Source: Ignavibacteriales bacterium (GTDB lineage: Bacteria > Bacteroidota > Ignavibacteria > Ignavibacteriales > Melioribacteraceae). Taken from it: a DNA stretch of 64,000 nucleotides. The stretch lies in assembly GCA_021740915.1 (NCBI GenBank), contig JAIOYW010000013.1, positions 1 to 64,000 on the forward strand, in the 5' to 3' direction. This document shows positions 1 through 64,000 of this stretch, in pieces. Under the pieces are notes generated by a model that worked only from the letters and a program-made list of their open reading frames with translations, was not told the origin of the DNA and did no database searches. How positions within the stretch are numbered: the first letter of the stretch is position 1; each line of letters starts with the position of its first letter. Position numbers and translations under genes: made by a program.

Positions 1-3000
1 ACGTTATCCGGGAATACAAAACGTGCATCAAAGATTCCTGCCGGTGGTGCCGGTGGTAGTTCTGCTTCGCCAAGTCCTGCATCCAGTCCGTCTGTTCCAA
101 GAGGATCGATTCCTGCTGCCATATTGTATGTGCCCCCTACGCCGTCAACTACGTTGAATGCTATTTCGTACATTGCTGCCAATGTCCCGTCTTTTTCACC
201 GTCTTTGGGTTGCAGATCAGCCGGGATCAAAGCGCCTGCCTGGGTGCATTTTACCCAGTAACCTTTTCCGGGATATACCGTGTTTGCTGTAAAATATCCG
301 CCGTCATATCCAAAGAAACTGCTTGAGATTATTCCCGGAGGATCACTTGCTATCTGGCTGACAGGGAATTCCTGATCATACGGACCAACCATATTCCAGC
401 CGGCAACAACCGGATTGGGTTCTTCCACCCTAAGTCCGGCAATTGTTATTTCTTCATTCACACCAAATTTCAGCCAATACCCTTTTCCATTAACAAGAAT
501 ATCTGCTGTCTGATATCCATTATTAAATGCAAATGCGCTGGAAGTTGCTGATGGGAAAAGAGATGTTTTCGTCATATCCGGAGCCAGTACCGGAACGCTA
601 ACCATATTCCAGCCGCTGGCAACTCCGAAACCAACCGGAATACTCTTACTGTATTCGATTACCAGGCTTGTTACCGCTGTGTTTGTAAGAGTAAATGAAT
701 TCGATGGTGTATTCTTCATATCAACATTTACAAGCATACCGCCAAAGGGATCCTTGAGCATAAATGAACCTTCAGGCAATTCCGCAGGATTCCAATTTAA
801 ATTCATCGGATATCCGCCGCTTCCGGGTTGAAATTGTAATGTCCATGTTGCTGATTCAAGATCGATGCCTCTTATATCTTTAAGTGAAGACGCCGGGGGA
901 ATAATGGGCAGATTGAATCTGATATCAAATGCACCGGCAGGAGGAAGTGGCGGCAGTTCTTCTTCGCCCAACATCGGATCAATACCATCCGTCGCTCCGG
1001 GACTCTGCCCAAAGACCAGATTACCGAATTCCTTTGTTCCGCTATTGTCTGATATTGTAAGGATAGCGTTCCAGGAGTTGTTTCCGGCATTCCATTTGTT
1101 CTTTGCAATGTCTGCCTGCTGAGCAAGATCATTCAGGTTATCAGCGGCCACTATTGCGAATACGATTTGTTTTTCTTCTCCGGGACCAAAGTTATAAGGA
1201 CCGGAAGAAACGAATAACCGCTGATCATTCGGAGTAGTTACCGGAGTAAAAGAATTATCAATAAACCAATTAAATATTTCGTATCTGTCAGTAGTATAAT
1301 CAGTCAGAACACAGCCGCCGGCTAGTCCATTAATCGCCACTACGCCGTAATATGAAAAATCGGGGCCGGACGGATGGTTAATGTATATCACATCACTTCC
1401 TGGAAGGTAACCTCCCAAATTTCCGCTGAAACTACTGACGTCAAGGTCAAGAAAAATTCCCGCGTAAAAATCATCAATATAATCGGGAGAATTATTCTTA
1501 TATGAATAATTATAAATAACAAATTTATCTCCCTGAGCCGAAAATGTGCTTTGTTTAATTTGAAGCGGCAGAGGATTCGGTGAGTTTACATCTGCGAGTT
1601 CTGCGTGACTCACCTGGTCAAAAGGCGGTTCCTGGAAAAATCCCTGAAGCGGCTGTGAATTGACGAGGTCATTTACAAGAAGACCGCCGGTCGTATCTGC
1701 GAAACTTCCGATCTGACCTTTTATTCCTGTTGCCGGGGTTCCAAAAACTGCACCGCCTGTATATAAAACGCTGGATGAATTATTATAAATAAACCCCAAT
1801 CCACCAGTCCCATTATACTGATTTCCAATAAAACCATTATCAAATGCTGTAAGTTGAACTGTGCCGGTATTGTGATCAAGACTCGCTGTCATCTGAATAT
1901 TTGTCTGGAAAGTAAATGTATCGTAATACCAGGCATTGAAGTTACTTGCCGAGTTTTCCGAGAACAGACTGGTACCGGGAATATCATCTATCATATACAT
2001 ATAGTGCAGTGTAGCCATATTTCCGTCAAATTCAAGTCTTTCAGCAAGATTGGGATAACATTCCTGGGTAAATTTGGCGCCTTTCAGCACCTCAGGGCTT
2101 GTCCACGACTGACCGTGATCCTGAGAAATTGAAAAATACAAATCAGTGTAAAAAACTGAATCAGATGCTGGCCCTCCGTCTCCGGGATAAATGTTTATTG
2201 GAGAAAACCCCGGCGCATCACTGTATTCAGGTCCCTGCCATACAATAATTATGACGTTACCATCCGGTGAAATACTCAATCCTGGATATGCATTCCCAAT
2301 ACCGTTTCCCGGACGATAATTTGTGATAATATTCGCATCACTTTTTTCCATAGCTTCTGAGGTGATTGAGAGCCATGCATTCGGAACATTCTTATAAAGA
2401 ACCGGGAAGACATCTCTTCCTTCCTGCGTATCCCATCCATAACCATTAGCAACAATATGTGTGGAGTTATTATTATCGAGCAGCATCTTGGTTTGTCCAA
2501 AATTTTCAATCTGCGGGGCATACGACATACGATCTGCAATCTGCCCGGTAACGCCATCAACTGCTCTGACCCTGCCAACCCATGTATTTCCCTGATCAGG
2601 ACTTATATACTGATAGAGAATATCGGCACTGTCAGGATCTGCACCCCAGATAACATCACCGTTGCGTTGAACTGCCATCAGCATATCAACTCTCAATTGA
2701 TTTTCTGAGGAATGTATCCCAACCTCAGTTGTGTATGTCCCCCAGAATTCGGGGTCATTGGCGCCAACAGGCCCGACATACATCCAATTGATTCCGGCAT
2801 CCATTGATTTATAAATGTCTGTAATTGTCGTTGCCCATATAGTTCCGTTGTTCAGATAAGTGAATGAGGGAAAGTTTCCCCCGAAAGATGAACTATACCC
2901 GCTTACCTGATTGGTATTCAAATCGATATATGCAAGGTGGGAGGTTCCTCCGCTATGTGCAGCAACTATTGCCTTTCCGGCAAGCGGACCCTGTTCAGCA

Positions 3001-3383
3001 ATCCTGATATTTCCCCAGCCATAAGATGCACCGGTATTCCAGATTGCAAATGAAGGATAATTACCCAGGTTCTCATAAATAAAGCTTTGTTCTCTTATGC
3101 CGCCATCGATTCTTTTCATCGCGGTCATCGATGGCCCATTAATACTCTTTAGCCCGGGTAAATAATCAATCATCGGGCGTATCTGACTATTTGCTGAATA
3201 GTCGTAATCTGTTTCTAAAAGCAAAGTTCCGGCTGATGTTTGATCCACAAAAGTGGTTTTTATTGTTTTAACCGAAACCGGCTTGAAATTCTCATCTGCA
3301 ATTTTGGAAACAGCACTTTCCTGAGCATATGAACACAGGACCGGCAACAGCAGAAAGAATAGTAAAAACCTTAAAGTTTTCAT
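1..3383 (-). CDS. Large secreted BNR-repeat protein with GWNMVS-type C-terminal modules (3' end outside window)
   Basis: An open frame runs uninterrupted from an ATG at 3383 to the window edge (1127 codons seen, no stop), preceded by a GGAGAA ribosome site. It begins with a clear signal peptide (MKTLRFLLFFLLLPVLCSYA) and is therefore exported. Three Asp-box (BNR) motifs of the form SxDxGxxW are visible near residues 193-200, 261-268 and 420-427, which points to a beta-propeller of the sialidase/photosystem-stability-factor type. The C-terminal third carries a proline-rich module (ELPPxPPAGxFDxRF) near residue 815 that recurs near residue 1112. Between the two copies are two copies of a GWNMV...GYW module. 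Such modules are common at the C-termini of secreted Ignavibacteria proteins and probably serve secretion or surface attachment. Substrate and enzymatic activity cannot be told. The catalytic residues of true sialidases were not identified, so it may only bind. Confidence 0.85.
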   Translation of the reverse strand, partial: MKTLRFLLFFLLLPVLCSYAQESAVSKIADENFKPVSVKTIKTTFVDQTSAGTLLLETDYDYSANSQIRPMIDYLPGLKSINGPSMTAMKRIDGGIREQSFIYENLGNYPSFAIWNTGASYGWGNIRIAEQGPLAGKAIVAAHSGGTSHLAYIDLNTNQVSGYSSSFGGNFPSFTYLNNGTIWATTITDIYKSMDAGINWMYVGPVGANDPEFWGTYTTEVGIHSSENQLRVDMLMAVQRNGDVIWGADPDSADILYQYISPDQGNTWVGRVRAVDGVTGQIADRMSYAPQIENFGQTKMLLDNNNSTHIVANGYGWDTQEGRDVFPVLYKNVPNAWLSITSEAMEKSDANIITNYRPGNGIGNAYPGLSISPDGNVIIIVWQGPEYSDAPGFSPINIYPGDGGPASDSVFYTDLYFSISQDHGQSWTSPEVLKGAKFTQECYPNLAERLEFDGNMATLHYMYMIDDIPGTSLFSENSASNFNAWYYDTFTFQTNIQMTASLDHNTGTVQLTAFDNGFIGNQYNGTGGLGFIYNNSSSVLYTGGAVFGTPATGIKGQIGSFADTTGGLLVNDLVNSQPLQGFFQEPPFDQVSHAELADVNSPNPLPLQIKQSTFSAQGDKFVIYNYSYKNNSPDYIDDFYAGIFLDLDVSSFSGNLGGYLPGSDVIYINHPSGPDFSYYGVVAINGLAGGCVLTDYTTDRYEIFNWFIDNSFTPVTTPNDQRLFVSSGPYNFGPGEEKQIVFAIVAADNLNDLAQQADIAKNKWNAGNNSWNAILTISDNSGTKEFGNLVFGQSPGATDGIDPMLGEEELPPLPPAGAFDIRFNLPIIPPASSLKDIRGIDLESATWTLQFQPGSGGYPMNLNWNPAELPEGSFMLKDPFGGMLVNVDMKNTPSNSFTLTNTAVTSLVIEYSKSIPVGFGVASGWNMVSVPVLAPDMTKTSLFPSATSSAFAFNNGYQTADILVNGKGYWLKFGVNEEITIAGLRVEEPNPVVAGWNMVGPYDQEFPVSQIASDPPGIISSSFFGYDGGYFTANTVYPGKGYWVKCTQAGALIPADLQPKDGEKDGTLAAMYEIAFNVVDGVGGTYNMAAGIDPLGTDGLDAGLGEAELPPAPPAGIFDARFVFPDN

Positions 3384-3408
3384 AATTTCTCCATTTAATA
3401 AAAGTCAT

Positions 3409-3447
3409 TGCTGTCTGATTTAGGAGGTTAATCCATAACAGACAGCA
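3409..3447 (-). promoter_or_regulatory. Inverted repeat in the leader of the BNR protein gene
   Basis: Perfect 9-base arms (TGCTGTCTG at 3409-3417, CAGACAGCA at 3439-3447) flank a 21-base loop, 26-64 bases upstream of the start codon. Read on the transcribed strand, the loop contains ACCTCCT, complementary to a Shine-Dalgarno core. It could be an operator or a leader hairpin. The sequence alone does not decide. Confidence 0.35.
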
Positions 3448-3699
3448 TTACTTCAATGTACAAAAATGAATGTGCATTTTCAACTTTGAAATCACAGGGA
3501 TTAGCGTGATATTAAGGGCTGTGTTTTTAAGTTTTTTATTCTCTTGTACTTAACTCGTAATGAGTCTGATGAAGTGATTCATTTTTCCCGGGTTCTGGTC
3601 ATCGTTCAACTCAATTATTTATCGGACGCACTTTACAGGGGCTTATTGGAGAAGTTATAAACGATAATTAAGAAAATTAAGGGGTGGTTTGATAAATAA

Positions 3700-3745
3700 T
3701 TAGAGTTGAATTCTTATTAAGGATATTCATAGAAACCAACTCTAA
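3700..3745 (-). terminator. Possible long-loop hairpin after the sigma-54 activator gene
   Basis: Nine-base arms TTAGAGTTG (3700-3708) and CAACTCTAA (3737-3745) with a 28-base loop lie 32-77 bases downstream of the activator stop. On the minus strand the second arm is followed by TTATTTAT, weakly terminator-like. The long loop makes this uncertain. Confidence 0.3.
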
Positions 3746-3776
3746 AATTGCAATTGGATTTTGAATCAATTTCGTT

Positions 3777-5246
3777 TTAATCGATCAGCCCTAATTTTTT
3801 CATTTTACTTTGCAATGTCGTGGGTTTTAATTTCAGTAAGGCAGCAGCACCGTCTTTTCCATATATTTTACCACTGCTGATTTTCAAAGCACGACCGATG
3901 ATATCTTTGACTTCTGAATCAAAACTTTCAACGATATTGCTTTCCGATATTTGGTTTTCGTCTTTGGAATTGGCATCAAAAAAAAGGTGATTTTTTAATA
4001 TTATTGATCCGCCTGAGAGTATAGCTGCTCTTTCAAGTGTGTTTTGAAGTTCACGGATATTTCCGGGCCAGCGTTTGTTCAATAGATGCTCCAATGCCTG
4101 TTCGCTGAGGGAAACGTTTTTCATACCCGGTTTCGTTGATATCTTCTCGAGAAAATACCCCGCAAGTAATACAATATCTTCTTTTCTTGCCCTCAGGGGC
4201 GGCAGCATTATAGGAAATACATTAAGCCTGTAGAAAAGATCTTCTCTGAATCTTCCAAGGCGCACCCGTTCCTGCAAATCTGCATTTGTGGCGCAAATAA
4301 TTCTGACATCCGCGCTTATTGTTTTTTCACCGCCAACCCGCTCAAATTTCCCTTCCTGGAGAGCCCGGAGTAGTTTGGGTTGAATCTCTGCCGGCAAATC
4401 AGCAATTTCATCAAGGAAAAGAGTTCCTCCATCGGCGAGCTCAAACCTGCCTTTCCGCTGGGTTGTAGCGCCAGTATAAGCGCCCTTTTCATGACCAAAC
4501 AGTTCACTTTCAGCTAAATTGACGTTCAATGCCGAACAATTCAATGCAATAAATTGTTTTGCCGCCCTGCCCGATAATGAATGAATCGAGCGGGCAACCT
4601 TTTCTTTCCCGGTTCCTGTTTCACCAGTGATCAGGACTGCAGAATCGGCAGGTGCAACAAGTTTTATCTTTTCTAAAACATGGTTCCAGTTCTGAGATTT
4701 TCCGACGAGTCCCTCGATCATTATCTTTGCTTCACTTATAAGCGAATTGCGTTCGAGCAGCAATGTCTCTTTTTCAGTTTGCAGATTATCATTTGCAATC
4801 GCCTGTGCCAGTGCAAGAGCAATAAGTTTGGAAAGTGTTCCGGCTGCCTGTACCCTTCCCGGAGTAAAAATATCACATTCCCTGTGATCCAGGGTCATAA
4901 GTCCAAGCGTCGTATTACCAATGGATAAAGGTACGAGCATACACGAATGACCAGCGGGGAGATCTATCACTCCTTCGTATGTATCCGGACTGCCGGGATC
5001 ATCATCTGCAAGTCTGACCTGCCCCTCCTCCATTACATTATCAAGATCCGGCCGCCGGCTCAGCTCAATTTCATAATCACTTAATTTCTGCTCGACCAAC
5101 TCTCCTTTAGCATACTGGACTTTTAAGCGATTCCCGGTTTCTTTGCTTAGAATAACGGCTAATTCATACGGAATTATTTCTCTTATTGCATCAAGCACAA
5201 TTTCCATTGTATTAAATGGATTCAGGATCTGTGATTGTAAGCTCAT
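3777..5246 (-). CDS. Sigma-54-dependent activator with GAF domain, NorR-like
   Basis: A 489-residue bacterial enhancer-binding protein. An N-terminal GAF domain (about 10-150) is followed by a AAA+ domain with Walker A GETGTGKE (208-215), the sigma-54 contact loop GAYTGA (255-260), Walker B GTLFLDE (274-280) and WPGNIREL (393-400). A Fis-type helix-turn-helix lies at about 455-487. The GAF segment resembles E. coli NorR: PDTYEG (87-92) aligns with NorR PDPYDG and HSC (100-102) with HAC, and an Asp follows in MTLDH (120). By this alignment the proposed NorR iron ligands are largely kept (Asp, Glu for Asp, Cys, Asp), so nitric-oxide sensing is a reasonable inference. It is transcribed away from dps, with three CGATATTTCG repeats just upstream of its start. 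It probably activates the sigma-54 promoter of dps and may control itself. Confidence 0.9.
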   Translation of the reverse strand: MSLQSQILNPFNTMEIVLDAIREIIPYELAVILSKETGNRLKVQYAKGELVEQKLSDYEIELSRRPDLDNVMEEGQVRLADDDPGSPDTYEGVIDLPAGHSCMLVPLSIGNTTLGLMTLDHRECDIFTPGRVQAAGTLSKLIALALAQAIANDNLQTEKETLLLERNSLISEAKIMIEGLVGKSQNWNHVLEKIKLVAPADSAVLITGETGTGKEKVARSIHSLSGRAAKQFIALNCSALNVNLAESELFGHEKGAYTGATTQRKGRFELADGGTLFLDEIADLPAEIQPKLLRALQEGKFERVGGEKTISADVRIICATNADLQERVRLGRFREDLFYRLNVFPIMLPPLRARKEDIVLLAGYFLEKISTKPGMKNVSLSEQALEHLLNKRWPGNIRELQNTLERAAILSGGSIILKNHLFFDANSKDENQISESNIVESFDSEVKDIIGRALKISSGKIYGKDGAAALLKLKPTTLQSKMKKLGLID

Positions 5247-5258
5247 ACAAACCTTTAA

Positions 5259-5308
5259 CGATATTTCGGTGACAACGATATTTCGAGACAGAATATACCG
5301 ATATTTCG
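5259..5308. promoter_or_regulatory. Three CGATATTTCG repeats, probable enhancer sites of the NorR-like activator
   Basis: Identical 10-mers occur at 5259-5268, 5276-5285 and 5299-5308, 17 and 23 bases apart. Each is the core of an imperfect palindrome. The third is the most symmetrical, ACCGA-TATT-TCGGT. They begin 13 bases upstream of the activator start and end 73 bases upstream of the -24 element for dps, which is the usual placement for activator sites of a sigma-54 system. Three sites between divergent genes is also how NorR is arranged in E. coli, although the NorR consensus (GT-N7-AC) is not seen here. Assignment to this activator is inferred from position. Confidence 0.7.
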
Positions 5309-5380
5309 GTTATTTGTCAATTGGGTGAAAAATATTACTCTAACTTATTATAAAACAAGGAGCATCATACGAATATTTTC

Positions 5381-5396
5381 TGGCACATTCTTTGCA
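5381..5396 (+). promoter_or_regulatory. Sigma-54 (-24/-12) promoter of dps
   Basis: TGGCAC (5381-5386), five bases, then TTGCA (5392-5396) matches the sigma-54 consensus TGGCAC-N5-TTGCW exactly. It sits 35 bases upstream of the dps start codon, on the correct strand, with the NorR-like activator divergent and its candidate sites upstream. Confidence 0.85.
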
Positions 5397-5431
5397 ATAT
5401 TATTGTACATTAATCATAAGGAACTGAAAAA

Positions 5432-5902
5432 ATGAATATGACAACAAAAAAAGATGTTAAAACCGAAGTCGCTGAATTATTAAAACCTATTCTGGCAGAT
5501 CAGCATATTCTCTATACTAAATTGAGAAATTATCATTGGAATATTACAGGAAAGATGTTTTTTAATCTTCATACGAATTTTGAAACACTCTACACCGATC
5601 TTGCACTGGATATAGATGAAATAGCAGAAAGAATCCGGTCACTTGGAGTTTATGCCCCGGGCACAATGACCTCCTTCCTCAAACTTGCCGGATTAAAGGA
5701 GGAAAAAGAGGATAATTATCCCGTTGCCTCTGCAATGGTTGAAAATCTTATTAATGATTACGAATACGTAGTCATCGGACTTAAGAACAGCGCTCTTAAA
5801 ATGCAGACTGAATATTCTGATGAAGTAACAGCGGGTTATCTTTATTCACTTGCACAGAAATATGAGAAACACAACTGGATGCTACATTCGCTGCTCAACT
5901 AA
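5432..5902 (+). CDS. dps: Dps-family ferritin-like DNA-protecting protein
   Basis: A 156-residue Dps protein, normal length for the family. Dps dodecamers oxidise and store iron, consuming H2O2, and many bind DNA. The inter-subunit ferroxidase residues are in the expected spacing: His35 (NYHWN), His47 (NLH), Asp62 and Glu66 (DIDEIAER). The start is an ATG with AAGGA 11 bases upstream. It is a single-gene unit between a strong sigma-54 promoter and a good terminator. Control by a sigma-54 NorR-like activator, inferred from context, would be unusual, since Dps is more often controlled by OxyR, PerR or stationary-phase regulators. Confidence 0.95.
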   Translation: MNMTTKKDVKTEVAELLKPILADQHILYTKLRNYHWNITGKMFFNLHTNFETLYTDLALDIDEIAERIRSLGVYAPGTMTSFLKLAGLKEEKEDNYPVASAMVENLINDYEYVVIGLKNSALKMQTEYSDEVTAGYLYSLAQKYEKHNWMLHSLLN

Positions 5903-5922
5903 AGTTCAGCTAAGGGTTTAAT

Positions 5923-5954
5923 AAAGAGGCCGAAAAATAAAATTCGGCCTCTTT
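5923..5954. terminator. Bidirectional terminator between dps and the decaheme cytochrome gene
   Basis: A 12-base perfect stem (AAAGAGGCCGAA / TTCGGCCTCTTT) with an 8-base loop lies 21 bases after the dps stop and is followed by ATTTATTAT. The genes on both sides converge on it. Confidence 0.85.
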
Positions 5955-6061
5955 ATTTATTATCTTAGTTTAAATGATTTCTAATAAATTTTTGATTTGT
6001 AGAAATTGTTTTTTTGACAGCAGTGTCATATATAATTATTCGAAAACGTCAATTTTTATAA

Positions 6062-7003
6062 TTAATCATCCTCATGGTGTTCTTTTTCCCGTTCTCCACT
6101 TTCATGATGCTTCTCTTTTTTTTCTGAATTTTTCTTTCGTTTTGAGTTTGAGTTTTCATTAAAGGTGCTGTCCTCATCTCCGGAACGATGACATTTTGCA
6201 CAATTTTCAAAATTTTGAATGTTTTCTTCCTTGTGCTTCCGTGCAATTTTTTCGGGTTGATGTTCGTGACAGCCAAAACAAGTATATTTTGTATAACCAT
6301 CTGTCATCGAATGACAGGTTGAACATTTTGACTGATGATTGCTGTCAAAAACAAAATGTTTTTCATGATTGAATGTCGCCGGAGTCCAGGCTGATGTCTG
6401 ATGGCATTCTGCGCATGATTGTTCATTTACCAGGGTTTTGTGGAAATCGCTCTGTGGTGCATCTTTATTATGGCATGTCCGGCATATTAATTGTGCATCA
6501 GTTAAAATACTATGGCTGAATTTGGCTTTTTGCCAATCCTCCTGAATGTGGCACAATCCGCATTTATCCGAATAAGAATGCATATCGGTATTAGGTTTCT
6601 CTTGTAAATGACACGCTTGGCAATTTCTGTTTATATCCGGATTAAGCATTGTATGCGTAAAATTCAGGGTGGCGTTTTCCCGTCCAAATCCATTGTGCTC
6701 TGTATGGCATGTCTTACAATCTTCACTTACAAGGGTTTTATGAAGAAGAAAATTCTTCTGGTTAGAATTTTTAATTCCTACATCGGCAGAATTTCCTTTG
6801 CCTATCTCGCCTTCCCTGTGACACGTAAGGCATTTTTCTGAAGGTATTCCCGAGCCTGGTGAATGACAAGCACTGCATTCCGATTTTAGTTTCTCATGAC
6901 CACCACTAAGTGTTCCCGGATTTATTGCATAGTATGGAGATATCCAAAATATTATTCCCGCAATCAATAGAGACATAAACAAAGTTATATGCGTTGAGCG
7001 CAT
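6062..7003 (-). CDS. Decaheme c-type cytochrome
   Basis: A periplasmic multiheme cytochrome with ten CxxCH heme-attachment motifs (CSACH, CLTCH, CKTCH, CQACH, CGLCH, CRTCH, CAECH, CSTCH, CFGCH, CAKCH). The first half resembles cytochrome c7/c3-type and NapC/NrfB-like electron carriers. The ATG at 7003 (313 residues) is chosen because it follows TGGAGG at 7011-7016 by 7 bases, sits one base after the upstream stop, and starts directly into a signal anchor (MRSTHITLFMSLLIAG). A frame-compatible ATG at 7051 would add 16 residues. The last 40 residues are a highly charged Lys/Glu/His tail rich in EKKEKHHE, which is unusual and may bind metal. It is coupled to the cytochrome b-like gene upstream, so it probably accepts electrons from a quinol-oxidising membrane partner. 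Confidence 0.9.
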   Translation of the reverse strand: MRSTHITLFMSLLIAGIIFWISPYYAINPGTLSGGHEKLKSECSACHSPGSGIPSEKCLTCHREGEIGKGNSADVGIKNSNQKNFLLHKTLVSEDCKTCHTEHNGFGRENATLNFTHTMLNPDINRNCQACHLQEKPNTDMHSYSDKCGLCHIQEDWQKAKFSHSILTDAQLICRTCHNKDAPQSDFHKTLVNEQSCAECHQTSAWTPATFNHEKHFVFDSNHQSKCSTCHSMTDGYTKYTCFGCHEHQPEKIARKHKEENIQNFENCAKCHRSGDEDSTFNENSNSKRKKNSEKKEKHHESGEREKEHHEDD

Positions 7004-7004
7004 C

Positions 7005-7577
7005 CTACCACCTCCAGTAAAGCAAAATTGTGGCGATATGCCATATCGCAAAGGAAACCAAAACCATATTTAGAGGTAAATGTACCCTCCGCCATTGCTG
7101 CATTGCTGAAACCATAAGCGCTGAATAATGGAGCTCCCGTTCAATCTCTTCTTCTGATTTTCCGACATTTTTAAGCTCAATCCTCAGATGATTAAGACTG
7201 TCTTTGGCTTCCTTATAAAGAAATTTTCCTATTAGTCCACTCGCTACCACAATCAGCATGGAAATCATTGCAATCCAGGGAATTATGGCATTAAAGTGGA
7301 TTCCGGAGTGAATTAAAATCAGAACGGTTCCAGCCCAACCAAGAAACTCATGATTTTGGAGCAACTTTTTGGGGGCGCCAAACGAAATAATTTTTCTTTT
7401 TCTTAATGAATAAAAAAAGGAACTTAAAATAATTATTGTTCCAACGATTCCCAGGTATCTTCCGATCTGTTTGAGCCCAACCAAATGTAGCAGATAATCC
7501 AATACAATTGCGCTGACAATCATTAAAATAAAAATGAAAATGGAGGATATTGTTTTTTTCATAAATATAAATTTCAT
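7005..7577 (-). CDS. Four-helix membrane protein, probable cytochrome b-type electron carrier
   Basis: A 190-residue integral membrane protein with helices at about 8-30, 36-56, 75-115 and 168-188. Candidate heme-ligand histidines lie in membrane segments: His76 (NHEF), His90 and His93 (IHSGIH) in the central helices and, near the C-terminus, the VHLPLN and IWHIA histidines. It ends one base before the decaheme cytochrome start, so the two are co-translated and probably form a quinol-to-periplasm electron-transfer pair. I do not recognise a named family. The b-heme assignment is an inference from histidine placement and the neighbour. The terminal electron acceptor is unknown. Confidence 0.7.
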   Translation of the reverse strand: MKFIFMKKTISSIFIFILMIVSAIVLDYLLHLVGLKQIGRYLGIVGTIIILSSFFYSLRKRKIISFGAPKKLLQNHEFLGWAGTVLILIHSGIHFNAIIPWIAMISMLIVVASGLIGKFLYKEAKDSLNHLRIELKNVGKSEEEIERELHYSALMVSAMQQWRRVHLPLNMVLVSFAIWHIATILLYWRW

Positions 7578-7671
7578 ATTATGCCGAATAATAAATATTA
7601 AATCACCACGCTTGTCTATGTTGGAATATTGGGCGGAAAATTAGATAAATTATTTACGATTGTCAAGAAAT

Positions 7672-7690
7672 ATTAGTCTATTTGACTAAT
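7672..7690. promoter_or_regulatory. Perfect inverted repeat upstream of the cytochrome operon
   Basis: ATTAGTC-TATTT-GACTAAT has perfect 7-base arms and a 5-base spacer. It lies 95 bases upstream of the cytochrome b-like start, in the gap after the photolyase gene. Size and symmetry fit a dimeric regulator site. The half-site is not the classical FNR (TTGAT) or CRP one. The regulator is unknown. Confidence 0.45.
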
Positions 7691-7833
7691 CTAAGAAATA
7701 TATACTCAAAAAAACATTGTAACCTTGGTTTTCTGAATCATATGTCCTTTTTAATCTCCAAGAAGAAGTAAGAATACGGGTGTTGTTAGTAGACTGGCTA
7801 TTCCATTTACTCGATTGAGGCAGGTGAAATGAG

Positions 7834-9171
7834 TTAGCTATTTACCTTAATATACTTTTCAACATCAAATTTCCGCTTGCAGCCATTAAAATTCATGTAC
7901 CGGATTTTACCATAAACCGGCCTTTCCGACCAAGCACGATCATGTACACCGCCAATTGACCATGCGATTCCAGTGTATCCATTCGGATCGCGCCCGTCAA
8001 GCTGGTATTTGTCATTGAGGAAAACAGCGATTTCAAATGCATTCTCCGGCGATGGTGTCCACTCAAGAATTTTTTTTGCCCAGTACATTCTCATGTATCC
8101 ATGCATTTTCCCTTTGACAACCATCTCTCTTTGAGCCGCATTCCACAATGGATCGTGAGTAGAAGCTCTCTCAAATTCCTCTGCCGAATAGATATATTCA
8201 CGTTCATCCTTTCTGTGCTCGTCCAATGTGCTTTTCGCCCATACATGAAAGCCGTTAAAATTGTCGTAATCTTTGTTGTAAAAACAATAATTATCAGAGA
8301 GCTCCCTCCTGATGATTAATTCTTCCAGAAATGAATCTCGCGAATCCATGGACTTAAAATTATTATGAACTTCCAAAGCGACTCTTTGGGCGGCTATTTG
8401 CCCAAAATGCAGATAAGGTGATAAGTCTGATGTTCCTTTTAGGTTCGGATCATTCCTTTCCGCCTCGTAACCGGCAAGTTTTGCCGAGAGAAATTCAGAA
8501 AACATCTTTTCTGCTGCTTCAGATCCAGGAAGAAAATATTCTGATTTTTTGACTGAAGTGTCCACCTTTAGAGACTCATAAATGTACTCCCATTTAATCT
8601 CATCCGGCAATTTTTGGCCATGAAAAACAGGCAGCCCTGGGAATTCGCATAAAAATTCAGGTAATTTTCTTTGAATTTTGGGACGGATAGTATAGGCTCC
8701 AAATTCCAGTTTGTCGGAGCTTTCCCAGCAAGGGACAATATTATGAGCATCAACCGTATGAAATGGAATTGCTGTTTTTTCAATTACTTCTTTTTTCCAT
8801 TTCCGGATATTTTTCAGGGGATTAAAATCGGATACAATCAAAGAAGCACCTACATCTCTAACGAATTCCGGGATATTTTCCCCGGGAGAACCTGTCAAAA
8901 GATAAAAAGGAATCTTTAATTTCCTCAGGCGGGCCTCGGTTTCTTTCAATCCTTCGATCATAAAATAGTATTGACGGAGCCCGGCAAGCAGAAAGTCATT
9001 AACCAGATTAAAAACGACTATTAATTCGTTCCCGCTTTTAACAGCCAGCTCGGCTGAATAAATTAGCGCCCAGTTATCCTCTGCTCTCTGGTCCCGCTGC
9101 ATCCAGTACACGATTGGACCTGATTTAATTTCCCCATCTTTTTGGATCTTTATTCTTCTTTTATCGACCAT
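7834..9171 (-). CDS. Class II CPD deoxyribodipyrimidine photolyase
   Basis: A 445-residue DNA photolyase, normal for class II enzymes, which use light and FADH- to split cyclobutane pyrimidine dimers. The N-terminal alpha/beta domain begins with the class II signature YWMQRDQRAEDNWAL (about 22-36). The C-terminal FAD-binding domain contains SPYLHFGQI, MHGYMRMYWAKKILEW and the diagnostic DGRDPNGYTGIAWSIGG followed by HDRAW. All blocks are intact, so it is probably active. It stands alone on the minus strand. Presence of a light-dependent repair enzyme suggests at least occasional exposure to sunlight. Confidence 0.95.
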   Translation of the reverse strand: MVDKRRIKIQKDGEIKSGPIVYWMQRDQRAEDNWALIYSAELAVKSGNELIVVFNLVNDFLLAGLRQYYFMIEGLKETEARLRKLKIPFYLLTGSPGENIPEFVRDVGASLIVSDFNPLKNIRKWKKEVIEKTAIPFHTVDAHNIVPCWESSDKLEFGAYTIRPKIQRKLPEFLCEFPGLPVFHGQKLPDEIKWEYIYESLKVDTSVKKSEYFLPGSEAAEKMFSEFLSAKLAGYEAERNDPNLKGTSDLSPYLHFGQIAAQRVALEVHNNFKSMDSRDSFLEELIIRRELSDNYCFYNKDYDNFNGFHVWAKSTLDEHRKDEREYIYSAEEFERASTHDPLWNAAQREMVVKGKMHGYMRMYWAKKILEWTPSPENAFEIAVFLNDKYQLDGRDPNGYTGIAWSIGGVHDRAWSERPVYGKIRYMNFNGCKRKFDVEKYIKVNS

Positions 9172-9296
9172 AATATTTTATTACATCACTTAGGATATTA
9201 TCCGTAATTTTTCCATCTGAAAAATGAAACCCGCGGCAGCCTTCCCGATACTTATGATTCCCCCAATACCTTTCTTACTGATTATTGAGAAAAATA

Positions 9297-9767
9297 TCAC
9301 TCCCCTGCCATCATTAATATTTCGTGGAATTCTTGCTCTGAAACCGGTATCACTGATAGCCTGTTCCCTCTTTGTAAAAGTCTCATAGCCTGAAGTTTTG
9401 GATTTTCCTTCATATCGGCAATTCCAACAACTTTCTTAAATATTTTAATGAGTTTTATATCTACCATATACCAGATTGGGTTTTCAGATGTTGATTTTGG
9501 ATCAAAATGAGGATTGTCCGAAATTTGTGCGGTGAAATCCGGGTAGCTTTCTCTGACAATTTCGCAGTACCCGGCAACTCCCAGCGGCTCATCATTACTA
9601 TGATAATAAAGAACCAGATCGCCGATTTTCATGTCATCCCTGATAAAATTTCTTGCCTGATAATTGCGCACACCGTCCCAGTATGTTGTTTTTGTTTTTT
9701 CCTTACTGAGGTCGCTGATCGAATAAACCGATGGCTCTGATTTAACGAGCCAGTATTTTGCTCCCAT
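9297..9767 (-). CDS. EVE-domain protein (THYN1-like)
   Basis: A 156-residue single EVE domain: starts KYWLVKSEPSVYSI, with WDGVRNYQARNF and KIGDLVLYYHSN, the hallmark blocks of the THYN1/PF01878 family. EVE domains belong to the PUA superfamily and are thought to recognise modified bases in DNA or RNA. The target here is unknown. It begins 3 bases after the stop of the alpha/beta hydrolase gene, so the two are co-transcribed, though no functional link is evident. Confidence 0.9.
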   Translation of the reverse strand: MGAKYWLVKSEPSVYSISDLSKEKTKTTYWDGVRNYQARNFIRDDMKIGDLVLYYHSNDEPLGVAGYCEIVRESYPDFTAQISDNPHFDPKSTSENPIWYMVDIKLIKIFKKVVGIADMKENPKLQAMRLLQRGNRLSVIPVSEQEFHEILMMAGE

Positions 9768-9770
9768 AAA

Positions 9771-10619
9771 TTAATCCTTTAAATATGTTTCATACCAAAG
9801 TTTTCTTAGACGATCAACTTCTTTCCTGTGATTTTTCAGAAAGTGATCGCCGTTTTCAAGTAAAACAAGTCTGAATGGAGTTTTGTTCTCAAGAAGCTTA
9901 TAGGACAGATCGATTGAATCATGTGGAAGCACCCTGTCGTCCGCTGTCCCGTGTATGAGAAGAAGAGGGGTGTTTTTCGGCAGGTTACTTGCAAAATTTA
10001 CAATTGAGCGGCTCCTGCAGCGCTCATCAAAACCACTGCTGCCGTATCTGCCCAAAGTCACCTGGAATAATCTTTTCATAAATTCACTTTCAGATGCACT
10101 ACACCTCAGATCAGCTATTCCACCTGTAACAATCGCAGCTTTAAAGCTATGATCCCTTGTGAGTGCAAGATATGTCATCATACCTCCACGGCTCCATCCT
10201 TCAATTGCCCATCGGGAATTATCTGCGAATGAGAATTCTTTTGCAAGTAATTTCAGATTGAGGACATCATTTACATCATCTCCTCCAAATTCATCCTGCC
10301 CTTCACCTCCTGCATTACCTCTGTACTGTGAAGCAAACACAACAAAACCCCAGGATGCTAATTGCCCGAAAATGCCCTGTGCATTAAATGAGTCGATAGA
10401 ACCTCTATTCTCAATTCCACCGCGACACCAGATTACGCAGGGATAAGGACCTTTCTTTTCTTTCGGAAATGCCAGATATCCTTTGACTTTAAGTCCATCC
10501 GAAAGATATGTGATTTTCCTTACTTCTACATCTTCCACAACTTCCGGACCCCAACCGCTCCTGATCATTCTGAGTTGAATCTCGCTCAGTTCCAGTTTTT
10601 CGTTCTCAATAATTTTCAA
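9771..10619 (-). CDS. Alpha/beta hydrolase of the prolyl oligopeptidase (S9-like) type
   Basis: A 282-residue cytoplasmic alpha/beta hydrolase without a signal peptide or propeller. The nucleophile elbow GWSRGG (Ser about 144), acid in GTADDRV and His in GDHFLKNH give a complete Ser-Asp-His triad. The oxyanion region (CRGGIENRG) and SQYRGNAGGEG are typical of dipeptidyl-peptidase-like hydrolases. A small peptide or ester is the likely substrate. It is the first gene of a two-gene operon with the EVE gene and is divergent from the DUF192 gene across an 83-base promoter region. Confidence 0.85.
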   Translation of the reverse strand: MKIIENEKLELSEIQLRMIRSGWGPEVVEDVEVRKITYLSDGLKVKGYLAFPKEKKGPYPCVIWCRGGIENRGSIDSFNAQGIFGQLASWGFVVFASQYRGNAGGEGQDEFGGDDVNDVLNLKLLAKEFSFADNSRWAIEGWSRGGMMTYLALTRDHSFKAAIVTGGIADLRCSASESEFMKRLFQVTLGRYGSSGFDERCRSRSIVNFASNLPKNTPLLLIHGTADDRVLPHDSIDLSYKLLENKTPFRLVLLENGDHFLKNHRKEVDRLRKLWYETYLKD

Positions 10620-10702
10620 AACTGATTTTCGCCTTTTATTAGTTAAGATTATTTGATAGTTTAGACCTTTAAAAAGTATATCTCTGATCCGGTGAAAATT
10701 AC

Positions 10703-11272
10703 ATGAAACATAACAAAAAAAACTCTAACGCTAAACCATCCCAGGACACAAAATTTACCACCAAAAATATAATCATTATTGCTATCTTAGTGATAATTAC
10801 AATTATCCTCTATTTTACTTTTTTCAAAAGTGAATCAGCAGTCAAAGAAGACAAAGGAAATAATGTTGTGAACAAAGAAATGTTCAGTTTCAAAAGAGAA
10901 GGTGAACTTACGCTTATTAATTCCGAGGGCGGCTTCATCAAAAAAATTGATGTTGAACTTGCCGAAAATGACGATAAGCGGACACAGGGGCTGATGTACA
11001 GAACCGATTTAACCAATGAGCAGGGAATGCTTTTTATTTTCCCGTATGAAACCTATCAATCATTCTGGATGAGAAACACTTATCTTTCACTTGATATGAT
11101 ATTTATTAATTCGCAGCATGAAATTGTAACAATACATAAAAACACCACTCCTTTCAGTGACCAGTCCTACCCCTCGAGCAAGCCGACTACTTATGTTTTG
11201 GAAGTACCGGCAGGTTTTTGTGATAAATTCGGCATTAATGTTGGAGATAAGATTGTCTGGCGGCGAATATAA
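10703..11272 (+). CDS. Membrane-anchored DUF192 protein
   Basis: A 189-residue protein with a charged cytoplasmic start, one transmembrane anchor (about 24-44) and an extracytoplasmic DUF192 domain (about 75-189). The family signature is clear: RTQGLMYRTDL, GMLFIF, SFWMRNT, LDMIFI and YVLEVPAG, ending in GDKIVW. DUF192 proteins are widespread, small and mostly of unknown function. Its upstream neighbour is transcribed the other way and a 366-base gap follows, so it appears to be a single-gene unit. Confidence 0.9.
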   Translation: MKHNKKNSNAKPSQDTKFTTKNIIIIAILVIITIILYFTFFKSESAVKEDKGNNVVNKEMFSFKREGELTLINSEGGFIKKIDVELAENDDKRTQGLMYRTDLTNEQGMLFIFPYETYQSFWMRNTYLSLDMIFINSQHEIVTIHKNTTPFSDQSYPSSKPTTYVLEVPAGFCDKFGINVGDKIVWRRI

Positions 11273-11638
11273 GCGTATGCTGCTTCGGCAATAATTAGAA
11301 GAAGGAAGTCCATGGGAAAATCACCAGGCAGAAGTTGATAAAACCCACCGGGGTGATCGTGAAGTTAGTCTGGCGGGGATAATACACTTTATTAGTTATT
11401 GAGTTTTTTGTATTGCAGAGAAAGACCGCTGAAATTTTCTCGCTATGTGAATTCTATTTCCAAATCAAAGGTTGTGTAAAAGTATTATTTCAAAAAATTT
11501 AGCACAATAACTGTTTATTCTTTTATCCGGAAAATTAATTAGTCACTATTCATACTGCTAATACTTTGCCCCGACACATGCTGCAATTTTCGCATAACCT
11601 ATTTACTGTCTTTTTACTAAATTTTAAGGTTAAATAAT
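11273..11638 (+). other. Intergenic region without recognisable features
   Basis: These 366 bases between the DUF192 gene and the epimerase gene hold no ORF of convincing composition, no tRNA-like fold and no strong hairpin that I can see. The last 20 bases contain AAGG, a possible ribosome site for the TTG start at 11639. The first half is richer in G and C than the second, but I see no homology to assign. Confidence 0.5.
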
Positions 11639-12691
11639 TTGGAGTTCACAATTAAGAAAGTTTTAATTACAGGCGGTTCCGGTTTTTTGGGAATTAACCT
11701 GATCCGATACCTTCACAGCAGAGGATTTGCTCTGGTTTCCCTTGACCTGGTTGAATTCAATTATCCCGACATGAATGATCTGATCACCCACGTTAAGGGA
11801 GATATACGGGATGCCGCACTGATTGATGAGCTTACGGCAGGATGCCAGATGGTGATTCACTGTGCAGCAGCGCTTCCTCTGTATCCTCCGGAAGATATTT
11901 ATACCACTGATATTGAGGGAACACGCAATCTTTGCAATGCAGCAGCCAAACACAAAATTGAAAGGTTTATCCACATTTCATCCACTGCTGTCTATGGAAT
12001 CCCCGATCACCATCCGATTTACGAAACCGACAAACTTGAAGGTGTCGGTCCGTATGGCGAAGCAAAAATTCAGGCTGAGGAAGAGTGCTTTGTTCTTAGA
12101 GAAAAAGGAATTTGCACCCCGGTTTTAAGGCCTAAATCATTTATTGGTCCGGAGAGACTGGGTGTTTTCGATCTGCTTTTTGACTGGGCTAAGAGCGGAA
12201 AGAATTTTCCCGTTATCGGGAAAGGTGATAATAAGTACCAGCTTTTAGATGTTGAAGATCTGTGTGAAGCCGTATATCAGTGCCTGATATTACCTGAAGA
12301 AAAAGTCAACGATACCTTTAATATCGGAGCAAAAAAATTCGGCACTATCCGCGAGGATTATCAGCGGGTGCTCGACTATGCCGGTTACGGCAGACACATT
12401 GTAGGCTTGCCGGAAAAACCTGTTATCTGGACACTTAAAGTTCTTGAAAAACTAAAATTGTCCCCGCTTTATAAGTGGGTTTATGAAACAGCGTCGAAGG
12501 ATTCGTTTGTTTCAATTGAGAAAGCCGAGAAGCATCTTGGATTTACCCCAAAATTTTCGAACAGCGAGTCTCTTATAAGAAATTATCAGTGGTATCTTGA
12601 ACATTATGAGGATTTCCGGAATCTTTCCGGGATCTCTCACCGTGTCCCGTGGAAACAGGGGATCTTGCGATTGGCGAAAATATTTTTTTAA
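11639..12691 (+). CDS. NAD(P)-dependent epimerase/dehydratase (extended SDR)
   Basis: A 350-residue extended short-chain dehydrogenase. The Rossmann motif GGSGFLG (12-18) binds NAD(P), and Asp36 (SLDLVE) suggests NAD preference. CAAALP and SSTAVYG (Ser) with YGEAK (Tyr/Lys catalytic pair) complete the active site. The profile fits nucleotide-sugar epimerases or 3-beta-HSD/dihydroflavonol-reductase-like enzymes. The exact substrate is not evident. The start is TTG, the only in-frame start that keeps the whole Rossmann fold, with AAGG 9 bases upstream. It is followed 38 bases later by the deoxyhypusine-synthase-like gene on the same strand. Confidence 0.85.
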
Positions 12692-12729
12692 TTACATTAT
12701 AATTGAGAAATAATAAATAGGAGTTATAA

Positions 12730-13770
12730 ATGACAAAGAAAGATCTGCTTAAAGACACGATTAAGCACATTGATATTAAAGAACACAATGTAATTAAACT
12801 TGTTGACGCTATGGAACACATGGCATTTTCTTCAAGGGATCTTAACCGTGCCGCAAGAATTTACGATATGATGCTGAAAGATAAAGACACTGCCGTAATT
12901 CTGACACTTGCCGGAAGTCTTTTCAGTGCGGGACTGAAACGTGTTGTGTATGATATGATTACAAATAATATGGTTGACGCAATCGTTTCAACCGGGGCAA
13001 TCATGGTTGATCAGGATTTCTTCGAAGCCCTCGGATTCAAACATTATATCGGGACACCTTTCGTAGATGACAATGTAATGAGAGAAATGCATATCGATCG
13101 TATTTATGATACATTTATTGATGAAGATGAATTAAGGATTTGTGACGACACTACCGCTCTTATTTTTGACAGTCTGGAACCCCGTCCTTATTCATCAAGA
13201 GAATTGTTATGGGAATTCGGAAAATATCTTGATGAAAACGGCGGACCGAAAGTTGAAGATTCTGTTATTTATGCCGCTTATAAACATAATGTTCCGATTT
13301 TCGTGCCTGCTTTCTCTGATTGCTCGGCCGGTTTCGGTTTTGTTGTTCACCAGACAAAAAACCCTGATAAACACGTCTCTCTCGATGCAGCAAAGGATTT
13401 TCTTGAACTGACTCAGATTAAAATAAATTCGGGCGAAAGCGGTATTTTTATGATTGGCGGCGGGGTGCCTAAAAATTTTACTCAGGACATTGTTGTAGCC
13501 GCTGATATTCTTCAGGAAAACGCAACTATGCATAAATATGCTATCCAGGTTACAGTGGCTGATGATCGGGACGGCGCTCTTTCGGGCTCAACTCTTAAGG
13601 AAGCAAGTTCATGGGGTAAAGTCGAAACAACTTACGAACAGATGGTTTACGCTGAAGCTACTCTTGCCATGCCCCTTATCGCCGGGTATGCTTATCACAA
13701 GGGAAACTGGAAAAACAGAAGCAGGAAAAATTTCCAGAAATTATTTATGAAAGAAAAAATCTCGGCCTAA
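12730..13770 (+). CDS. Deoxyhypusine synthase-like protein (SpeY-type, possible homospermidine synthase)
   Basis: A 346-residue homologue of eukaryotic/archaeal deoxyhypusine synthase, which transfers an aminobutyl group from spermidine. The catalytic lysine is kept in SWGK (Lys297), with the NAD-binding segments LAGSLFSAG, STGAIMVD and IGGGVPKN. The His that follows the GGGxxK block in the human enzyme (KHHIAN) is replaced here (KNFTQD). Bacteria lack eIF5A. The related cyanobacterial protein SpeY is known to be needed for homospermidine synthesis, so polyamine synthesis is the likely role. The gene follows GGAGTT and ends at a strong terminator. Confidence 0.85.
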   Translation: MTKKDLLKDTIKHIDIKEHNVIKLVDAMEHMAFSSRDLNRAARIYDMMLKDKDTAVILTLAGSLFSAGLKRVVYDMITNNMVDAIVSTGAIMVDQDFFEALGFKHYIGTPFVDDNVMREMHIDRIYDTFIDEDELRICDDTTALIFDSLEPRPYSSRELLWEFGKYLDENGGPKVEDSVIYAAYKHNVPIFVPAFSDCSAGFGFVVHQTKNPDKHVSLDAAKDFLELTQIKINSGESGIFMIGGGVPKNFTQDIVVAADILQENATMHKYAIQVTVADDRDGALSGSTLKEASSWGKVETTYEQMVYAEATLAMPLIAGYAYHKGNWKNRSRKNFQKLFMKEKISA

Positions 13771-13790
13771 TCAAAGTAATTTATTTTCTT

Positions 13791-13824
13791 AAGCCGTCAT
13801 ATTTTAAGTGTGACGGCTTTTTTA
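13791..13824 (+). terminator. Rho-independent terminator after the deoxyhypusine synthase-like gene
   Basis: A perfect 9-base stem AAGCCGTCA / TGACGGCTT (13791-13799, 13811-13819) is followed by a run of T residues, 21 bases after the stop. Confidence 0.9.
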
Positions 13825-13902
13825 TTCCTGATTTTCTAACCCAGATAAAAAATCCACCGACAAAATCCTTTTGTGCTTATCATTTGATCATTGAAATTAT
13901 TT

Positions 13903-13932
13903 GACTATTTTGCAGCATATTGCGAAATAGTC
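13903..13932 (-). terminator. Hairpin terminator for the converging serine hydrolase gene
   Basis: GACTATTTTGCA (13903-13914) pairs with TGCGAAATAGTC (13921-13932) over 12 bases with one wobble and a 6-base loop. It lies 27 bases past the minus-strand stop, where transcription runs on into AAATAATTT. It can also serve the plus strand as a second stop. Confidence 0.65.
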
Positions 13933-13958
13933 TTGACTTTTTCGCAAATTTCTGCGTT

Positions 13959-15410
13959 TTAGTCGGCATATTTATTCAATTTGTCTCTGACCTTCTGATT
14001 TTCTTTATCCCCTTCCAGTGCTCTCCTGTAATTTTCAATCGCTTTCACTTTATCCATTTTTGCTGCGTAAGCATCACCAAGTAATTCAAAAATTCCGCTG
14101 TTCCCAGGAAATCTTAGCGAAATAAATTGCAGCACAGCAATTGCATCGTCTGTTTTATCAATTTTTAATAATTCCACAGCACATTCAATTAATTCATCCG
14201 CTGAGAGATCAAAGTCTGAACTCTCCTTCTTTTCCTCCTCAATGTAAAGTTTCAGGGCGTTTTCGATTCCCTTTTTAGCAGACTGGCGGAATATTTCCCT
14301 GCCCACCGACATTTTGGGCATTAAAAAGTCAAGCCCGTTTATCAGCCTGAAAATGTTTCGGCTCATCTCTCTGACAGGAATTTTGTTTGTATTGCCAAGT
14401 ATCAAGAGTAACTGATCCTTCTCCGGGAGTCGGGCAAACCACACATTGAATCCGAACAAGGCGCCTTCATGTCCATATACCTTCAATTCACTCCCCAATG
14501 AGTCTGCCCCATAATTGATGATTGTCCAGCCATTTGCATAATAACCACCAAATGCTTCAAATTTTGGCTGATACATCATCTCCTGATATTCTTTTTTAAG
14601 CAGAGTCTCGTCTTTAAGTGCATTATGGTAACTAATAAGATCATCAATTGTCGAGTAGAGCTGACCTCCGGAAAAAGTCCAGTCCGGATTCCAGAACGGC
14701 TCTGGTTTTAAGCTGCCGTCATAACTCCGTACATATCCATAAACTCTGTATTGGAGCAGTTCATCACTTTTAAGCAGACCGGTTTTTGTCATACCCGCTT
14801 TTCGGAATATTTTTTTTCTTAGGAGATCAGAATACTTCATTTCTGCAACCATTTCAAGTATTGCTCCCAGAATAAAATAGCCGGAATTATTGTAAGAAAA
14901 TCTTTCCCCGGGTTCAAATTGTAGATCACTGCTGCAGTACTTCCGGATAAACCATTCGGTAGAAGGCACTTCATCTTTCGAATTTACACTCATAAAACCA
15001 GGAAATGATGTATAATTGGGAATTCCGGATGAATGAGTTAAAAGATGCCTGATTGTTACACGGCTGCCAATATCTGGTCTGAAATATGGAAGGAAATCGG
15101 ATATGTTGTTTTCAAGGCTGAGTTTCCCCTCCTCAACCAGCTGCATTGTGAGCACAGCTGTAAAAGTTTTTGTGACAGAGGCAAGCGGGAAAACATCCAG
15201 CCGCATATGGGGTATGCCCCATTCAACATTTGCGAACCCAATTCCTCTTGTATATACAACCTGACCTTTTTCATACAGAGTCACGCTGCCCATAAACTTG
15301 TCCGTTGTAAAATACTTAATTACCATCGTATCCAGATCAGCAAACCGCGACTGTGCATGAATAAACTCAACAGTAAATAATACGGCAAGTAAAATGATTC
15401 GTTTTAACAT
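13959..15410 (-). CDS. Exported beta-lactamase-family serine hydrolase with C-terminal TPRs
   Basis: A 483-residue protein with a signal peptide (MLKRIILLAVLFTVEFIHA). The class C beta-lactamase/DD-peptidase domain carries SxxK in ASVTKTF (about 78-84), the second-motif YxN in FSYNNSGYF, and HEGALFGF as the third (HxG) motif. The last 120 residues hold two or three tetratricopeptide-like helices (ALQFISLRFPGNSGIFELLGDAYAAK region). Members act as D-aminopeptidases, esterases or penicillin-binding-like enzymes. The substrate cannot be told. AAGGAG stands 10 bases before the ATG. It is divergent from the S9 peptidase gene across a 184-base region. Confidence 0.9.
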   Translation of the reverse strand: MLKRIILLAVLFTVEFIHAQSRFADLDTMVIKYFTTDKFMGSVTLYEKGQVVYTRGIGFANVEWGIPHMRLDVFPLASVTKTFTAVLTMQLVEEGKLSLENNISDFLPYFRPDIGSRVTIRHLLTHSSGIPNYTSFPGFMSVNSKDEVPSTEWFIRKYCSSDLQFEPGERFSYNNSGYFILGAILEMVAEMKYSDLLRKKIFRKAGMTKTGLLKSDELLQYRVYGYVRSYDGSLKPEPFWNPDWTFSGGQLYSTIDDLISYHNALKDETLLKKEYQEMMYQPKFEAFGGYYANGWTIINYGADSLGSELKVYGHEGALFGFNVWFARLPEKDQLLLILGNTNKIPVREMSRNIFRLINGLDFLMPKMSVGREIFRQSAKKGIENALKLYIEEEKKESSDFDLSADELIECAVELLKIDKTDDAIAVLQFISLRFPGNSGIFELLGDAYAAKMDKVKAIENYRRALEGDKENQKVRDKLNKYAD

Positions 15411-15594
15411 CTGAAAATCTCCTTTGAAATTTAAAAATAATAAAGTTCATTGATTGTTCAACCGCATACGCAAGATTAAAAAAACAGCGCTTACTATTTG
15501 TGGTGTCTCTAAATGTTTACCAGTCTTTTTGTATTTTAGTCTTTAAGACTGAAAAGCATTATTTTATCTCAACTAAAGTTACCGGGGAACAGCA

Positions 15595-17613
15595 ATGAAA
15601 GCCAGATCAGCTTGCCTTCTTTTTTTCCTTGTCTTCACTTTCTTTCTTTCTGCTCAAAGTAAAATTCCAATGTCGCCTGAAGATTTGTACTCTATCTTAA
15701 AGGTCAGTGACGCGCAGATTTCGCCTGATGGCAAACAAATCGTATATGTCGTTTCTAATCCCGATCTCACAGAGAATAAATATAACAGCGATATCTGGAT
15801 TGTAAGCGCCAGCAGCAATGCGCAGAGACAACTGACCAGGGGCGGCGGTTCCGACTATCATCCCCGCTGGTACTCTGACAGCAGAACAATCGCTTTCCTT
15901 TCCGACAGACCAGGAAATACCGAAATTTTTAAAATAGACATTTCAGGCGGTGAGGCTGAACAGGTTACTTTCCTGGATTCATACATTTCTACATTCAAAT
16001 TATCGCAAGATGACAACAAAATTATTTTACAGATTCGGGAGGTACCCGATAACTCGGATATATTCGAGAATAATACTGAAGAAGAATTGCCGTACTGCAG
16101 CGCGCGGACCATCGATCACCTGCTTTTCAGGCAATGGGATAGCTGGCTGGGTGATGAACGGAATATGCTTTTCCTCTTTGACCCCCATAATAACAACTTA
16201 CTGAATATCACAAACGGAGAACATGATTCACCCCCGGTTTCGCTTTCGACGGGGCGTGATTTTGACATCTCCCGGGATAATAGTCTTGCGGCTTACGTTC
16301 AGAATACCGATCCTGTGACGGCAATCAGCACAAATCATGATATTTTCCTCAGCCCTGTTGACGGCAGCGCCGAAAGACGGCTGACCAACAATAAAGCCTG
16401 GGATGCCGCACCATTATTTTCTCCTGGCGGTAAATATCTTGCATATCTTTCTATGGCAAAGCCAGGATACGAATCTGACAGAGCAGTATTAACCGTTATG
16501 GAATTGAATTCGCTGAAGACTATCCGTATCTCTGAGCAATATGACCGGTCGGTCGATCAGTTTGTTTGGCTGCCTGATGAATCGGGTCTCATCTTCACAG
16601 CCGAAGACGGCGGCAGAGGTGTTATAATGAAATGCTCTGTTGAAGGTAAAATCACCGAACTTAGCCGGGAAGGATTTAATTCTTCAATCAGCATCGATGA
16701 TGCCGGGAAAAAACTTGTTTTTACCAGATCATACAATCATCAGCCCCCGGAGGTGTTTTTACTTGATCTTTCGACCCGCAATGAATCACGTATCACAAAT
16801 CACAATAAAGATTTTATTGCAAATTTCGACCTGCCAAAACTTGAGGAATTCAAATTCCGGGGCGGCAATAATGATGAGGTTCATGGATTTATTCAATATC
16901 CGCCGGGTTTTGATAAAAACAAAAAATACCCTGCTGTTCTATCTATTCATGGCGGTCCCCAAAATATGTGGGCTGATAAATTTATGTTCACATGGTTTAC
17001 TTTCCCTCTTGTATCTTCACCAGGATATGTGGGAATATTTATTAATCCGAGAGGCAGCACCGGCTATAGTTCAAAGTTTAGGGAGGAAGTCAGCAGGGAT
17101 TATGGCGGTCTCGTGCATGAAGATCTTATAAAAGGGCTTGATTATGTGCTCGCGAATTACAATTTTATTGATTCCGCCAAACTCGCTGCAATAGGCGGAT
17201 CATTCGGCGGTTATTCGGTTAATTGGATTATTGGCAAAACTGACAGATTTAAATGTACAGTCAGCCATGCTGGTATTTACAACCTTACAAGTTTCTATGG
17301 GGCAACTGAAGAATTATGGTTTCCTGAGTGGGACATGGGAAAATCACCCTGGGAAGAGCCCGGTTTGTATGATATCAGGTCTCCCCACAAATATGCAGAT
17401 AATTTCAAAACACCCACTCTTGTTACACATGGAGAACTCGATTACCGTGTGCCTTTTGCCGAAAGCCTTCAATTATTCACCGCTCTACAGAGGCAAGGGA
17501 TTGATTCCCGCCTTGTTGTTTTTCCGGATGAAGGACACGTGATTTCAGGACTTCAGAACAATGTCCGGTGGTGGCGCGAAATACACGCCTGGCTTGAAAG
17601 ATATCTGAAATAG
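15595..17613 (+). CDS. Exported S9-family peptidase (dipeptidyl/acylaminoacyl peptidase)
   Basis: A 672-residue S9 serine peptidase. A signal peptide (about 1-20, ending AQS) is followed by a TolB/PD40-type beta-propeller (about 35-400; repeats such as ISPDGKQIVYVVS and YSDSRTIAFLSDR) and a C-terminal catalytic alpha/beta hydrolase domain (about 410-672). Triad: Ser in GGSFGGYS, Asp in GELDYRVP and His in PDEGHVIS. It removes dipeptides or acylated residues from short peptides in the periplasm. Bacteroidota-type genomes usually carry several paralogues, and a second is at 46696. Confidence 0.95.
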   Translation: MKARSACLLFFLVFTFFLSAQSKIPMSPEDLYSILKVSDAQISPDGKQIVYVVSNPDLTENKYNSDIWIVSASSNAQRQLTRGGGSDYHPRWYSDSRTIAFLSDRPGNTEIFKIDISGGEAEQVTFLDSYISTFKLSQDDNKIILQIREVPDNSDIFENNTEEELPYCSARTIDHLLFRQWDSWLGDERNMLFLFDPHNNNLLNITNGEHDSPPVSLSTGRDFDISRDNSLAAYVQNTDPVTAISTNHDIFLSPVDGSAERRLTNNKAWDAAPLFSPGGKYLAYLSMAKPGYESDRAVLTVMELNSLKTIRISEQYDRSVDQFVWLPDESGLIFTAEDGGRGVIMKCSVEGKITELSREGFNSSISIDDAGKKLVFTRSYNHQPPEVFLLDLSTRNESRITNHNKDFIANFDLPKLEEFKFRGGNNDEVHGFIQYPPGFDKNKKYPAVLSIHGGPQNMWADKFMFTWFTFPLVSSPGYVGIFINPRGSTGYSSKFREEVSRDYGGLVHEDLIKGLDYVLANYNFIDSAKLAAIGGSFGGYSVNWIIGKTDRFKCTVSHAGIYNLTSFYGATEELWFPEWDMGKSPWEEPGLYDIRSPHKYADNFKTPTLVTHGELDYRVPFAESLQLFTALQRQGIDSRLVVFPDEGHVISGLQNNVRWWREIHAWLERYLK

Positions 17614-17674
17614 GATTTTTAATCGAATTTAGGTTCATTTTTGAGTCGCTCATAATAAGTGTTTGAGGAAAAGT

Positions 17675-18208
17675 ATGGATAGAATACCACAAAATTTGTT
17701 TCAATTACTGAAGGAAACAGCGCCGCTTTTCCATTCCCCTTATCATGGGCTCAACCATTGGAAAACTGTTGAGTCGAATGGTCTTTATCTTTCTGAGTTT
17801 TCCGGAGCTGATCCCGTCGTGGTGAAATATTTTGCTTATTTTCATGACAGCCGCAGAGAAGATGAAAATCGCGACATCGAGCATGGCGACAAAGCCGCTG
17901 CCTTCATCGGTGAGATTTCCGGACTTCTGCCTCTTTCCGCGAGGCAAATTCTGACGCTGAGGCTTGCCTGCCTTGGGCACACTCGTTTATCTTTTCCACA
18001 TCAGCTTGAGGGTAATTTTGATGGTCACTTTATTAATCTTAAAAATCTTGATCAAAGAACTATTGGAACCTGCTGGGATTCTGACAGGCTGGATCTTGGC
18101 AGGGTTGGAATAGTGCCTTCCATTAAATTTCTTTATACCGCTGAGGCTAAAAGAATTGCGCGTGAAAATGATTTTGTGGTACTTGAAAGGAAAAATGGCG
18201 GGCTATAA
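17675..18208 (+). CDS. HD-superfamily hydrolase-like protein
   Basis: A 177-residue protein with a recognisable HD metal-site pattern: HGLNHW (first His), FHDSRR (the HD pair), EHGD, CLGH and CWDSDRLDLGRVG (late Asp). HD proteins are metal-dependent phosphohydrolases, often acting on nucleotides. The substrate is unknown. The ATG at 17675 is chosen because GAGGAA ends 4 bases upstream. An in-frame TTG at 17663 overlaps that site and is unlikely. The stop abuts the ATG of the next gene. Confidence 0.8.
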   Translation: MDRIPQNLFQLLKETAPLFHSPYHGLNHWKTVESNGLYLSEFSGADPVVVKYFAYFHDSRREDENRDIEHGDKAAAFIGEISGLLPLSARQILTLRLACLGHTRLSFPHQLEGNFDGHFINLKNLDQRTIGTCWDSDRLDLGRVGIVPSIKFLYTAEAKRIARENDFVVLERKNGGL

Positions 18209-18826
18209 ATGTCAAATTATGATACAAGGATTGATACGTACATTTCGAAATCTGAAGATTTTGCAAAACCTATCCTCAATAAATTGAGGTTATTAGTTCA
18301 CACATACTGTCCCGATGTTAATGAAACAATCAAATGGAGTTTTCCGGTATTTGAATTTAAAGGAGTTCTGTGCAATATGGCGGCATTCAAAAGCCACTGC
18401 GGTTTTGGTTTTTGGAAAGCATCACTGATGGAATCCCTGAAAAAAATTGACGCAATGCAGGTAAAAGGCGGATTTGGTAATTTCGGTCAGATACGGTCTT
18501 TGGATGATCTGCCCGCAGATGAAGAGATCGGGAAATGCATTCAGGAAGCTATGCTGCTGAATGATTCAGATATTAAACCGCAAAAAAAATCAAAAAGAAT
18601 TGACCCGAATTCGATCATCACTCCCGATGACCTGAGCATGCTGATTAATTCCAACCCCGATGCAAAGGTTACATACGAATCTTTCAGTCCATCTCATAAA
18701 CGTGAATATATTGAATGGATAGAGGAAGCGAAAACTGATTTAACACGCAGAAGGCGCATTGATCAGACTATTCAGTGGCTTTCTGAAGGAAAAGGCAGAA
18801 ACTGGAAATACGAAAAAAAGGTATGA
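18209..18826 (+). CDS. DUF1801 / YdeI (OmpD-associated)-family protein
   Basis: A 205-residue cytoplasmic protein of two parts. The N-terminal DUF1801 fold (about 10-115) contains ETIKWSFPVFEFKG and CGFGFWK. The C-terminal YdeI-like helical segment (about 145-200) contains PSHKREYIEWIEEAK, TRRRRIDQTIQWL and the closing basic GKGRNWKY. Members are widespread small proteins, some linked to stress or antimicrobial peptide resistance, with no established biochemistry. It begins on the base after the HD gene's stop, so the two are translationally coupled. Confidence 0.85.
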   Translation: MSNYDTRIDTYISKSEDFAKPILNKLRLLVHTYCPDVNETIKWSFPVFEFKGVLCNMAAFKSHCGFGFWKASLMESLKKIDAMQVKGGFGNFGQIRSLDDLPADEEIGKCIQEAMLLNDSDIKPQKKSKRIDPNSIITPDDLSMLINSNPDAKVTYESFSPSHKREYIEWIEEAKTDLTRRRRIDQTIQWLSEGKGRNWKYEKKV

Positions 18827-18865
18827 GAATTTTTCTCAACCCATTATTAATTCATTTAGTAATAA

Positions 18866-20896
18866 TTAGTTATTCCCTCTGCTCCTGACCAGCGTAAGGA
18901 TATCATAAATGGCGACTAATTCAGTATCCTGATTCTGGACTTCGACATGCCAGGAAACGACACCCTGCGCAGGTTCATTTTCTTTTGGCTCTTTAGCTGT
19001 TTTTCGTCTGCAGGTGAGTTTTGCTGTGATCGTGTCACCCGGGTAAACCGGCTTTGTGAAGCGCAGATTATCAAGTCCATAATTTGCAAGAACGGGACCT
19101 TCGGCAGGATGCACAAACAAGCCCGCCGCTGCTGATAGGACAAAATATCCGTGTGCCACTCTTTTTTCAAATATCGAACGTTTTGCCGCCGGCTCATTCA
19201 TATGAGCGTAAAAATAATCTCCGCTTATACCTGCAAAATTGACTATATCTGCCTCCGTGACTGTGCGTCCGTGGGTAATAAGTGTTTCACCGATCTCAAG
19301 TTCTTCGAAATATTTCAAAAATGGATGTTTGCCCGGTTTCAGTTTATCCGCTCCCTGCACCCATTCGCTGCAAATATGACTTAATGTATAAGGAGATCCC
19401 TGTAATGCAGTGCGCTGCATATATTTGAATACGCCGCGTTTACCGCCCATTTCTTCTCCGCCGCCGGCTCTGCCGGGTCCCCCGTGTGTAAGATTGGGCA
19501 ATGGAGAGCCGTGTCCGGTGCTTTCTTTCGCAGATGCCGCATCTATTATCATTATTCTTCCGTGATACGGAGCAATACCAAGAGTTACATTTCTTGCAAA
19601 ATCGGCATCGGAAGTAAAAATTGAAGCAACCAGGCTGCCGCCGCCCTTCCGTGCAATCTTTATCAATTCTTCTTCCGAAGTATATGGCATCAATGTGTTT
19701 ACCGGTCCAAAAGCTTCGACCGAGTGGGGCAGGTCAGAAGCGAACGGATCGGGAGTATAAAGCAAAACCGGCGCGAAATATGCGCCTTTATTAGCTGTTC
19801 CTTCGAGGCTGCCTCCATAAACTGATTCTGTTACCGAGTGGAGCAATTCAACTTTTTGGAACACGTCGGTTACCTGATCCTCATCAACTAATGGTCCCAT
19901 CCTGATACCTTCCTCCGAAGGGAAACCAATTTTAACTTTTTCGAGAGAATCCTTCAGTGCTGTGCTCACATCCTCTACACTTGATGCCGGTACAAGTGTG
20001 CGCCTGATTGCTGTACATTTCTGACCGGCTTTAACCGTCATCTCATTGACAACTTCTCTGATAAAATACTGAAATTCGGGTGTTCCTTTAACTGCATCCG
20101 GACCCAGAACGCTGCAATTGAGCGAATCTGCCTCCATGTTGAAGCGGACTGCGTTTTCAATAATTTTATGGTGTGCTTTGAGTTTTCTTCCTGTTTCCGC
20201 TGATCCGGTAAAAGTAACTACGTCCTGCCCGGTCAGATATTCAAACAGATCACCCGTGCTCCCGCAGATCAACTGCAATGCTCCCTCTGGCAGTAAATCC
20301 GAATTGATTATTAATTTTACTACTGCTTCAGTTAAAAAGGCAGTTGATGAAGCCGGTTTAACAACCGCCGACATGCCTCCTAAAAATGTGGGGGCAAGTT
20401 TTTCCATCATACCCCAGCATGGGAAATTAAAAGCATTGATATGGACTGCCGTTCCGGTAAGGGGCACAAAGATATGCTGCCCGATGAAGCTGCCGGATTT
20501 TGAAAGCGGCTCATAGTCTCCGTCAACATAAAAAATTTCGTCGGGAAACTCTCTTTTTCCTTTTCCTGAATATGAAAAGAAGGTTTGAATTCCTCCGTCG
20601 ATATCGAGCCAGGAATCGAATTTCGTTGCCCCGGTAGAATAAGATAGAGGGTAGAGGTCAGCCTTAAATGATGAAAGATATTTGGCTGTCTCTTTTAATA
20701 TTTTTGCACGCTGATGGAATGTTAACCGGCTAAGTGAATTGGTCCCTTTATCGCGTGCATATTCCAGCACCTTTCTGAAATCGACACCATCCGAGGAAAT
20801 TTCATAAATACTTTCCCCTGTGGCAGCATTCTTAATAGTGCGGAAATTCTTTTCGCCCTCAATCCACTGTCCGTAAACATAACTTTTCAACCTCAT
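18866..20896 (-). CDS. paaZ: Bifunctional oxepin-CoA hydrolase / semialdehyde dehydrogenase PaaZ
   Basis: A 676-residue PaaZ, nearly the length of E. coli PaaZ. In aerobic phenylacetate catabolism it opens the oxepin-CoA ring and oxidises the resulting aldehyde to 3-oxo-5,6-dehydrosuberyl-CoA. The N-terminal aldehyde dehydrogenase domain has Glu255 (NMEADSLN) and the nucleophile Cys294 (KAGQKCTAIRR). The C-terminal MaoC-type hydratase domain has Asp560 and His565 (SGDYFYAHM). Both active sites are intact. Last gene of the minus-strand operon, its ATG overlaps the paaY stop (ATGA). Its presence indicates the true oxygen-dependent CoA-epoxide pathway rather than general beta-oxidation. Confidence 0.95.
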   Translation of the reverse strand: MRLKSYVYGQWIEGEKNFRTIKNAATGESIYEISSDGVDFRKVLEYARDKGTNSLSRLTFHQRAKILKETAKYLSSFKADLYPLSYSTGATKFDSWLDIDGGIQTFFSYSGKGKREFPDEIFYVDGDYEPLSKSGSFIGQHIFVPLTGTAVHINAFNFPCWGMMEKLAPTFLGGMSAVVKPASSTAFLTEAVVKLIINSDLLPEGALQLICGSTGDLFEYLTGQDVVTFTGSAETGRKLKAHHKIIENAVRFNMEADSLNCSVLGPDAVKGTPEFQYFIREVVNEMTVKAGQKCTAIRRTLVPASSVEDVSTALKDSLEKVKIGFPSEEGIRMGPLVDEDQVTDVFQKVELLHSVTESVYGGSLEGTANKGAYFAPVLLYTPDPFASDLPHSVEAFGPVNTLMPYTSEEELIKIARKGGGSLVASIFTSDADFARNVTLGIAPYHGRIMIIDAASAKESTGHGSPLPNLTHGGPGRAGGGEEMGGKRGVFKYMQRTALQGSPYTLSHICSEWVQGADKLKPGKHPFLKYFEELEIGETLITHGRTVTEADIVNFAGISGDYFYAHMNEPAAKRSIFEKRVAHGYFVLSAAAGLFVHPAEGPVLANYGLDNLRFTKPVYPGDTITAKLTCRRKTAKEPKENEPAQGVVSWHVEVQNQDTELVAIYDILTLVRSRGNN

Positions 20897-21507
20897 TTTA
20901 AGTCCTTTCTTTTAACTGTTTCCCGGAAAATTTTATAATCTGATTTTTGTTGTTTTTGGTTTACCGGTTTTTCTCTGAGCGGTTCACATTCTTTCAATGT
21001 TGAAAATAACTGTGAGGGAAGTTTCTGGTAGAGTTTGGTGCCTTCGGTTTTCCAGTCCAGCATCTCATCAGAGACCTGTTTAACGATTTTAGCGGGATTT
21101 CCCACCACGACACTTCGATTCGGAATTATCATGCCCGTTGGGACAAAACAAAGAGCTCCCACAATCGATTCATCACCAACCTCAGCACGATCCATAACTA
21201 CGGCATTCATTCCAACCAAGGCATTTCTCCCGATCTGTGCTCCGTGAACAATTGCGCCATGTCCGATATGTGCTGATTCTCTCAGAAACACCGTTATTCC
21301 GGGAAACATATGAATTACACAATTTTCCTGAACATTACATCCATCCTCAATCACAATTCCGCCCCAGTCGCCCCTGATCACTGCTCCCGGTGCAATATAA
21401 ACGTCCCGGCCTATTTCAACATTTCCAACGACAGTCGCGTTGGGGTGAATAAATGCGCTTTTTTCAATTACAGGTCTGAACCCGTCAAATTCATAAATGT
21501 TTCCCAT
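20893..21507 (-). CDS. paaY: Phenylacetate-degradation thioesterase PaaY (gamma-carbonic-anhydrase fold)
   Basis: A 204-residue left-handed beta-helix protein built of hexapeptide repeats, close in length to E. coli PaaY (196). Blocks VGNVEIGRDVYIAPG, RGDWGGIV, VQENCVIHMFPG, HIGHGAIVHG and NALVGMNAVVMD include the metal-binding histidines. PaaY hydrolyses dead-end CoA thioesters formed in the phenylacetate pathway and so frees CoA. The C-terminal EPLREKPV stretch matches the PaaY-specific tail. The ATG at 21507 follows GAGAGG by 8 bases. An in-frame TTG at 21513 overlaps the thiolase stop and is less likely. Confidence 0.93.
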   Translation of the reverse strand: MGNIYEFDGFRPVIEKSAFIHPNATVVGNVEIGRDVYIAPGAVIRGDWGGIVIEDGCNVQENCVIHMFPGITVFLRESAHIGHGAIVHGAQIGRNALVGMNAVVMDRAEVGDESIVGALCFVPTGMIIPNRSVVVGNPAKIVKQVSDEMLDWKTEGTKLYQKLPSQLFSTLKECEPLREKPVNQKQQKSDYKIFRETVKRKDLK

Positions 21508-21509
21508 AA

Positions 21510-22724
21510 TCAAACCCTCTCAACTATTACTGACATTCCCTGCCCGACACCAATGCACATTGTGCACAACGCCCTATGCTTTCCCGTTCTTGTAAGTTCA
21601 TTTACTACGGTTCCAATCAGTCGTGCTCCGGACATCCCCAATGGGTGACCGATTGCTATTGCCCCGCCGTTCGGGTTTATTCTTTCATCAGAGGGATCAA
21701 TTCCAAATTCCTTAAGACATGCCAGAACCTGCACTGCAAATGCTTCATTAATTTCTATTAAATCCATATCATCCATGGTAAAGCCCGTTTTGTCAAATAA
21801 TCTCCTTGTTGCATAAACAGGTCCTATCCCCATTATTCGTGGTTCAACTCCGGCAGCAGTTCCGGCAATAATTTTTGCTTTTGGTATCAGGTTGTATTTT
21901 TTTACCGCATTTTCGGAGCAAATCAGGAGAGCCGCTGAACCGTCATTCAATCCGGATGAATTTCCCGCAGTTACAGAACCCCCGGACCTGAATGTAGGTT
22001 TTAATTTTGACAATATACTGGTTTTTGTATCAGGTTTAATAAATTCATCAGTCTCAAAAATCAATTCGTTTTTATTCAAATTAATTTTCACAGGCATAGT
22101 CTCTTCCCGCAATTTTCCATTTACCCACGCCTTTGCTGCTTTATGTTGTGAATATTCAGCAAATTTATCCTGTTCTTCTCTTGTAACGCTGTATTTTTCT
22201 GCAAGATTTTCCGCTGTTTCACCCATAGAATCAATGCCGTACATTTCTTTTAGCTTAGGATTTACAAATCTCCAGCCTATCGATGAATCGTACATTTCGA
22301 TTTTCCCGGAGAATGCTCCCTCACTCTTCCCTATAACGAAGGGAGCCCGCGTCATATTTTCAACACCTCCCGCAATGTATATGTCGCCCTCACCAAGTTT
22401 TATGTCTCTTGCTGCATTTAAAACTGCGCTCATTCCCGAAGCACAAAGACGATTGATTGTTTCTCCAGGAACGGAATATGGAATCCCTGCAAGCAGCAAA
22501 GACATCCTTGCAACATTTCTGTTGTCCTCTCCTGCCTGATTTGCATTTCCCATTAAAACATCATCTATTTTCTCACTATCCACTGAAGGATTTCTTTTTA
22601 TTATCTCCTTTATGACCAGTGCAGCCATATCATCAGCTCTTACATTAGAAAGTGAACCCCGGAATTTTCCAACAGGAGTTCGTATATAATCAACAATATA
22701 TGCTTCGGAAAAAATCCTGCTCAT
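21510..22724 (-). CDS. paaJ: Thiolase PaaJ (3-oxoadipyl-CoA / 3-oxo-5,6-dehydrosuberyl-CoA thiolase)
   Basis: A 404-residue thiolase. The acyl-accepting cysteine is Cys94 (NRLCASGMSA), and the C-terminal GHPLG and CTMCIGVGQG blocks complete the active site. The sequence SSIGWRFVNP followed by YGIDSMGETAEN is characteristic of the PaaJ/PcaF group rather than of acetoacetyl-CoA thiolases, which supports a role in the last cleavage steps of phenylacetate breakdown to acetyl-CoA and succinyl-CoA. The start codon overlaps the paaI stop by four bases. Confidence 0.92.
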   Translation of the reverse strand: MSRIFSEAYIVDYIRTPVGKFRGSLSNVRADDMAALVIKEIIKRNPSVDSEKIDDVLMGNANQAGEDNRNVARMSLLLAGIPYSVPGETINRLCASGMSAVLNAARDIKLGEGDIYIAGGVENMTRAPFVIGKSEGAFSGKIEMYDSSIGWRFVNPKLKEMYGIDSMGETAENLAEKYSVTREEQDKFAEYSQHKAAKAWVNGKLREETMPVKINLNKNELIFETDEFIKPDTKTSILSKLKPTFRSGGSVTAGNSSGLNDGSAALLICSENAVKKYNLIPKAKIIAGTAAGVEPRIMGIGPVYATRRLFDKTGFTMDDMDLIEINEAFAVQVLACLKEFGIDPSDERINPNGGAIAIGHPLGMSGARLIGTVVNELTRTGKHRALCTMCIGVGQGMSVIVERV

Positions 22725-23149
22725 CTGTTTTCAAACTCCTTTTTCATTATATATACTGTCCCTTTCAACTTAGCTGCCAGTTTTCCTGAATCCTTATAAA
22801 TTTCAACTTCGTATGCCCCAAGCGATGCCGACGAACTAATCATTCTCGCGGCAGCCCTTAAAATTACACCGCTCTCAACTTTTTGAAAAAACGAAATACT
22901 GCTTTCTACTGTTACTGCTGTGGGGGATAAAGAATTGGCGGCAAATGCCAGGGCACTGTCAGCAAGCGAAAAAATCACTCCCCCATGAACTATACCGAAT
23001 CCGTTCAGCATTTCATCTCTTACCTTCATCTGAAGTTCACAATAACCCGGTGATACTGTTAGAATTTCGATTCCAAGTCCCTTACTGAAATTATCATTTT
23101 CAAGCATTTTTTTTGGAATTTGTTCACCTGTTAGTTGGTTCTTTATCAT
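22721..23149 (-). CDS. paaI: Hotdog thioesterase PaaI
   Basis: A 142-residue hotdog-fold acyl-CoA thioesterase. EMLNGFGIVHGGVIFSLAD and ALAFAANS match the PaaI signature (MLNG, HGG, FSLAD, ACNS in E. coli), including the Asn, the Gly-rich helix cap and the Asp of the active site. PaaI hydrolyses ring-hydroxylated phenylacetyl-CoAs, recycling CoA from blocked intermediates. The start shares one base with the paaH stop (TAATG) and the end overlaps paaJ, consistent with strict co-translation. Confidence 0.9.
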   Translation of the reverse strand: MIKNQLTGEQIPKKMLENDNFSKGLGIEILTVSPGYCELQMKVRDEMLNGFGIVHGGVIFSLADSALAFAANSLSPTAVTVESSISFFQKVESGVILRAAARMISSSASLGAYEVEIYKDSGKLAAKLKGTVYIMKKEFENR

Positions 23150-24330
23150 TAATCCGAAAAACTCCCGTTTATCGAACCAGTTTTTTTCAGAAGAACACTT
23201 GGTCTGTATCTGTCTTCCTCATAGTGATTTTTTAGGCGGGTGATTTCGTTGAGAATACGTTCTGAGCCTAATCTATTCCCCCATTCAAAAAGCCCGTGAG
23301 GATAGTTCACACCCTTAATCATTGCGGCTTCAATACCGGATTTTGAAGCCACCTTATAATAAAGTGCATCACAGGCTTCATTAATAAGCATCGCGATAAT
23401 TCTTATAAAAACACTTTCATTTTTTTTATTCGCTTTATTGAACGGGACACCCGAACCTGTATAGTCATAGAAACCTTTCCCTGTTTTTCTGCCGAATAAC
23501 CCCGATTCAACCAGTCTTTTCTGGGTTAATGAGGGCTTATATCTCGGATCGAAAAACATTTGCCGGTAAACCGTTTCAGTTACTTTGTAATTGATATCAT
23601 TCCCAATAAAATCCATCAGTTCGAACGGTCCCATCCGGAATCCCTCAAAACGCATTGCGGAATCAATCTCCTGAGGTGTGGCAATTCCTTCCTCGTAAAT
23701 CCTTAGAGCCTCTCCATAAAATGGACGTGCAATCCTGTTTACTATAAATCCGGGAGTGTCTTTAGCTATTACCGCCGTTTTACTCCAGGAATCGAGAATT
23801 CTCAAAGCGCTGCTAAGAGTTTTTTCTGACGTAAAAATCGAAGGTATAACTTCAACGAGTTTCATCAGGCCGGGCGGATTAAAAAAATGCATTCCCAGAA
23901 AGCGGCATTTATTTTCCTTAGAAAATGCGCCTGTAAGTTCAGCAATCGAGAGTGAGGATGTGTTTGTCGCAAAAATTGTATCTGTCCTAACTACTTTTTC
24001 TATAGAATTAAACAGTTCCAGTTTAGTCTGTATATCTTCAGTTACCGCTTCGATAAGCAAATCGCATTGATTCAAATCTGATAATTTGTCTGTTATTTCA
24101 ATCCTCTCCAGCAGGGAAAATGGGGATTCGTTTATTTTTCCTTTATCGAAGAGATTAGTAAAAATATTTTTGAGTGAGACTAAACTATTCCTGATCATCT
24201 CAGATGACACGTCATATAAAACAACACTGCAGCCTGAGAGCGCTGCCACTTGTGCTATTCCGGTTCCCATCGAACCGGCACCCGCAATTCCTATAATATG
24301 TCTTTTCATTCCTGTCCGGTGATTAAACAT
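23149..24330 (-). CDS. paaH: 3-hydroxyacyl-CoA dehydrogenase, PaaH-type
   Basis: A 393-residue NAD-dependent dehydrogenase that would oxidise 3-hydroxyadipyl-CoA to 3-oxoadipyl-CoA. [11 protein letters not shown] is the dinucleotide site, and [10 protein letters not shown] and [16 protein letters not shown] hold the catalytic His and its surroundings. The 3HCDH C-terminal domain (about 190-290) is followed by a partial second one (about 310-390). It is longer than simple hydroxybutyryl-CoA dehydrogenases (about 285) and shorter than E. coli PaaH (475). Two starts are possible. The ATG at 24330 overlaps the upstream stop by 8 bases. The ATG at 24309 begins at [12 protein letters not shown] and removes seven residues. 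Confidence 0.88.
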
Positions 24331-25276
24331 CTCTCAAAATACGATTTTTTATCTTTTTTTCAATAATACTTTTCATACCAAGATTACCCTGTAAACCGCC
24401 GGTATGAATACAAAGAATTCTGCTTTCCGGGTCAAAGTCTCCCTTCTGACACATATCCCGGACACCAAACATCATTTTACCTGTATAAACAGGATCAAGA
24501 GCAATTGAGTTTAATTTTTGAAATGCTTCCATAAATTCGATTAGCTCAGATTTGACCTTAGCATATCCCCCAAAGTGATATTCGGTTTTGACTTCCAGAT
24601 TGTTTTCAAACTTTTGTATATGTACGGAGGCAAGATTAATAATTATTTCACGGAGAAAACCACCGTTTTTTAATGCGGGAAAGGCAATTACTTTTTGCCG
24701 GCTGGAAACTCCGGTCAAAATTCCGGCTGCTGTTCCACCGGTTCCCGAAGCGGTACAATAATAGTCAAAATTATCTGCAGGGCTCACTGTTATTTCTGCA
24801 GCGCCCTTTAAGGCAAAAAAATTTGTTCCCCCTTCGGGAAGAATATAAAGTCCGGGATCATCATTCTGTAGTTTTTTAATTAGGGGGTGGTTCTCTTTCT
24901 GAGGATATTCCTTTCTCGAAAGATAGTATAATTCCATTCCACTACTGAATGCATACTGAAGGGTTGGATTCAGCGGATTATAGCTCTCACCTCTAATAAT
25001 TCCTATTGTTTTGTATCCGTATAATTTTCCCGCTGCTGCCGTGGCATAAATGTGATTAGAAAATGCTCCTCCGAAAGTCAATATTCCGGTTTTCGCTAAA
25101 CGCTCCACCTCAGCCAGATTATATTTCATTTTTCGCCATTTATTGCCTGAAATGGCAGGATGTATAAGGTCATCCCGACGAATAAATATTTCCTGTGACC
25201 CCGAATATCCTGGCAAGTTAATTTTCTGAATTACAGAGTTGCTTTCATCCGGATATTTCTCTGAAGTATAATTCAT
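24323..25276 (-). CDS. ACC deaminase / D-cysteine desulfhydrase-family PLP enzyme
   Basis: A 317-residue fold-type II pyridoxal-phosphate enzyme. [19 protein letters not shown] contains the PLP lysine (NK), [17 protein letters not shown] is the substrate loop, and [11 protein letters not shown] is the phosphate-binding loop. Members cleave 1-aminocyclopropane-1-carboxylate or D-cysteine to ammonia plus a keto acid. Which reaction occurs here is undetermined. It is the first gene of the phenylacetate operon and overlaps paaH, although no such enzyme is part of the known pathway. It is preceded by a 160-base divergent promoter region shared with the galactokinase-like gene. Confidence 0.88.
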
Positions 25277-25436
25277 TGAGAAAGTCTAAACCTCTTGAAG
25301 TTTTTGTGTGTAAAGTAAATATCGTGAATTTTGTTTATATTTTGATGGATAAAAAGTTTCGCTGATCTTAATTATTTGAATCCATACACGGGATCGTGGT
25401 AATTCATTTATCTGAAAATATATTCTTTTTACTGAA

Positions 25437-26519
25437 ATGGAAAACACTGCAACAACTAAAACTGGTTTCCCTGCCAGTTTTATAATTCTTGGCGATCACA
25501 CACATTATAATGAAGGAATTCAGCTTTCCTGGTTGAGTCAGATTAAATCTGATGCCCACATAGAGGAAAACAATTCCGACACAACTGATATACACCTTCA
25601 GCCCCGATCAGGGAATAATATTGATTTTTCTGAGCACCGAATGTCCAACGAGCTTCTCGTTAAACTTCTCACTGATCTCACGTATATGCTTCCCTCAAAC
25701 AATCCCGGAAATCCGGGTTGTGATATCGTTTTAAAATCTGATATTCCCTTTTCATTTGGTCTGGGTGGATATGCTGCATTACAAGCCTCTGTTATTAAAT
25801 CTCTGGCAGAAAAGCGGGAGCTTAAACTCAAGGCCGAACATTACCTTTCAATGCTGTTTCAAAATGAAGTAAAAACGATCGGAAAGATTTCCAATCAGGT
25901 CCATCATCAAACCGTTGTCACCGGAAATATTAACAAATTTTACAGAACTGATCTCCGCCGCAAAGAATTCGGGGAATTTGCCCGCCTCCCTGAGGATTTA
26001 ATTTTTGCTGTGTTCGACACCGGCAAAATAATTAAGGACATTAAGGATACCTGTAATGACAGAATTGAGGAATGCACAATAGGTGTTGATGGTTTAAGTC
26101 TTTATATGTGGGGAATAAAAAATCTCAGAGATGTTAAAAAAGCATTTTTGAAAAGTCACGACAAAATTATTCCTGCGCTGATACTCAAACGTGTTAAATA
26201 TTACGTTGAAGAACTGGAGAGGGTTGAAGCCGGTCTCGATTTTATTGAAAATGGTGACTATGCCGGACTTGGAAAATTAATGTTTGAATCACATAATGAT
26301 CTGGATGAACTATATAATCTTCACTATCCTGCCGTAAATTTTCTGGTAACGAAAGCTAAAAACATATCGGGCATATTAGGCTCTAAACTGATCACCTGCT
26401 CACCTGTACAGGCAACTATCAATCTTATAGAAAGAGAATATTCTGAATCAGTGTTTGAGACAGCAGACAGAAGTTTTTATTCAAAATATGGAAAACACTT
26501 AAAAATTTACGTTCTGTGA
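25437..26519 (+). CDS. Degenerate galactokinase homologue (GHMP-fold, probable non-kinase)
   Basis: A 360-residue protein that aligns with galactokinases along its length. It has GDHTHYNEG (19-27) where galactokinases have GEHTDYNGG and PFSFGLGGYAAL (104-115) where they have PxGSGLSSSAAL. The C-terminal half is well kept (RVKYYVEELERVEAGLDFI, then LMFESHNDLDELY). The catalytic Asp of the usual MDQ motif is Asn153 (SNQ), the galactose-binding Asp of the signature is His, and the glycine-rich TGGGFGG loop is replaced by ITCSPVQA. Fold kept but kinase chemistry apparently lost. It may act as a sugar-binding or regulatory protein. No Shine-Dalgarno sequence is visible. It ends before a terminator. 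Confidence 0.75.
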   Translation: MENTATTKTGFPASFIILGDHTHYNEGIQLSWLSQIKSDAHIEENNSDTTDIHLQPRSGNNIDFSEHRMSNELLVKLLTDLTYMLPSNNPGNPGCDIVLKSDIPFSFGLGGYAALQASVIKSLAEKRELKLKAEHYLSMLFQNEVKTIGKISNQVHHQTVVTGNINKFYRTDLRRKEFGEFARLPEDLIFAVFDTGKIIKDIKDTCNDRIEECTIGVDGLSLYMWGIKNLRDVKKAFLKSHDKIIPALILKRVKYYVEELERVEAGLDFIENGDYAGLGKLMFESHNDLDELYNLHYPAVNFLVTKAKNISGILGSKLITCSPVQATINLIEREYSESVFETADRSFYSKYGKHLKIYVL

Positions 26520-26594
26520 TAAACCCCATAACAGAATCTGTTACATAACTCATTGTTTAATAAAGGCTTGAGCTTAAAATAGAATCGATATAAC

Positions 26595-26623
26595 CAAGTG
26601 CCTTATAATGGCACTTGCTTTTC
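26595..26623 (+). terminator. Rho-independent terminator after the galactokinase-like gene
   Basis: Perfect 8-base stem CAAGTGCC / GGCACTTG with a 7-base loop, followed by CTTTT, 76 bases after the stop and 47 bases before the TPR protein start. Confidence 0.8.
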
Positions 26624-26669
26624 AGTACTTATAATAATAGATTGAGTGTTAAATTTAATTTGGGCTTTG

Positions 26670-28097
26670 ATGAAATTCTTCAATGAATATTTTGATGACG
26701 ATTCCGACGATCTTTTAAGCGATGATGAATTAATTGAACGGGTTAATTCAGCAAAAGACTTAATAGAGAGCGGGTTTTTCTTTCATAATACTGAATTCAT
26801 AGAAGAGACTATTCAGAACTGTCTTGAATACGATCTTAGTGAAGAGGGGCTTGATTTATGTGACAAGCTTCTTGAATTTACTCCTTATAACCATGAAATG
26901 TGGCAGATAAGGGGTATTTTTTGTAATAATAATTTCGATTTTGAAGAAGCTTATGAAGCTTTCAATAAAGCTTTGACGCTTAATCCCAATGACATTGAAT
27001 CGCTCATAAATCGTTCTGTGGCTGAAGAGAATCTCGGACTGACCGATGAAGCCAGGGAATCGCTTGAGCGCGCACTGGCTCTTGACCCGGGGAATGAAGA
27101 TGCCTTATTCAGTCTTGGTATTCTGCACGAGAGACAAAATAACTTTGATTCAGCTATCGAATGTTTTAATGATTGTCTCGAAGCCTCCCCTGAACACCCT
27201 GAAGCACTCTATGAACTTGGTTTCTGCTATGAGAGCTCCGACCGCCTTGATGAAGCACTGGCTGCTTATGATCAGTACCTCGATCTTGATCCTTACAATT
27301 CAATTGCATGGTACAACAGAGGTATTGTACTTATCCGGCAAGAAAAATACGCTGATGCCAGAAACAGTTTCGATATGTCTATTGCTATCAGAGAGGATTT
27401 TTCAAGTGCATGGTTCAATCTCGGTGTGAGTTATGCTAACGAGGAGAATCTTACAAAAGCGATAGAATCTTTTCTCAAAGCTTACGAGATTGATCCCCGT
27501 GACGAAGAAATTTTGCTTAATCTTGGACAGGCTTACGAAGACAACAATGATCCTTTAAAAGCGTTGAAATTCTATACTGCCTCGTTAAAAATTAATTCCC
27601 TGAATACAGAAGCGCTTCTCGCCAGAGGATATTGCTATGATTCATTGGGCAAGTTTAAATTTGCACGCCGCGATTTTAATAAAGCTGTTTATATCGCTCC
27701 CGACTCTTTTGACTCATGGTTCGCAAAGGGCGATCTCGAATTTGCTCTGGGTAAATTAAAAAAAGCCGTGTACTCTCTTTCCAAAGCAGCAAGATTAAAC
27801 AGCCAGAATTATCATGTCTGGTTCAAACTCGCTGAAGTTTACCATGAAGCCGGCAACTGGCAGGAAGCACTCACCGCTTATGAGGTCTGTATTACACTGA
27901 ATCCTGCGGATGCTGATTCCTATTATGGAAAAGCAAAAATTTATCTTCTGCTCAGCAGAAAGTCAAAAGCGATAGAATCTCTTTCGGCAGCAATTAAGAT
28001 TGACCCCTCAATCAGGACAAAATTTAGGAGTGAGTTTCCTGAATATAACAATTTTATGAGCCCTGGTGAATCAAACGAGGATTTAAAGTCCCACTAA
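26670..28097 (+). CDS. Tetratricopeptide-repeat protein
   Basis: A 475-residue cytoplasmic protein made almost entirely of TPR helix pairs, about 11-12 repeats from residue 70 to 465 (for example ALTLNPNDIESLINRSVAEENLG and CLEASPEHPEALYELGFCYES). There is an acidic N-terminus (NEYFDDDSDDLLSDDE). TPR arrays bind protein partners. There is no enzymatic domain, signal peptide or membrane segment. The ATG at 26670 is preferred over an in-frame GTG at 26646, which would add a poorly conserved hydrophobic octapeptide. It is followed after 13 bases by aroE, so the two are probably co-transcribed. The partner is unknown. Confidence 0.85.
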   Translation: MKFFNEYFDDDSDDLLSDDELIERVNSAKDLIESGFFFHNTEFIEETIQNCLEYDLSEEGLDLCDKLLEFTPYNHEMWQIRGIFCNNNFDFEEAYEAFNKALTLNPNDIESLINRSVAEENLGLTDEARESLERALALDPGNEDALFSLGILHERQNNFDSAIECFNDCLEASPEHPEALYELGFCYESSDRLDEALAAYDQYLDLDPYNSIAWYNRGIVLIRQEKYADARNSFDMSIAIREDFSSAWFNLGVSYANEENLTKAIESFLKAYEIDPRDEEILLNLGQAYEDNNDPLKALKFYTASLKINSLNTEALLARGYCYDSLGKFKFARRDFNKAVYIAPDSFDSWFAKGDLEFALGKLKKAVYSLSKAARLNSQNYHVWFKLAEVYHEAGNWQEALTAYEVCITLNPADADSYYGKAKIYLLLSRKSKAIESLSAAIKIDPSIRTKFRSEFPEYNNFMSPGESNEDLKSH

Positions 28098-28110
28098 ATT
28101 GAGATAAATT

Positions 28111-28989
28111 TTGATTCCTGACAATAAAACAAAATTAGTAGGTGTAATCGGACACCCCATTATTCAATCATTTTCTCCGCTTATTCAAAATCTGGCTTTT
28201 CAAATACGTGGACTTAATTACCTTTACCTGCCTTTCGATGTTCCTGCGACAAACCTGAAAGAGGCGCTTACCGGAATTACAGCCCTTGGTATCGCCGGAC
28301 TTAACGTAACTATTCCGCATAAAGTTAAAATTCTAGACTATCTTTCTGACATTTCAGAAGAAGCGTCAATTATAGGCTCAGTGAATACAATTGTTAATGA
28401 TAATGGTGAATTACGGGGTTATAATACTGATGTTATTGGCGTTAATGAGACTCTGATTCCTTTTGCCGAATCAATCAGGAACTCCGAAGTTACCGTTATT
28501 GGGGCTGGCGGAGCCGCGAGAACTGCTGTTTACTGTCTTCTCCGAAATTTCAAACCATCACGGGTAAACGTCGTTAACCGGACTCTCCAGAAAGCGGATT
28601 CAATTAAGGATTATTTTACAGCAAAAATGATTTTCCGTGGAATTAAAACTTTTGAGTTGTTGCCTCCTGACCTTACCGGACTTTTTGCAAACTCCTCACT
28701 TATCATAAACACCACTTCCGTCGGGATGTATCCCGATAATGATGATGCCGTCACTACGATCGCCGAATCATTTTCTTCGGGACAAATTATATTCGATATG
28801 GTCTATAATCCAATGCAGACAAAATTACTGGCAATCGCCTCTGAAAGAGGCGCTCATACAGTTGGCGGACTTAAAATGTTTGTCGAGCAGGGGGCGGCTT
28901 CTTTCGAATTGTGGACTGGTGCAAAAATGCCAAAAGAAGCGATAAATGAAGCGCTTGGAAATGCCCTGGCAGAACTTAATACTCAATAA
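28111..28989 (+). CDS. aroE: Shikimate dehydrogenase
   Basis: A 292-residue AroE, which reduces 3-dehydroshikimate to shikimate with NADPH in aromatic amino acid synthesis. The substrate site is IGHPIIQSFSP near the N-terminus and NVTIPHK with the catalytic Lys (about 71-72). GYNTDVIG supplies the Asp and GAGGAART (about 130) binds NADPH. NTTSVGM and the closing GLKMFVEQGAASFELWTG are family signatures. The start is TTG, with GAGAT upstream. No nearer ATG keeps the N-terminal substrate loop. Length and motifs indicate a functional enzyme. Confidence 0.95.
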   Translation: MIPDNKTKLVGVIGHPIIQSFSPLIQNLAFQIRGLNYLYLPFDVPATNLKEALTGITALGIAGLNVTIPHKVKILDYLSDISEEASIIGSVNTIVNDNGELRGYNTDVIGVNETLIPFAESIRNSEVTVIGAGGAARTAVYCLLRNFKPSRVNVVNRTLQKADSIKDYFTAKMIFRGIKTFELLPPDLTGLFANSSLIINTTSVGMYPDNDDAVTTIAESFSSGQIIFDMVYNPMQTKLLAIASERGAHTVGGLKMFVEQGAASFELWTGAKMPKEAINEALGNALAELNTQ

Positions 28990-29000
28990 GTATTCTTTCT

Positions 29001-30593
29001 TTATCTGCTTCTTTTCTTGAATTTTTTTGCTTCTGAAAATATTTTTATCAATGATTTCGGTTTTCCCATTACTTCTGCCGCCGCAAAGACGCCGCTGAAT
29101 AGTGCGCCTGCAATTCCATGTGTACCTGAGTCGGCTCCGGTAAGATAAAGATTCTTTATATGAGTCCGGTTGCTGATAAATTTCAGATCCTTTCTCTCCG
29201 GAACCGACGGAATCCCATAAATATATCCAAACTTGTTACCTGAATAATGCTCTGTTGTCAAAGGAGTTGATAGTTCTTTATATGTTATTTTTGACGCAAA
29301 TCCCGGGATTTTACTTTCCACAAGGTCAATTAGTTTATCCATTATTCTATTTTTGAGATCTTCGTAATCTTCTCCTCTTTTTTTACAAGGATTGTCAGCC
29401 CATTTAGCAAATACTTCGTAATCTATAAATGAAATTATCTCTGCCGTGTGTTCTGTTTCCGTTCCACTTCGAACAGACGGGAATGATACATAAGCAAGCT
29501 GCGGTTTTCCCTCAATTGACGAGTTTCTGTTCGCAAAATTTTTGTTGTGATCATATGAATCATATATCCAGATATTTCCGCCGTTTAATCCTAAACCGGA
29601 TGGATTTTCGCTCAGTCCCAGATATGCAGTCACGGTGCCGGTTGATTGTTTAAGACTATTTATTTGATTGATTATTTCAATAGATTTGGGATCACGCAGT
29701 AGTTCACCAAATGTTATGCGTGCTCCCGCTCCGGAAATAATACAATCCGAGTAATATTCTGTTTCTGAAAAACCATTCTCTTTTTTCTCAAGAACAACAA
29801 CTCCGGCGGCTGTATTATTCTCCACGATAATACGGCTCACTCTGCTATTAACCTTAATTGTTCCCCCATGCTTCAATATGACCGCGGAGATAGTATCTGG
29901 TATAGACTTCGATCCGCCAGCCGGATAGTACCCGCCATTTATATAATGTGTCGCAATTATTGAATGAATTAAAAATGATGCTGATTCAGGTGGAAGCCCG
30001 TAATTGCCCCATTGTGATGAGATGATTGCTGCTAACTGCTTATTCCTGAATCTGTACCGGCAATATTCTTCTAGTGTTCCATGCAGATATTTACTTCGCG
30101 GTGAACTAAATGGCTTATTTAGAATTGATAGCCCTGAATACATTTTATCCAATACGATATTTTTCATATTTACAGATACAACATGAAAAACATCAGAAAC
30201 ATATTGCCTGATAGCTTCTGCTTCTTCCGGAAAAACTTTAATCAGCGTGTCGGTAAAAATTTTTCTTCCCGAAAACAATTCTATTTTGTTACCTGGATAG
30301 ATAAATGTGTCATAAGGATCTGGAATTTTATTCCATTGAAGGGCTCCCGCAGTAATATAATCAAAAATCATACGCGGCATTGATTCTGCGTTCATCTCTC
30401 CAACATAATGTAAGCCGACATCCCATGTGTATTTTCCCTGCCTTTTGAATACATGGGTAAATCCGCCAACCTTCGAATGGCGTTCAAGAATAAGTATTTT
30501 CTGCTTTTGCTGCAGGGTTAGGAGAGCCCCTGCTGTCAGTGATCCGAGGCCGGATCCAATAAGAATTGCATCGTACTTATTACGGCTCTCCAT
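29001..30593 (-). CDS. FAD-dependent oxidoreductase of the phytoene desaturase / retinol saturase family
   Basis: A 530-residue flavoprotein. The N-terminal dinucleotide motif GSGLGSLTAGALL, the second FAD contact LERHSKVGG and the C-terminal LYLTGADSGTHGIAGALFSGVFAA define the CrtI/retinol-saturase family. DVGLHYVGEM near the N-terminus is more like all-trans-retinol 13,14-reductase than like classical phytoene desaturases. The substrate could be a carotenoid or another polyene or lipid. No other carotenoid gene lies in the window. It follows TrkH by 68 bases on the same strand and faces aroE tail to tail with only 11 bases between stops. Confidence 0.85.
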   Translation of the reverse strand: MESRNKYDAILIGSGLGSLTAGALLTLQQKQKILILERHSKVGGFTHVFKRQGKYTWDVGLHYVGEMNAESMPRMIFDYITAGALQWNKIPDPYDTFIYPGNKIELFSGRKIFTDTLIKVFPEEAEAIRQYVSDVFHVVSVNMKNIVLDKMYSGLSILNKPFSSPRSKYLHGTLEEYCRYRFRNKQLAAIISSQWGNYGLPPESASFLIHSIIATHYINGGYYPAGGSKSIPDTISAVILKHGGTIKVNSRVSRIIVENNTAAGVVVLEKKENGFSETEYYSDCIISGAGARITFGELLRDPKSIEIINQINSLKQSTGTVTAYLGLSENPSGLGLNGGNIWIYDSYDHNKNFANRNSSIEGKPQLAYVSFPSVRSGTETEHTAEIISFIDYEVFAKWADNPCKKRGEDYEDLKNRIMDKLIDLVESKIPGFASKITYKELSTPLTTEHYSGNKFGYIYGIPSVPERKDLKFISNRTHIKNLYLTGADSGTHGIAGALFSGVFAAAEVMGKPKSLIKIFSEAKKFKKRSR

Positions 30594-30661
30594 AGCGCAT
30601 TACTCCCGGTTAAATGTATGTTTTCAGTTTGATAAATTCAGGGCAGAGATTTTACACGATA

Positions 30662-32116
30662 TCAGTATGTAATAGATTTTCTCCATTGCCCAATAGTAAA
30701 GAACAGGATAAAAGAATAAATCTCTAGGCGTCCGATAAGCATATTCAGCGACAGGATATATTTACCTGCATTAGGAATATATTCGTAATTTCCCAATGAA
30801 CCAATTTTTCCCATCCCGGGACCAACATTTCCAATAGTCGCCACCGATCCGGTAAAGGCTTCCGTTAGTCCGATTCCCATCAATGAGAGCAAAAGTGTTG
30901 ACCCGGCGGTTATTGCTAAGAAAACCACAATATATAATACCGCCTGAGATACCAGCTTATCATTCACAACATTCTTTTCCATTTTTACAGAAAGAACTGC
31001 ATTGGGGAACATGATAGACTTAATTTCGCGAATAAATGCCTTTCCAAAAACAACAATCCTGTCAACTTTAATCCCCCCGGTTGTTGAACCGGAGCATGCT
31101 CCCTGAAATGAGAAGAAAATTAAAATGAATTTTGCCGCAGGCGCCCAGATCGCCGTATCTGCGGTTGCAAATCCGGTGGTAGTGGCAATTGAAATTACCT
31201 GAAAAACCGAGTGGCGCAGAGCTTCCCCCAAGGAGTCGTAATGCCCGCCCCAAAGGCTGAATGCCGAGATTACACTCCCGATTAAAGCTGAGCCAAGATA
31301 ATATCTGACAACCGCCGATCGCCAGATAGCATTAAATTTGCCTGTGGCGGCATAAAACAAAAGTCCGAAATTCATTCCAGCAAAAAACATAAATACTGTT
31401 ATCGTGATTTCGATTCCCAGGTTGTCGTAATACGCAATGCTGGCATTTTTTGTTGAGAAGCCGCCGGTAGCAACCGTGGCAAAGGTATGTGTGACAGCAT
31501 CAAACAGATTCATTCCAAATATTATGAGGAAAATTGTCTCAGCTAAAGTGAGTACAAGATAGACACCGATGATTATCGAAATTGCTTTTTTTGCCCTGTA
31601 ATGAAAATTATCGCGGGCAAGAGAAGATAATTCGCTCCGGAAAAGTACAACCTCTGTAGAACCGAATGATTGGATTACCGAAAGAACAAAAACAATAATC
31701 CCGATACCCCCCAGCCAATGTGTGGATGCCCTCCAGAATAAAATACCTTTGGGCAGTATTTCGATATTTGTAAGAATGGTGGATCCTGTTGTTGTATAAC
31801 CGGAGACACTTTCGAACCAGGCATTAGTAATTGTGAACGGACCACCCCATAAAAGATAAGGCACTGCTCCCGTCAAACAAGAAATAAACCAGGCAAGAAC
31901 GACTATTAAAAATCCTTCTTTATTTGTGATTTTGGTGAAAGCCGGAATAAATATCATTGGAAAAAGTGCAAACAGTAACGTAATTAGTGCACTGTACATA
32001 AGAGGGGATGCGGCGGATTCCGAATAAATTAACGCCACAATCCCGGAAACTGCCATCATCACAGTATTCAGCAGCAAAGCTATTGCCACATAACGTATGA
32101 CAACGTGATATCTCAT
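30662..32116 (-). CDS. trkH: Trk/Ktr-type potassium uptake membrane subunit
   Basis: A 484-residue protein with about ten transmembrane helices and the fourfold pore-loop arrangement of the SKT superfamily. Filter segments are TTTGST, ATGGFST, TTTGFAT and ATIGNVGPG, each with the selectivity-filter glycine. The length equals that of E. coli TrkH. Such channels need a cytoplasmic RCK subunit (TrkA or KtrA), which is not encoded in the window. Its start overlaps the stop of an orphan HAMP-domain membrane protein (ATGA), an unusual partner that could sense or gate transport. Confidence 0.93.
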   Translation of the reverse strand: MRYHVVIRYVAIALLLNTVMMAVSGIVALIYSESAASPLMYSALITLLFALFPMIFIPAFTKITNKEGFLIVVLAWFISCLTGAVPYLLWGGPFTITNAWFESVSGYTTTGSTILTNIEILPKGILFWRASTHWLGGIGIIVFVLSVIQSFGSTEVVLFRSELSSLARDNFHYRAKKAISIIIGVYLVLTLAETIFLIIFGMNLFDAVTHTFATVATGGFSTKNASIAYYDNLGIEITITVFMFFAGMNFGLLFYAATGKFNAIWRSAVVRYYLGSALIGSVISAFSLWGGHYDSLGEALRHSVFQVISIATTTGFATADTAIWAPAAKFILIFFSFQGACSGSTTGGIKVDRIVVFGKAFIREIKSIMFPNAVLSVKMEKNVVNDKLVSQAVLYIVVFLAITAGSTLLLSLMGIGLTEAFTGSVATIGNVGPGMGKIGSLGNYEYIPNAGKYILSLNMLIGRLEIYSFILFFTIGQWRKSITY

Positions 32117-32877
32117 ATACGTTTTTCTTCACTGTCGAGGTTTTCACAAATATCACGGACAGCATCGGACAATTCTTTCAATTCGTCATCATTTTCAAGT
32201 TCTACATTATATGGCACTCTTTGATCCCTGAATCTTTTAACCCGGTCGTTTATCGTTTTAATCGGGATCAGCAGGTAATAATTAAGAATGAAAATAAAGA
32301 TGAGCATAAAAACAAAAACAGAAAAGATTGCAATTCCCAGATACATTACCGATCTTCTTGAATTTTGCTGAATTTCGGAACTCAGAGATACCACTACTGC
32401 TCTGCTGTCTTTAGTGTATCTGTTTATCTGGTCGCGCAGCAGCACAAGTATATCATGACCCCGCTCCATATATATATTAATTTTATCCGGGTTTTTTGCC
32501 TTCGCCGGGAAAGTGGAAAGTTCCTTCACAAGAATTTTGAAATTTTCCGATATTTTAAGGAGCAATGCCTTCTCTTCAGGAGAACCCGAAGCACTTAATA
32601 GTTTTTGGATCTTTGTTGAAATAGTATTTTCGATCCTCGCAATATCAACAACAAACTGCGAATCCGATGAAAGAAGATAATAATGAATATCCCCGTCAAG
32701 CCGTCCTAACTCTTCAGCAATCACTGCTGCCGATATCAGGAGTTCATTTTTTTCGTTTAACATTTTCCCGACTTGAGTCCCCGTCCTGCTTATTTCGACT
32801 GTTGACCAGATAAATGCAATCCCAAGCATCAGGGAAAGAAGTCCAAAGCCGGAATATATTTTCGTTCTTAGTTTCAT
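32113..32877 (-). CDS. Orphan transmembrane HAMP-domain sensor-like protein
   Basis: A 254-residue membrane protein built like the input half of a chemoreceptor or histidine kinase. It has a transmembrane helix at about 7-27, a helical periplasmic domain at about 28-175 (four-helix-bundle appearance) and a second helix at about 178-203. A HAMP linker follows at about 200-250 (LIPIKTINDRVKRFRDQ, then ELENDDELKELSDAVRDI). It ends right after HAMP (DSEEKRI), with no kinase, cyclase, methyl-accepting or GGDEF output. Because its stop overlaps the trkH start, co-translation and a physical link with TrkH are plausible, but this is an inference from gene order. Confidence 0.75.
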   Translation of the reverse strand: MKLRTKIYSGFGLLSLMLGIAFIWSTVEISRTGTQVGKMLNEKNELLISAAVIAEELGRLDGDIHYYLLSSDSQFVVDIARIENTISTKIQKLLSASGSPEEKALLLKISENFKILVKELSTFPAKAKNPDKINIYMERGHDILVLLRDQINRYTKDSRAVVVSLSSEIQQNSRRSVMYLGIAIFSVFVFMLIFIFILNYYLLIPIKTINDRVKRFRDQRVPYNVELENDDELKELSDAVRDICENLDSEEKRI

Positions 32878-32894
32878 ATTAGTATTTCATCAGA

Positions 32895-33920
32895 TCATTT
32901 AGCAGACATTTCTGCTTTCAATCTATTTATATTATCTATCTCTGCCGGATCCCTGCCCTGCAATACTGCAAGAAAATATGAAACCCAGTCAAGGAAATAA
33001 ACCTGCTCGAGAAGATATTCTTTATGCCCGGTGGAAGTAACAAAAGCTGAATGTATTTCGCTGCCTGCTCCGGAGATAACTTCCGATGTTATTTTTCTTC
33101 TAAGTGCATTTCTGTTTCCAGCATCCGGTACATCCAGAAATATGGTTTTGAATGGAATGCCTGCTCCAAAGGATTCCCAGGCAACAATTTCGTTATGATT
33201 CATCTCGGGCAATGCGCTTGATAGTCCGAACATCTTACTGTTCTCATTTAATTGGCAGCGAAAACGAGTCCCGATCGATTCATTTATTCCGCTATAACTG
33301 TAAATCACGGGTATGCTGCCGATTAATTTCTCGGCCAGAACCAGAGCCGGTGAGTTGTGAGACGAATATTTCTGACTAAAAGTTTTTAGCAATGCAGCAG
33401 AATTTTTGATAAAGTCAGCCTGGTCAGGGATCACACCCTCATAAACCATTAAGGAAACGAGAGAAAAAAGCGAAAGATAAAGAGCATATCTTGGGTGGAA
33501 GCCAGTTTGTAATATATAGCATGGAAAACCATTTTTTTCTGCAAGTTCTTTTACTTTTCCTCCCGTGGTAATGCAGATGCAGGAGTAACCTTTGTCGATA
33601 ATTTCACTCAGACAGCTAAGAGTTTCTTCTGTGTTTCCGGAATAAGACGAAATAATAAAAAGCGTATCGGCATTTGAGAAATCAGGAAGTTTGTATGTCC
33701 TGTTGACAATTACCGGAACTTTTAGAGACTCCGAATAAAGATCGCGAAAAAGATCTCCGGCAATGGCTGACCCGCCCATTCCGCACAGAACAATATTATC
33801 AATTTTATTTGTCCCTGTTTTATGATCTGATTTAATATTTCCAGCGAACTCAATCTGTTCGTAAGAGCGCTTCAAAACCTCATATTGACCTGTGGGGTCA
33901 TATTTTTCGACAAAGTCCAT
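32895..33920 (-). CDS. Bifunctional phosphoglucose/phosphomannose isomerase
   Basis: A 341-residue two-SIS-domain isomerase. GMGGSAIAGDLFRDLY (about 48-63) is the family hallmark. FIISSYSGNTEETL holds the sugar-phosphate Ser/Thr cluster, and ELNENSKMFGLSSALPEMNHNEIV in the C-terminal half provides the catalytic Glu and His. It interconverts glucose-6-P, fructose-6-P and mannose-6-P, as in archaea and many Bacteroidota/Chlorobi that lack a classical Pgi. It is first in a minus-strand run with the HAMP protein (17-base gap) and TrkH. Mannose-6-P isomerisation would also serve the GH130 sugar locus nearby. Confidence 0.9.
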   Translation of the reverse strand: MDFVEKYDPTGQYEVLKRSYEQIEFAGNIKSDHKTGTNKIDNIVLCGMGGSAIAGDLFRDLYSESLKVPVIVNRTYKLPDFSNADTLFIISSYSGNTEETLSCLSEIIDKGYSCICITTGGKVKELAEKNGFPCYILQTGFHPRYALYLSLFSLVSLMVYEGVIPDQADFIKNSAALLKTFSQKYSSHNSPALVLAEKLIGSIPVIYSYSGINESIGTRFRCQLNENSKMFGLSSALPEMNHNEIVAWESFGAGIPFKTIFLDVPDAGNRNALRRKITSEVISGAGSEIHSAFVTSTGHKEYLLEQVYFLDWVSYFLAVLQGRDPAEIDNINRLKAEMSAK

Positions 33921-34105
33921 GATATTTCCGATAATTATTAATAAACAAAAATATGTATCAGGATTGAAGTATAAAAGAATTATATAACTGCATCATATCA
34001 CCACGTTGTGCCATTTTGTCGTTCGTATTGCCATATAGGCGGGCATAATTTGTTGTGGCGCATTTTACGCCAATATGTCAGCGCCTCTGCTTATTCTCTG
34101 TTTTT

Positions 34106-34167
34106 ATATAAGTTGTTATAATATAGCGTCTTATATGATTTCCGCCGGGTTTGGCACGGTTTTTATA
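34106..34167 (+). promoter_or_regulatory. Promoter region of the small heat-shock operon, with a sigma-54-like element
   Basis: A sequence TGGCAC-GGTTT-TTATA (34152-34167) matches the sigma-54 -24 box perfectly but has TTATA instead of TTGCA at -12. It ends 39 bases before the first hsp20 start. A TATAAT at about 34117, and 7-base arms ATATAAG / CTTATAT (34106-34112, 34130-34136) around it, offer an alternative housekeeping promoter with operator. No CIRCE element (TTAGCACTC-N9-GAGTGCTAA) is present. Which promoter is used cannot be decided from sequence. Confidence 0.4.
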
Positions 34168-34205
34168 AGAATATATACAGAAAACAATAACAAAGGAGAT
34201 AAAAA

Positions 34206-34622
34206 ATGTTAACAAGATATAATCCGTTTTTCAGCACAAAGCCAATTAGCCGTAATTTCGAAAAAAGTCTTTTTGATGATTTTGAATTTGAAAATTCGGT
34301 TTATCCCAAAGTCAATATTTACGAGAAAGATTTCACTCTCATAATAGATTTTGAAACTCCTGGCTTCAAAAAGGAAGAATTGAAGATCACACTCGAAGAC
34401 GGGATAATATCAGTAGAAGGAAAAAAAGAGGCGGCGTCTGAAGAAAACATCAAAATATTACGCCGGGAAATTAGTTCGACATCCTTCAAAAGAAGTTTTA
34501 CTTTGCCCGAGGAATTTTCATTCGAAAATGTTACCGCAGAATATGAAAATGGCATTTTGAAATTGAAATTAGATAAAAAAGAAAAAGATTACCCAATTGA
34601 AAGAACAATTGAAATTAAATAA
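34206..34622 (+). CDS. Small heat-shock protein Hsp20 (first of three)
   Basis: A 138-residue alpha-crystallin-domain chaperone (domain at about 35-130: YPKVNIYEKDFTLIIDFE, GFKKEELKITLEDG, then EYENGILKLKLDKKE). It ends with IEIK, an I-x-I anchor used for oligomerisation. Such proteins hold unfolding proteins for refolding by DnaK/ClpB. A strong AAGGAG lies 7 bases upstream. First gene of a three-paralogue operon with gaps of 15 and 18 bases. It is the most Glu/Lys-rich of the three. Confidence 0.93.
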   Translation: MLTRYNPFFSTKPISRNFEKSLFDDFEFENSVYPKVNIYEKDFTLIIDFETPGFKKEELKITLEDGIISVEGKKEAASEENIKILRREISSTSFKRSFTLPEEFSFENVTAEYENGILKLKLDKKEKDYPIERTIEIK

Positions 34623-34637
34623 AAACAGGGAAATAAA

Positions 34638-35027
34638 ATGAGACAGATAAATTCATGTTATGGTTATACACCAAAAAACACCGGTAATTATTATGGATAC
34701 AATTATTCAGCACCAAAGAGTGACATACTCGAAGATATTAATGGTTTTTTAATCCAGATAGAATTACCTGGAGTAAAAAAGGAGGAAATTAAGCTCTCAG
34801 TTGAAAAAAACATTTTAAGTATCGCAGCGGAAAGAAAAAAATCCGCGGAAACTGATACATTAAAATATAAACACAGTGAGATAGCATATGGAACAATTTC
34901 CAGATCTTTTGTTCTCGGTGAAATTGTTGATTCTGAAAAGATAGCTGCTGAATATAGTGATGGAATACTGAAGGTTTCAATTCCAAAAAAAGAACAATCA
35001 AAACCAAAAGAAATCATTATTAACTAA
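34638..35027 (+). CDS. Small heat-shock protein Hsp20 (second of three)
   Basis: A 129-residue Hsp20 with the alpha-crystallin domain at about 30-122. IELPGVKKEEIKLSVEKN and YSDGILKVSIPKKE are the family blocks, and the C-terminus PKEIIIN provides an I-x-I anchor. The N-terminal arm is Tyr/Asn-rich (RQINSCYGYTPKNTGNYYGY), unlike the other two, so it may change substrate or oligomer choice. GGAAAT precedes the ATG. Confidence 0.92.
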   Translation: MRQINSCYGYTPKNTGNYYGYNYSAPKSDILEDINGFLIQIELPGVKKEEIKLSVEKNILSIAAERKKSAETDTLKYKHSEIAYGTISRSFVLGEIVDSEKIAAEYSDGILKVSIPKKEQSKPKEIIIN

Positions 35028-35045
35028 ACTAACAGGAGGCACAAA

Positions 35046-35510
35046 ATGACACTCGTCAGATTTAATCCGGTTAAAGAACTTCTCAACGTTGAGAGAGAAT
35101 TCGGAAAACTCTTCCGTGATTTTGAGGGCAGATTCGGATTCGGCGGCGACAAATCGCTTGGCGATGAATACGAAAACGCAGTATGGATGCCCCTAACAGA
35201 TGTTCTGGAAGATAAGGACAACTACACCCTTTATCTTGACCTTCCGGGTGTAAAAAAGGATGAAGTAAAAATCTCATACACTGAAGGCAGACTTATTATC
35301 TCCGGTGAAAGGAAACAAGGAACCGTTTCCGGCGATAAAAATTTCCACCGCGTCGAAAGGACTTATGGTAAATTTTTCAGATCATTTGATCTGCCGCAGA
35401 GGATCAAGGAAGATAAAATCTCTGCCAATTTCAGCGATGGTCAGCTAACAATTCAAATACCAAAAGCAGATGAAGCAAAACCACGTGAAATAGCAATAAG
35501 TGTTAAATAG
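35046..35510 (+). CDS. Small heat-shock protein Hsp20 (third of three)
   Basis: A 154-residue Hsp20. Its N-terminal arm (TLVRFNPVKELLNVEREFGKL) is the common bacterial class A type, the alpha-crystallin domain spans about 45-140 (YLDLPGVKKDEVKISYTEG, FSDGQLTIQIPKADE), and the closing REIAIS gives the I-x-I anchor. AGGAGG lies 8 bases upstream. Base composition is less AT-rich than in the first two genes, so it is probably the older, canonical member. A terminator follows 12 bases after the stop. Confidence 0.95.
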   Translation: MTLVRFNPVKELLNVEREFGKLFRDFEGRFGFGGDKSLGDEYENAVWMPLTDVLEDKDNYTLYLDLPGVKKDEVKISYTEGRLIISGERKQGTVSGDKNFHRVERTYGKFFRSFDLPQRIKEDKISANFSDGQLTIQIPKADEAKPREIAISVK

Positions 35511-35522
35511 ACTCTGGAATCT

Positions 35523-35557
35523 GCCGGGCTGTGAATGAAGCCCGGCTTTATTTTTTT
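35523..35557 (+). terminator. Rho-independent terminator after the hsp20 trio
   Basis: A perfect 8-base GC-rich stem GCCGGGCT / AGCCCGGC with an 8-base loop is followed by TTTATTTTTTT. It overlaps the upstream in-frame ATG (35535) of the J-domain gene, which argues that the J-domain protein starts downstream of it. Confidence 0.9.
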
Positions 35558-35564
35558 AATGATT

Positions 35565-36455
35565 ATGGAATTCAAAAATTATTACCAGATATTAGGCGTT
35601 GAAAAGACAGCTTCTCCGGGTGAGATAAAAAAGGCATATAGGAAACTTGCGTTTTTATATCACCCCGACAGAAATAACGGCGACCCTTCTGCGGAGACTA
35701 AATTCAAGGAACTAAACGAAGCCTATGAGGTCCTTAGTGATCCGCTAAAAAGAAGCAAATATGACAATATGTCCGCAAATGCCTTCGCCTATAACCGATC
35801 CGGCTTTGGCAGAAAATACAGTTCGAATAGGGGTCCGACAAACTTTGATTTCAATGACTTGTTTGGAGGCAGATCATCTGGTTATTCGGATTTTTTTGAA
35901 TCATTTTTCCGTGAAACTTTCGGGAAAAATTCCGACTGGGATTCCGCTTCTAATCAGTTTAAATATGAATCATCAGAGCCGGTAGTGAAACTGAACGTGT
36001 CGGAAGCAATTAATGGTGCCGAAAAAAGAATAAATATTTATGGTTCAGCGCTCAGCATAAAAATTCCCGGAGGTGTTCGTGATGGTTCAGTTCTTAAAAT
36101 GAGAAATATTAATTCAGGGAATGAAATTTCTCTTAGGATTAAAATCGTTGACGATAAATATGAAATTAAAAGTTCGGATCTGTCGATCGAAGTGGACGCT
36201 GACATTTTTACTGCCGTTTTAGGGGGAGAATTATATTTTGAATCTCCGGATTCGAGGGTGATTTCATTCTACATAAATCCGGGTACCGATAGCGGTAAAA
36301 CGTACAAATTCACAGGGCTGGGCTTGTATAAAGACGAGAGCAAGAACCAAAGGGGTGATTTGTTTGTAAAAATCAGATTGACTGTCCCTAAAAAGCTGGA
36401 TGAAACCAGCAAAAAAGATTTTGCACTTCTTAAACGTAAAATCGGTCAAAAATAA
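35565..36455 (+). CDS. CbpA-like J-domain co-chaperone
   Basis: A 296-residue DnaJ-family protein. The J domain (about 1-66) has the HPD motif (33-35 in YHPDRNNGD). A Gly/Phe/Ser-rich linker (about 70-125) follows, then the DnaJ C-terminal substrate domains without a zinc finger, as in CbpA. It stimulates DnaK ATPase and delivers clients. DnaK itself is not in the window. The ATG at 35565 is chosen because the terminator occupies the region of an earlier ATG (35535). An ATG at 35559 would add two residues. It is followed by htpG after 66 bases. Confidence 0.9.
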
Positions 36456-36521
36456 TTTTATGGCGCTTAATTGTTATTTTAGTCGCTCCAATAATGAAAA
36501 GTTAAACTAACAGGAAAAAAT

Positions 36522-38423
36522 ATGACGGCAAATCAAAACACATTTGAATTTAAGGCCGAAGTTAAAAAACTTCTCGATATCCTTGTTCATTCTCTATATA
36601 CCAGCAAAGAAATCTTTCTGCGGGAATTGGTTTCCAATTCTTCTGACGCACTCGACAAACTGAGATTTCAATCAATTAGCGGAACTGAAATTACAGACAA
36701 GGATCTGCCATATGAAATTCATATAGATTTCGATGAAAAGGCTGCAACTATTACGGTCAGTGATCATGGTATAGGAATGACACGCGATGAAATCATACTA
36801 AATATTGGTACTATTGCAAAATCCGGGACTGAGGAATTTCTCAGACAGCTTGCCGAAAGCAAGTCGGAGGCAAACAATATAATAGGGAAATTTGGAATTG
36901 GTTTTTACAGCGTTTTTATGGTTGCAAAACAAGTTACGATTAAGTCCAAATCGTATAAACCCGATGAACCGGCAATCATTTGGAAATCTGACGGATTAGC
37001 TTCTTATGAGATATCAGAGATGGAAGAGCCAATGCAGCGAGGCACCATAATTGAAATCCATCTAAAGGATGACGCAAAAGAATTTGCAGAAAAATTCAGG
37101 ATTCAGTCAATTCTTAAAAAGCATAGCAGCTTTATATCTTTTCCGATTTTTCTTCAGAAGGAAAAAATAAATACGATAACAGCTTTGTGGCGAGAACCGA
37201 AATCTTCAATAAAACAGGAACAATATAACGAGTTCTATAAGTTTTTATCCTACGACATGGATGATCCCATGTTTACGTTGCATAAATCAGTAGATGCCCC
37301 GATTCAGTTTAACTCGCTGCTGTTTATTCCTAAAAAGAACGTTGAAATGTTCTGGATGAACCGCGATGAATATGGACTTGATCTTTACGTGCGCAGAGTT
37401 CTGATACAGCACAAAAACAAGGACCTGATCCCGGAGTACATGAGTTTTGTGCGCGGCGTTGTTGATTCTGAAGACCTACCCCTGAATATTTCAAGGGAAA
37501 CTCTGCAGGAAAACAGTGTTTTTATGAAAATATCATCCTCCGTTACAGGGCAAATACTGAATTTTCTTCTGGAAACGGCAAAGAATGAACCGGAAAAATA
37601 TGCCGAGTTCTGGAAAGAGCATGGAAAAATCTTCAAATTAGGTTATACGGACTTTACTAACCTTGAGAAGTTTAAGGATCTTCTGCGTTTTAATTCTTCA
37701 GCATCAGAAAGCGGAAACGATCTTACTTCCTTTGAAGAATACACTTCAAGAATGAAGGAAGGGCAGAAAGAAATATTCTATCTGAGCGGCAACAACCGAA
37801 GTGCTATTGAGCTTGATCCGCATCTTGAACTATTCAAGAAAAAAGGTGTCGAAGTTCTTTATTTCTTTGATCCGGTTGATGAATTTATTATTCCCTCTCT
37901 CAGAAAATATAAAGATTTCGAGTTTAAGTCTGCTGACACTAAAGACCTCAAGTCCCTTGATAAACTGGAAGATGTAATTGAGGACGATGATACCACAGAA
38001 AAACTCTCCAAAGATGATGAGAAACAATTCAGCAGTCTGCTATCTAAAATTAAAGCTATCCTTGGCGAAAAGGTAACTGAAGTTGTTGAGTCAAAAAGGC
38101 TGAAAGACAGCCCATCCTGCCTTATAAGCGCCGATGACGGATTTTCATCATCTATGCAGAAGATATTGAGAATGACCCACCAGGAAGTTGGAGCAACAGC
38201 CAAAATATTCGAAATAAACAAAAACCACCCGCTAACCCGCAACCTGCTTAAGGTATTTATAGCCGATGCTAATGATGATTTTATTCCTCAGACTGTGATG
38301 CAGCTGTATGAAATTTCTTTGTTGCTTGAAGGAAACCTTACGGATCCTCACGAACTCGTCACACGTACCAATAAAATATTAGAGAAATCGAGCGGCTGGT
38401 ATGTCGCCACAAAGAATCTTTGA
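36522..38423 (+). CDS. htpG: Hsp90-family chaperone HtpG
   Basis: A 633-residue HtpG, normal length. The N-terminal GHKL ATPase motifs are RELVSNSSDALDK (Glu/Asn for magnesium), DHGIGMT and GKFGIGFYS. The middle domain has the catalytic Arg region NISRETLQEN, and the C-terminal dimerisation domain ends in GWYVATKNL. It acts late in client folding together with DnaK and J-proteins, which fits its position at the end of the chaperone island. Preceded by AACAGGAAAA. Confidence 0.97.
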   Translation: MTANQNTFEFKAEVKKLLDILVHSLYTSKEIFLRELVSNSSDALDKLRFQSISGTEITDKDLPYEIHIDFDEKAATITVSDHGIGMTRDEIILNIGTIAKSGTEEFLRQLAESKSEANNIIGKFGIGFYSVFMVAKQVTIKSKSYKPDEPAIIWKSDGLASYEISEMEEPMQRGTIIEIHLKDDAKEFAEKFRIQSILKKHSSFISFPIFLQKEKINTITALWREPKSSIKQEQYNEFYKFLSYDMDDPMFTLHKSVDAPIQFNSLLFIPKKNVEMFWMNRDEYGLDLYVRRVLIQHKNKDLIPEYMSFVRGVVDSEDLPLNISRETLQENSVFMKISSSVTGQILNFLLETAKNEPEKYAEFWKEHGKIFKLGYTDFTNLEKFKDLLRFNSSASESGNDLTSFEEYTSRMKEGQKEIFYLSGNNRSAIELDPHLELFKKKGVEVLYFFDPVDEFIIPSLRKYKDFEFKSADTKDLKSLDKLEDVIEDDDTTEKLSKDDEKQFSSLLSKIKAILGEKVTEVVESKRLKDSPSCLISADDGFSSSMQKILRMTHQEVGATAKIFEINKNHPLTRNLLKVFIADANDDFIPQTVMQLYEISLLLEGNLTDPHELVTRTNKILEKSSGWYVATKNL

Positions 38424-38430
38424 TCATTAA

Positions 38431-38464
38431 AAATATCTGCAGGAAATTTTTCCTGCAGATATTT
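38431..38464. terminator. Bidirectional terminator between htpG and the ABC permease gene
   Basis: A perfect 14-base stem (AAATATCTGCAGGA / TCCTGCAGATATTT) with a 6-base loop, followed by ATTTTATC on the plus strand. Both flanking genes end within 10 bases of it. Confidence 0.9.
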
Positions 38465-38470
38465 ATTTTA

Positions 38471-39730
38471 TCAACCCTTTAACCCTGTGGTCGCAATTCC
38501 AGACATAATATATCTTTGAAAAAAGATAAATAACACTGCAATCGGGAGCATGCTCAGTGTTGCTCCGGTCATTATCAGATGATTATTGTCTGTATATGGT
38601 GAACGGAAATATTCAAGCCCAAGGGGGACAGTCCGAAGTTCCGGGCTATCGAGATAAATCAGAGGACCCATTACATCCTGCCATGTGGCAACAAATGTAA
38701 AAAGCCCCACAACAATCAGCGCCGGTATAATATTCGGTAAAATTATATTAAAATAAGTTCTGAATATACCGCAGCCATCTATAATCGCAGACTCATCGAG
38801 CTCTTTGGGAAGGGTAAGCATATATTGCCGTAAGAGAAAAACATTAAATGCTCCCGCAGTAAAATGCGGAACTATAAGTGGAAGGAAGGTATCAATCCAG
38901 CCAAGACTTTTGTAAATAGAAAACATGGGGATCAGTGTCACCTGTGCCGGTATCATTAATGTTGCAAGGAGTACAACGAACCAGAATTCTCTTCCCCGGA
39001 ATTTTAACCTGGCAAATCCATACGCGACAAAACTTGAAGATATTATCTGCCCTAAAATTGCCAACAGGCTGATAATAAAACTGTTTTTCATAAATGCCAG
39101 AAAACCTGTTGAATCACTGCTGTAGGTTGCTTCCGGTCCTTCAAGCGTTTCGGCATAGTTCTCCCATCTTGCATAAAATTCTCTGTGCTCCCGGTATCTG
39201 ATTCCACTCATCAGTCTGATTTCCGGACGGGGTGCGGGCTCAGCAGGCATAGTAAATAATAACTCTTCGTACCCGCCCTCCTTTTTTCTAACCATTCTGG
39301 CTACTGAAATAAAGTCTTCACCCGTCTCGCTGTTTTCATAAACCGGTATTTTTGTGAACTGAATCTCTTTCTCGTTCTCAACTTTCTGTAATAATTTACC
39401 GGAGGGAAACCACACGACTTGTTGCGATGGTAAATTCCCGTCAACGCGGAGATAATATGCCCCCGAACTGTCGGAATTGCTTAAAAGGTTTTCGGAATCA
39501 ATCAGGAGGAACCATTTTTTTTCTCCATCTGAGAATATTTTATTCCTGGCCGGAAGATTAAAATCCACTTTTTGAGCTCGGGCAGGATAAAATGCCGGAG
39601 GGTTCATGTTAATGCCTTCCCTCGATTTTACCGATGAGGTTACAACCCAGTAAAAGGGGAATGCCAGGAAAACTGCCACAACAATAAGCGCAGCATATAG
39701 CAAAACAAGTCGAAAATATTTCCTTTTCAT
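38471..39730 (-). CDS. Sugar ABC transporter permease (MalG-type) with large periplasmic insertion
   Basis: A 419-residue permease of the MalG/CUT1 group, well above the usual 270-280. The first helix (about 7-28) is followed by about 170 extracytoplasmic residues (about 30-205; for example NLPARNKIFSDGEKKWFLL) before the typical five-helix domain. The cytoplasmic EAA loop is DESAIIDGCGIFRTYFNIIL, which contacts an ATPase. The ATG at 39730 is chosen because it overlaps the upstream stop as ATGA. The frame is open further upstream but lies inside the neighbouring gene. The insertion may contact the fused binding domain of its partner or the sugar. No ATPase gene is nearby, so a shared MsmK-type ATPase is probable. 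Confidence 0.88.
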   Translation of the reverse strand: MKRKYFRLVLLYAALIVVAVFLAFPFYWVVTSSVKSREGINMNPPAFYPARAQKVDFNLPARNKIFSDGEKKWFLLIDSENLLSNSDSSGAYYLRVDGNLPSQQVVWFPSGKLLQKVENEKEIQFTKIPVYENSETGEDFISVARMVRKKEGGYEELLFTMPAEPAPRPEIRLMSGIRYREHREFYARWENYAETLEGPEATYSSDSTGFLAFMKNSFIISLLAILGQIISSSFVAYGFARLKFRGREFWFVVLLATLMIPAQVTLIPMFSIYKSLGWIDTFLPLIVPHFTAGAFNVFLLRQYMLTLPKELDESAIIDGCGIFRTYFNIILPNIIPALIVVGLFTFVATWQDVMGPLIYLDSPELRTVPLGLEYFRSPYTDNNHLIMTGATLSMLPIAVLFIFFQRYIMSGIATTGLKG

Positions 39731-42135
39731 TGCGGCGCCGAGTTTACAAATTTTCTGGAGAATTTTAATTGTATCATAGTTACAAGGAAAATTATGAGAA
39801 ATAATAGCATTGCATATGCGCAAGCTTTTCCCATATTGAGATTATTAAACGCCTCGTCATAAATATTAACGCTGTAAAATCTTAATGCATCCCCTGGCTC
39901 ACCGATTGTCGAACTTCTTTCAGCAAAAAACAATGCGGGCGTAAAAACCTGGAATGCTCCTATGGTTGACATAATACTCATAAAAACTATTACCGGAGCT
40001 AAGTTGGGTATTGTTATTGAAATGAATTTCCGGAAAAAGCCCGCGCCATCAATTTCTGCGGCTTCATATAACGATGCAGGTATTTGTTTCATTCCCGCAT
40101 AATATATTATCATTGCTCCGCCTACCCAGAAAATATTCATGATAACAACAGCAGCAAATGCGTGCTGTTCATCAAGCCAGTTTACAGGCGAGATACCGAA
40201 AAACCCAAGAAAATAATTTACAACACCATATTCTATGTTATACATATTATACCATAAAACCGCAGCGGCTGCCCCGGTAAAAAGCGACGGGAAATAGAAT
40301 GCGGCTTTAAAGAACGCTGTGCCCCTAATATTAAATGTCAGAAGTCCGGCAGTAAAAAGTCCCCCGAAAAAAGAAATCGGGATCGTAAGCAGCGCATACT
40401 TTACTGTCCTGTCGAGCCCGGTAAAAAATCTGTTGTCATTGAAAAGATTAACATATTGTTGAACCCCGATCCATTTAGGAGGACTAATCATATTCCATTC
40501 GGTAAAGGATAGTACAAATGCAGCAAGTATAGGCCCTAGAGTAAAACAGAATAGTCCGATAAGCCAGGGAGAAATTGTAATGTATCCGCCTGCGTCTGAA
40601 TACCGCCCATTTCCGGTCACCTTTTCCTTGTTCCTATGGATAAAGTAGAGGTAATAAATGGCGGCAGCGATAATTAAAAGCACAATAACTATAGGCAGAA
40701 TCACTCTTACAAATACGCCAGGGTCTTTCCTTTTTCCAAGCTGAAAAGCCTCGTCATAATACGAACTGAGTAAGGGCAAATATTCATGTACTTTCTTCTC
40801 AATAAATTTATCCATGTGGGAAGTAAATTTCCGATAATCCCCGTCGAGTATTTTCCCATTTGTTCTGGGTATCAATATAAATTTTGCATCATACTCCGCA
40901 TTGATTTCAGTTTCCATCCGAATACGCCATTTATCAAATACAGGGACCAGATAGTTATTGTCTGTGGTGAGACCAGGAATAGCATAATCCAGATCATAGA
41001 AAAAAGCTTCAACCCCTTTGGCGCCATAATCATTGTGCAACATTGCCTGCTTTGCTGCCTTAAGAGATGGTACGCCTCTCAATCTGCGGGCATATACGCC
41101 CTGAGCAAACTCACCGGCAAGAAATTGTATCAGCCGCCATGATTGCTCTGGATACTTTGTCCCCGAAAAGATTCCCACAGCATTTACAGTAATAAAGGGA
41201 GCGTGAGAATCGGCATAAGGAACTGGGGACAGTGCATAATTCTGACCGTCCTTTTCAAGATTTCTTAAAGTCCACGGACCGTCAACACCCATTACAAATT
41301 TATCGGAATAAAGCAGAGAGCTGAGATTCACATTTGCTGCCCGAAGCGGAAGGTCGCCGAGATGACCCCGATCACCATATTGAAGTTTGAAAATCTCGGA
41401 AAATCCTTTCTCAAGTGCCTTATTTCCTTTGATCGTGGTTTTTGTCGGCTGAATATATTGGTCCATCAATTCACCACCATATATCCTGAACATATATTCA
41501 TCCCACGCCAACCCGCCAACCATTCCATACTGAGAAAATGAGCCATCCGGATTACGCAAAGTCATTTTCCGGACAAGCTTTTTGAATTGCTCCCAGTGCA
41601 TTGGTTTATCCACCCTGGGCCAGTCTTTGCGGGAAATTCCCGATTGTTCAAGTTTATATGGTTTATAAATTAGAACCCGGGTGGGTATATCAACCGGAAA
41701 AGTAAACAGCTTGTTATCCCAGAGGCAACTTTCAATTGCCTTTTTGTGGTAAAGATTCAGATCGAAGCCGGAATTCTTAATCAGATCATCAAGAGGCAGC
41801 AAAGCGCCCCGTGCTGCCCAGACACCGATTATCCCGGAAAAAAGCGTTAGCACATCCGGAGCCAGACCCGAGCCAGACTGCACCTGTAGTTTTGCCCAAT
41901 ACTGCCCCCATGGATAAACAGATACCTCGACTTTTATGTCCGGGTTTTCTTCAACAAATTTTTCGAAAATAATCCTGCTGTATTCCACTTCGCCAGCTTC
42001 GCCGTATTGGGTAAACTTGATAAGTATCTTCTCTCCTCTAAAGTTTTTATTCTCGAAGATTTCACCAGCATACGAATCCCGGGAACTGAAGAAGAAGAGT
42101 AAGATGATCAAACAACTTGAAAAAACTCTATTCAT
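39727..42135 (-). CDS. ABC sugar importer: solute-binding protein fused to MalF-type permease
   Basis: An 802-residue fusion. After a signal sequence (about 1-23) comes a family 1 extracellular solute-binding domain (about 35-440; FEKFVEENPDIKVEVSVYPW, SGLAPDVLTLF, VMGVDGPWTLRNL). A helical linker leads to a transmembrane anchor (about 477-500) and a complete MalF-like permease (about 525-795) with EAA loop LYEAAEIDGAGFFRKF. Normally these are two proteins. The fusion tethers one binding domain per transporter. It shares an ATGA overlap with the second permease gene. It is divergent from GH130 across 109 bases, so it probably imports the oligosaccharide that GH130 cleaves. Confidence 0.92.
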   Translation of the reverse strand: MNRVFSSCLIILLFFFSSRDSYAGEIFENKNFRGEKILIKFTQYGEAGEVEYSRIIFEKFVEENPDIKVEVSVYPWGQYWAKLQVQSGSGLAPDVLTLFSGIIGVWAARGALLPLDDLIKNSGFDLNLYHKKAIESCLWDNKLFTFPVDIPTRVLIYKPYKLEQSGISRKDWPRVDKPMHWEQFKKLVRKMTLRNPDGSFSQYGMVGGLAWDEYMFRIYGGELMDQYIQPTKTTIKGNKALEKGFSEIFKLQYGDRGHLGDLPLRAANVNLSSLLYSDKFVMGVDGPWTLRNLEKDGQNYALSPVPYADSHAPFITVNAVGIFSGTKYPEQSWRLIQFLAGEFAQGVYARRLRGVPSLKAAKQAMLHNDYGAKGVEAFFYDLDYAIPGLTTDNNYLVPVFDKWRIRMETEINAEYDAKFILIPRTNGKILDGDYRKFTSHMDKFIEKKVHEYLPLLSSYYDEAFQLGKRKDPGVFVRVILPIVIVLLIIAAAIYYLYFIHRNKEKVTGNGRYSDAGGYITISPWLIGLFCFTLGPILAAFVLSFTEWNMISPPKWIGVQQYVNLFNDNRFFTGLDRTVKYALLTIPISFFGGLFTAGLLTFNIRGTAFFKAAFYFPSLFTGAAAAVLWYNMYNIEYGVVNYFLGFFGISPVNWLDEQHAFAAVVIMNIFWVGGAMIIYYAGMKQIPASLYEAAEIDGAGFFRKFISITIPNLAPVIVFMSIMSTIGAFQVFTPALFFAERSSTIGEPGDALRFYSVNIYDEAFNNLNMGKACAYAMLLFLIIFLVTMIQLKFSRKFVNSAPQ

Positions 42136-42146
42136 AAATCATTTAA

Positions 42147-42156
42147 CGAAATATCG
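42147..42156. promoter_or_regulatory. CGAAATATCG copy in the divergent sugar-locus promoter
   Basis: This 10-mer is the exact reverse complement of the three repeats in front of dps. It lies 11 bases upstream of the importer start and 88 bases upstream of GH130. It is a single copy, close to the start codon, and may be chance in AT-rich DNA. Confidence 0.25.
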
Positions 42157-42244
42157 AAATAAAATTTGGCTGATTAAATCATCTATTACTGCATTTCAGA
42201 CATTTATTTTTATTTTTTGAAAGTTTTTATGGTATTAATATCCT

Positions 42245-43222
42245 GTGGTGAAAATACGTAATTTTGTAAAATATCTTAATAAATTAGAGCTTGAATTGCA
42301 GCTGGAAAAAGAATTACTTATACGTTATACTCAAAATCCAATTTTGAATTTTAAAGATGTGCCTTATAACTGTAACGCTATTTATAACCCGGGGGCGGTT
42401 AAGTTTGGTGTAAAATATCTTCTTCTGCCGCGGGTTGAAGATGGAAGGAGAGACAACAAACTTCACGTCGCCCTTTCTGATGACGGAATTAATTATGAAT
42501 TATCCCCTGAGCATATACCGATGATTCCCACGAATGATGGTCTTCCTGAAAGGCACATGTACGATCCTAGAATCACTTATCTTGAAGGCAGCTATTATAT
42601 TACATATTGTTCACAGGATAACAGCAGTCTTGTACGGATAGGTTTGCTAAAAACTGAAGATTTTCAGGTGTTTGACAGAATTGGGTTTATTACTCCGCCA
42701 TGGAATCGCAATTGTGCACTTTTCCCCGAAAAAATCAATGGTCAGTATGTTAAAATTGAAAGACCGATGTATGGTAATGAGTTTTTTAATATGATCTCAT
42801 TTTCTCCTGATCTTATAAACTGGGGAAACCACAAACTTATAAAACTCGAAACACAGACCTGGTTCGGAGAAAAATGGGGCGCTGGTCCTCCGCCGATTAA
42901 AACAAAAGATGGTTGGTTACAGATTATCCATGGTGTCTTTCTGGCATGCAATTATGTTTACCGGATTGGTGTGATACTTTTAGATCTCGAGGAGCCTTGG
43001 AAAGTTGTGGGGCAATGCCCTGAGTTTATTCTTACCCCAAGGGAGGATTACGAAAGAACCGGTGAGACAATAAATTGTGTTTTTTGCAACGGTGTTATTC
43101 CCGAACCAGACGGCACAATTAAAATTTATTACGGGGCAGCCGATACTTCTATTGGTCTTGCCTTTGGCAGAATTGATGATCTTATCAATGCATGTAAATA
43201 TGACATGATGAATAATAAATGA
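42245..43222 (+). CDS. Glycoside hydrolase family 130 phosphorylase
   Basis: A 325-residue five-bladed propeller enzyme of GH130, whose members phosphorolyse or hydrolyse beta-mannosides (beta-1,4-mannooligosaccharides, mannosyl-glucose, mannosyl-GlcNAc). The catalytic Asp is in MYDPRIT (Asp107). NPGAVKF, LPRVEDGRRDNKL, GWLQIIHGV and IKIYYGAADTSIGLAF are family blocks, with the phosphate-binding Arg/His candidates present. It has no signal peptide, so it acts in the cytoplasm on imported sugar. The start is GTG, with a second GTG right behind it. Its stop overlaps the acyltransferase start (ATGA). It is divergent from the importer. Confidence 0.92.
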   Translation: MVKIRNFVKYLNKLELELQLEKELLIRYTQNPILNFKDVPYNCNAIYNPGAVKFGVKYLLLPRVEDGRRDNKLHVALSDDGINYELSPEHIPMIPTNDGLPERHMYDPRITYLEGSYYITYCSQDNSSLVRIGLLKTEDFQVFDRIGFITPPWNRNCALFPEKINGQYVKIERPMYGNEFFNMISFSPDLINWGNHKLIKLETQTWFGEKWGAGPPPIKTKDGWLQIIHGVFLACNYVYRIGVILLDLEEPWKVVGQCPEFILTPREDYERTGETINCVFCNGVIPEPDGTIKIYYGAADTSIGLAFGRIDDLINACKYDMMNNK

Positions 43223-44478
43223 TTAACATAGCAAAAAGAATCGGATCAATTGATGTTTTCCGGGGAATAACAATCTTCCTCATGATCTTTGTTAACGACG
43301 TTGCTTCTGTTACGGGAATACCCGCGTGGTTAAAACACGTTCCCCAGGATAAATTTGGCATGACTTTCGTTGATGTTGTTTTTCCAGCTTTCCTCTTTAT
43401 AGTTGGAATGTCTATTCCATTTGCTCTGGAAAAACGTCTAAATAAAACTCAGTCCAGGATTCATGTGCTTTGGCATATTATTACTAGGAGTGTTTCTCTT
43501 CTTATTATTGGAATCCTCATGGTTAATATTGGCCGGTTTGACGCTGTCAGTTCAGCAATCGGAAAAAATCTTTGGGCTTTCCTGATGTTTTTCAGTGTTA
43601 TTCTGTTATGGAACAGGGGTGTTAATAGTCGGGAAGGACTCCGTCATCCGAGCTTAAAAATTGAAAAAGGCCGGTTCAAAAAGATCTTTCACTCTGCAGA
43701 ACTCTCTTTTCTGAGCAGAGGTATTGGTCTGATCATTCTTGTCCTGTTAATTATTATTTATAGGGGAAATCCGAGCGGAGGTTCTGTTTGGTTTGTCACT
43801 TCCTGGTGGGGTATCCTTGGTTTAATAGGCTGGGCTTACTTATTTGTTGGCGTAATTTATCTTTTGAGTTCCGATAAAACAAGAGCAATGTATCTGTCAT
43901 TGATTGTTTTTATTCTGCTTTATTATGCTGATAAATCCGGGCAGCTAAAATTTCTATATCAATTCACCGAAATAATCTGGATTGGCGGTCACATTGGCAC
44001 ACATGCTGGAATAGTAACAGCGGGTGTACTATTTTCAACATCTCTTCAGAAAACTATAACCGGAGAAACGACTGCTAAAGTTTTTATCAAAACAGGATTA
44101 GTGCTTTCAGTGGTACTTTTTATCACAGGATACCTGACTCAGGGTGATTTTGACATTAATAAAACCCTTGCAACCCCCTCCTGGGCGCTTTATTCAATCT
44201 CAATATGTATGCTGATTTTTTTAGTCCTGTATTATTTAATTGACATCAAAGGAGGCGGCAGATACTTTTCTTTTTTCAAACCTGCCGGGTCAAATCCTCT
44301 GCTCGCCTATTTACTTCCGGATGTATATTACTTTGGATCCTATCTTCTCGGTTTTAATTTCTTCAAAGCCATATCCGGAAATTGGATTTCGGGAATTGCC
44401 GTTTCGATAATTTTTTCTGTGTTGATGGTTTATCTGACAAAATTTCTTGGCAGCAAAGGAATTAAAATGAATTTATAA
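43219..44478 (+). CDS. DUF5009 / NagX-like membrane acyltransferase (HGSNAT family)
   Basis: A 419-residue protein with about ten to eleven transmembrane helices, related to heparan-alpha-glucosaminide N-acetyltransferase. The N-terminal signature RIGSIDVFRGITIFLMIFV is followed by PAFLFIVGMSIPFAL. Family members transfer acetyl groups across the membrane to amino sugars or have unknown transport-linked roles in glycan loci. The conserved transmembrane His of HGSNAT could be the one in KHVPQDK, but this is uncertain. Translation is coupled to GH130 by a four-base overlap, which points to a mannose/amino-sugar-containing glycan substrate. Confidence 0.85.
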   Translation: MINIAKRIGSIDVFRGITIFLMIFVNDVASVTGIPAWLKHVPQDKFGMTFVDVVFPAFLFIVGMSIPFALEKRLNKTQSRIHVLWHIITRSVSLLIIGILMVNIGRFDAVSSAIGKNLWAFLMFFSVILLWNRGVNSREGLRHPSLKIEKGRFKKIFHSAELSFLSRGIGLIILVLLIIIYRGNPSGGSVWFVTSWWGILGLIGWAYLFVGVIYLLSSDKTRAMYLSLIVFILLYYADKSGQLKFLYQFTEIIWIGGHIGTHAGIVTAGVLFSTSLQKTITGETTAKVFIKTGLVLSVVLFITGYLTQGDFDINKTLATPSWALYSISICMLIFLVLYYLIDIKGGGRYFSFFKPAGSNPLLAYLLPDVYYFGSYLLGFNFFKAISGNWISGIAVSIIFSVLMVYLTKFLGSKGIKMNL

Positions 44479-44495
44479 AAATGTTCGAGGTTAAA

Positions 44496-46637
44496 ATGCG
44501 TTTAACTATTATTCGGCTGTTATTAATTATCGTTTTCTTTGCGGGTTCTGGTATTGCTCAGAAAGGGCTTTACGATCCTTATCCGGGAGAAGCGGAGAAA
44601 TCGCGTGCTGCTGATGCCGGGAAAATGTGGACGCTTGATAAAGTGCCCGTTGAGCAGTTCCAGAAACTTTATGGCTTCACTCCCGATGAAACATGGCTTA
44701 CGGATGTAATGAATTCTGCACTCATGTTCGGTTCCGGTTGCTCGGGATCATTCGTTTCGGAAAACGGGCTTATTATGACCAATCACCATTGTGGGAGACG
44801 TGAATTAGTCGGTGCTTCAAGAGATGGTGAAGACTTGCTGAAAACTGGATTTTATGCTGAAAGGATGGAGGAGGAGAGAAAAATTGAAGGATTATACATT
44901 GATCAATTGCTTCTTATTAAGGATGTGACCAATGAAGTGATTAATGCCTTTAATTCAGGCAGCAGTGATCCTGAAAAACTTTTGAAATCCAAAGAAAAAA
45001 TTTCTGATTTGGAGAAAACCTTTGGGGAAGAAACCGGACTGCGCTGCGTTGTAGTAAAACTTTATAATGGCGGCAAGTATTCACTCTATGGTTACAGGCG
45101 TTATAGTGACATCAGGTTAGTGATGGCTCCTGAATTTCAGATTGCTTCAACCGGATGGGACTGGGATAATTTCACCTATCCCCGTTATGAATTTGATTTT
45201 ATGTTTCTCCGGGCTTACGATGAATCCGGAAACCCTGCTAAAACTCCATCCTATTTTAAATGGAGTCTGGAAGGTGCTGTTGAGGGCGAACCTGTTTTTG
45301 TAATTGGAAGACCTGGAAATACCGACAGACTTCTCTCTGTCGCAGAACTCGAATATTTGCGGGATGTAATATATCCCCCTTTGCTTCAATTATATAATGG
45401 ACTATATGAAGTCTATTACAAATTGTTTTTACAGTATCCGGAAAAGCAATCGCATTACCTTAATTCTGTGATGGGTTTCGGAAATTCGAGGAAAAGTATT
45501 GGCGGTTCGCTTATGGCTTTACGCGATGAAGCTATTATGAGCAGAAAAAAAGATTTCGAGAGTAAACTTAGATCTGCTGTCGGAAATGATCCTGAACTGA
45601 AGGCAGAGTATTCCCATCTGTGGACTGATCTTGCCAGTCTTCTTGATGAAGGAAGAGAATATATGAGGTTTATTTATGCCTACCGGATGATGGGCGGACT
45701 TGAATCTGAGTACTATTCCTTCGCCAGAAAAATCATGGAATATGCAAACGAGATCAAAAAACCATCAGCCGAACGCAAAGAAAAGTTCCAGGATCACAAT
45801 GTTGAGGCAGCTCGTCAGGAATTACTTGATACTCGGTTCGATTCCGAGCTGGCTGATCTTTTGCTTGAATCTCATCTTAATTACATAAGTAAAGTGGGAG
45901 GCGCTGACGATCCGATTCTAAAAAAAATATCAAATGGCGATTTTTCTCCCGGGCTTGTTGAGCGGATTAAAACCGGGTCTGCTATTCTTTCGCCGGATAA
46001 ACTAAAAGTAATGTTGGAAGGCAATCCTTCCGATATCTTAATCAGCGATGATCCATTTATTTATTTCCTGACAGAAAGCAATAAAAAACTCACCGAAATT
46101 CAGCCTCGTGCAAAGGAGATATCTGATTCAAAAGAGGTACTGAATCAAAAACTCGGGCAATTGGTTTTTAATGTTTTTGGAGAGTCACTTTCTCCAGATG
46201 CTACTTCTACTCTGCGAATTTCCGATGGAAGAGTTGAAGGATATGAATATAACGGAACACTTGCTCCTGCCAAAACAACTCTTTATGGACTTTATGATCG
46301 ATTTTGGTCATTCGGCTCAAAAGATTATCCCTGGGGTCTTCCAGATCGTTGGAAATCTATTCCGCCGGCTGTCGATTTAAAAACCCCTGTAAATTTTGTG
46401 TCCACAGCGGATATTGTTGGCGGCAATTCCGGCAGTGCAATTATTAATATGAATCGTGAAATTGTCGGTCTTGTCTTCGATGGAAATCTTGAGAGCTTAG
46501 CTGGTGATTATATTTATCTGCCCGAGGTAAACAGGTGTGTTGGGGTTGATTCTCATGGACTTATTACCGTGTTACAGCACTATTACAATGTTGAGCGACT
46601 TGTTCGTGAACTAAAAGGAAAAAATACAGAGGATTAA
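44496..46637 (+). CDS. Exported S46-family dipeptidyl peptidase (DPP7/DPP11-like)
   Basis: A 713-residue S46 serine exopeptidase, a family largely restricted to the Bacteroidota group and relatives. After the signal peptide (MRLTIIRLLLIIVFFAGSG) the chymotrypsin-like domain has the catalytic His in IMTNHHCG (about 94-100) and Ser in GGNSGSA, and a helical domain lies between. FDGN after the Ser block corresponds to the substrate-pocket region, where Gly is typical of DPP7-like hydrophobic specificity and Arg of acidic-specific DPP11. This suggests the former. The ATG at 44496 is preferred because GAGG lies 5 bases upstream. An ATG at 44481 is possible. Confidence 0.93.
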   Translation: MRLTIIRLLLIIVFFAGSGIAQKGLYDPYPGEAEKSRAADAGKMWTLDKVPVEQFQKLYGFTPDETWLTDVMNSALMFGSGCSGSFVSENGLIMTNHHCGRRELVGASRDGEDLLKTGFYAERMEEERKIEGLYIDQLLLIKDVTNEVINAFNSGSSDPEKLLKSKEKISDLEKTFGEETGLRCVVVKLYNGGKYSLYGYRRYSDIRLVMAPEFQIASTGWDWDNFTYPRYEFDFMFLRAYDESGNPAKTPSYFKWSLEGAVEGEPVFVIGRPGNTDRLLSVAELEYLRDVIYPPLLQLYNGLYEVYYKLFLQYPEKQSHYLNSVMGFGNSRKSIGGSLMALRDEAIMSRKKDFESKLRSAVGNDPELKAEYSHLWTDLASLLDEGREYMRFIYAYRMMGGLESEYYSFARKIMEYANEIKKPSAERKEKFQDHNVEAARQELLDTRFDSELADLLLESHLNYISKVGGADDPILKKISNGDFSPGLVERIKTGSAILSPDKLKVMLEGNPSDILISDDPFIYFLTESNKKLTEIQPRAKEISDSKEVLNQKLGQLVFNVFGESLSPDATSTLRISDGRVEGYEYNGTLAPAKTTLYGLYDRFWSFGSKDYPWGLPDRWKSIPPAVDLKTPVNFVSTADIVGGNSGSAIINMNREIVGLVFDGNLESLAGDYIYLPEVNRCVGVDSHGLITVLQHYYNVERLVRELKGKNTED

Positions 46638-46695
46638 TTGATTAAGAAACCTTTCGATGTTTTTCTTTTGTTGTTTATAAAAACAGGGATAAATA

Positions 46696-48744
46696 ATGAC
46701 AAATTATTCGTTACGCAAATTTTCATTCGTCTTTATAACTTTATTACTGCTTGCAATTCAGTTAAAAGCAGTTGGCGGATTCACAATTTATGATCTTTTT
46801 AAACTAAAGCAGTCCGGAGATGTTGTTTTTTCTCCCGACGGTAAAAGTGCAGCATATTTGCTTACTGTCCCGCGACCCTTTACAGATGATCCTGGTTCAG
46901 ATTACTCCATTCTGAATTTACTTGATCTTAGCAACAATAAAGTTACAGTTCTTATTGATGGCAAGATCAATATCTCTTCATTGCATTGGAACGGCAGTTC
47001 AGAAAAGATATTTTTTCTTTCTGCTCTTGATGGGGAAAAATCCAGAGGAGTTTATAGTTATGATCTAAAAACCAACGATTACACCAGACTTACGGCATCT
47101 GGTATTGATGTCAATCTGTATAAAGTCAGTCGGGATGGAATTATTCTGGCATATTCTTCAGTTGGAATTAAGGAACCCTCTTCGAAACTTGTAAAAATGG
47201 GCTTTAACCAGGAAATTTTTGAGGAAAAAGAAAATCATATTAACCTCTACCTGTATAATCTCAAAACGAAAACGACGAGTCAATTGACGAGAGAAATTTC
47301 AGTTTTTGATTTCTCCCTGAGCAATGACTCAAGAAAGATCGCTGCGGCTGTTGCCCCGGAAAATCTTACTGATCATTCATATATGTTTAAAAGGATAATC
47401 GAAATAGATGTGGAATCTGGAGCGGTACAACAACTTGTTGATAATCCGGGTAAACTAGGGGAATTTATTTACTCCCCGGATGACAAACATCTTGCATTTG
47501 TTTCTGCTGCCGATACTAATGACTCTGTTGCCGGCAGTCTCTTTATTGCTGAAAGTGGTAAATTTAACAAGTTTAAAACTCTTCGCAGTTATTCTAAAGA
47601 GTTTTTGGGATCGGTTACAAATATTGACTGGTTTGATGCGGTAACTGTGCTGTTTTCTGCAGAAGAGGGTGTAAACACTACTCTTAGCAAACAAATAATC
47701 GGAGAAGTCTCCAGGGAAATAATTATAAAGGGTGATGACCACATATTTTCCGGTTTCAGCCGATATGAAGAAAACTTCATTTTTTCGGCAAACACCGATA
47801 AATATCCAAACGAAATACACTTTTATGATGGAAATGTGATTTCCAGGTTAACAAATCATAATGAGTGGCTGAAAAATATAAATCTTGCCAAACAGGTAAA
47901 GATTGAATATACTGCTAAAGATGGTCTTGAGATCGAAGCCGTACTCATTTATCCGCTTGATTACACTGAAGGGCAGAAATACCCTCTGATAACATATGTT
48001 CACGGAGGACCTGAATCCGCCGAACTTGATGGCTGGCGGACTTCTTACAGCCGGTGGGGGCAGTTTGCAGCCTCGGCAGGTTATTTTGTCTTTATGCCGA
48101 ATTACCGCGCCAGTGCCGGACGGGGTTATGAATTTTCCCTGATGGGCCTTGGCGACCTTGCAGGCAAAGAATTTGACGATATACTGGATGGTGTTGATTA
48201 TCTCATTGATAAAGGGTACATTGATAAAAACCGTGTGGGAATTGGAGGCGGTTCTTACGGGGGTTATTTTTCTGCATGGGCAGCTACGAAACACTCTGAA
48301 AAATTTGCTGCAGCAATTTCTTTTGTCGGTGTCTCCAATCAGATATCCAAACGATACACGACTGATATTCCATGGGAAGATTATTACGTCCATTGGGGTA
48401 TCTGGACACATGATAACCCCCTTCTGATTTATGACAGAAGTCCGGTAAAATATGCACGCAATTCAAAAACACCAACACTGATTTTACATGGCACTGCTGA
48501 TCCAAGGGTTCATCCTTCGCAGAGCCTGGAACTCTACCGATCACTAAAAATGCATGGCAAAGCTCCTGTGCGACTTGTCTGGTATCCCGGGGAGGGTCAT
48601 GGCAACAGAAAAAATCCGGCGCGCCTTGATTTTGCATTGAGGACAATGGCTTGGTTTGATTATTATCTGAAAGGAACAAATCCGGAAAATTCAATGCCGG
48701 AATCTGAAATCACATATGATCTGAAATTACTTGGAATTGATTAA
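46696..48744 (+). CDS. Exported S9-family peptidase (second paralogue)
   Basis: A 682-residue S9 peptidase with a signal peptide (about 1-25), TolB-like propeller repeats (about 30-400; VVFSPDGKSAAYLL, FIYSPDDKHLAFVS) and a C-terminal alpha/beta hydrolase domain. The triad is Ser in GGGSYGGYFSAW, Asp in HGTADPRVHP and His in PGEGHGNR. It likely trims short peptides together with the S46 enzyme immediately upstream, so this pair forms a periplasmic peptide-degrading unit. It is only distantly similar to the S9 enzyme at 15595. Confidence 0.94.
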   Translation: MTNYSLRKFSFVFITLLLLAIQLKAVGGFTIYDLFKLKQSGDVVFSPDGKSAAYLLTVPRPFTDDPGSDYSILNLLDLSNNKVTVLIDGKINISSLHWNGSSEKIFFLSALDGEKSRGVYSYDLKTNDYTRLTASGIDVNLYKVSRDGIILAYSSVGIKEPSSKLVKMGFNQEIFEEKENHINLYLYNLKTKTTSQLTREISVFDFSLSNDSRKIAAAVAPENLTDHSYMFKRIIEIDVESGAVQQLVDNPGKLGEFIYSPDDKHLAFVSAADTNDSVAGSLFIAESGKFNKFKTLRSYSKEFLGSVTNIDWFDAVTVLFSAEEGVNTTLSKQIIGEVSREIIIKGDDHIFSGFSRYEENFIFSANTDKYPNEIHFYDGNVISRLTNHNEWLKNINLAKQVKIEYTAKDGLEIEAVLIYPLDYTEGQKYPLITYVHGGPESAELDGWRTSYSRWGQFAASAGYFVFMPNYRASAGRGYEFSLMGLGDLAGKEFDDILDGVDYLIDKGYIDKNRVGIGGGSYGGYFSAWAATKHSEKFAAAISFVGVSNQISKRYTTDIPWEDYYVHWGIWTHDNPLLIYDRSPVKYARNSKTPTLILHGTADPRVHPSQSLELYRSLKMHGKAPVRLVWYPGEGHGNRKNPARLDFALRTMAWFDYYLKGTNPENSMPESEITYDLKLLGID

Positions 48745-48750
48745 TCCTTT

Positions 48751-48933
48751 ATGTCCGTAAATTCTCCCTGCACCAGAATATGTGTCATTAATTCCGAGAC
48801 CAAACTTTGTATCGGGTGCCTGAGAAATATCCGGGAAATAACAGAATGGATGTTATACTCAGACACACAAAAAAAGGAAGTGCTGGACAAAATAGCATTA
48901 AGAAAACAGAGTAATAAAAATGATGCCGCATAA
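48751..48933 (+). CDS. DUF1289 mini-protein
   Basis: A 60-residue protein with the DUF1289 pattern: SPCTRICVINSETKLCIGC, then R, EITEW. Four cysteines in a C-x3-C-x8-C-x2-C layout suggest a small zinc or iron-sulfur site. Function is unknown in the family. It starts 6 bases after the S9 stop and overlaps the cobO start by 14 bases, consistent with a read-through operon. Confidence 0.85.
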   Translation: MSVNSPCTRICVINSETKLCIGCLRNIREITEWMLYSDTQKKEVLDKIALRKQSNKNDAA

Positions 48934-49450
48934 AGGTAATATCCATATCTATACCGGAAATGGAAAAGGTAAAACATTAGCGGCAATTGGATTGGCTGTC
49001 CGCGGCGCCGGCGCGGGATTCCGCAGCATAATAATTCAATTTATGAAGGATTACCCTTACAGCGAAATAATATCCCTTCAGAAGCTTTCCGGGTATATTA
49101 CACTCAGACAGTTTGGAAACGACGGGTTTGTCCTTAACAAACAAAAGCCCTCTGCTTCTGATATAGAAAAGGCAAATGACGGGTTGAATTTTGCTTATAC
49201 TTCGATGAATTCCGGCAATTTTGACATCGTAATTCTCGATGAAATATTAATTGCGTCGTATTTTGGTTTATTCAGTGAGTCTCAGATAATTAAAATGCTT
49301 GATTCGAAACCGGCTAATATTGAATTGATACTCACAGGCAGATATGCAGGCAAGGAGGTCATCGCAAAGGCAGACCTTGTAACTGAAATGAACGAGGTGA
49401 AACACTATTATCAAAAAGGAATTTTATCCATAAAAGGAATTGACTCATGA
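48920..49450 (+). CDS. cobO: Cob(I)alamin adenosyltransferase (CobO/BtuR type)
   Basis: A 176-residue P-loop adenosyltransferase that makes adenosylcobalamin from cob(I)alamin and ATP. HIYTGNGKGKTLAA is the reversed-polarity P-loop (about 8-21), FMKDYPYSE follows in the substrate loop, and DIVILDEI is the Walker B segment. Length and motifs are normal. Two adjacent ATGs (48920, 48923) are possible. No cobalamin riboswitch is seen upstream, and no other cobalamin gene lies in the window. The stop overlaps the HAD gene by four bases. Confidence 0.92.
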   Translation: MMPHKGNIHIYTGNGKGKTLAAIGLAVRGAGAGFRSIIIQFMKDYPYSEIISLQKLSGYITLRQFGNDGFVLNKQKPSASDIEKANDGLNFAYTSMNSGNFDIVILDEILIASYFGLFSESQIIKMLDSKPANIELILTGRYAGKEVIAKADLVTEMNEVKHYYQKGILSIKGIDS

Positions 49451-50208
49451 TTCCCCTGCTTATTGATTTGGACGGTGTCCTTCGTATGGGAAAGACTCCC
49501 GCGCCCGGATTAAAAGAGTTTTTCAATTATCTTGAAGAATCGAAAAGACCCGCCTGCATACTGAGCAATACGACATTATCAACCGGACAGGATGTTAAAT
49601 ACTATTTCAGCCAGCTTGCACTGACATGCCCCATCCCATTAATGACAGCCGCAGATGCTGCATTCGAATATGCTCGTGGAAAATATAAAAATGTAAAGGT
49701 TTTCGGGTCACCTAATGTACACAAACTTTTTGAACCTTTGGTACATCCGGGCACGCCTGAAGCTGTTATTGTCGGCGACATGTATAAGGATTGGAATTTT
49801 TCTGTCATGAATGAGATATTTCTTAACGTTATTAAAGGCGCTGATTTTATTGCTATGCAGAAAAACCGTTACTGGTCAACACCTGAAGACGGGCTGCTTC
49901 TTGATGCAGGTGCATTTATCTCCGCTATTGAGTATGCATCCGGCGAAGAGGCTCTGCTTATCGGCAAACCTTCACCCCTCTATTTTGAAATGGCATTAAA
50001 AATTGTCGGCTTAAAACCCGGAGATCCTTTCCTGATGCTTGGGGATGATCTTGATATAGACATACGTGCCGCAAAAATTCTTGGCGGTCAGGGAATTCTG
50101 ATTTTTACAGGAAAAACTCAGAAACCTCTTTCGATTGAAGATTCCTATGCCGCCGATTATGAAGTGGATAATTTATCTGAAACCATATCTTTGTTGCGAT
50201 CAATTTAA
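49447..50208 (+). CDS. HAD-superfamily IIA phosphatase (NagD-like)
   Basis: A 253-residue HAD hydrolase of subfamily IIA. The nucleophile block is LLIDLDGVL (Asp7, Asp9), the Ser/Thr motif is ILSNTT, the Lys is in LIGKPSP and the acidic motif is LGDDLDIDI. NagD-type enzymes remove phosphate from nucleotides, sugar phosphates or pyridoxal phosphate. The actual substrate is unknown. ATGA overlap with cobO. Confidence 0.88.
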   Translation: MIPLLIDLDGVLRMGKTPAPGLKEFFNYLEESKRPACILSNTTLSTGQDVKYYFSQLALTCPIPLMTAADAAFEYARGKYKNVKVFGSPNVHKLFEPLVHPGTPEAVIVGDMYKDWNFSVMNEIFLNVIKGADFIAMQKNRYWSTPEDGLLLDAGAFISAIEYASGEEALLIGKPSPLYFEMALKIVGLKPGDPFLMLGDDLDIDIRAAKILGGQGILIFTGKTQKPLSIEDSYAADYEVDNLSETISLLRSI

Positions 50209-50223
50209 ATTTTTGGAGAACTT

Positions 50224-50787
50224 ATGTCACAAAACCGGCACCCCTTGATACTTAAAAAGGATACATCTGCTTTACTAATAATTGATATTCAGGAACGAAT
50301 ATTAAAGGTCATCCGGAATAGTGAGGATATGATAGCTAATGTTCTTAAACTAGTCAAAGGATTTAAGGCAATGGGACTTCCCATATATACCACAGAGCAA
50401 TACCCGAAAGGATTGGGAGAAACACATCATGCAATACAGGCAGAGCTCGGGGACTTTACTGCTGTTCAAAAAATGACATTCAGTTGCGGGGGCGCAGGGG
50501 ACTTATTCGGTGAATTCAAGAATAAAGGATTAACACAAATTGTTGTATGCGGAATTGAGTCTCATGTTTGTGTACAGCAGACTGTTCTTGACCTTATCCA
50601 CAATGGATTCCAAACAAATCTTGCCGCAGACGCGGTTTCTTCCCGTAAATATTCTGACTACGATCTATCTGTTTCAAGAATGAGGCATCACGGTGCTGAA
50701 ATAACTTCAACTGAATCAATACTTTTTGAACTTCTGGAAGTATGCGGCACAGATGAATTTAAGGCTGTTTCAAAAATTGTAAAATAA
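50224..50787 (+). CDS. Isochorismatase-like cysteine hydrolase
   Basis: A 187-residue member of the isochorismatase/nicotinamidase fold. The Asp-Lys-Cys triad is visible as IIDIQER (Asp), QKMTFS (Lys) and CGIESHVCVQQ (Cys). The substrate is not predictable; known members act on nicotinamide, carbamoylsarcosine and peroxyureidoacrylate. TTGGAG stands 7 bases before the ATG and 15 bases separate it from the HAD gene. It closes the plus-strand run that began at the GH130 gene. Confidence 0.88.
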   Translation: MSQNRHPLILKKDTSALLIIDIQERILKVIRNSEDMIANVLKLVKGFKAMGLPIYTTEQYPKGLGETHHAIQAELGDFTAVQKMTFSCGGAGDLFGEFKNKGLTQIVVCGIESHVCVQQTVLDLIHNGFQTNLAADAVSSRKYSDYDLSVSRMRHHGAEITSTESILFELLEVCGTDEFKAVSKIVK

Positions 50788-50981
50788 AATATTTTTAATA
50801 TAAGTGCTCAACGATAACTTACGGCACATCGAAATATCCCGGGCTGACGGCGATTTCAAGCGATTCTTGAGGTTTTTCGAATAAAAATCAAACTTCATAA
50901 GTATAATTTCTCCTAAATAATTTGACCTGGTGTAAAATTTTTATTATTTTTCAAACAGTTGTTTCATACAAATGTTTAATT

Positions 50982-51551
50982 ATGTCAAGCGATGAAATTA
51001 AAAACCAAATTATCCTGTCAACCATCAATGTAATTGAGCGGTCAGGCATCAAAAACGCTACTGTAAGAAAAATCGTAGAAGAGGCCGGGGTGAACATTGC
51101 CGCAATCAATTATCATTTCGGAAGTAAAGACCGGTTGATTAATGAAACTCTCAGATCAACATTAATGGAAATGAAAAAGGATACACTTGCAATCCTCGAA
51201 TACGGATTCAAATCTGAAAAAGAAATGCTTTTTTCACTTTTTACGTATTATCTGGAAGGGGCAATTCGTTATCCCAATATAATTAAGGGACATTTTTATG
51301 GTTCTTTTGTCGATAATGAGTTAAACTCACCATCCTTTAATATGCTGAATGAACTTTTTGATTCAATTTCGATCGTTTTGGGCAGCAAACGAAAAATTGA
51401 GGTGGAAATACAGATCAAACTTCGCGCTGCAATATCATCTATTATGTTTATCGGCATTTTTCCGGAAATACTTGGGCCATCTTCCAAAGAAGAATTGAAA
51501 AAGCCGGAATTTCGGAATAAAATTATCGATCAGTTCATTAATAATTTCTAA
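50982..51551 (+). CDS. TetR/AcrR-family transcriptional regulator
   Basis: A 190-residue repressor-type protein. The N-terminal helix-turn-helix (about 25-47; NATVRKIVEEAGVNIAAINYHFGSK, here in two parts around GVN) is the canonical TetR domain, and the rest is a helical ligand/dimer domain. The ATG at 50982 begins MSSDEIKNQ, the usual position. The frame is open further upstream, but those residues are not TetR-like. It lies 5 bases before a TonB-dependent receptor gene, so it probably controls that receptor and itself in response to the transported compound or membrane stress. Confidence 0.9.
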   Translation: MSSDEIKNQIILSTINVIERSGIKNATVRKIVEEAGVNIAAINYHFGSKDRLINETLRSTLMEMKKDTLAILEYGFKSEKEMLFSLFTYYLEGAIRYPNIIKGHFYGSFVDNELNSPSFNMLNELFDSISIVLGSKRKIEVEIQIKLRAAISSIMFIGIFPEILGPSSKEELKKPEFRNKIIDQFINNF

Positions 51552-51556
51552 AAACT

Positions 51557-53863
51557 ATGCGAAGAATTAATCCGTTGCAAAAGTGCGGGCTGACAGTATT
51601 TTTTATTTTATTATTGACAGCCAGACTGTTAATTTCCCAAACCGGGGCAATCTCGGGGAGCATTAGGGAAAACAGCACAAAGCTGTTTCTGCCGGGTGCA
51701 AATGTAATAATAGCCGGAACAGGAAAGGGAACAAGCACAGGTCCCGAAGGTGATTTTTATTTTAATGCTCTGGAAGAAGGGACATACACAATTAAAGTAA
51801 GCTACACAGGATATAAGAGTGAAACCCGTACCGATATTATCGTTCGGAAAAATCGCACTACGGTTACAAATTTTGAACTGTTCCCTGAAGTCTTTCAGGC
51901 TAACGAGGTCACCGTAAATGCAGGATTTTTTCAAAAAGCTGAGCAATTCTCTGCAGGCACCGCCTCTTTTTCCTTCGAAGAAATCAGGCGCGCCCCGGGA
52001 TCTGCAGGAGACATAAGCAGAATTTTATTTTCGCTTCCTTCGATCGCAAAAACAGATGATCAGAAGAACAGTCTCATCGTCAGAGGCGGCAGTGCTTTTG
52101 AGAACAGTTTCTATATCGATAACATTGAAATTCCGAATATAAACCATTTTCCCTCGCAGGGATCTTCCGGAGGAGCTATCGGAATACTCAATGTGGACTT
52201 TCTCGAAGATATAATTTTCTTTCCCGGTGGATTTAATGCCTCTTATGGTGACAAATTATCATCAGTAACTGAAATATCATTCAGGGACGGTAACAAATCT
52301 CTGCCGCAGTTTCAATTGGATTTGAATTTCACGGGTTTTGGAGCATCGGGCGAAGGACCCCTGGGAAGCAAAGGCTCATGGTTGTTTTCTGCAAGACGCA
52401 GTTATCTCGACCTCGTCGTTAAAGCATTTGATGTGGGATCAAGTATAGCTCCCCGTTATGGAGACTATCAGCTAAAAACAATATATGAGCCGGATAGTGA
52501 AAATAAATTCAGCCTGCTTGCTCTATGGAGTTATGACATTAACGATGTTGACCCTTTAGCTGCTGTCGGGAATGATATGAAGGTTTACGGATATCAGAAT
52601 CTGACCCAGATCACTTCGGGCATTAACTGGAGAACTTTACATGGTGCGGCGGGTTTCTCAAATACTTCCATTGCTTATTCATATTCTGGTTTTAACGAAA
52701 AATTTTCGGAAACCGGGACAATGGATCCGCTTTTGAATAATAACAGCACTGAAAATATTATCAAATTGCGAAATGTTAATAATATTGTTCTTTCATCATC
52801 AAATGTTCTGATTTCAGGATTTGATTTCAAATATTATTTCCCCTCATTTGATAACACATATTATCCGACAACTGATTTGTATGGAAATATTACTCCTCTT
52901 ATTAACATATCTACTAATTCAAATGAATATTATTCCGCCCTGTTCTTTGAGTTGCAGCAAAAAATATCAAGATTTTTTACAGTGAATTTGGGAGTCCGGT
53001 CGGACTATTTTTCATCAAATGAAAGAGTTTATTTATCCCCACGAATTCAGTTAAAATATGAAATGTCAGAGGTTTCATACTTTAATATTAACCTGGGGAG
53101 ATATACACAGGCGCTCCCCATAATAATTACTGTCCAGAACAGTAAATTTCGGAGGCTTAAAAGCCCTGAAAACTATTCCTTTTCCGCCGGATATTCACAT
53201 CTTCTCACCGCCGGCACAAGGCTTTCTATTGAAGGATACTATAAGCAGTATATAAATCTGCCGATGGATCCGGCCCTGCCGGGACTTAATATTATGGACG
53301 AAGTTCAGTTTTCAGATGGTTTAATTTCATCACATAGTGATCTAAATGAATCCGGCAAAGCTTATGCCGCCGGTATAGAAATCGTAATTCAGAAAAAACT
53401 TGAAGAATCCGTTTACGGGATTGTCGCCGCGGGTTATTGTGTCTCAAAATATCTCGACCTCAACGATATATGGCGAAGCCGTATTAATGAAAACAAATTC
53501 ACTTTTTCTGCTACCGGAGGGTATAAGCCGGACAAGTACTGGGAATTCAGCGGCAGATTTATTTGTGCCGGGGGAATACCTTATACTCCTTTTGATGAAA
53601 TAGCATCGGGTAATATCAACTCGGGAGTGATTGATGAACAAGCTATCAATTCTTCAAGATATCCGTCTTATCATTCATTAAATTTACGGTTCGACAGACG
53701 TTTTTATTTTGAAAGCAGTAATCTCATATTGTATATCAGTGTTTGGAATATTTACAACAATAAAAACATATCATCATTTTACTGGAAAAAGTCATCGAAT
53801 TCTAAGGGAACAATCTATCAGTGGGGTCTCCTCCCAATTTTTGGAATAGAATATGAGTTTTAG
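51557..53863 (+). CDS. TonB-dependent outer-membrane receptor with carboxypeptidase-regulatory-like N-domain
   Basis: A 768-residue outer-membrane transporter. A signal peptide (about 1-28) and a CarboxypepD_reg-like beta domain (about 30-112; FLPGANVIIAGTGKGTST, YTIKVSYTGYKSET) are followed by a plug (about 120-230; LIVRGGSAFENSFYIDNIEI) and a beta-barrel ending in an aromatic C-terminus (IEYEF). No SusD partner follows, so it is not a SusCD pair. The substrate is unknown (siderophore, cobalamin, oligopeptide or other). It is co-transcribed with the TetR gene. Confidence 0.92.
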   Translation: MRRINPLQKCGLTVFFILLLTARLLISQTGAISGSIRENSTKLFLPGANVIIAGTGKGTSTGPEGDFYFNALEEGTYTIKVSYTGYKSETRTDIIVRKNRTTVTNFELFPEVFQANEVTVNAGFFQKAEQFSAGTASFSFEEIRRAPGSAGDISRILFSLPSIAKTDDQKNSLIVRGGSAFENSFYIDNIEIPNINHFPSQGSSGGAIGILNVDFLEDIIFFPGGFNASYGDKLSSVTEISFRDGNKSLPQFQLDLNFTGFGASGEGPLGSKGSWLFSARRSYLDLVVKAFDVGSSIAPRYGDYQLKTIYEPDSENKFSLLALWSYDINDVDPLAAVGNDMKVYGYQNLTQITSGINWRTLHGAAGFSNTSIAYSYSGFNEKFSETGTMDPLLNNNSTENIIKLRNVNNIVLSSSNVLISGFDFKYYFPSFDNTYYPTTDLYGNITPLINISTNSNEYYSALFFELQQKISRFFTVNLGVRSDYFSSNERVYLSPRIQLKYEMSEVSYFNINLGRYTQALPIIITVQNSKFRRLKSPENYSFSAGYSHLLTAGTRLSIEGYYKQYINLPMDPALPGLNIMDEVQFSDGLISSHSDLNESGKAYAAGIEIVIQKKLEESVYGIVAAGYCVSKYLDLNDIWRSRINENKFTFSATGGYKPDKYWEFSGRFICAGGIPYTPFDEIASGNINSGVIDEQAINSSRYPSYHSLNLRFDRRFYFESSNLILYISVWNIYNNKNISSFYWKKSSNSKGTIYQWGLLPIFGIEYEF

Positions 53864-54155
53864 TAATTCTCACAGCGCGAATTCGGGAAATAACTCTTCA
53901 AACATAAATCTTCTGTTATTTTAAACGTGTTTCTCCGGTTATCCCCTCAAAGAATCCTTTTTATTTAGAATAAGAACTAATATTTTTACTCTCGTGAAAT
54001 CATTCACAAAAGCCTGAATTAATTCGGCAGCATTTTTCTCTCAAGAATAAAAGAGCAAACCATAGAATCGGGGCATTGGTTTATTTCAGCCTTAATGAAC
54101 TAAATGGTAATTCACAAAAAGCATAAAAAACACTGGACTTTTCGGATTCAAGTTA

Positions 54156-56783
54156 ATGACAATAATTTTTAAACATTCAATCATATTGTTTTTTTCATCA
54201 TTCTTCTTTTTACGGCCTGTGTTCGCACAAGAGTCCGAAAAAACTCCTTTTGTCAGGACAACACTCGAACCAAATTTCAAGTCATCTGACCTTTATATGT
54301 TCTTTCTGGGAACTCACTGGCGGAATCTATGGACAACATCAATTGACATTCCCCTGCTTGATCTGAAAACTTTTGATGGCGGATTGTTTCCATACGAAAA
54401 GGGTGGGGGCATGCAGACAAAAGACCTGGCGCTGATCGGTAAATCCAGGAGAATCTGGAAATTCAGATCATTAAAAAAAGATCTTTCCGCATTGCTGCCC
54501 GATGATCTGAAGCAGACTTTTGCTGCAGACATACTTTATGATCAGGTTTCATCTGCTAATCCGATGGCGCCATTAATCGCCTCTTCACTTCTAAGGTCGG
54601 CAGGTGTTTATAATACGGGACCGACTTTGGTTTTTATGCCCGACACACGATTGCTTAATCATTTCACCGCTGAATTTTCCAATCAGCCCGGGACTATAGA
54701 GATACATCCGGAAGAGGATAGTGAGAATGGCATTACTTATTTTGGGGCGGACAAAATTTCTTCTACTTATAATTTCCTTGATGAGATTGCAAAGGATCCC
54801 AACAATAAAGTTGATGCAAAACTTTATTTGAAGGTGCGGTTGATGGACGCTTTTATTGGCGATTGGGACAGAGGCACCGAACAGTGGAGATGGGCGAGAA
54901 TAAGGAATGATTCTTTGAAAATCTGGACGCCGGTACCAGGAGATCGTGATCAGGCTTTTTCCAAATTCACGGGCCTGATTCCTGCACTTACAGAAATGTA
55001 TTTTCAGCAGCTCTGTTCCTTCGAAGAGAATTATCCGCCCGTTAGTAAATTAGCCTGGAGCGGCAGGGCAATTGACCGTAGATTCCTAACTGAAATTACA
55101 AAGCAGGAATGGCTTGAGGTAACTAACGAAGTCATTTCATTAATGACAGACGAGGTTATAGAATTAAGCTTGAAATCGATGCCTTCCGAGTTTTATGAAC
55201 AGGCGGCAGACGAAATAAGGAACAAACTCCTTGCGAGACGCAGCAAATTAAATGAATATTCAGAGCAGTATTATTCCTGGGTAAATGAATACATCGATAT
55301 TCATTGCTCGGACCAGGACGATCATGTTAGAATTCTTCGCCAGGATGAAAATACAACAACGGTTATCGTCGGCACCGCAAAAAATGAAACAAATACGCGC
55401 CAAATTTATTTTTCCAGACAGTTCGACAATGAGATCACCCGTGAGATCAGAGTGTTTCTTGAAGATGGTGATGACAGCGCTTTTGTTGCGGGAAAAGCCT
55501 CACGCAGCCCTTTGATAAGAATTGTTGGCGGCGGCGGTAAAGATGTCTTAAGTGACAGTTCAGAGATCATAAGCTTTTTCAGTTCTTTTCTGCCTGTTCG
55601 CAGCGCTCTGCAAAGTGTAATGTTTTATGATAGCGGGGATGATTCTCAAATTTCTGCGTTTCCCGGCACGAGAATTGATCGCACTCCATTTCCTGAACCA
55701 AAAAATCAGGAGGAACGCTATGAATCTCTTTTCAGGCAGGAAAGATATGATGTTGCGATAAGCCCCTATTACGAGCTAAGTTCTGAGAATGGTCTGATTT
55801 TTGGCATTGGTCCTCAAATTACAGTTTACGATTTCAGGGTTCAGCCTTATGATTATACGGTTTCAGTAATTCCAGCTTATGCAACAAAGTCTTCCAGTCT
55901 TGAGATAGATCTTAAGGCAAGGTTTTACGGAATAATGCCGAAAAGTTTTATTGATGCCCGAATTAAAAAAACAAATATGAATCTTCAGAATTTTTTTGGT
56001 TTTGGAAATGAAACATCATTTGACAAGAGTTTTGAAGAAAACGAGTTTTACCGGACCGAGCAGGAATTTTTTATGCTTGAAGGTGCTATTACGACTTACC
56101 TTTTAGAGCCAATTATTATCAGGCCCCGGCTAGCCTATATCTATGCCGACACCAAACTCCGAAACCCTGCACTTCTGAATGGTTTCCCGGGTGGGAATAT
56201 GGGATTAAATGGAATGAACCAACTCAGGATGTCGCTCTCTTTGATTTATGACTCCAGAGATAATCCCGACAACCCGCAGAATGGTTTATTTCTTAATTTC
56301 ACAGGCAACTATTACCCGCCTATTTTCAGCATCAAAAAGCACTTTATGTCATTAGGCGGTGAAATACGGGGTTTTGTAAAAACTGATTTTCTGACTGAGA
56401 CAGTCACCGGTATTAAGATTAGCAGCAATATGATAACAACTAATGAATACCCGTTTTTCCAATCAGTTTTTATAGGCGGCTCCGAAACACTACCGGGATA
56501 TTCGCGGGAGAGGTTTGCGGGAAGATCGGGAGTATCCGGACTACTTGAGTCACGCTTTTTACTGGGCAATTCAAACCTGATAATTCCGGCAAAATTTGGT
56601 TTCCACTTATTCGCAGGGACAGGCAGGGTTTATATTTATGGTGAGGATTCTGATAAATGGCACAGTTCGGTTGGCAGCGGATTATGGCTGTCTTTCCTGA
56701 ACAGAAAATACACCGTTTCGCTTACAACTGCTGTTTCTCCCGAAAACCTGACCTTCAGCCTGATAACTTCTATGAATTTCTAA
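54156..56783 (+). CDS. Outer-membrane protein with kinase-like N-terminal region and Omp85-type barrel
   Basis: An 875-residue exported protein (signal peptide about 1-24). The N-terminal half (about 80-400) belongs to a Bacteroidota family often annotated only as surface antigen or metallophosphatase-associated. It has GGGMQTK, FRSLKKDL (Lys), DAFIGDWDRGTEQWRW (231-246) and PVPGDRDQAF (260-268). The DxxxGDWDR followed by DRDQAF resembles the catalytic and metal loops of Fam20C/HipA-like kinases. That resemblance is my inference. Here the usual His after DR is Gly240. The C-terminal half (about 540-875) is an Omp85/BamA-like barrel with YDSRDNPDNPQNG, SETLPGYSRERFAG and a terminal Phe. No neighbouring gene explains its role. 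Confidence 0.8.
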   Translation: MTIIFKHSIILFFSSFFFLRPVFAQESEKTPFVRTTLEPNFKSSDLYMFFLGTHWRNLWTTSIDIPLLDLKTFDGGLFPYEKGGGMQTKDLALIGKSRRIWKFRSLKKDLSALLPDDLKQTFAADILYDQVSSANPMAPLIASSLLRSAGVYNTGPTLVFMPDTRLLNHFTAEFSNQPGTIEIHPEEDSENGITYFGADKISSTYNFLDEIAKDPNNKVDAKLYLKVRLMDAFIGDWDRGTEQWRWARIRNDSLKIWTPVPGDRDQAFSKFTGLIPALTEMYFQQLCSFEENYPPVSKLAWSGRAIDRRFLTEITKQEWLEVTNEVISLMTDEVIELSLKSMPSEFYEQAADEIRNKLLARRSKLNEYSEQYYSWVNEYIDIHCSDQDDHVRILRQDENTTTVIVGTAKNETNTRQIYFSRQFDNEITREIRVFLEDGDDSAFVAGKASRSPLIRIVGGGGKDVLSDSSEIISFFSSFLPVRSALQSVMFYDSGDDSQISAFPGTRIDRTPFPEPKNQEERYESLFRQERYDVAISPYYELSSENGLIFGIGPQITVYDFRVQPYDYTVSVIPAYATKSSSLEIDLKARFYGIMPKSFIDARIKKTNMNLQNFFGFGNETSFDKSFEENEFYRTEQEFFMLEGAITTYLLEPIIIRPRLAYIYADTKLRNPALLNGFPGGNMGLNGMNQLRMSLSLIYDSRDNPDNPQNGLFLNFTGNYYPPIFSIKKHFMSLGGEIRGFVKTDFLTETVTGIKISSNMITTNEYPFFQSVFIGGSETLPGYSRERFAGRSGVSGLLESRFLLGNSNLIIPAKFGFHLFAGTGRVYIYGEDSDKWHSSVGSGLWLSFLNRKYTVSLTTAVSPENLTFSLITSMNF

Positions 56784-57005
56784 TCTGACATTTAATTACA
56801 AATCTTAAAAATTATGACTTTAATGGATACAAGTCCTCCAGAACATTTTAAATCTCCGGATTTTGCCTCTGTTAATTGAAGACCATTTTGATCCAGAATT
56901 AAGTCGATAAATATTGACTTCGTTGTTAAAACAACTCATTGCTATTTTCAAATAAATTTACTATTGTAAACCTTCAAATTTTAGTTTCTGTAAAAGGGGT
57001 TTTTG

Positions 57006-57863
57006 ATGTTAGAAAAAATGTTTTTCTTATGCCTGGGCTTCATAATTTTAACAGCTTGTTCAGCAGATCAGCAGAAATTACGTGACGAATTACTTAAAGT
57101 TGATTCTGATTTCTCAGATTATTCAGTGAAAAACGGCTTTGAAAAGGCATTTATTGAATTCGCACACAGTGAGGCGACAATGCTTCCGGAAAACGAGGAG
57201 CCGGTTGTCGGTCTTGAAGCTGTAAAAGCCCATTTTGCAGAAGAAAGCGGAGCTCTGATGGAATGGGAGCCTCTTTATGCCGAGGCTTCTTCATCCGGCG
57301 ATATTGGGTGGACATGGGGAACTTACACAATGACGGTAAAACTCCCTGATAATTCTGAACAGATATTTACCGGTAAATATACATCAATCTGGAAAAAAAC
57401 AGACGATGGAAATTGGAAATGGGTCCATGATATGGGGAATATGGACAGGGCAACGCAGACTGTAAAACGACTGCCGGAGAAATTTGATCCTCAGCGTGAT
57501 CCGGTAAAAGATCTTGAACTCGCTAAAGAAATTGCAAAAAAGGATGGGAAAAGAATTATCCTTGATGTCGGCGGAGAGTGGTGTATATGGTGTCATAGAA
57601 TTGATGATTTTATTTTAGCAAACAACGAACTGAATAATTTTATCTCGAATAACTTTGTTGTCTTGAAAATAAATTATAGTGAAGAAAACAAAAATGAAAA
57701 ATTTCTTTCCGGATTTGCCTCAATACCTGGGTTTCCTCATTTTTTTGTGCTTGATGAGAATGGAAAATTATTGCATTCCCAGGATACCGCGCTTCTTGAG
57801 AAAGACAAATCATACGATTTTGACAAGTTCATGGCGTTTGTTAAACAATGGGCGAAAAGCTGA
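57006..57863 (+). CDS. Lipoprotein with SnoaL-like and thioredoxin-like domains
   Basis: A 285-residue lipoprotein: the lipobox LTAC puts the lipidated Cys near residue 19. The first part (about 25-145) is a SnoaL/DUF4440-type ketosteroid-isomerase fold (ATMLPENEEPVVGLEAVKAHF, WTWGTYTMT). The second (about 165-285) is a thioredoxin-like domain with WCIWCHR as the CxxC site and the cis-Pro in PGFPHFF, close to the thioredoxin fold of DsbD-type and DUF255 proteins. The combination is unusual. It probably acts in the periplasm on thiols. Its end overlaps the start of the giant LTD protein by 16 bases, suggesting co-production. Confidence 0.85.
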   Translation: MLEKMFFLCLGFIILTACSADQQKLRDELLKVDSDFSDYSVKNGFEKAFIEFAHSEATMLPENEEPVVGLEAVKAHFAEESGALMEWEPLYAEASSSGDIGWTWGTYTMTVKLPDNSEQIFTGKYTSIWKKTDDGNWKWVHDMGNMDRATQTVKRLPEKFDPQRDPVKDLELAKEIAKKDGKRIILDVGGEWCIWCHRIDDFILANNELNNFISNNFVVLKINYSEENKNEKFLSGFASIPGFPHFFVLDENGKLLHSQDTALLEKDKSYDFDKFMAFVKQWAKS

Positions 57864-60800
57864 AAAAAGCATTCGGGAATAAAAATAAAATACTATTCCT
57901 GATAATTATTATAACAATCACATATTTTACTGAATTTTACGCACAGGATTCTCCGGTCAGAATTAACGAGGTCATGTTCTATCCTGCTGCCGCAAATTCC
58001 GAATTCGTTGAGCTCATCAATGTGTCGGAATCAGATTTCGACCTTTCCGGGCATAAAATAATCTATGCCGCATCCCCTGCTGATATTATTATTCCTGTCG
58101 CCGACAGCACGATACTTCCTGCGGGTACTTATGGCGTGATTTTCGAGGGAGACTATCCTTTTGGTTCAGGTATCTATGATTTGCTGATTCCTGCCGGAGC
58201 CGTGATAATGAAGATTAACAACAATGCATTTGGTTCTAACGGAATGTCGAACTCATCCGACAGAGCAATTTTCCTGATTTCCCCACAAGGCGACACCCTT
58301 GATTCCTATATTTATACCGCCGATAACAGTGAAGGAATATCAGATGAGAAAATAATATATAACGGGGAAAATTCTCCCGGGAACTGGGCAAATTCTATTG
58401 CGATGAACGGCAGCCCGGGCGGAATTAATTCGGTAAGTCCCAGGAATTATGATCTTTTGGTTTCTCATTTTACCATATCTCCCCTGTCAGTGTTTACGGG
58501 AGAGCCAGCTTTCTTCTCTGCAAAAGTCAGGAACAATGGTCTTGAAATTGTAGATGATTTTCAGATCGATTTTTATTATGATTCAAACAACGATGCGATA
58601 TTCAGTGATAATGAAAAAATTTATTCGGAAAACCCGGGAGAAATCCTTCTGGGAGATTCACTTGAATTTCAATTTACAAATTATTTCACGGAGATAAATA
58701 ATGATGCTTCGGCAAAAGTTGAAATTAATTGCCCAATTGATGAAAATCTGATTAATAACAGTTCACTGGTCGCCTTCAAAGTGGTTTCGGATTCGGTTCC
58801 ATTCGGCGGAATTGTAATTTCTGAGATAATGTACGACTCAGATGGATACGGTCCGGAATGGATAGAGCTGAATAATACTTCTGACACGGAGATACATCTC
58901 GAAGGCTGGAAAATCAGCGATAAAACAACTCATTCTTCAATTGATACAAGTATTTCAATCTCCCCGGGAAAATACATCGTAATCAGCGATGACGAATCGA
59001 TTGTCGATTATTTCGACATTACCGGAACACTTCTGATCAAAAATCTTCCATCATTAAATAATACCGGGGATGACTTAAAAATAATTTCAGAGTTGGGACG
59101 AATAAAAGATTCTGTCAATTATCACCCTGACTGGGGTGGACTAAAAGGTTATTCACTTGAGAAAATTGACCTTTCCGGTAATGGGAACGATCCGGAAAAC
59201 TGGACGGCTTGCTCGCTTGCTGCCCGGGCTACTCCCGGCAAAGAAAACAGCGTTATCCGCCGGGAAGATGATATCTTTTTTCAAAGTCTTACATTTCCTT
59301 TTAGCCCCCCGGTCCTGAATGAGATTTATTCGGGTGATGTGAGTATTGGTTATACAGGGAGGGCAGGAGGATTTTTTACTCTTAATTTCGGAATTGATCT
59401 TAACCGGGATTCGTTGATCACTGGTTCAGAATTGTTGTTTTCTAAGGTTTATTCTGTTCCGGATGATGGCAATTTCATGTCTGCACATTTTTCATTTATC
59501 CCTTTGATTCCCGGGCTAAACAGATACATTGCCCGGGTTGATCGCGAAGAATTTTATCCGGAGAATAACATTGTTTTTGTTGATCTCGATGTAAAATCCG
59601 GATCAGAAAACCGCTTTGACATTGTTATAAACGAATTTCTTTTTGCGCCAGCCTCTCCAAATGTAGAATGGATAGAGATTTACAATACTTCGGCTAAATC
59701 AGTGAATCTTAAAAATTATTCCCTTCGGGACCGAAGCAGTTCTAAAAAGATTATTAATACTGATCAAAATATCATGCCTGGCGATTTTGTTGCTGTAGCA
59801 AAAGACAGCATAGTTTTGGATATATATCCAAATATATCCAATCTTATTATCTGTGAATTTCCCTCTTTGAACAATACTGGCGACCTCATTATCCTTAAGG
59901 ATTCACTTGCCAGAACAATTGATTCACTTGAATATTTTCCCGATTGGGATATTTCTCCGGGGATTTCACTTGAACGGGTTGATGCTCTCTCGGGTTCAAA
60001 TACTCCCTCAAACTGGCTCAATTCAACATCTGTTCACCTCGGAACCCCTGGCAGGAAAAACTCAGTCACTTCAAAAGAATTTGATGTTTCAACTGAATTT
60101 ATTAAACCAGAATCCGAATATTTGGAAAAAAACAAAGCGTTTTCTATTGAATTTACAATTAAAAACCTTGGAGACAATCCGGCTGATGGCATTACAATGA
60201 ATTTATTCAATGATAAGAATTATGACGGGCTGCTTTCTGCCGGTGAAATTATTGAAGTTTATCTTGTGACAAATATAAATCCGGAAGAGGTCAGAATTTT
60301 AGAACATACAATAATTCCTGAAACAACAGGCTTATTAAGCTTAGGTTTGAACACGATTTTCCCGAAGGACGAATTTGAGGACAATAACAATTCATACCTT
60401 AATATAAACGTAGTTCTAATTGAAACAAATTATAATGATATTGTTATCAATGAAATTATGCATTCCCCTTCCTCTGGGGAGCCGGAATGGATAGAGCTTT
60501 ATAACCTCAGTGAATCTGGTAAAAATCTGAATGGTTTTATTGTTAGCGATGGCAATTCAGATGCTGTATTGCCAGATAACGATATTTATATCCCTCCGAA
60601 AGAATATCTTGTCATTTGTGAAGATTCCACGATATTTTCCAAATTTGGGAATAATCTCCAGGTAATAATTCTGCCTCTTCCATCCTTGAATAATTCAGGG
60701 GACTTATTAGTTTTAAAGGATTCGCTCGGCAGAGTGATCGACTCAGTTGAATTCCGAAGTTCATGGGGCGGCACAAACAGTCGGTCGCTTGAAAGAATTG

Positions 60801-63316
60801 ATCCTGCGGGTAACTCTTTAGACAGTTCTAATTGGAAAACAAATAAGTTTGAATCCGGCGCAACGCCAGGAAGAATAAATTCAGTAAGTAAAAAGAATTA
60901 TGATCTGCTGTTTATCAGTCTGACTGCCAATCCCTCGGAAGTTGACTCGAGTAGAATCGTCATACAGTCAAAAATCAAAAACTCGGGATTTCTTTCTGCG
61001 CTGGGAGTTCTCAAAATTACCGGAGACACCGATGGAGATGACACTGCTGATCTGATCCTGCCCATATCCTCACCCTTTTCAATAGAGCCGGATGATTCCC
61101 TCCTTCTCGAAATCCAATATGATACTCATGGAGACAGAAAGAACATTACTTTTTTCGGTTCTATAGTCTCGGAAAACGATGAGGATACTACAAATAACAA
61201 TGCAGTAAGGGTTTATTACCCTTTTCATAGCCGGGGAATTCTGACGATAAACGAAATTATGTTCGCTCCTTTGAACGGAGAACCGGAATGGTTTGAATTA
61301 TTAAACAGCACGAGCGGTATTATTGATATATCAGGCTGGCAAATTTCCGATCTTTTCACTTCGCCAACAAATTTTCGGATAACAGAAGAAACTGCTGTTT
61401 ATCCCGGGGAATATTTTGTTATTTCAAAAGACTCATCAATTTTTTCCTTTTACACAAATTATTCTTTCAGAATTGCAGTGCTCCCCTTTCCAAATCTGAA
61501 CAATGATCGTGACGGAATAGTGATCCGCGATATCCACGGGAAATGTATCGATTCAGTGCATTTTAATGCACACAATGCTGAAGCCGGAAGATCACTTGAA
61601 AGAATAGATACCGGATCCGGTTCTGTTCAACTGGCAGACAATTTTTCGTATTCAGGAGATAAACGTGGCGGAACGCCCGGCAGAATTAACAGTGTTTCTC
61701 CAAGACGCCATGATTTTGAAGTTGAGGATGTGTTTCTTTTTCCCGAATTTCCTCAACCCGGTGAAGAAACCCGGATCCAGGTTTATTTTAGGAATAATGG
61801 CGCTGAACCTTTGCCGCCGGTCAACTATGAAATTCGCCTAAAACCTGACACACAAAACGAGTATATATTTCACGAAGGAATTATCTCAGCCGACCCGGGA
61901 CTGACAGAGTCCATAGTGACACCAACCGGTTTTAATTTTTCAGATTCAGTAGAGGTCTCAGTTAATCTGAAAACTGAAGATGAAGACAGTGTTAATAACA
62001 AAATCAATAAAACATTTCTAGCCGGTGCCTCCTGGCAAAGCACTTTGATCTCGGAAATTATGTATTATCCGGCAGGCAGCAATGCTGAATGGATTGAGCT
62101 CAAAAATCAAACTGCTGATGACATTAATATTTCCGGCTGGTCAATCTCGGGAACACGTAAGGCACCTGAGCAACACATCACAAACCAAAAATCAATAATT
62201 CCCGCAGGCGGATTTTACATTATCTCCTCCGACACTTCACGAACTCCCTCTGTCAATCTGAAAGCAGAATATAATTTTGGCTCGTTGGGCAACTCAGGTG
62301 GTCACATTTATCTTTTTGACAATCGCGGGTTTATTGTTGATAGCTGTTATTATTCACCTTTGCCCGGCAGGTTTGACGGCAGATCGCTCGAAAGACTCAA
62401 CAATTCTCCGGAATCCTGGTTCGGATCGATCTCTGACATTGGGCACTCCTGCGGACAGAATAATTCGCTGGACACCCTCATTCTCCCCGCTGTCGGATCA
62501 TTAAGAATTAATGAAATAATGTATGAACCCTCAGCCGGGGATGCTGAATTCGTTGAGATAATCAACACTTCACTGGCATCTGTTAATCTGACGGGTGTTT
62601 CTCTTTCAGATAATAATGGTGATCGTTTCTATTTTACTGATTTTTCTGCTTCATTACCTGCAAATGAATATTATGTGCTCGCTTCGGATTCAAACATAAT
62701 TTCTCGTTTTTTAATTGAAAATTTTTCCGGAAAATTGAAAATATCCGGTACTTCGGAGCTTTCATTAACAAATACCGGGAAAAAGCTGTTTATTCTGGAT
62801 ATCGCCGGAAATATTATTGATTCGCTTCAATACTCGCCAAAATGGCATAATCCGCAAATCAATTCTTTGAAGGATCGTTCACTTGAAAAGATATCTCCTG
62901 CAACTATTAATTCTCGAGATACCTGGACATCATCAGTTGCATCATACGGCGGAACACCCCTGAAGCAAAACTCTGTTTACACAAAACCTGCGTCTCAGAA
63001 AGGCAGTCTCACGTTTTCACCAAATCCTTTCTCGCCGGATAACGATGGTTTTGAAGATTTTATGATGATTTCCTATAACCTCAATACACCCTCTGCCGAG
63101 ATACACATAAAGATTTTTGATTCTAAGGGCAGGCTTCGGCGAACGTTCTATCCCGGATTTTTGCCTGGAAACTCCGGCGGCATTATTTATGACGGACTTG
63201 ATGACAATCAAAATCCACTGCCGATAGGGATATATATTATGCTTTTCGAAGCCGTAGGATCAAATGGAGTTAAAACTGCATATAAGCAGGTTTTCGTAGT
63301 TGCAAGGAGATTATAA
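57848..63316 (+). CDS. Giant secreted protein with seven lamin-tail domains and CHU_C/FlgD-like C-terminus
   Basis: An 1822-residue exported protein (signal anchor about 10-33, ending YAQ). Seven lamin-tail (LTD) domains begin near residues 37, 321, 591, 865, 1133, 1399 and 1553, each with an INEIM...EWIEL block and a closing LPSLNN(S/T)GD. Five CARDB-like beta domains (for example NYDLLVSHFTISP, EFDVSTEFIKPES) separate the first six. Several contain calcium-type loops (DSNNDAIFSDNE, DLNRDSLITGSE, DKNYDGLLSAGE). The C-terminal 100 residues (FSPNPFSPDNDGFEDFMM) are an FlgD/CHU_C-like domain typical of type IX-type secretion in this lineage. LTDs bind surfaces, glycans or nucleic acid in other bacterial proteins. 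The role here is probably adhesion. It is translationally coupled to the lipoprotein gene. Confidence 0.92.
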   Translation: MGEKLKKAFGNKNKILFLIIIITITYFTEFYAQDSPVRINEVMFYPAAANSEFVELINVSESDFDLSGHKIIYAASPADIIIPVADSTILPAGTYGVIFEGDYPFGSGIYDLLIPAGAVIMKINNNAFGSNGMSNSSDRAIFLISPQGDTLDSYIYTADNSEGISDEKIIYNGENSPGNWANSIAMNGSPGGINSVSPRNYDLLVSHFTISPLSVFTGEPAFFSAKVRNNGLEIVDDFQIDFYYDSNNDAIFSDNEKIYSENPGEILLGDSLEFQFTNYFTEINNDASAKVEINCPIDENLINNSSLVAFKVVSDSVPFGGIVISEIMYDSDGYGPEWIELNNTSDTEIHLEGWKISDKTTHSSIDTSISISPGKYIVISDDESIVDYFDITGTLLIKNLPSLNNTGDDLKIISELGRIKDSVNYHPDWGGLKGYSLEKIDLSGNGNDPENWTACSLAARATPGKENSVIRREDDIFFQSLTFPFSPPVLNEIYSGDVSIGYTGRAGGFFTLNFGIDLNRDSLITGSELLFSKVYSVPDDGNFMSAHFSFIPLIPGLNRYIARVDREEFYPENNIVFVDLDVKSGSENRFDIVINEFLFAPASPNVEWIEIYNTSAKSVNLKNYSLRDRSSSKKIINTDQNIMPGDFVAVAKDSIVLDIYPNISNLIICEFPSLNNTGDLIILKDSLARTIDSLEYFPDWDISPGISLERVDALSGSNTPSNWLNSTSVHLGTPGRKNSVTSKEFDVSTEFIKPESEYLEKNKAFSIEFTIKNLGDNPADGITMNLFNDKNYDGLLSAGEIIEVYLVTNINPEEVRILEHTIIPETTGLLSLGLNTIFPKDEFEDNNNSYLNINVVLIETNYNDIVINEIMHSPSSGEPEWIELYNLSESGKNLNGFIVSDGNSDAVLPDNDIYIPPKEYLVICEDSTIFSKFGNNLQVIILPLPSLNNSGDLLVLKDSLGRVIDSVEFRSSWGGTNSRSLERIDPAGNSLDSSNWKTNKFESGATPGRINSVSKKNYDLLFISLTANPSEVDSSRIVIQSKIKNSGFLSALGVLKITGDTDGDDTADLILPISSPFSIEPDDSLLLEIQYDTHGDRKNITFFGSIVSENDEDTTNNNAVRVYYPFHSRGILTINEIMFAPLNGEPEWFELLNSTSGIIDISGWQISDLFTSPTNFRITEETAVYPGEYFVISKDSSIFSFYTNYSFRIAVLPFPNLNNDRDGIVIRDIHGKCIDSVHFNAHNAEAGRSLERIDTGSGSVQLADNFSYSGDKRGGTPGRINSVSPRRHDFEVEDVFLFPEFPQPGEETRIQVYFRNNGAEPLPPVNYEIRLKPDTQNEYIFHEGIISADPGLTESIVTPTGFNFSDSVEVSVNLKTEDEDSVNNKINKTFLAGASWQSTLISEIMYYPAGSNAEWIELKNQTADDINISGWSISGTRKAPEQHITNQKSIIPAGGFYIISSDTSRTPSVNLKAEYNFGSLGNSGGHIYLFDNRGFIVDSCYYSPLPGRFDGRSLERLNNSPESWFGSISDIGHSCGQNNSLDTLILPAVGSLRINEIMYEPSAGDAEFVEIINTSLASVNLTGVSLSDNNGDRFYFTDFSASLPANEYYVLASDSNIISRFLIENFSGKLKISGTSELSLTNTGKKLFILDIAGNIIDSLQYSPKWHNPQINSLKDRSLEKISPATINSRDTWTSSVASYGGTPLKQNSVYTKPASQKGSLTFSPNPFSPDNDGFEDFMMISYNLNTPSAEIHIKIFDSKGRLRRTFYPGFLPGNSGGIIYDGLDDNQNPLPIGIYIMLFEAVGSNGVKTAYKQVFVVARRL

Positions 63317-63455
63317 GGGACTGTTTTGCCATGTATTAAATGATCCCAAATAACTTAGCATATCTGAGTTTTACAGGTTTTATCTGCTGAATTTAACCAG
63401 TTCACTCAGTGATTGATAGGGTTCATTATTAAAATTTTTTACAATTATTAATTCA

Positions 63456-63503
63456 GCCCATCTGATGGGCAAATTTATTACTTCAAACTGCCCAAGGCAG
63501 TTT
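63456..63503 (+). repeat. Two tandem hairpins in the trailer of the LTD gene
   Basis: GCCCATC-T-GATGGGC (63456-63470) and AAACTGCC-CAA-GGCAGTTT (63485-63503) are perfect inverted repeats. Neither is followed by a T tract. They may protect the mRNA end. Confidence 0.45.
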
Positions 63504-63520
63504 TCCATTCTTTAGTCACA

Positions 63521-63546
63521 AACCCGGAAGAACCGGGTTTTTATTA
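63521..63546 (+). terminator. Rho-independent terminator downstream of the LTD gene
   Basis: AACCCGG-AAGAA-CCGGGTT (63521-63539) followed by TTTTTAT, 204 bases after the stop of the LTD gene and pointing rightwards. It ends 18 bases before the converging lpdA stop. Confidence 0.8.
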
Positions 63547-63563
63547 TAGCTGTAAATTCAGAA

Positions 63564-64000
63564 TTATTTCCTTTTGGGTCTGTAAAGGTGCGCGCTTTCG
63601 CCAAAGAACACTTCTGCCGCTTCCATAACAGTTTCAGAAAGTGTGGGATGCGGATGGATACTCATTGCAATATCTTTAGCATTCGCAGCCATCTCAATCG
63701 CAAGCACGCCCTCTGCTATCATATCTCCAGCCCCAACACCAACGATGCCCATTCCAATAATACGCTGAGATTCTTTGTCGAAAAGAAGTTTTGTCAATCC
63801 ATCGTTTCTGCCGAGAGTAGATGCCCTTCCACTGGCAGCCCAGGGAAATCGCGCCACTTCGTAATTCAGTCCTTTTTCTTTGGCTTCATTCTCTGTGACT
63901 CCAGCCCAGGCAAGTTCCGGATCGGTAAAAACAACAGCCGGAATTGCTGCCGGCTCAAAAGCGACTTTGTGACCCCGGATGGCCTCAACAGCTACTTTTC
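63564..64000 (-). CDS. lpdA: Dihydrolipoamide dehydrogenase, C-terminal part
   Basis: The frame is open to the window edge and gives the last 145 residues of the E3 flavoprotein of pyruvate/2-oxoglutarate dehydrogenase complexes. [33 protein letters not shown] and the catalytic IHPHPTLSE (His and Glu near the C-terminus) match E. coli LpdA closely. The 5' part, including FAD site and redox disulfide, is outside. It is transcribed leftwards, converging on the LTD gene. Confidence 0.95.

Follow-up and report, generated by a model that had tools for sequence, protein, structure and literature searches.

Two adjacent genes in the window, the 64,000-nucleotide stretch of DNA analysed here, encode a sugar importer in which the substrate-binding protein (SBP) is fused to one permease and the partner permease carries an extra extracytoplasmic domain. 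The question that they raise is whether the two additions need each other and give the importer a new working cycle, as the initial annotation had proposed. The fusion and the insertion are real; their combination is rare, and each has already been seen singly.

The fused binding protein and permease

The features of the fused gene are as follows.

39727..42135, minus strand: gene of the fused chain (SBP, anchor and MalF-like permease; 802 amino acids, stop included), from the open reading frame and Pfam
42064..42135, minus strand: signal-peptide-like N-terminus (residues 1-24), a hydrophobic stretch followed by AGE, recognized by reading the sequence
40726..42063, minus strand: substrate-binding domain (residues 25-470, end placed by eye), from Pfam SBP_bac_1
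40630..40713, minus strand: anchor helix (residues 475-502), from hydropathy and a model
39730..40593, minus strand: MalF/UgpA-like permease domain (residues 515-802), from Pfam BPD_transp_1
40006..40065, minus strand: EAA coupling loop of the MalF half (residues 691-710), from the pattern EAAEIDGAG...P

The binding domain, anchor and MalF-like permease do form a single chain of 802 residues, as first annotated, with the Pfam domains SBP_bac_1 (residues 55-342, E 4e-31) and BPD_transp_1 (residues 589-795, E 4e-9) sharing one reading frame. There is no stop or frameshift near position 40725, where a check for one had been advised; the codon there is the junction of SBP and anchor (residue 470), which the alignments of four relatives cross without a break. 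An assembly or frameshift artefact that joined two genes is refuted, and we give it practically no credence, because the same join is conserved in five other genomes. The signal-peptide-like residues show low conservation among the relatives compared. A short tether leads into the anchor, a strong single helix (residues 475-493, hydropathy 3.0) between SBP_bac_1 and BPD_transp_1 that spans residues 474-502 in the predicted model of the fused chain. The PDB sequence relatives of the binding domain are oligosaccharide-binding proteins. The permease part matches the NCBIfam models UgpA, GlcT and MalF, every one under its cut-off, and unfused MalF proteins (about 300 residues) align with it across about 285 columns; at 288 residues with no corresponding hydropathy gap, the permease part lacks a domain of the MalF P2 type (about 180 residues between TM3 and TM4).

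The MalG-like partner and its insertion

The features of the partner permease gene are as follows.

38471..39730, minus strand: gene of the MalG-like permease with insertion (419 amino acids, stop included), from the open reading frame, Pfam and relatives
39653..39709, minus strand: TM1 of the MalG half, from hydropathy
39167..39583, minus strand: extracytoplasmic insertion (residues 50-188), predicted to be all-beta, from alignment, hydropathy and a model
38735..38794, minus strand: EAA coupling loop of the MalG half (residues 313-332), from the pattern ESAIIDGCG...P

The ATG at 39730 overlaps the stop of the fused gene by four bases (ATGA) and is the preferred start, relatives starting alike; a frame of 450 amino acids from a TTG, reaching 39823, is probably too long. 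The insertion after the first helix that was originally described is present, but it is smaller than the 170 residues then given: about 139-140 residues separate the PPxxYP segment that follows TM1 from the WENY motif, in a TM1-TM2 loop of about 190 residues versus about 50 in ordinary relatives. The figure of 170 falls between the lengths of insertion and loop. With four of the five sequences then known, Pfam yielded no relative of the insertion at E 1, and a profile search of the PDB gave two matches at E 10, both to unrelated molecules, the better at E 1.2. The insertion is modelled as nine strands with block pLDDT of 65-85. Both whole-chain models are of middling quality (mean pLDDT 61 and 63, pTM about 0.4) and therefore no geometry is drawn from either; VIA-align matches of the MalG model cover mainly residues 177-416, and those of the fused-chain model to binding proteins have TM-scores to the target of 0.37-0.47 and rmsd mostly near 15. 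The PDB sequence relatives of the permeases are MalFGK2 and LpqY-SugABC.

Joint and separate occurrence of the two additions

A survey of relatives, which the initial annotation had called for, found fusion and insertion inherited as a collinear pair in six genomes: the window's own, G013, G034, G131, G395 (locus L017) and G1179. Three of the six lie outside the class of the window, and one MAG is titled Proteobacteria. The five other genomes have 45-57% identity to the window in the fused chain and 57-60% in MalG. In a tblastn search of plasmids, none of the 344 matching records had one place covering 80% of the MalG chain.

Each addition also occurs without the other. The phylum sample contains at least ten further SBP-MalF fusions, so that the idea of the fusion being rare in itself was rejected, and MalG is ordinary in all eight of these in which it is in view. 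One is in the window's own genome (contig C26; 746 amino acids, MalE/MalF-like), with the same SBP-MalF order as the window chain; it has only about 25% identity to that chain, and its adjoining MalG (292 amino acids) has no insertion. Nineteen candidate loci among the matches listed comprised nine true single-frame fusions and ten in which SBP and MalF are separate; they were chosen by a long reported frame, a length that crosses stops and so is not used as evidence. Conversely, insertions at the same MalG site were found without fusion in all five loci that could be checked, including a family with insertions of 69 residues, and published Thermotoga MalG is a further case (PMC2246101). The two additions are thus separable, and the proposal that they need each other or create a new working cycle is not supported, as they occur apart and the binding domain diverges more slowly than the insertion.

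At least three insertion families occupy the one MalG site: the window type, the 69-residue family together with locus L065, and loci L176/L177. Profile comparison of the window insertion with the 69-residue family, L065 and L176/L177 did not support homology (hhalign E 0.055 across 11 columns for the 69-residue family). L065 was dropped as a relative of the window type because its insertion groups instead with the 69-residue family (E 2e-9); it cannot be called unfused because its MalF frame reaches the contig end, and the listed contamination of its genome (G390) is 13%. One alignment (A1) that was later used as a query includes L065, which is probably misaligned there.

OpuA and GlnPQ are SBP-fused ABC importers of other transporter subfamilies, and the window importer resembles them in that its binding domain is tethered to the translocator as part of the same polypeptide; importers of the OpuA/GlnPQ type are not known to have a MalG-type insertion. 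Fusion of an SBP to a transport domain is mentioned for ABC importers (PMC8276074). Literature searches met no described SBP-MalF sugar fusion, but they were partly masked by the word 'male' and are not evidence of absence. One match to the fused chain over the SBP is PDB entry 6ffl; its deposited name is 'Maltose/maltodextrin transport permease homologue', and it may be the SBP of an SBP-MalF fusion.

The ATPase

None of the open reading frames beside the importer in the window encodes an ATPase, in agreement with the initial annotation, and a candidate of the MsmK type that it had envisaged is present elsewhere in the genome. This is the only full-length MalK/UgpC ATPase in the genome (C9:9814-10914, above the UgpC cut-off), unlinked to the importer, versus three such permease sets; in L017, a MalK gene is one gene away from the importer. 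MsmK is a shared ATPase of CUT1 importers. The gene count suggests a similar arrangement here, with the single MalK/UgpC ATPase common to several importers including this one, as reported for ATPases of the MsmX type (PMC5730181).

Predicted working of the importer

With moderate confidence, the two genes are predicted to encode a CUT1 importer of beta-mannosides or mannose-containing glycan fragments with its SBP tethered to the MalF half, the substrate, docking and cycle all being predictions. The features of a type I CUT1 importer are present: a family-1 binding domain, BPD_transp_1 domains, and EAA loops in both halves. The signal peptide would export the SBP and the anchor helix would hold it at the membrane, where it may catch sugar and dock on the MalF/MalG pair of its own complex or of a neighbour. 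Part of the docking surface may be formed by the beta domain of MalG P1, as contacts with MalE are reported for MalG P1 (E. coli/Salmonella) and for MalF P2 (PMC3150292). Two copies of the shared MalK would bind the EAA loops and drive an ordinary type I alternating-access cycle, and the GH130 phosphorylase would split the imported sugar in the cytoplasm. The tether would raise the local concentration of SBP; the catalytic cycle itself is not expected to change.

One of the closest known systems, E. coli MalFGK2-MalE, has related permeases, EAA loops, a family-1 binding domain and an ATPase of the MalK/UgpC type. In E. coli, however, MalE is free and P2 is on MalF, whereas here the SBP is fused, P2 is absent and it is MalG P1 that carries an additional domain. 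An extracytoplasmic permease domain contacts the binding protein in E. coli, and the insertion is its predicted counterpart. The eight-helix MalF proteins (E. coli, Thermotogales MalF1/2) have a periplasmic domain of about 180 residues between TM3 and TM4, and Thermotoga MalG1/MalG2 have a hydrophilic region of about 500 residues between TM1 and TM2 (PMC2246101). The window MalG resembles the latter in the position of its insertion. The Thermotogales have about 500 residues and a separate MalE gene (PMC2246101), whereas the importer of the window has about 140 and a fused SBP.

It is plausible that the insertion interlocks with the tethered binding domain, because it sits in MalG P1, the loop reported to contact MalE; according to that report, the crystal structure available at the time did not show a joint role of MalF and MalG in binding MalE (PMC3150292). 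A stronger version casts the P1 beta domain as a platform dedicated to docking the tethered SBP and as a mirror image of MalF P2; it is tentative and rather doubtful. The gripping domain would then have moved from MalF to MalG because MalF carries the SBP, which would be held at both ends and never leave. Alternatively, and also with a low probability, the insertion may be an accessory domain making no contact with the binding domain, for example one that an envelope protein contacts, one that assists folding, or a decoration tolerated by a permissive loop, beside an ordinary SBP-MalF fusion. The independence of fusion and insertion and the presence of three or more families without detectable mutual homology at one site agree with an accessory domain, as does rapid divergence: no part of MalG diverges faster than the insertion (29-34% identity between lineages versus 75-78% for the MalG core), and between G034 and G013 the insertion has 68% identity versus 89% for the binding domain, a difference that counts against a closely constrained interface. 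Against an accessory domain stand the location in P1, the invariant columns (25 over five sequences; 19 in the alignment with G1179) and the low nonsynonymous rate between the closest pair, G034 and G131 (dN/dS about 0.15). If the insertion does grip the tethered SBP, the importer would be a natural single complex whose binding protein, docking domain and permease are mutually fixed. Such a complex would help structural studies of the MalE-MalFGK2 cycle, the kinetics of which are complicated by free MalE, and the grip would explain the repeated arrival of apparently unrelated domains in MalG loop P1. For now, the locus offers a rare architecture from two known modifications and a testable substrate assignment for the GH130 cluster.

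Neighbouring genes and predicted substrate

Three features flank the importer.

42245..43222, plus strand: GH130 mannoside phosphorylase-like gene, divergent from the importer, from Pfam and a relative in G1179
43219..44478, plus strand: gene of a DUF5009/HGSNAT-like membrane protein, overlapping the GH130 gene, from Pfam
38431..38464, no strand assigned: 15-bp hairpin between the importer and a convergent htpG-like gene (named by eye)

The substrate is probably beta-mannosides or the mannose of N-glycans, as predicted from GH130, GH38, GH2 and DUF5009 genes in the clusters of relatives. The GH130 protein is 64% identical to that of the G1179 importer cluster, in which one GH38 gene intervenes; the window and G1179 represent two families of the order, GH130 is followed by DUF5009 in both, and the G1179 cluster has two GH38 mannosidase genes. 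A GH2 mannosidase gene lies near the importer in L017. These neighbours make it improbable that GH130 is nearby by chance and that the importer takes a different sugar, such as N-acetylated or fucosylated fragments of glycans. What speaks for another sugar is that the PDB relatives of the SBP bind many different oligosaccharides, so that homology gives no specificity; that the importer of G034 has GH95, DUF5009 and DUF4434 as neighbours; and that the genes next to the importer of G013 encode a dihydroorotate dehydrogenase and, as judged by eye, an SMC-like protein, with no glycosidase. A blastp search with the window GH130 (E 1e-8) found no match in the loci retrieved for G013, G034, G131 and L017, the G131 contig being too short for neighbours to be read.

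Rfam had no match at positions 36000-47000. Terminator-like sites were not enriched (4 versus 3.8 in shuffles), and there were 17 promoter-like sites versus 10.5 in shuffles. The 15-bp hairpin is possibly a terminator shared by the importer and the htpG-like gene.

Architecture of the importer

The two importer genes overlap on the minus strand of the window, and the architecture of the importer and its parts can be read from the sequence:

39727-42135, minus strand: fused gene for a solute-binding protein (SBP) and a MalF-like permease, 802 residues
from ATG at 39730, minus strand: MalG-like permease gene, 419 residues, overlapping the fused gene by four bases (ATGA)
39167-39583, minus strand: MalG insertion (residues 50-188), about 140 extra residues between TM1 and TM2

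The fused chain begins with a hydrophobic, signal-like N-terminus, continues with a family-1 solute-binding domain (residues 55-342; Pfam SBP_bac_1, E 4e-31) and one helix that is strongly hydrophobic by hydropathy (residues 475-493), and ends with a MalF/UgpA-like permease (residues 589-795; BPD_transp_1, E 4e-9) that has no P2, the extra periplasmic domain of Escherichia coli MalF. The second protein is a MalG/UgpE-like permease (BPD_transp_1, E 2e-16), and the cytoplasmic EAA coupling loop is present in both halves. The initial annotation correctly described the fusion and the MalG insertion, which are seen in the open reading frames of the window and in relatives, and its coordinates were nearly right. 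The possibility of an artefactual stop or frameshift near 40725, at the junction of the binding domain and the anchor, is answered by a frame that is open across this position and by repetition of the architecture in five other genomes. A 450-residue MalG frame with a TTG start was set aside for the 419-residue version.

The MalG insertion is bounded by a PPxxYP segment before it and a WENY motif after it. The whole TM1-TM2 loop (loop P1), measured by hydropathy, has about 190 residues versus about 50 in ordinary relatives, so that the insertion proposed initially exists but its size of 170 residues is larger than the insertion itself and smaller than the complete loop. In an AlphaFold2 model of MalG that is poor overall (mean pLDDT 61.3, pTM 0.43), the insertion forms nine strands in a block of pLDDT 65-85. 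Searches of Pfam with four of five insertion sequences gave no match at E 1, and no convincing match was found among PDB sequences (best E 1.2).

Relatives with both features

The combination of fusion and insertion is known in six genomes altogether, including that of the window: three genomes of one genus in the same phylum but outside the window's class (G013, G034, G131), one of another family in the window's order (G1179), and a metagenome-assembled genome titled Proteobacteria (G395, locus L017). These relatives have 57-60% identity to the window in MalG and 45-57% in the fused chain. The fused architecture is not an artefact. Among 395 genomes of the phylum, the MalG chain has full-chain matches of at least 57% identity in four, counting the window's own, and one more long match (31% identity; locus L065 of G390) with a different insertion. 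A profile search of 299 genomes of G395's phylum gave a full-length match in G395 itself only, and a pattern scan of genome contigs returned 19 relatives, with a full-chain match only at L017. A profile of the insertion (A5) matched 3 of 114 genomes of G013's order, 1 of 274 of G395's class and 2 of 391 of the window's class, in samples that overlap one another and include genomes behind the profile; the sole new find was G1179. Both the fusion and the loop insertion are known modifications; few genomes of these samples pair them, and where the pairing occurs it is stable.

Separability of fusion and insertion

Nineteen loci were chosen, among the matches listed, for a MalF match in a long reported frame, and their open reading frames were read. 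Nine are true single-frame SBP-MalF fusions (738-791 residues) in nine genomes, one apiece, and the remaining ten have SBP and MalF in separate frames. At four loci (L144, L146, L150, L157), of a kind favored by the selection for long frames, SBP and MalF lie in the same frame, split by a single stop codon, and thus one stop loss would yield a fusion. The window genome contains a further fusion of 746 residues on contig C26, overlapping an ordinary MalG of 292 residues (the two genes together at 69992-73076; L070:9993-13077), with GH13-like and MFS-like genes (both named by eye) beside it. MalG is present in the retrieved DNA for eight of these ten other fusions (the stretches of L147 and L154 contain none), and all eight are of ordinary length (277-317 residues), none being among the long-loop frames. 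Counting the window type, at least 13 of 395 genomes have SBP-MalF fusions.

A long TM1-TM2 loop was found in 18 of 120 distinct MalG frames of the loci studied; long frames were in part a criterion of their choice, and this ratio is not a frequency. Five are of the window type, one is L065, ten have a 68-69-residue insertion and belong to G395's phylum, and at the same site two (L176, L177) have an insertion of another kind, about 189 residues long. None of the 12 loci with 68-69-residue or 189-residue insertions showed an SBP domain in the MalF frame, which closes within the retrieved DNA in five (L128, L129, L169, L172, L173) and reaches the edge in seven. Fusion and insertion are separable. 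The window insertion has no detectable homology to the 69-residue type (hhalign E 0.055 over 11 columns), with which the longer insertion of L065 groups (hhalign E 2e-9). The 68-69-residue insertions (L122, L128, L129, L132, L134, L169-L173), most of which share GYDxPLPLY...VRRxG...AQMVDP, seem to be a family of their own. Because differing insertions are found there, loop P1 of MalG is a recurrent site of extra domains.

Divergence and predicted mechanism

Between G034 and G013, identity is 98.5% in the MalG core, 97.5% in the MalF part, 89.2% in the SBP and 67.9% in the insertion; across lineages it is 75-78% in the MalG core, 34-47% in the SBP and 29-34% in the insertion. The dN/dS values of the closest pair, G034 and G131 (insertion about 0.15, SBP 0.03, MalG core 0.01; only the signal sequence exceeds the insertion), imply constraint on the insertion, though weaker than on the SBP and the MalG core. 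This divergence argues against a finely fitted, conserved interface and would allow an insertion that co-diverges with the SBP.

The SBP is predicted to be exported, to remain tethered and to dock on MalF/MalG, and the usual type I cycle would be powered by a shared MalK. Since the MalF half lacks P2, a shift of the extra domain to the MalG half is possible.

ATPase

As the initial annotation stated, no ATPase gene adjoins the importer in the window. The single full-length MalK/UgpC-type ATPase in the whole genome (contig C9:9814-10914) scores 500 bits against the UgpC model (cut-off 432) and 423 bits against the MalK model, less than the 568 set as cut-off. A further 28 matches at E 1e-10 cover the ATPase core only, with 24-36% identity. 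No ABC ATPase match lies within about 13 kb of the three CUT1-like permease sets of the genome (the window, C26 at about 70 kb and contig C31 at about 31 kb), and the simplest reading is therefore that one MsmK-like ATPase would serve all three. Its best matches have 65-66% identity in G013, G034 and G131 and 56% in G395, where the gene is that in L017, on the opposite strand from the importer with an AraC-type regulator gene between them.

Neighboring genes and substrate

42245-43222, divergent from the importer: GH130 (mannoside phosphorylase-like) gene
43219-44478, overlapping the GH130 gene: DUF5009/HGSNAT-like gene

The best PDB sequence matches of the GH130 protein are TM1225 and beta-1,4-mannooligosaccharide phosphorylases. 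In G1179, the importer shares its strand with a neighboring GH38 alpha-mannosidase gene, beyond which GH130 (64% identity to the window), DUF5009 (41%) and another GH38 gene lie divergently, in this order; LacI, GH2 mannosidase-type and TonB receptor genes are downstream at L017. Judged from these neighbors, the importer fairly probably takes up beta-mannosides or pieces of N-glycans that contain mannose. Counted against it are the neighbors in G034 (GH95, DUF5009, DUF4434) and in G013 (dihydroorotate dehydrogenase and, by eye, SMC-like genes); some kilobases away in G013 are genes for LacI, a CBM9-bearing protein and a galactokinase-like protein. The contig of G131 ends too soon for comparison.

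Genes for DUF5009/HGSNAT-like membrane proteins are repeatedly present in the vicinity of these importers (in relatives, L189:14579-15886 and L066:14266-15732), and the proteins could possibly acetylate glycan pieces. A 15-bp hairpin at 38431-38464, between the importer and a convergent htpG-like gene (named by eye), is probably a two-way terminator.
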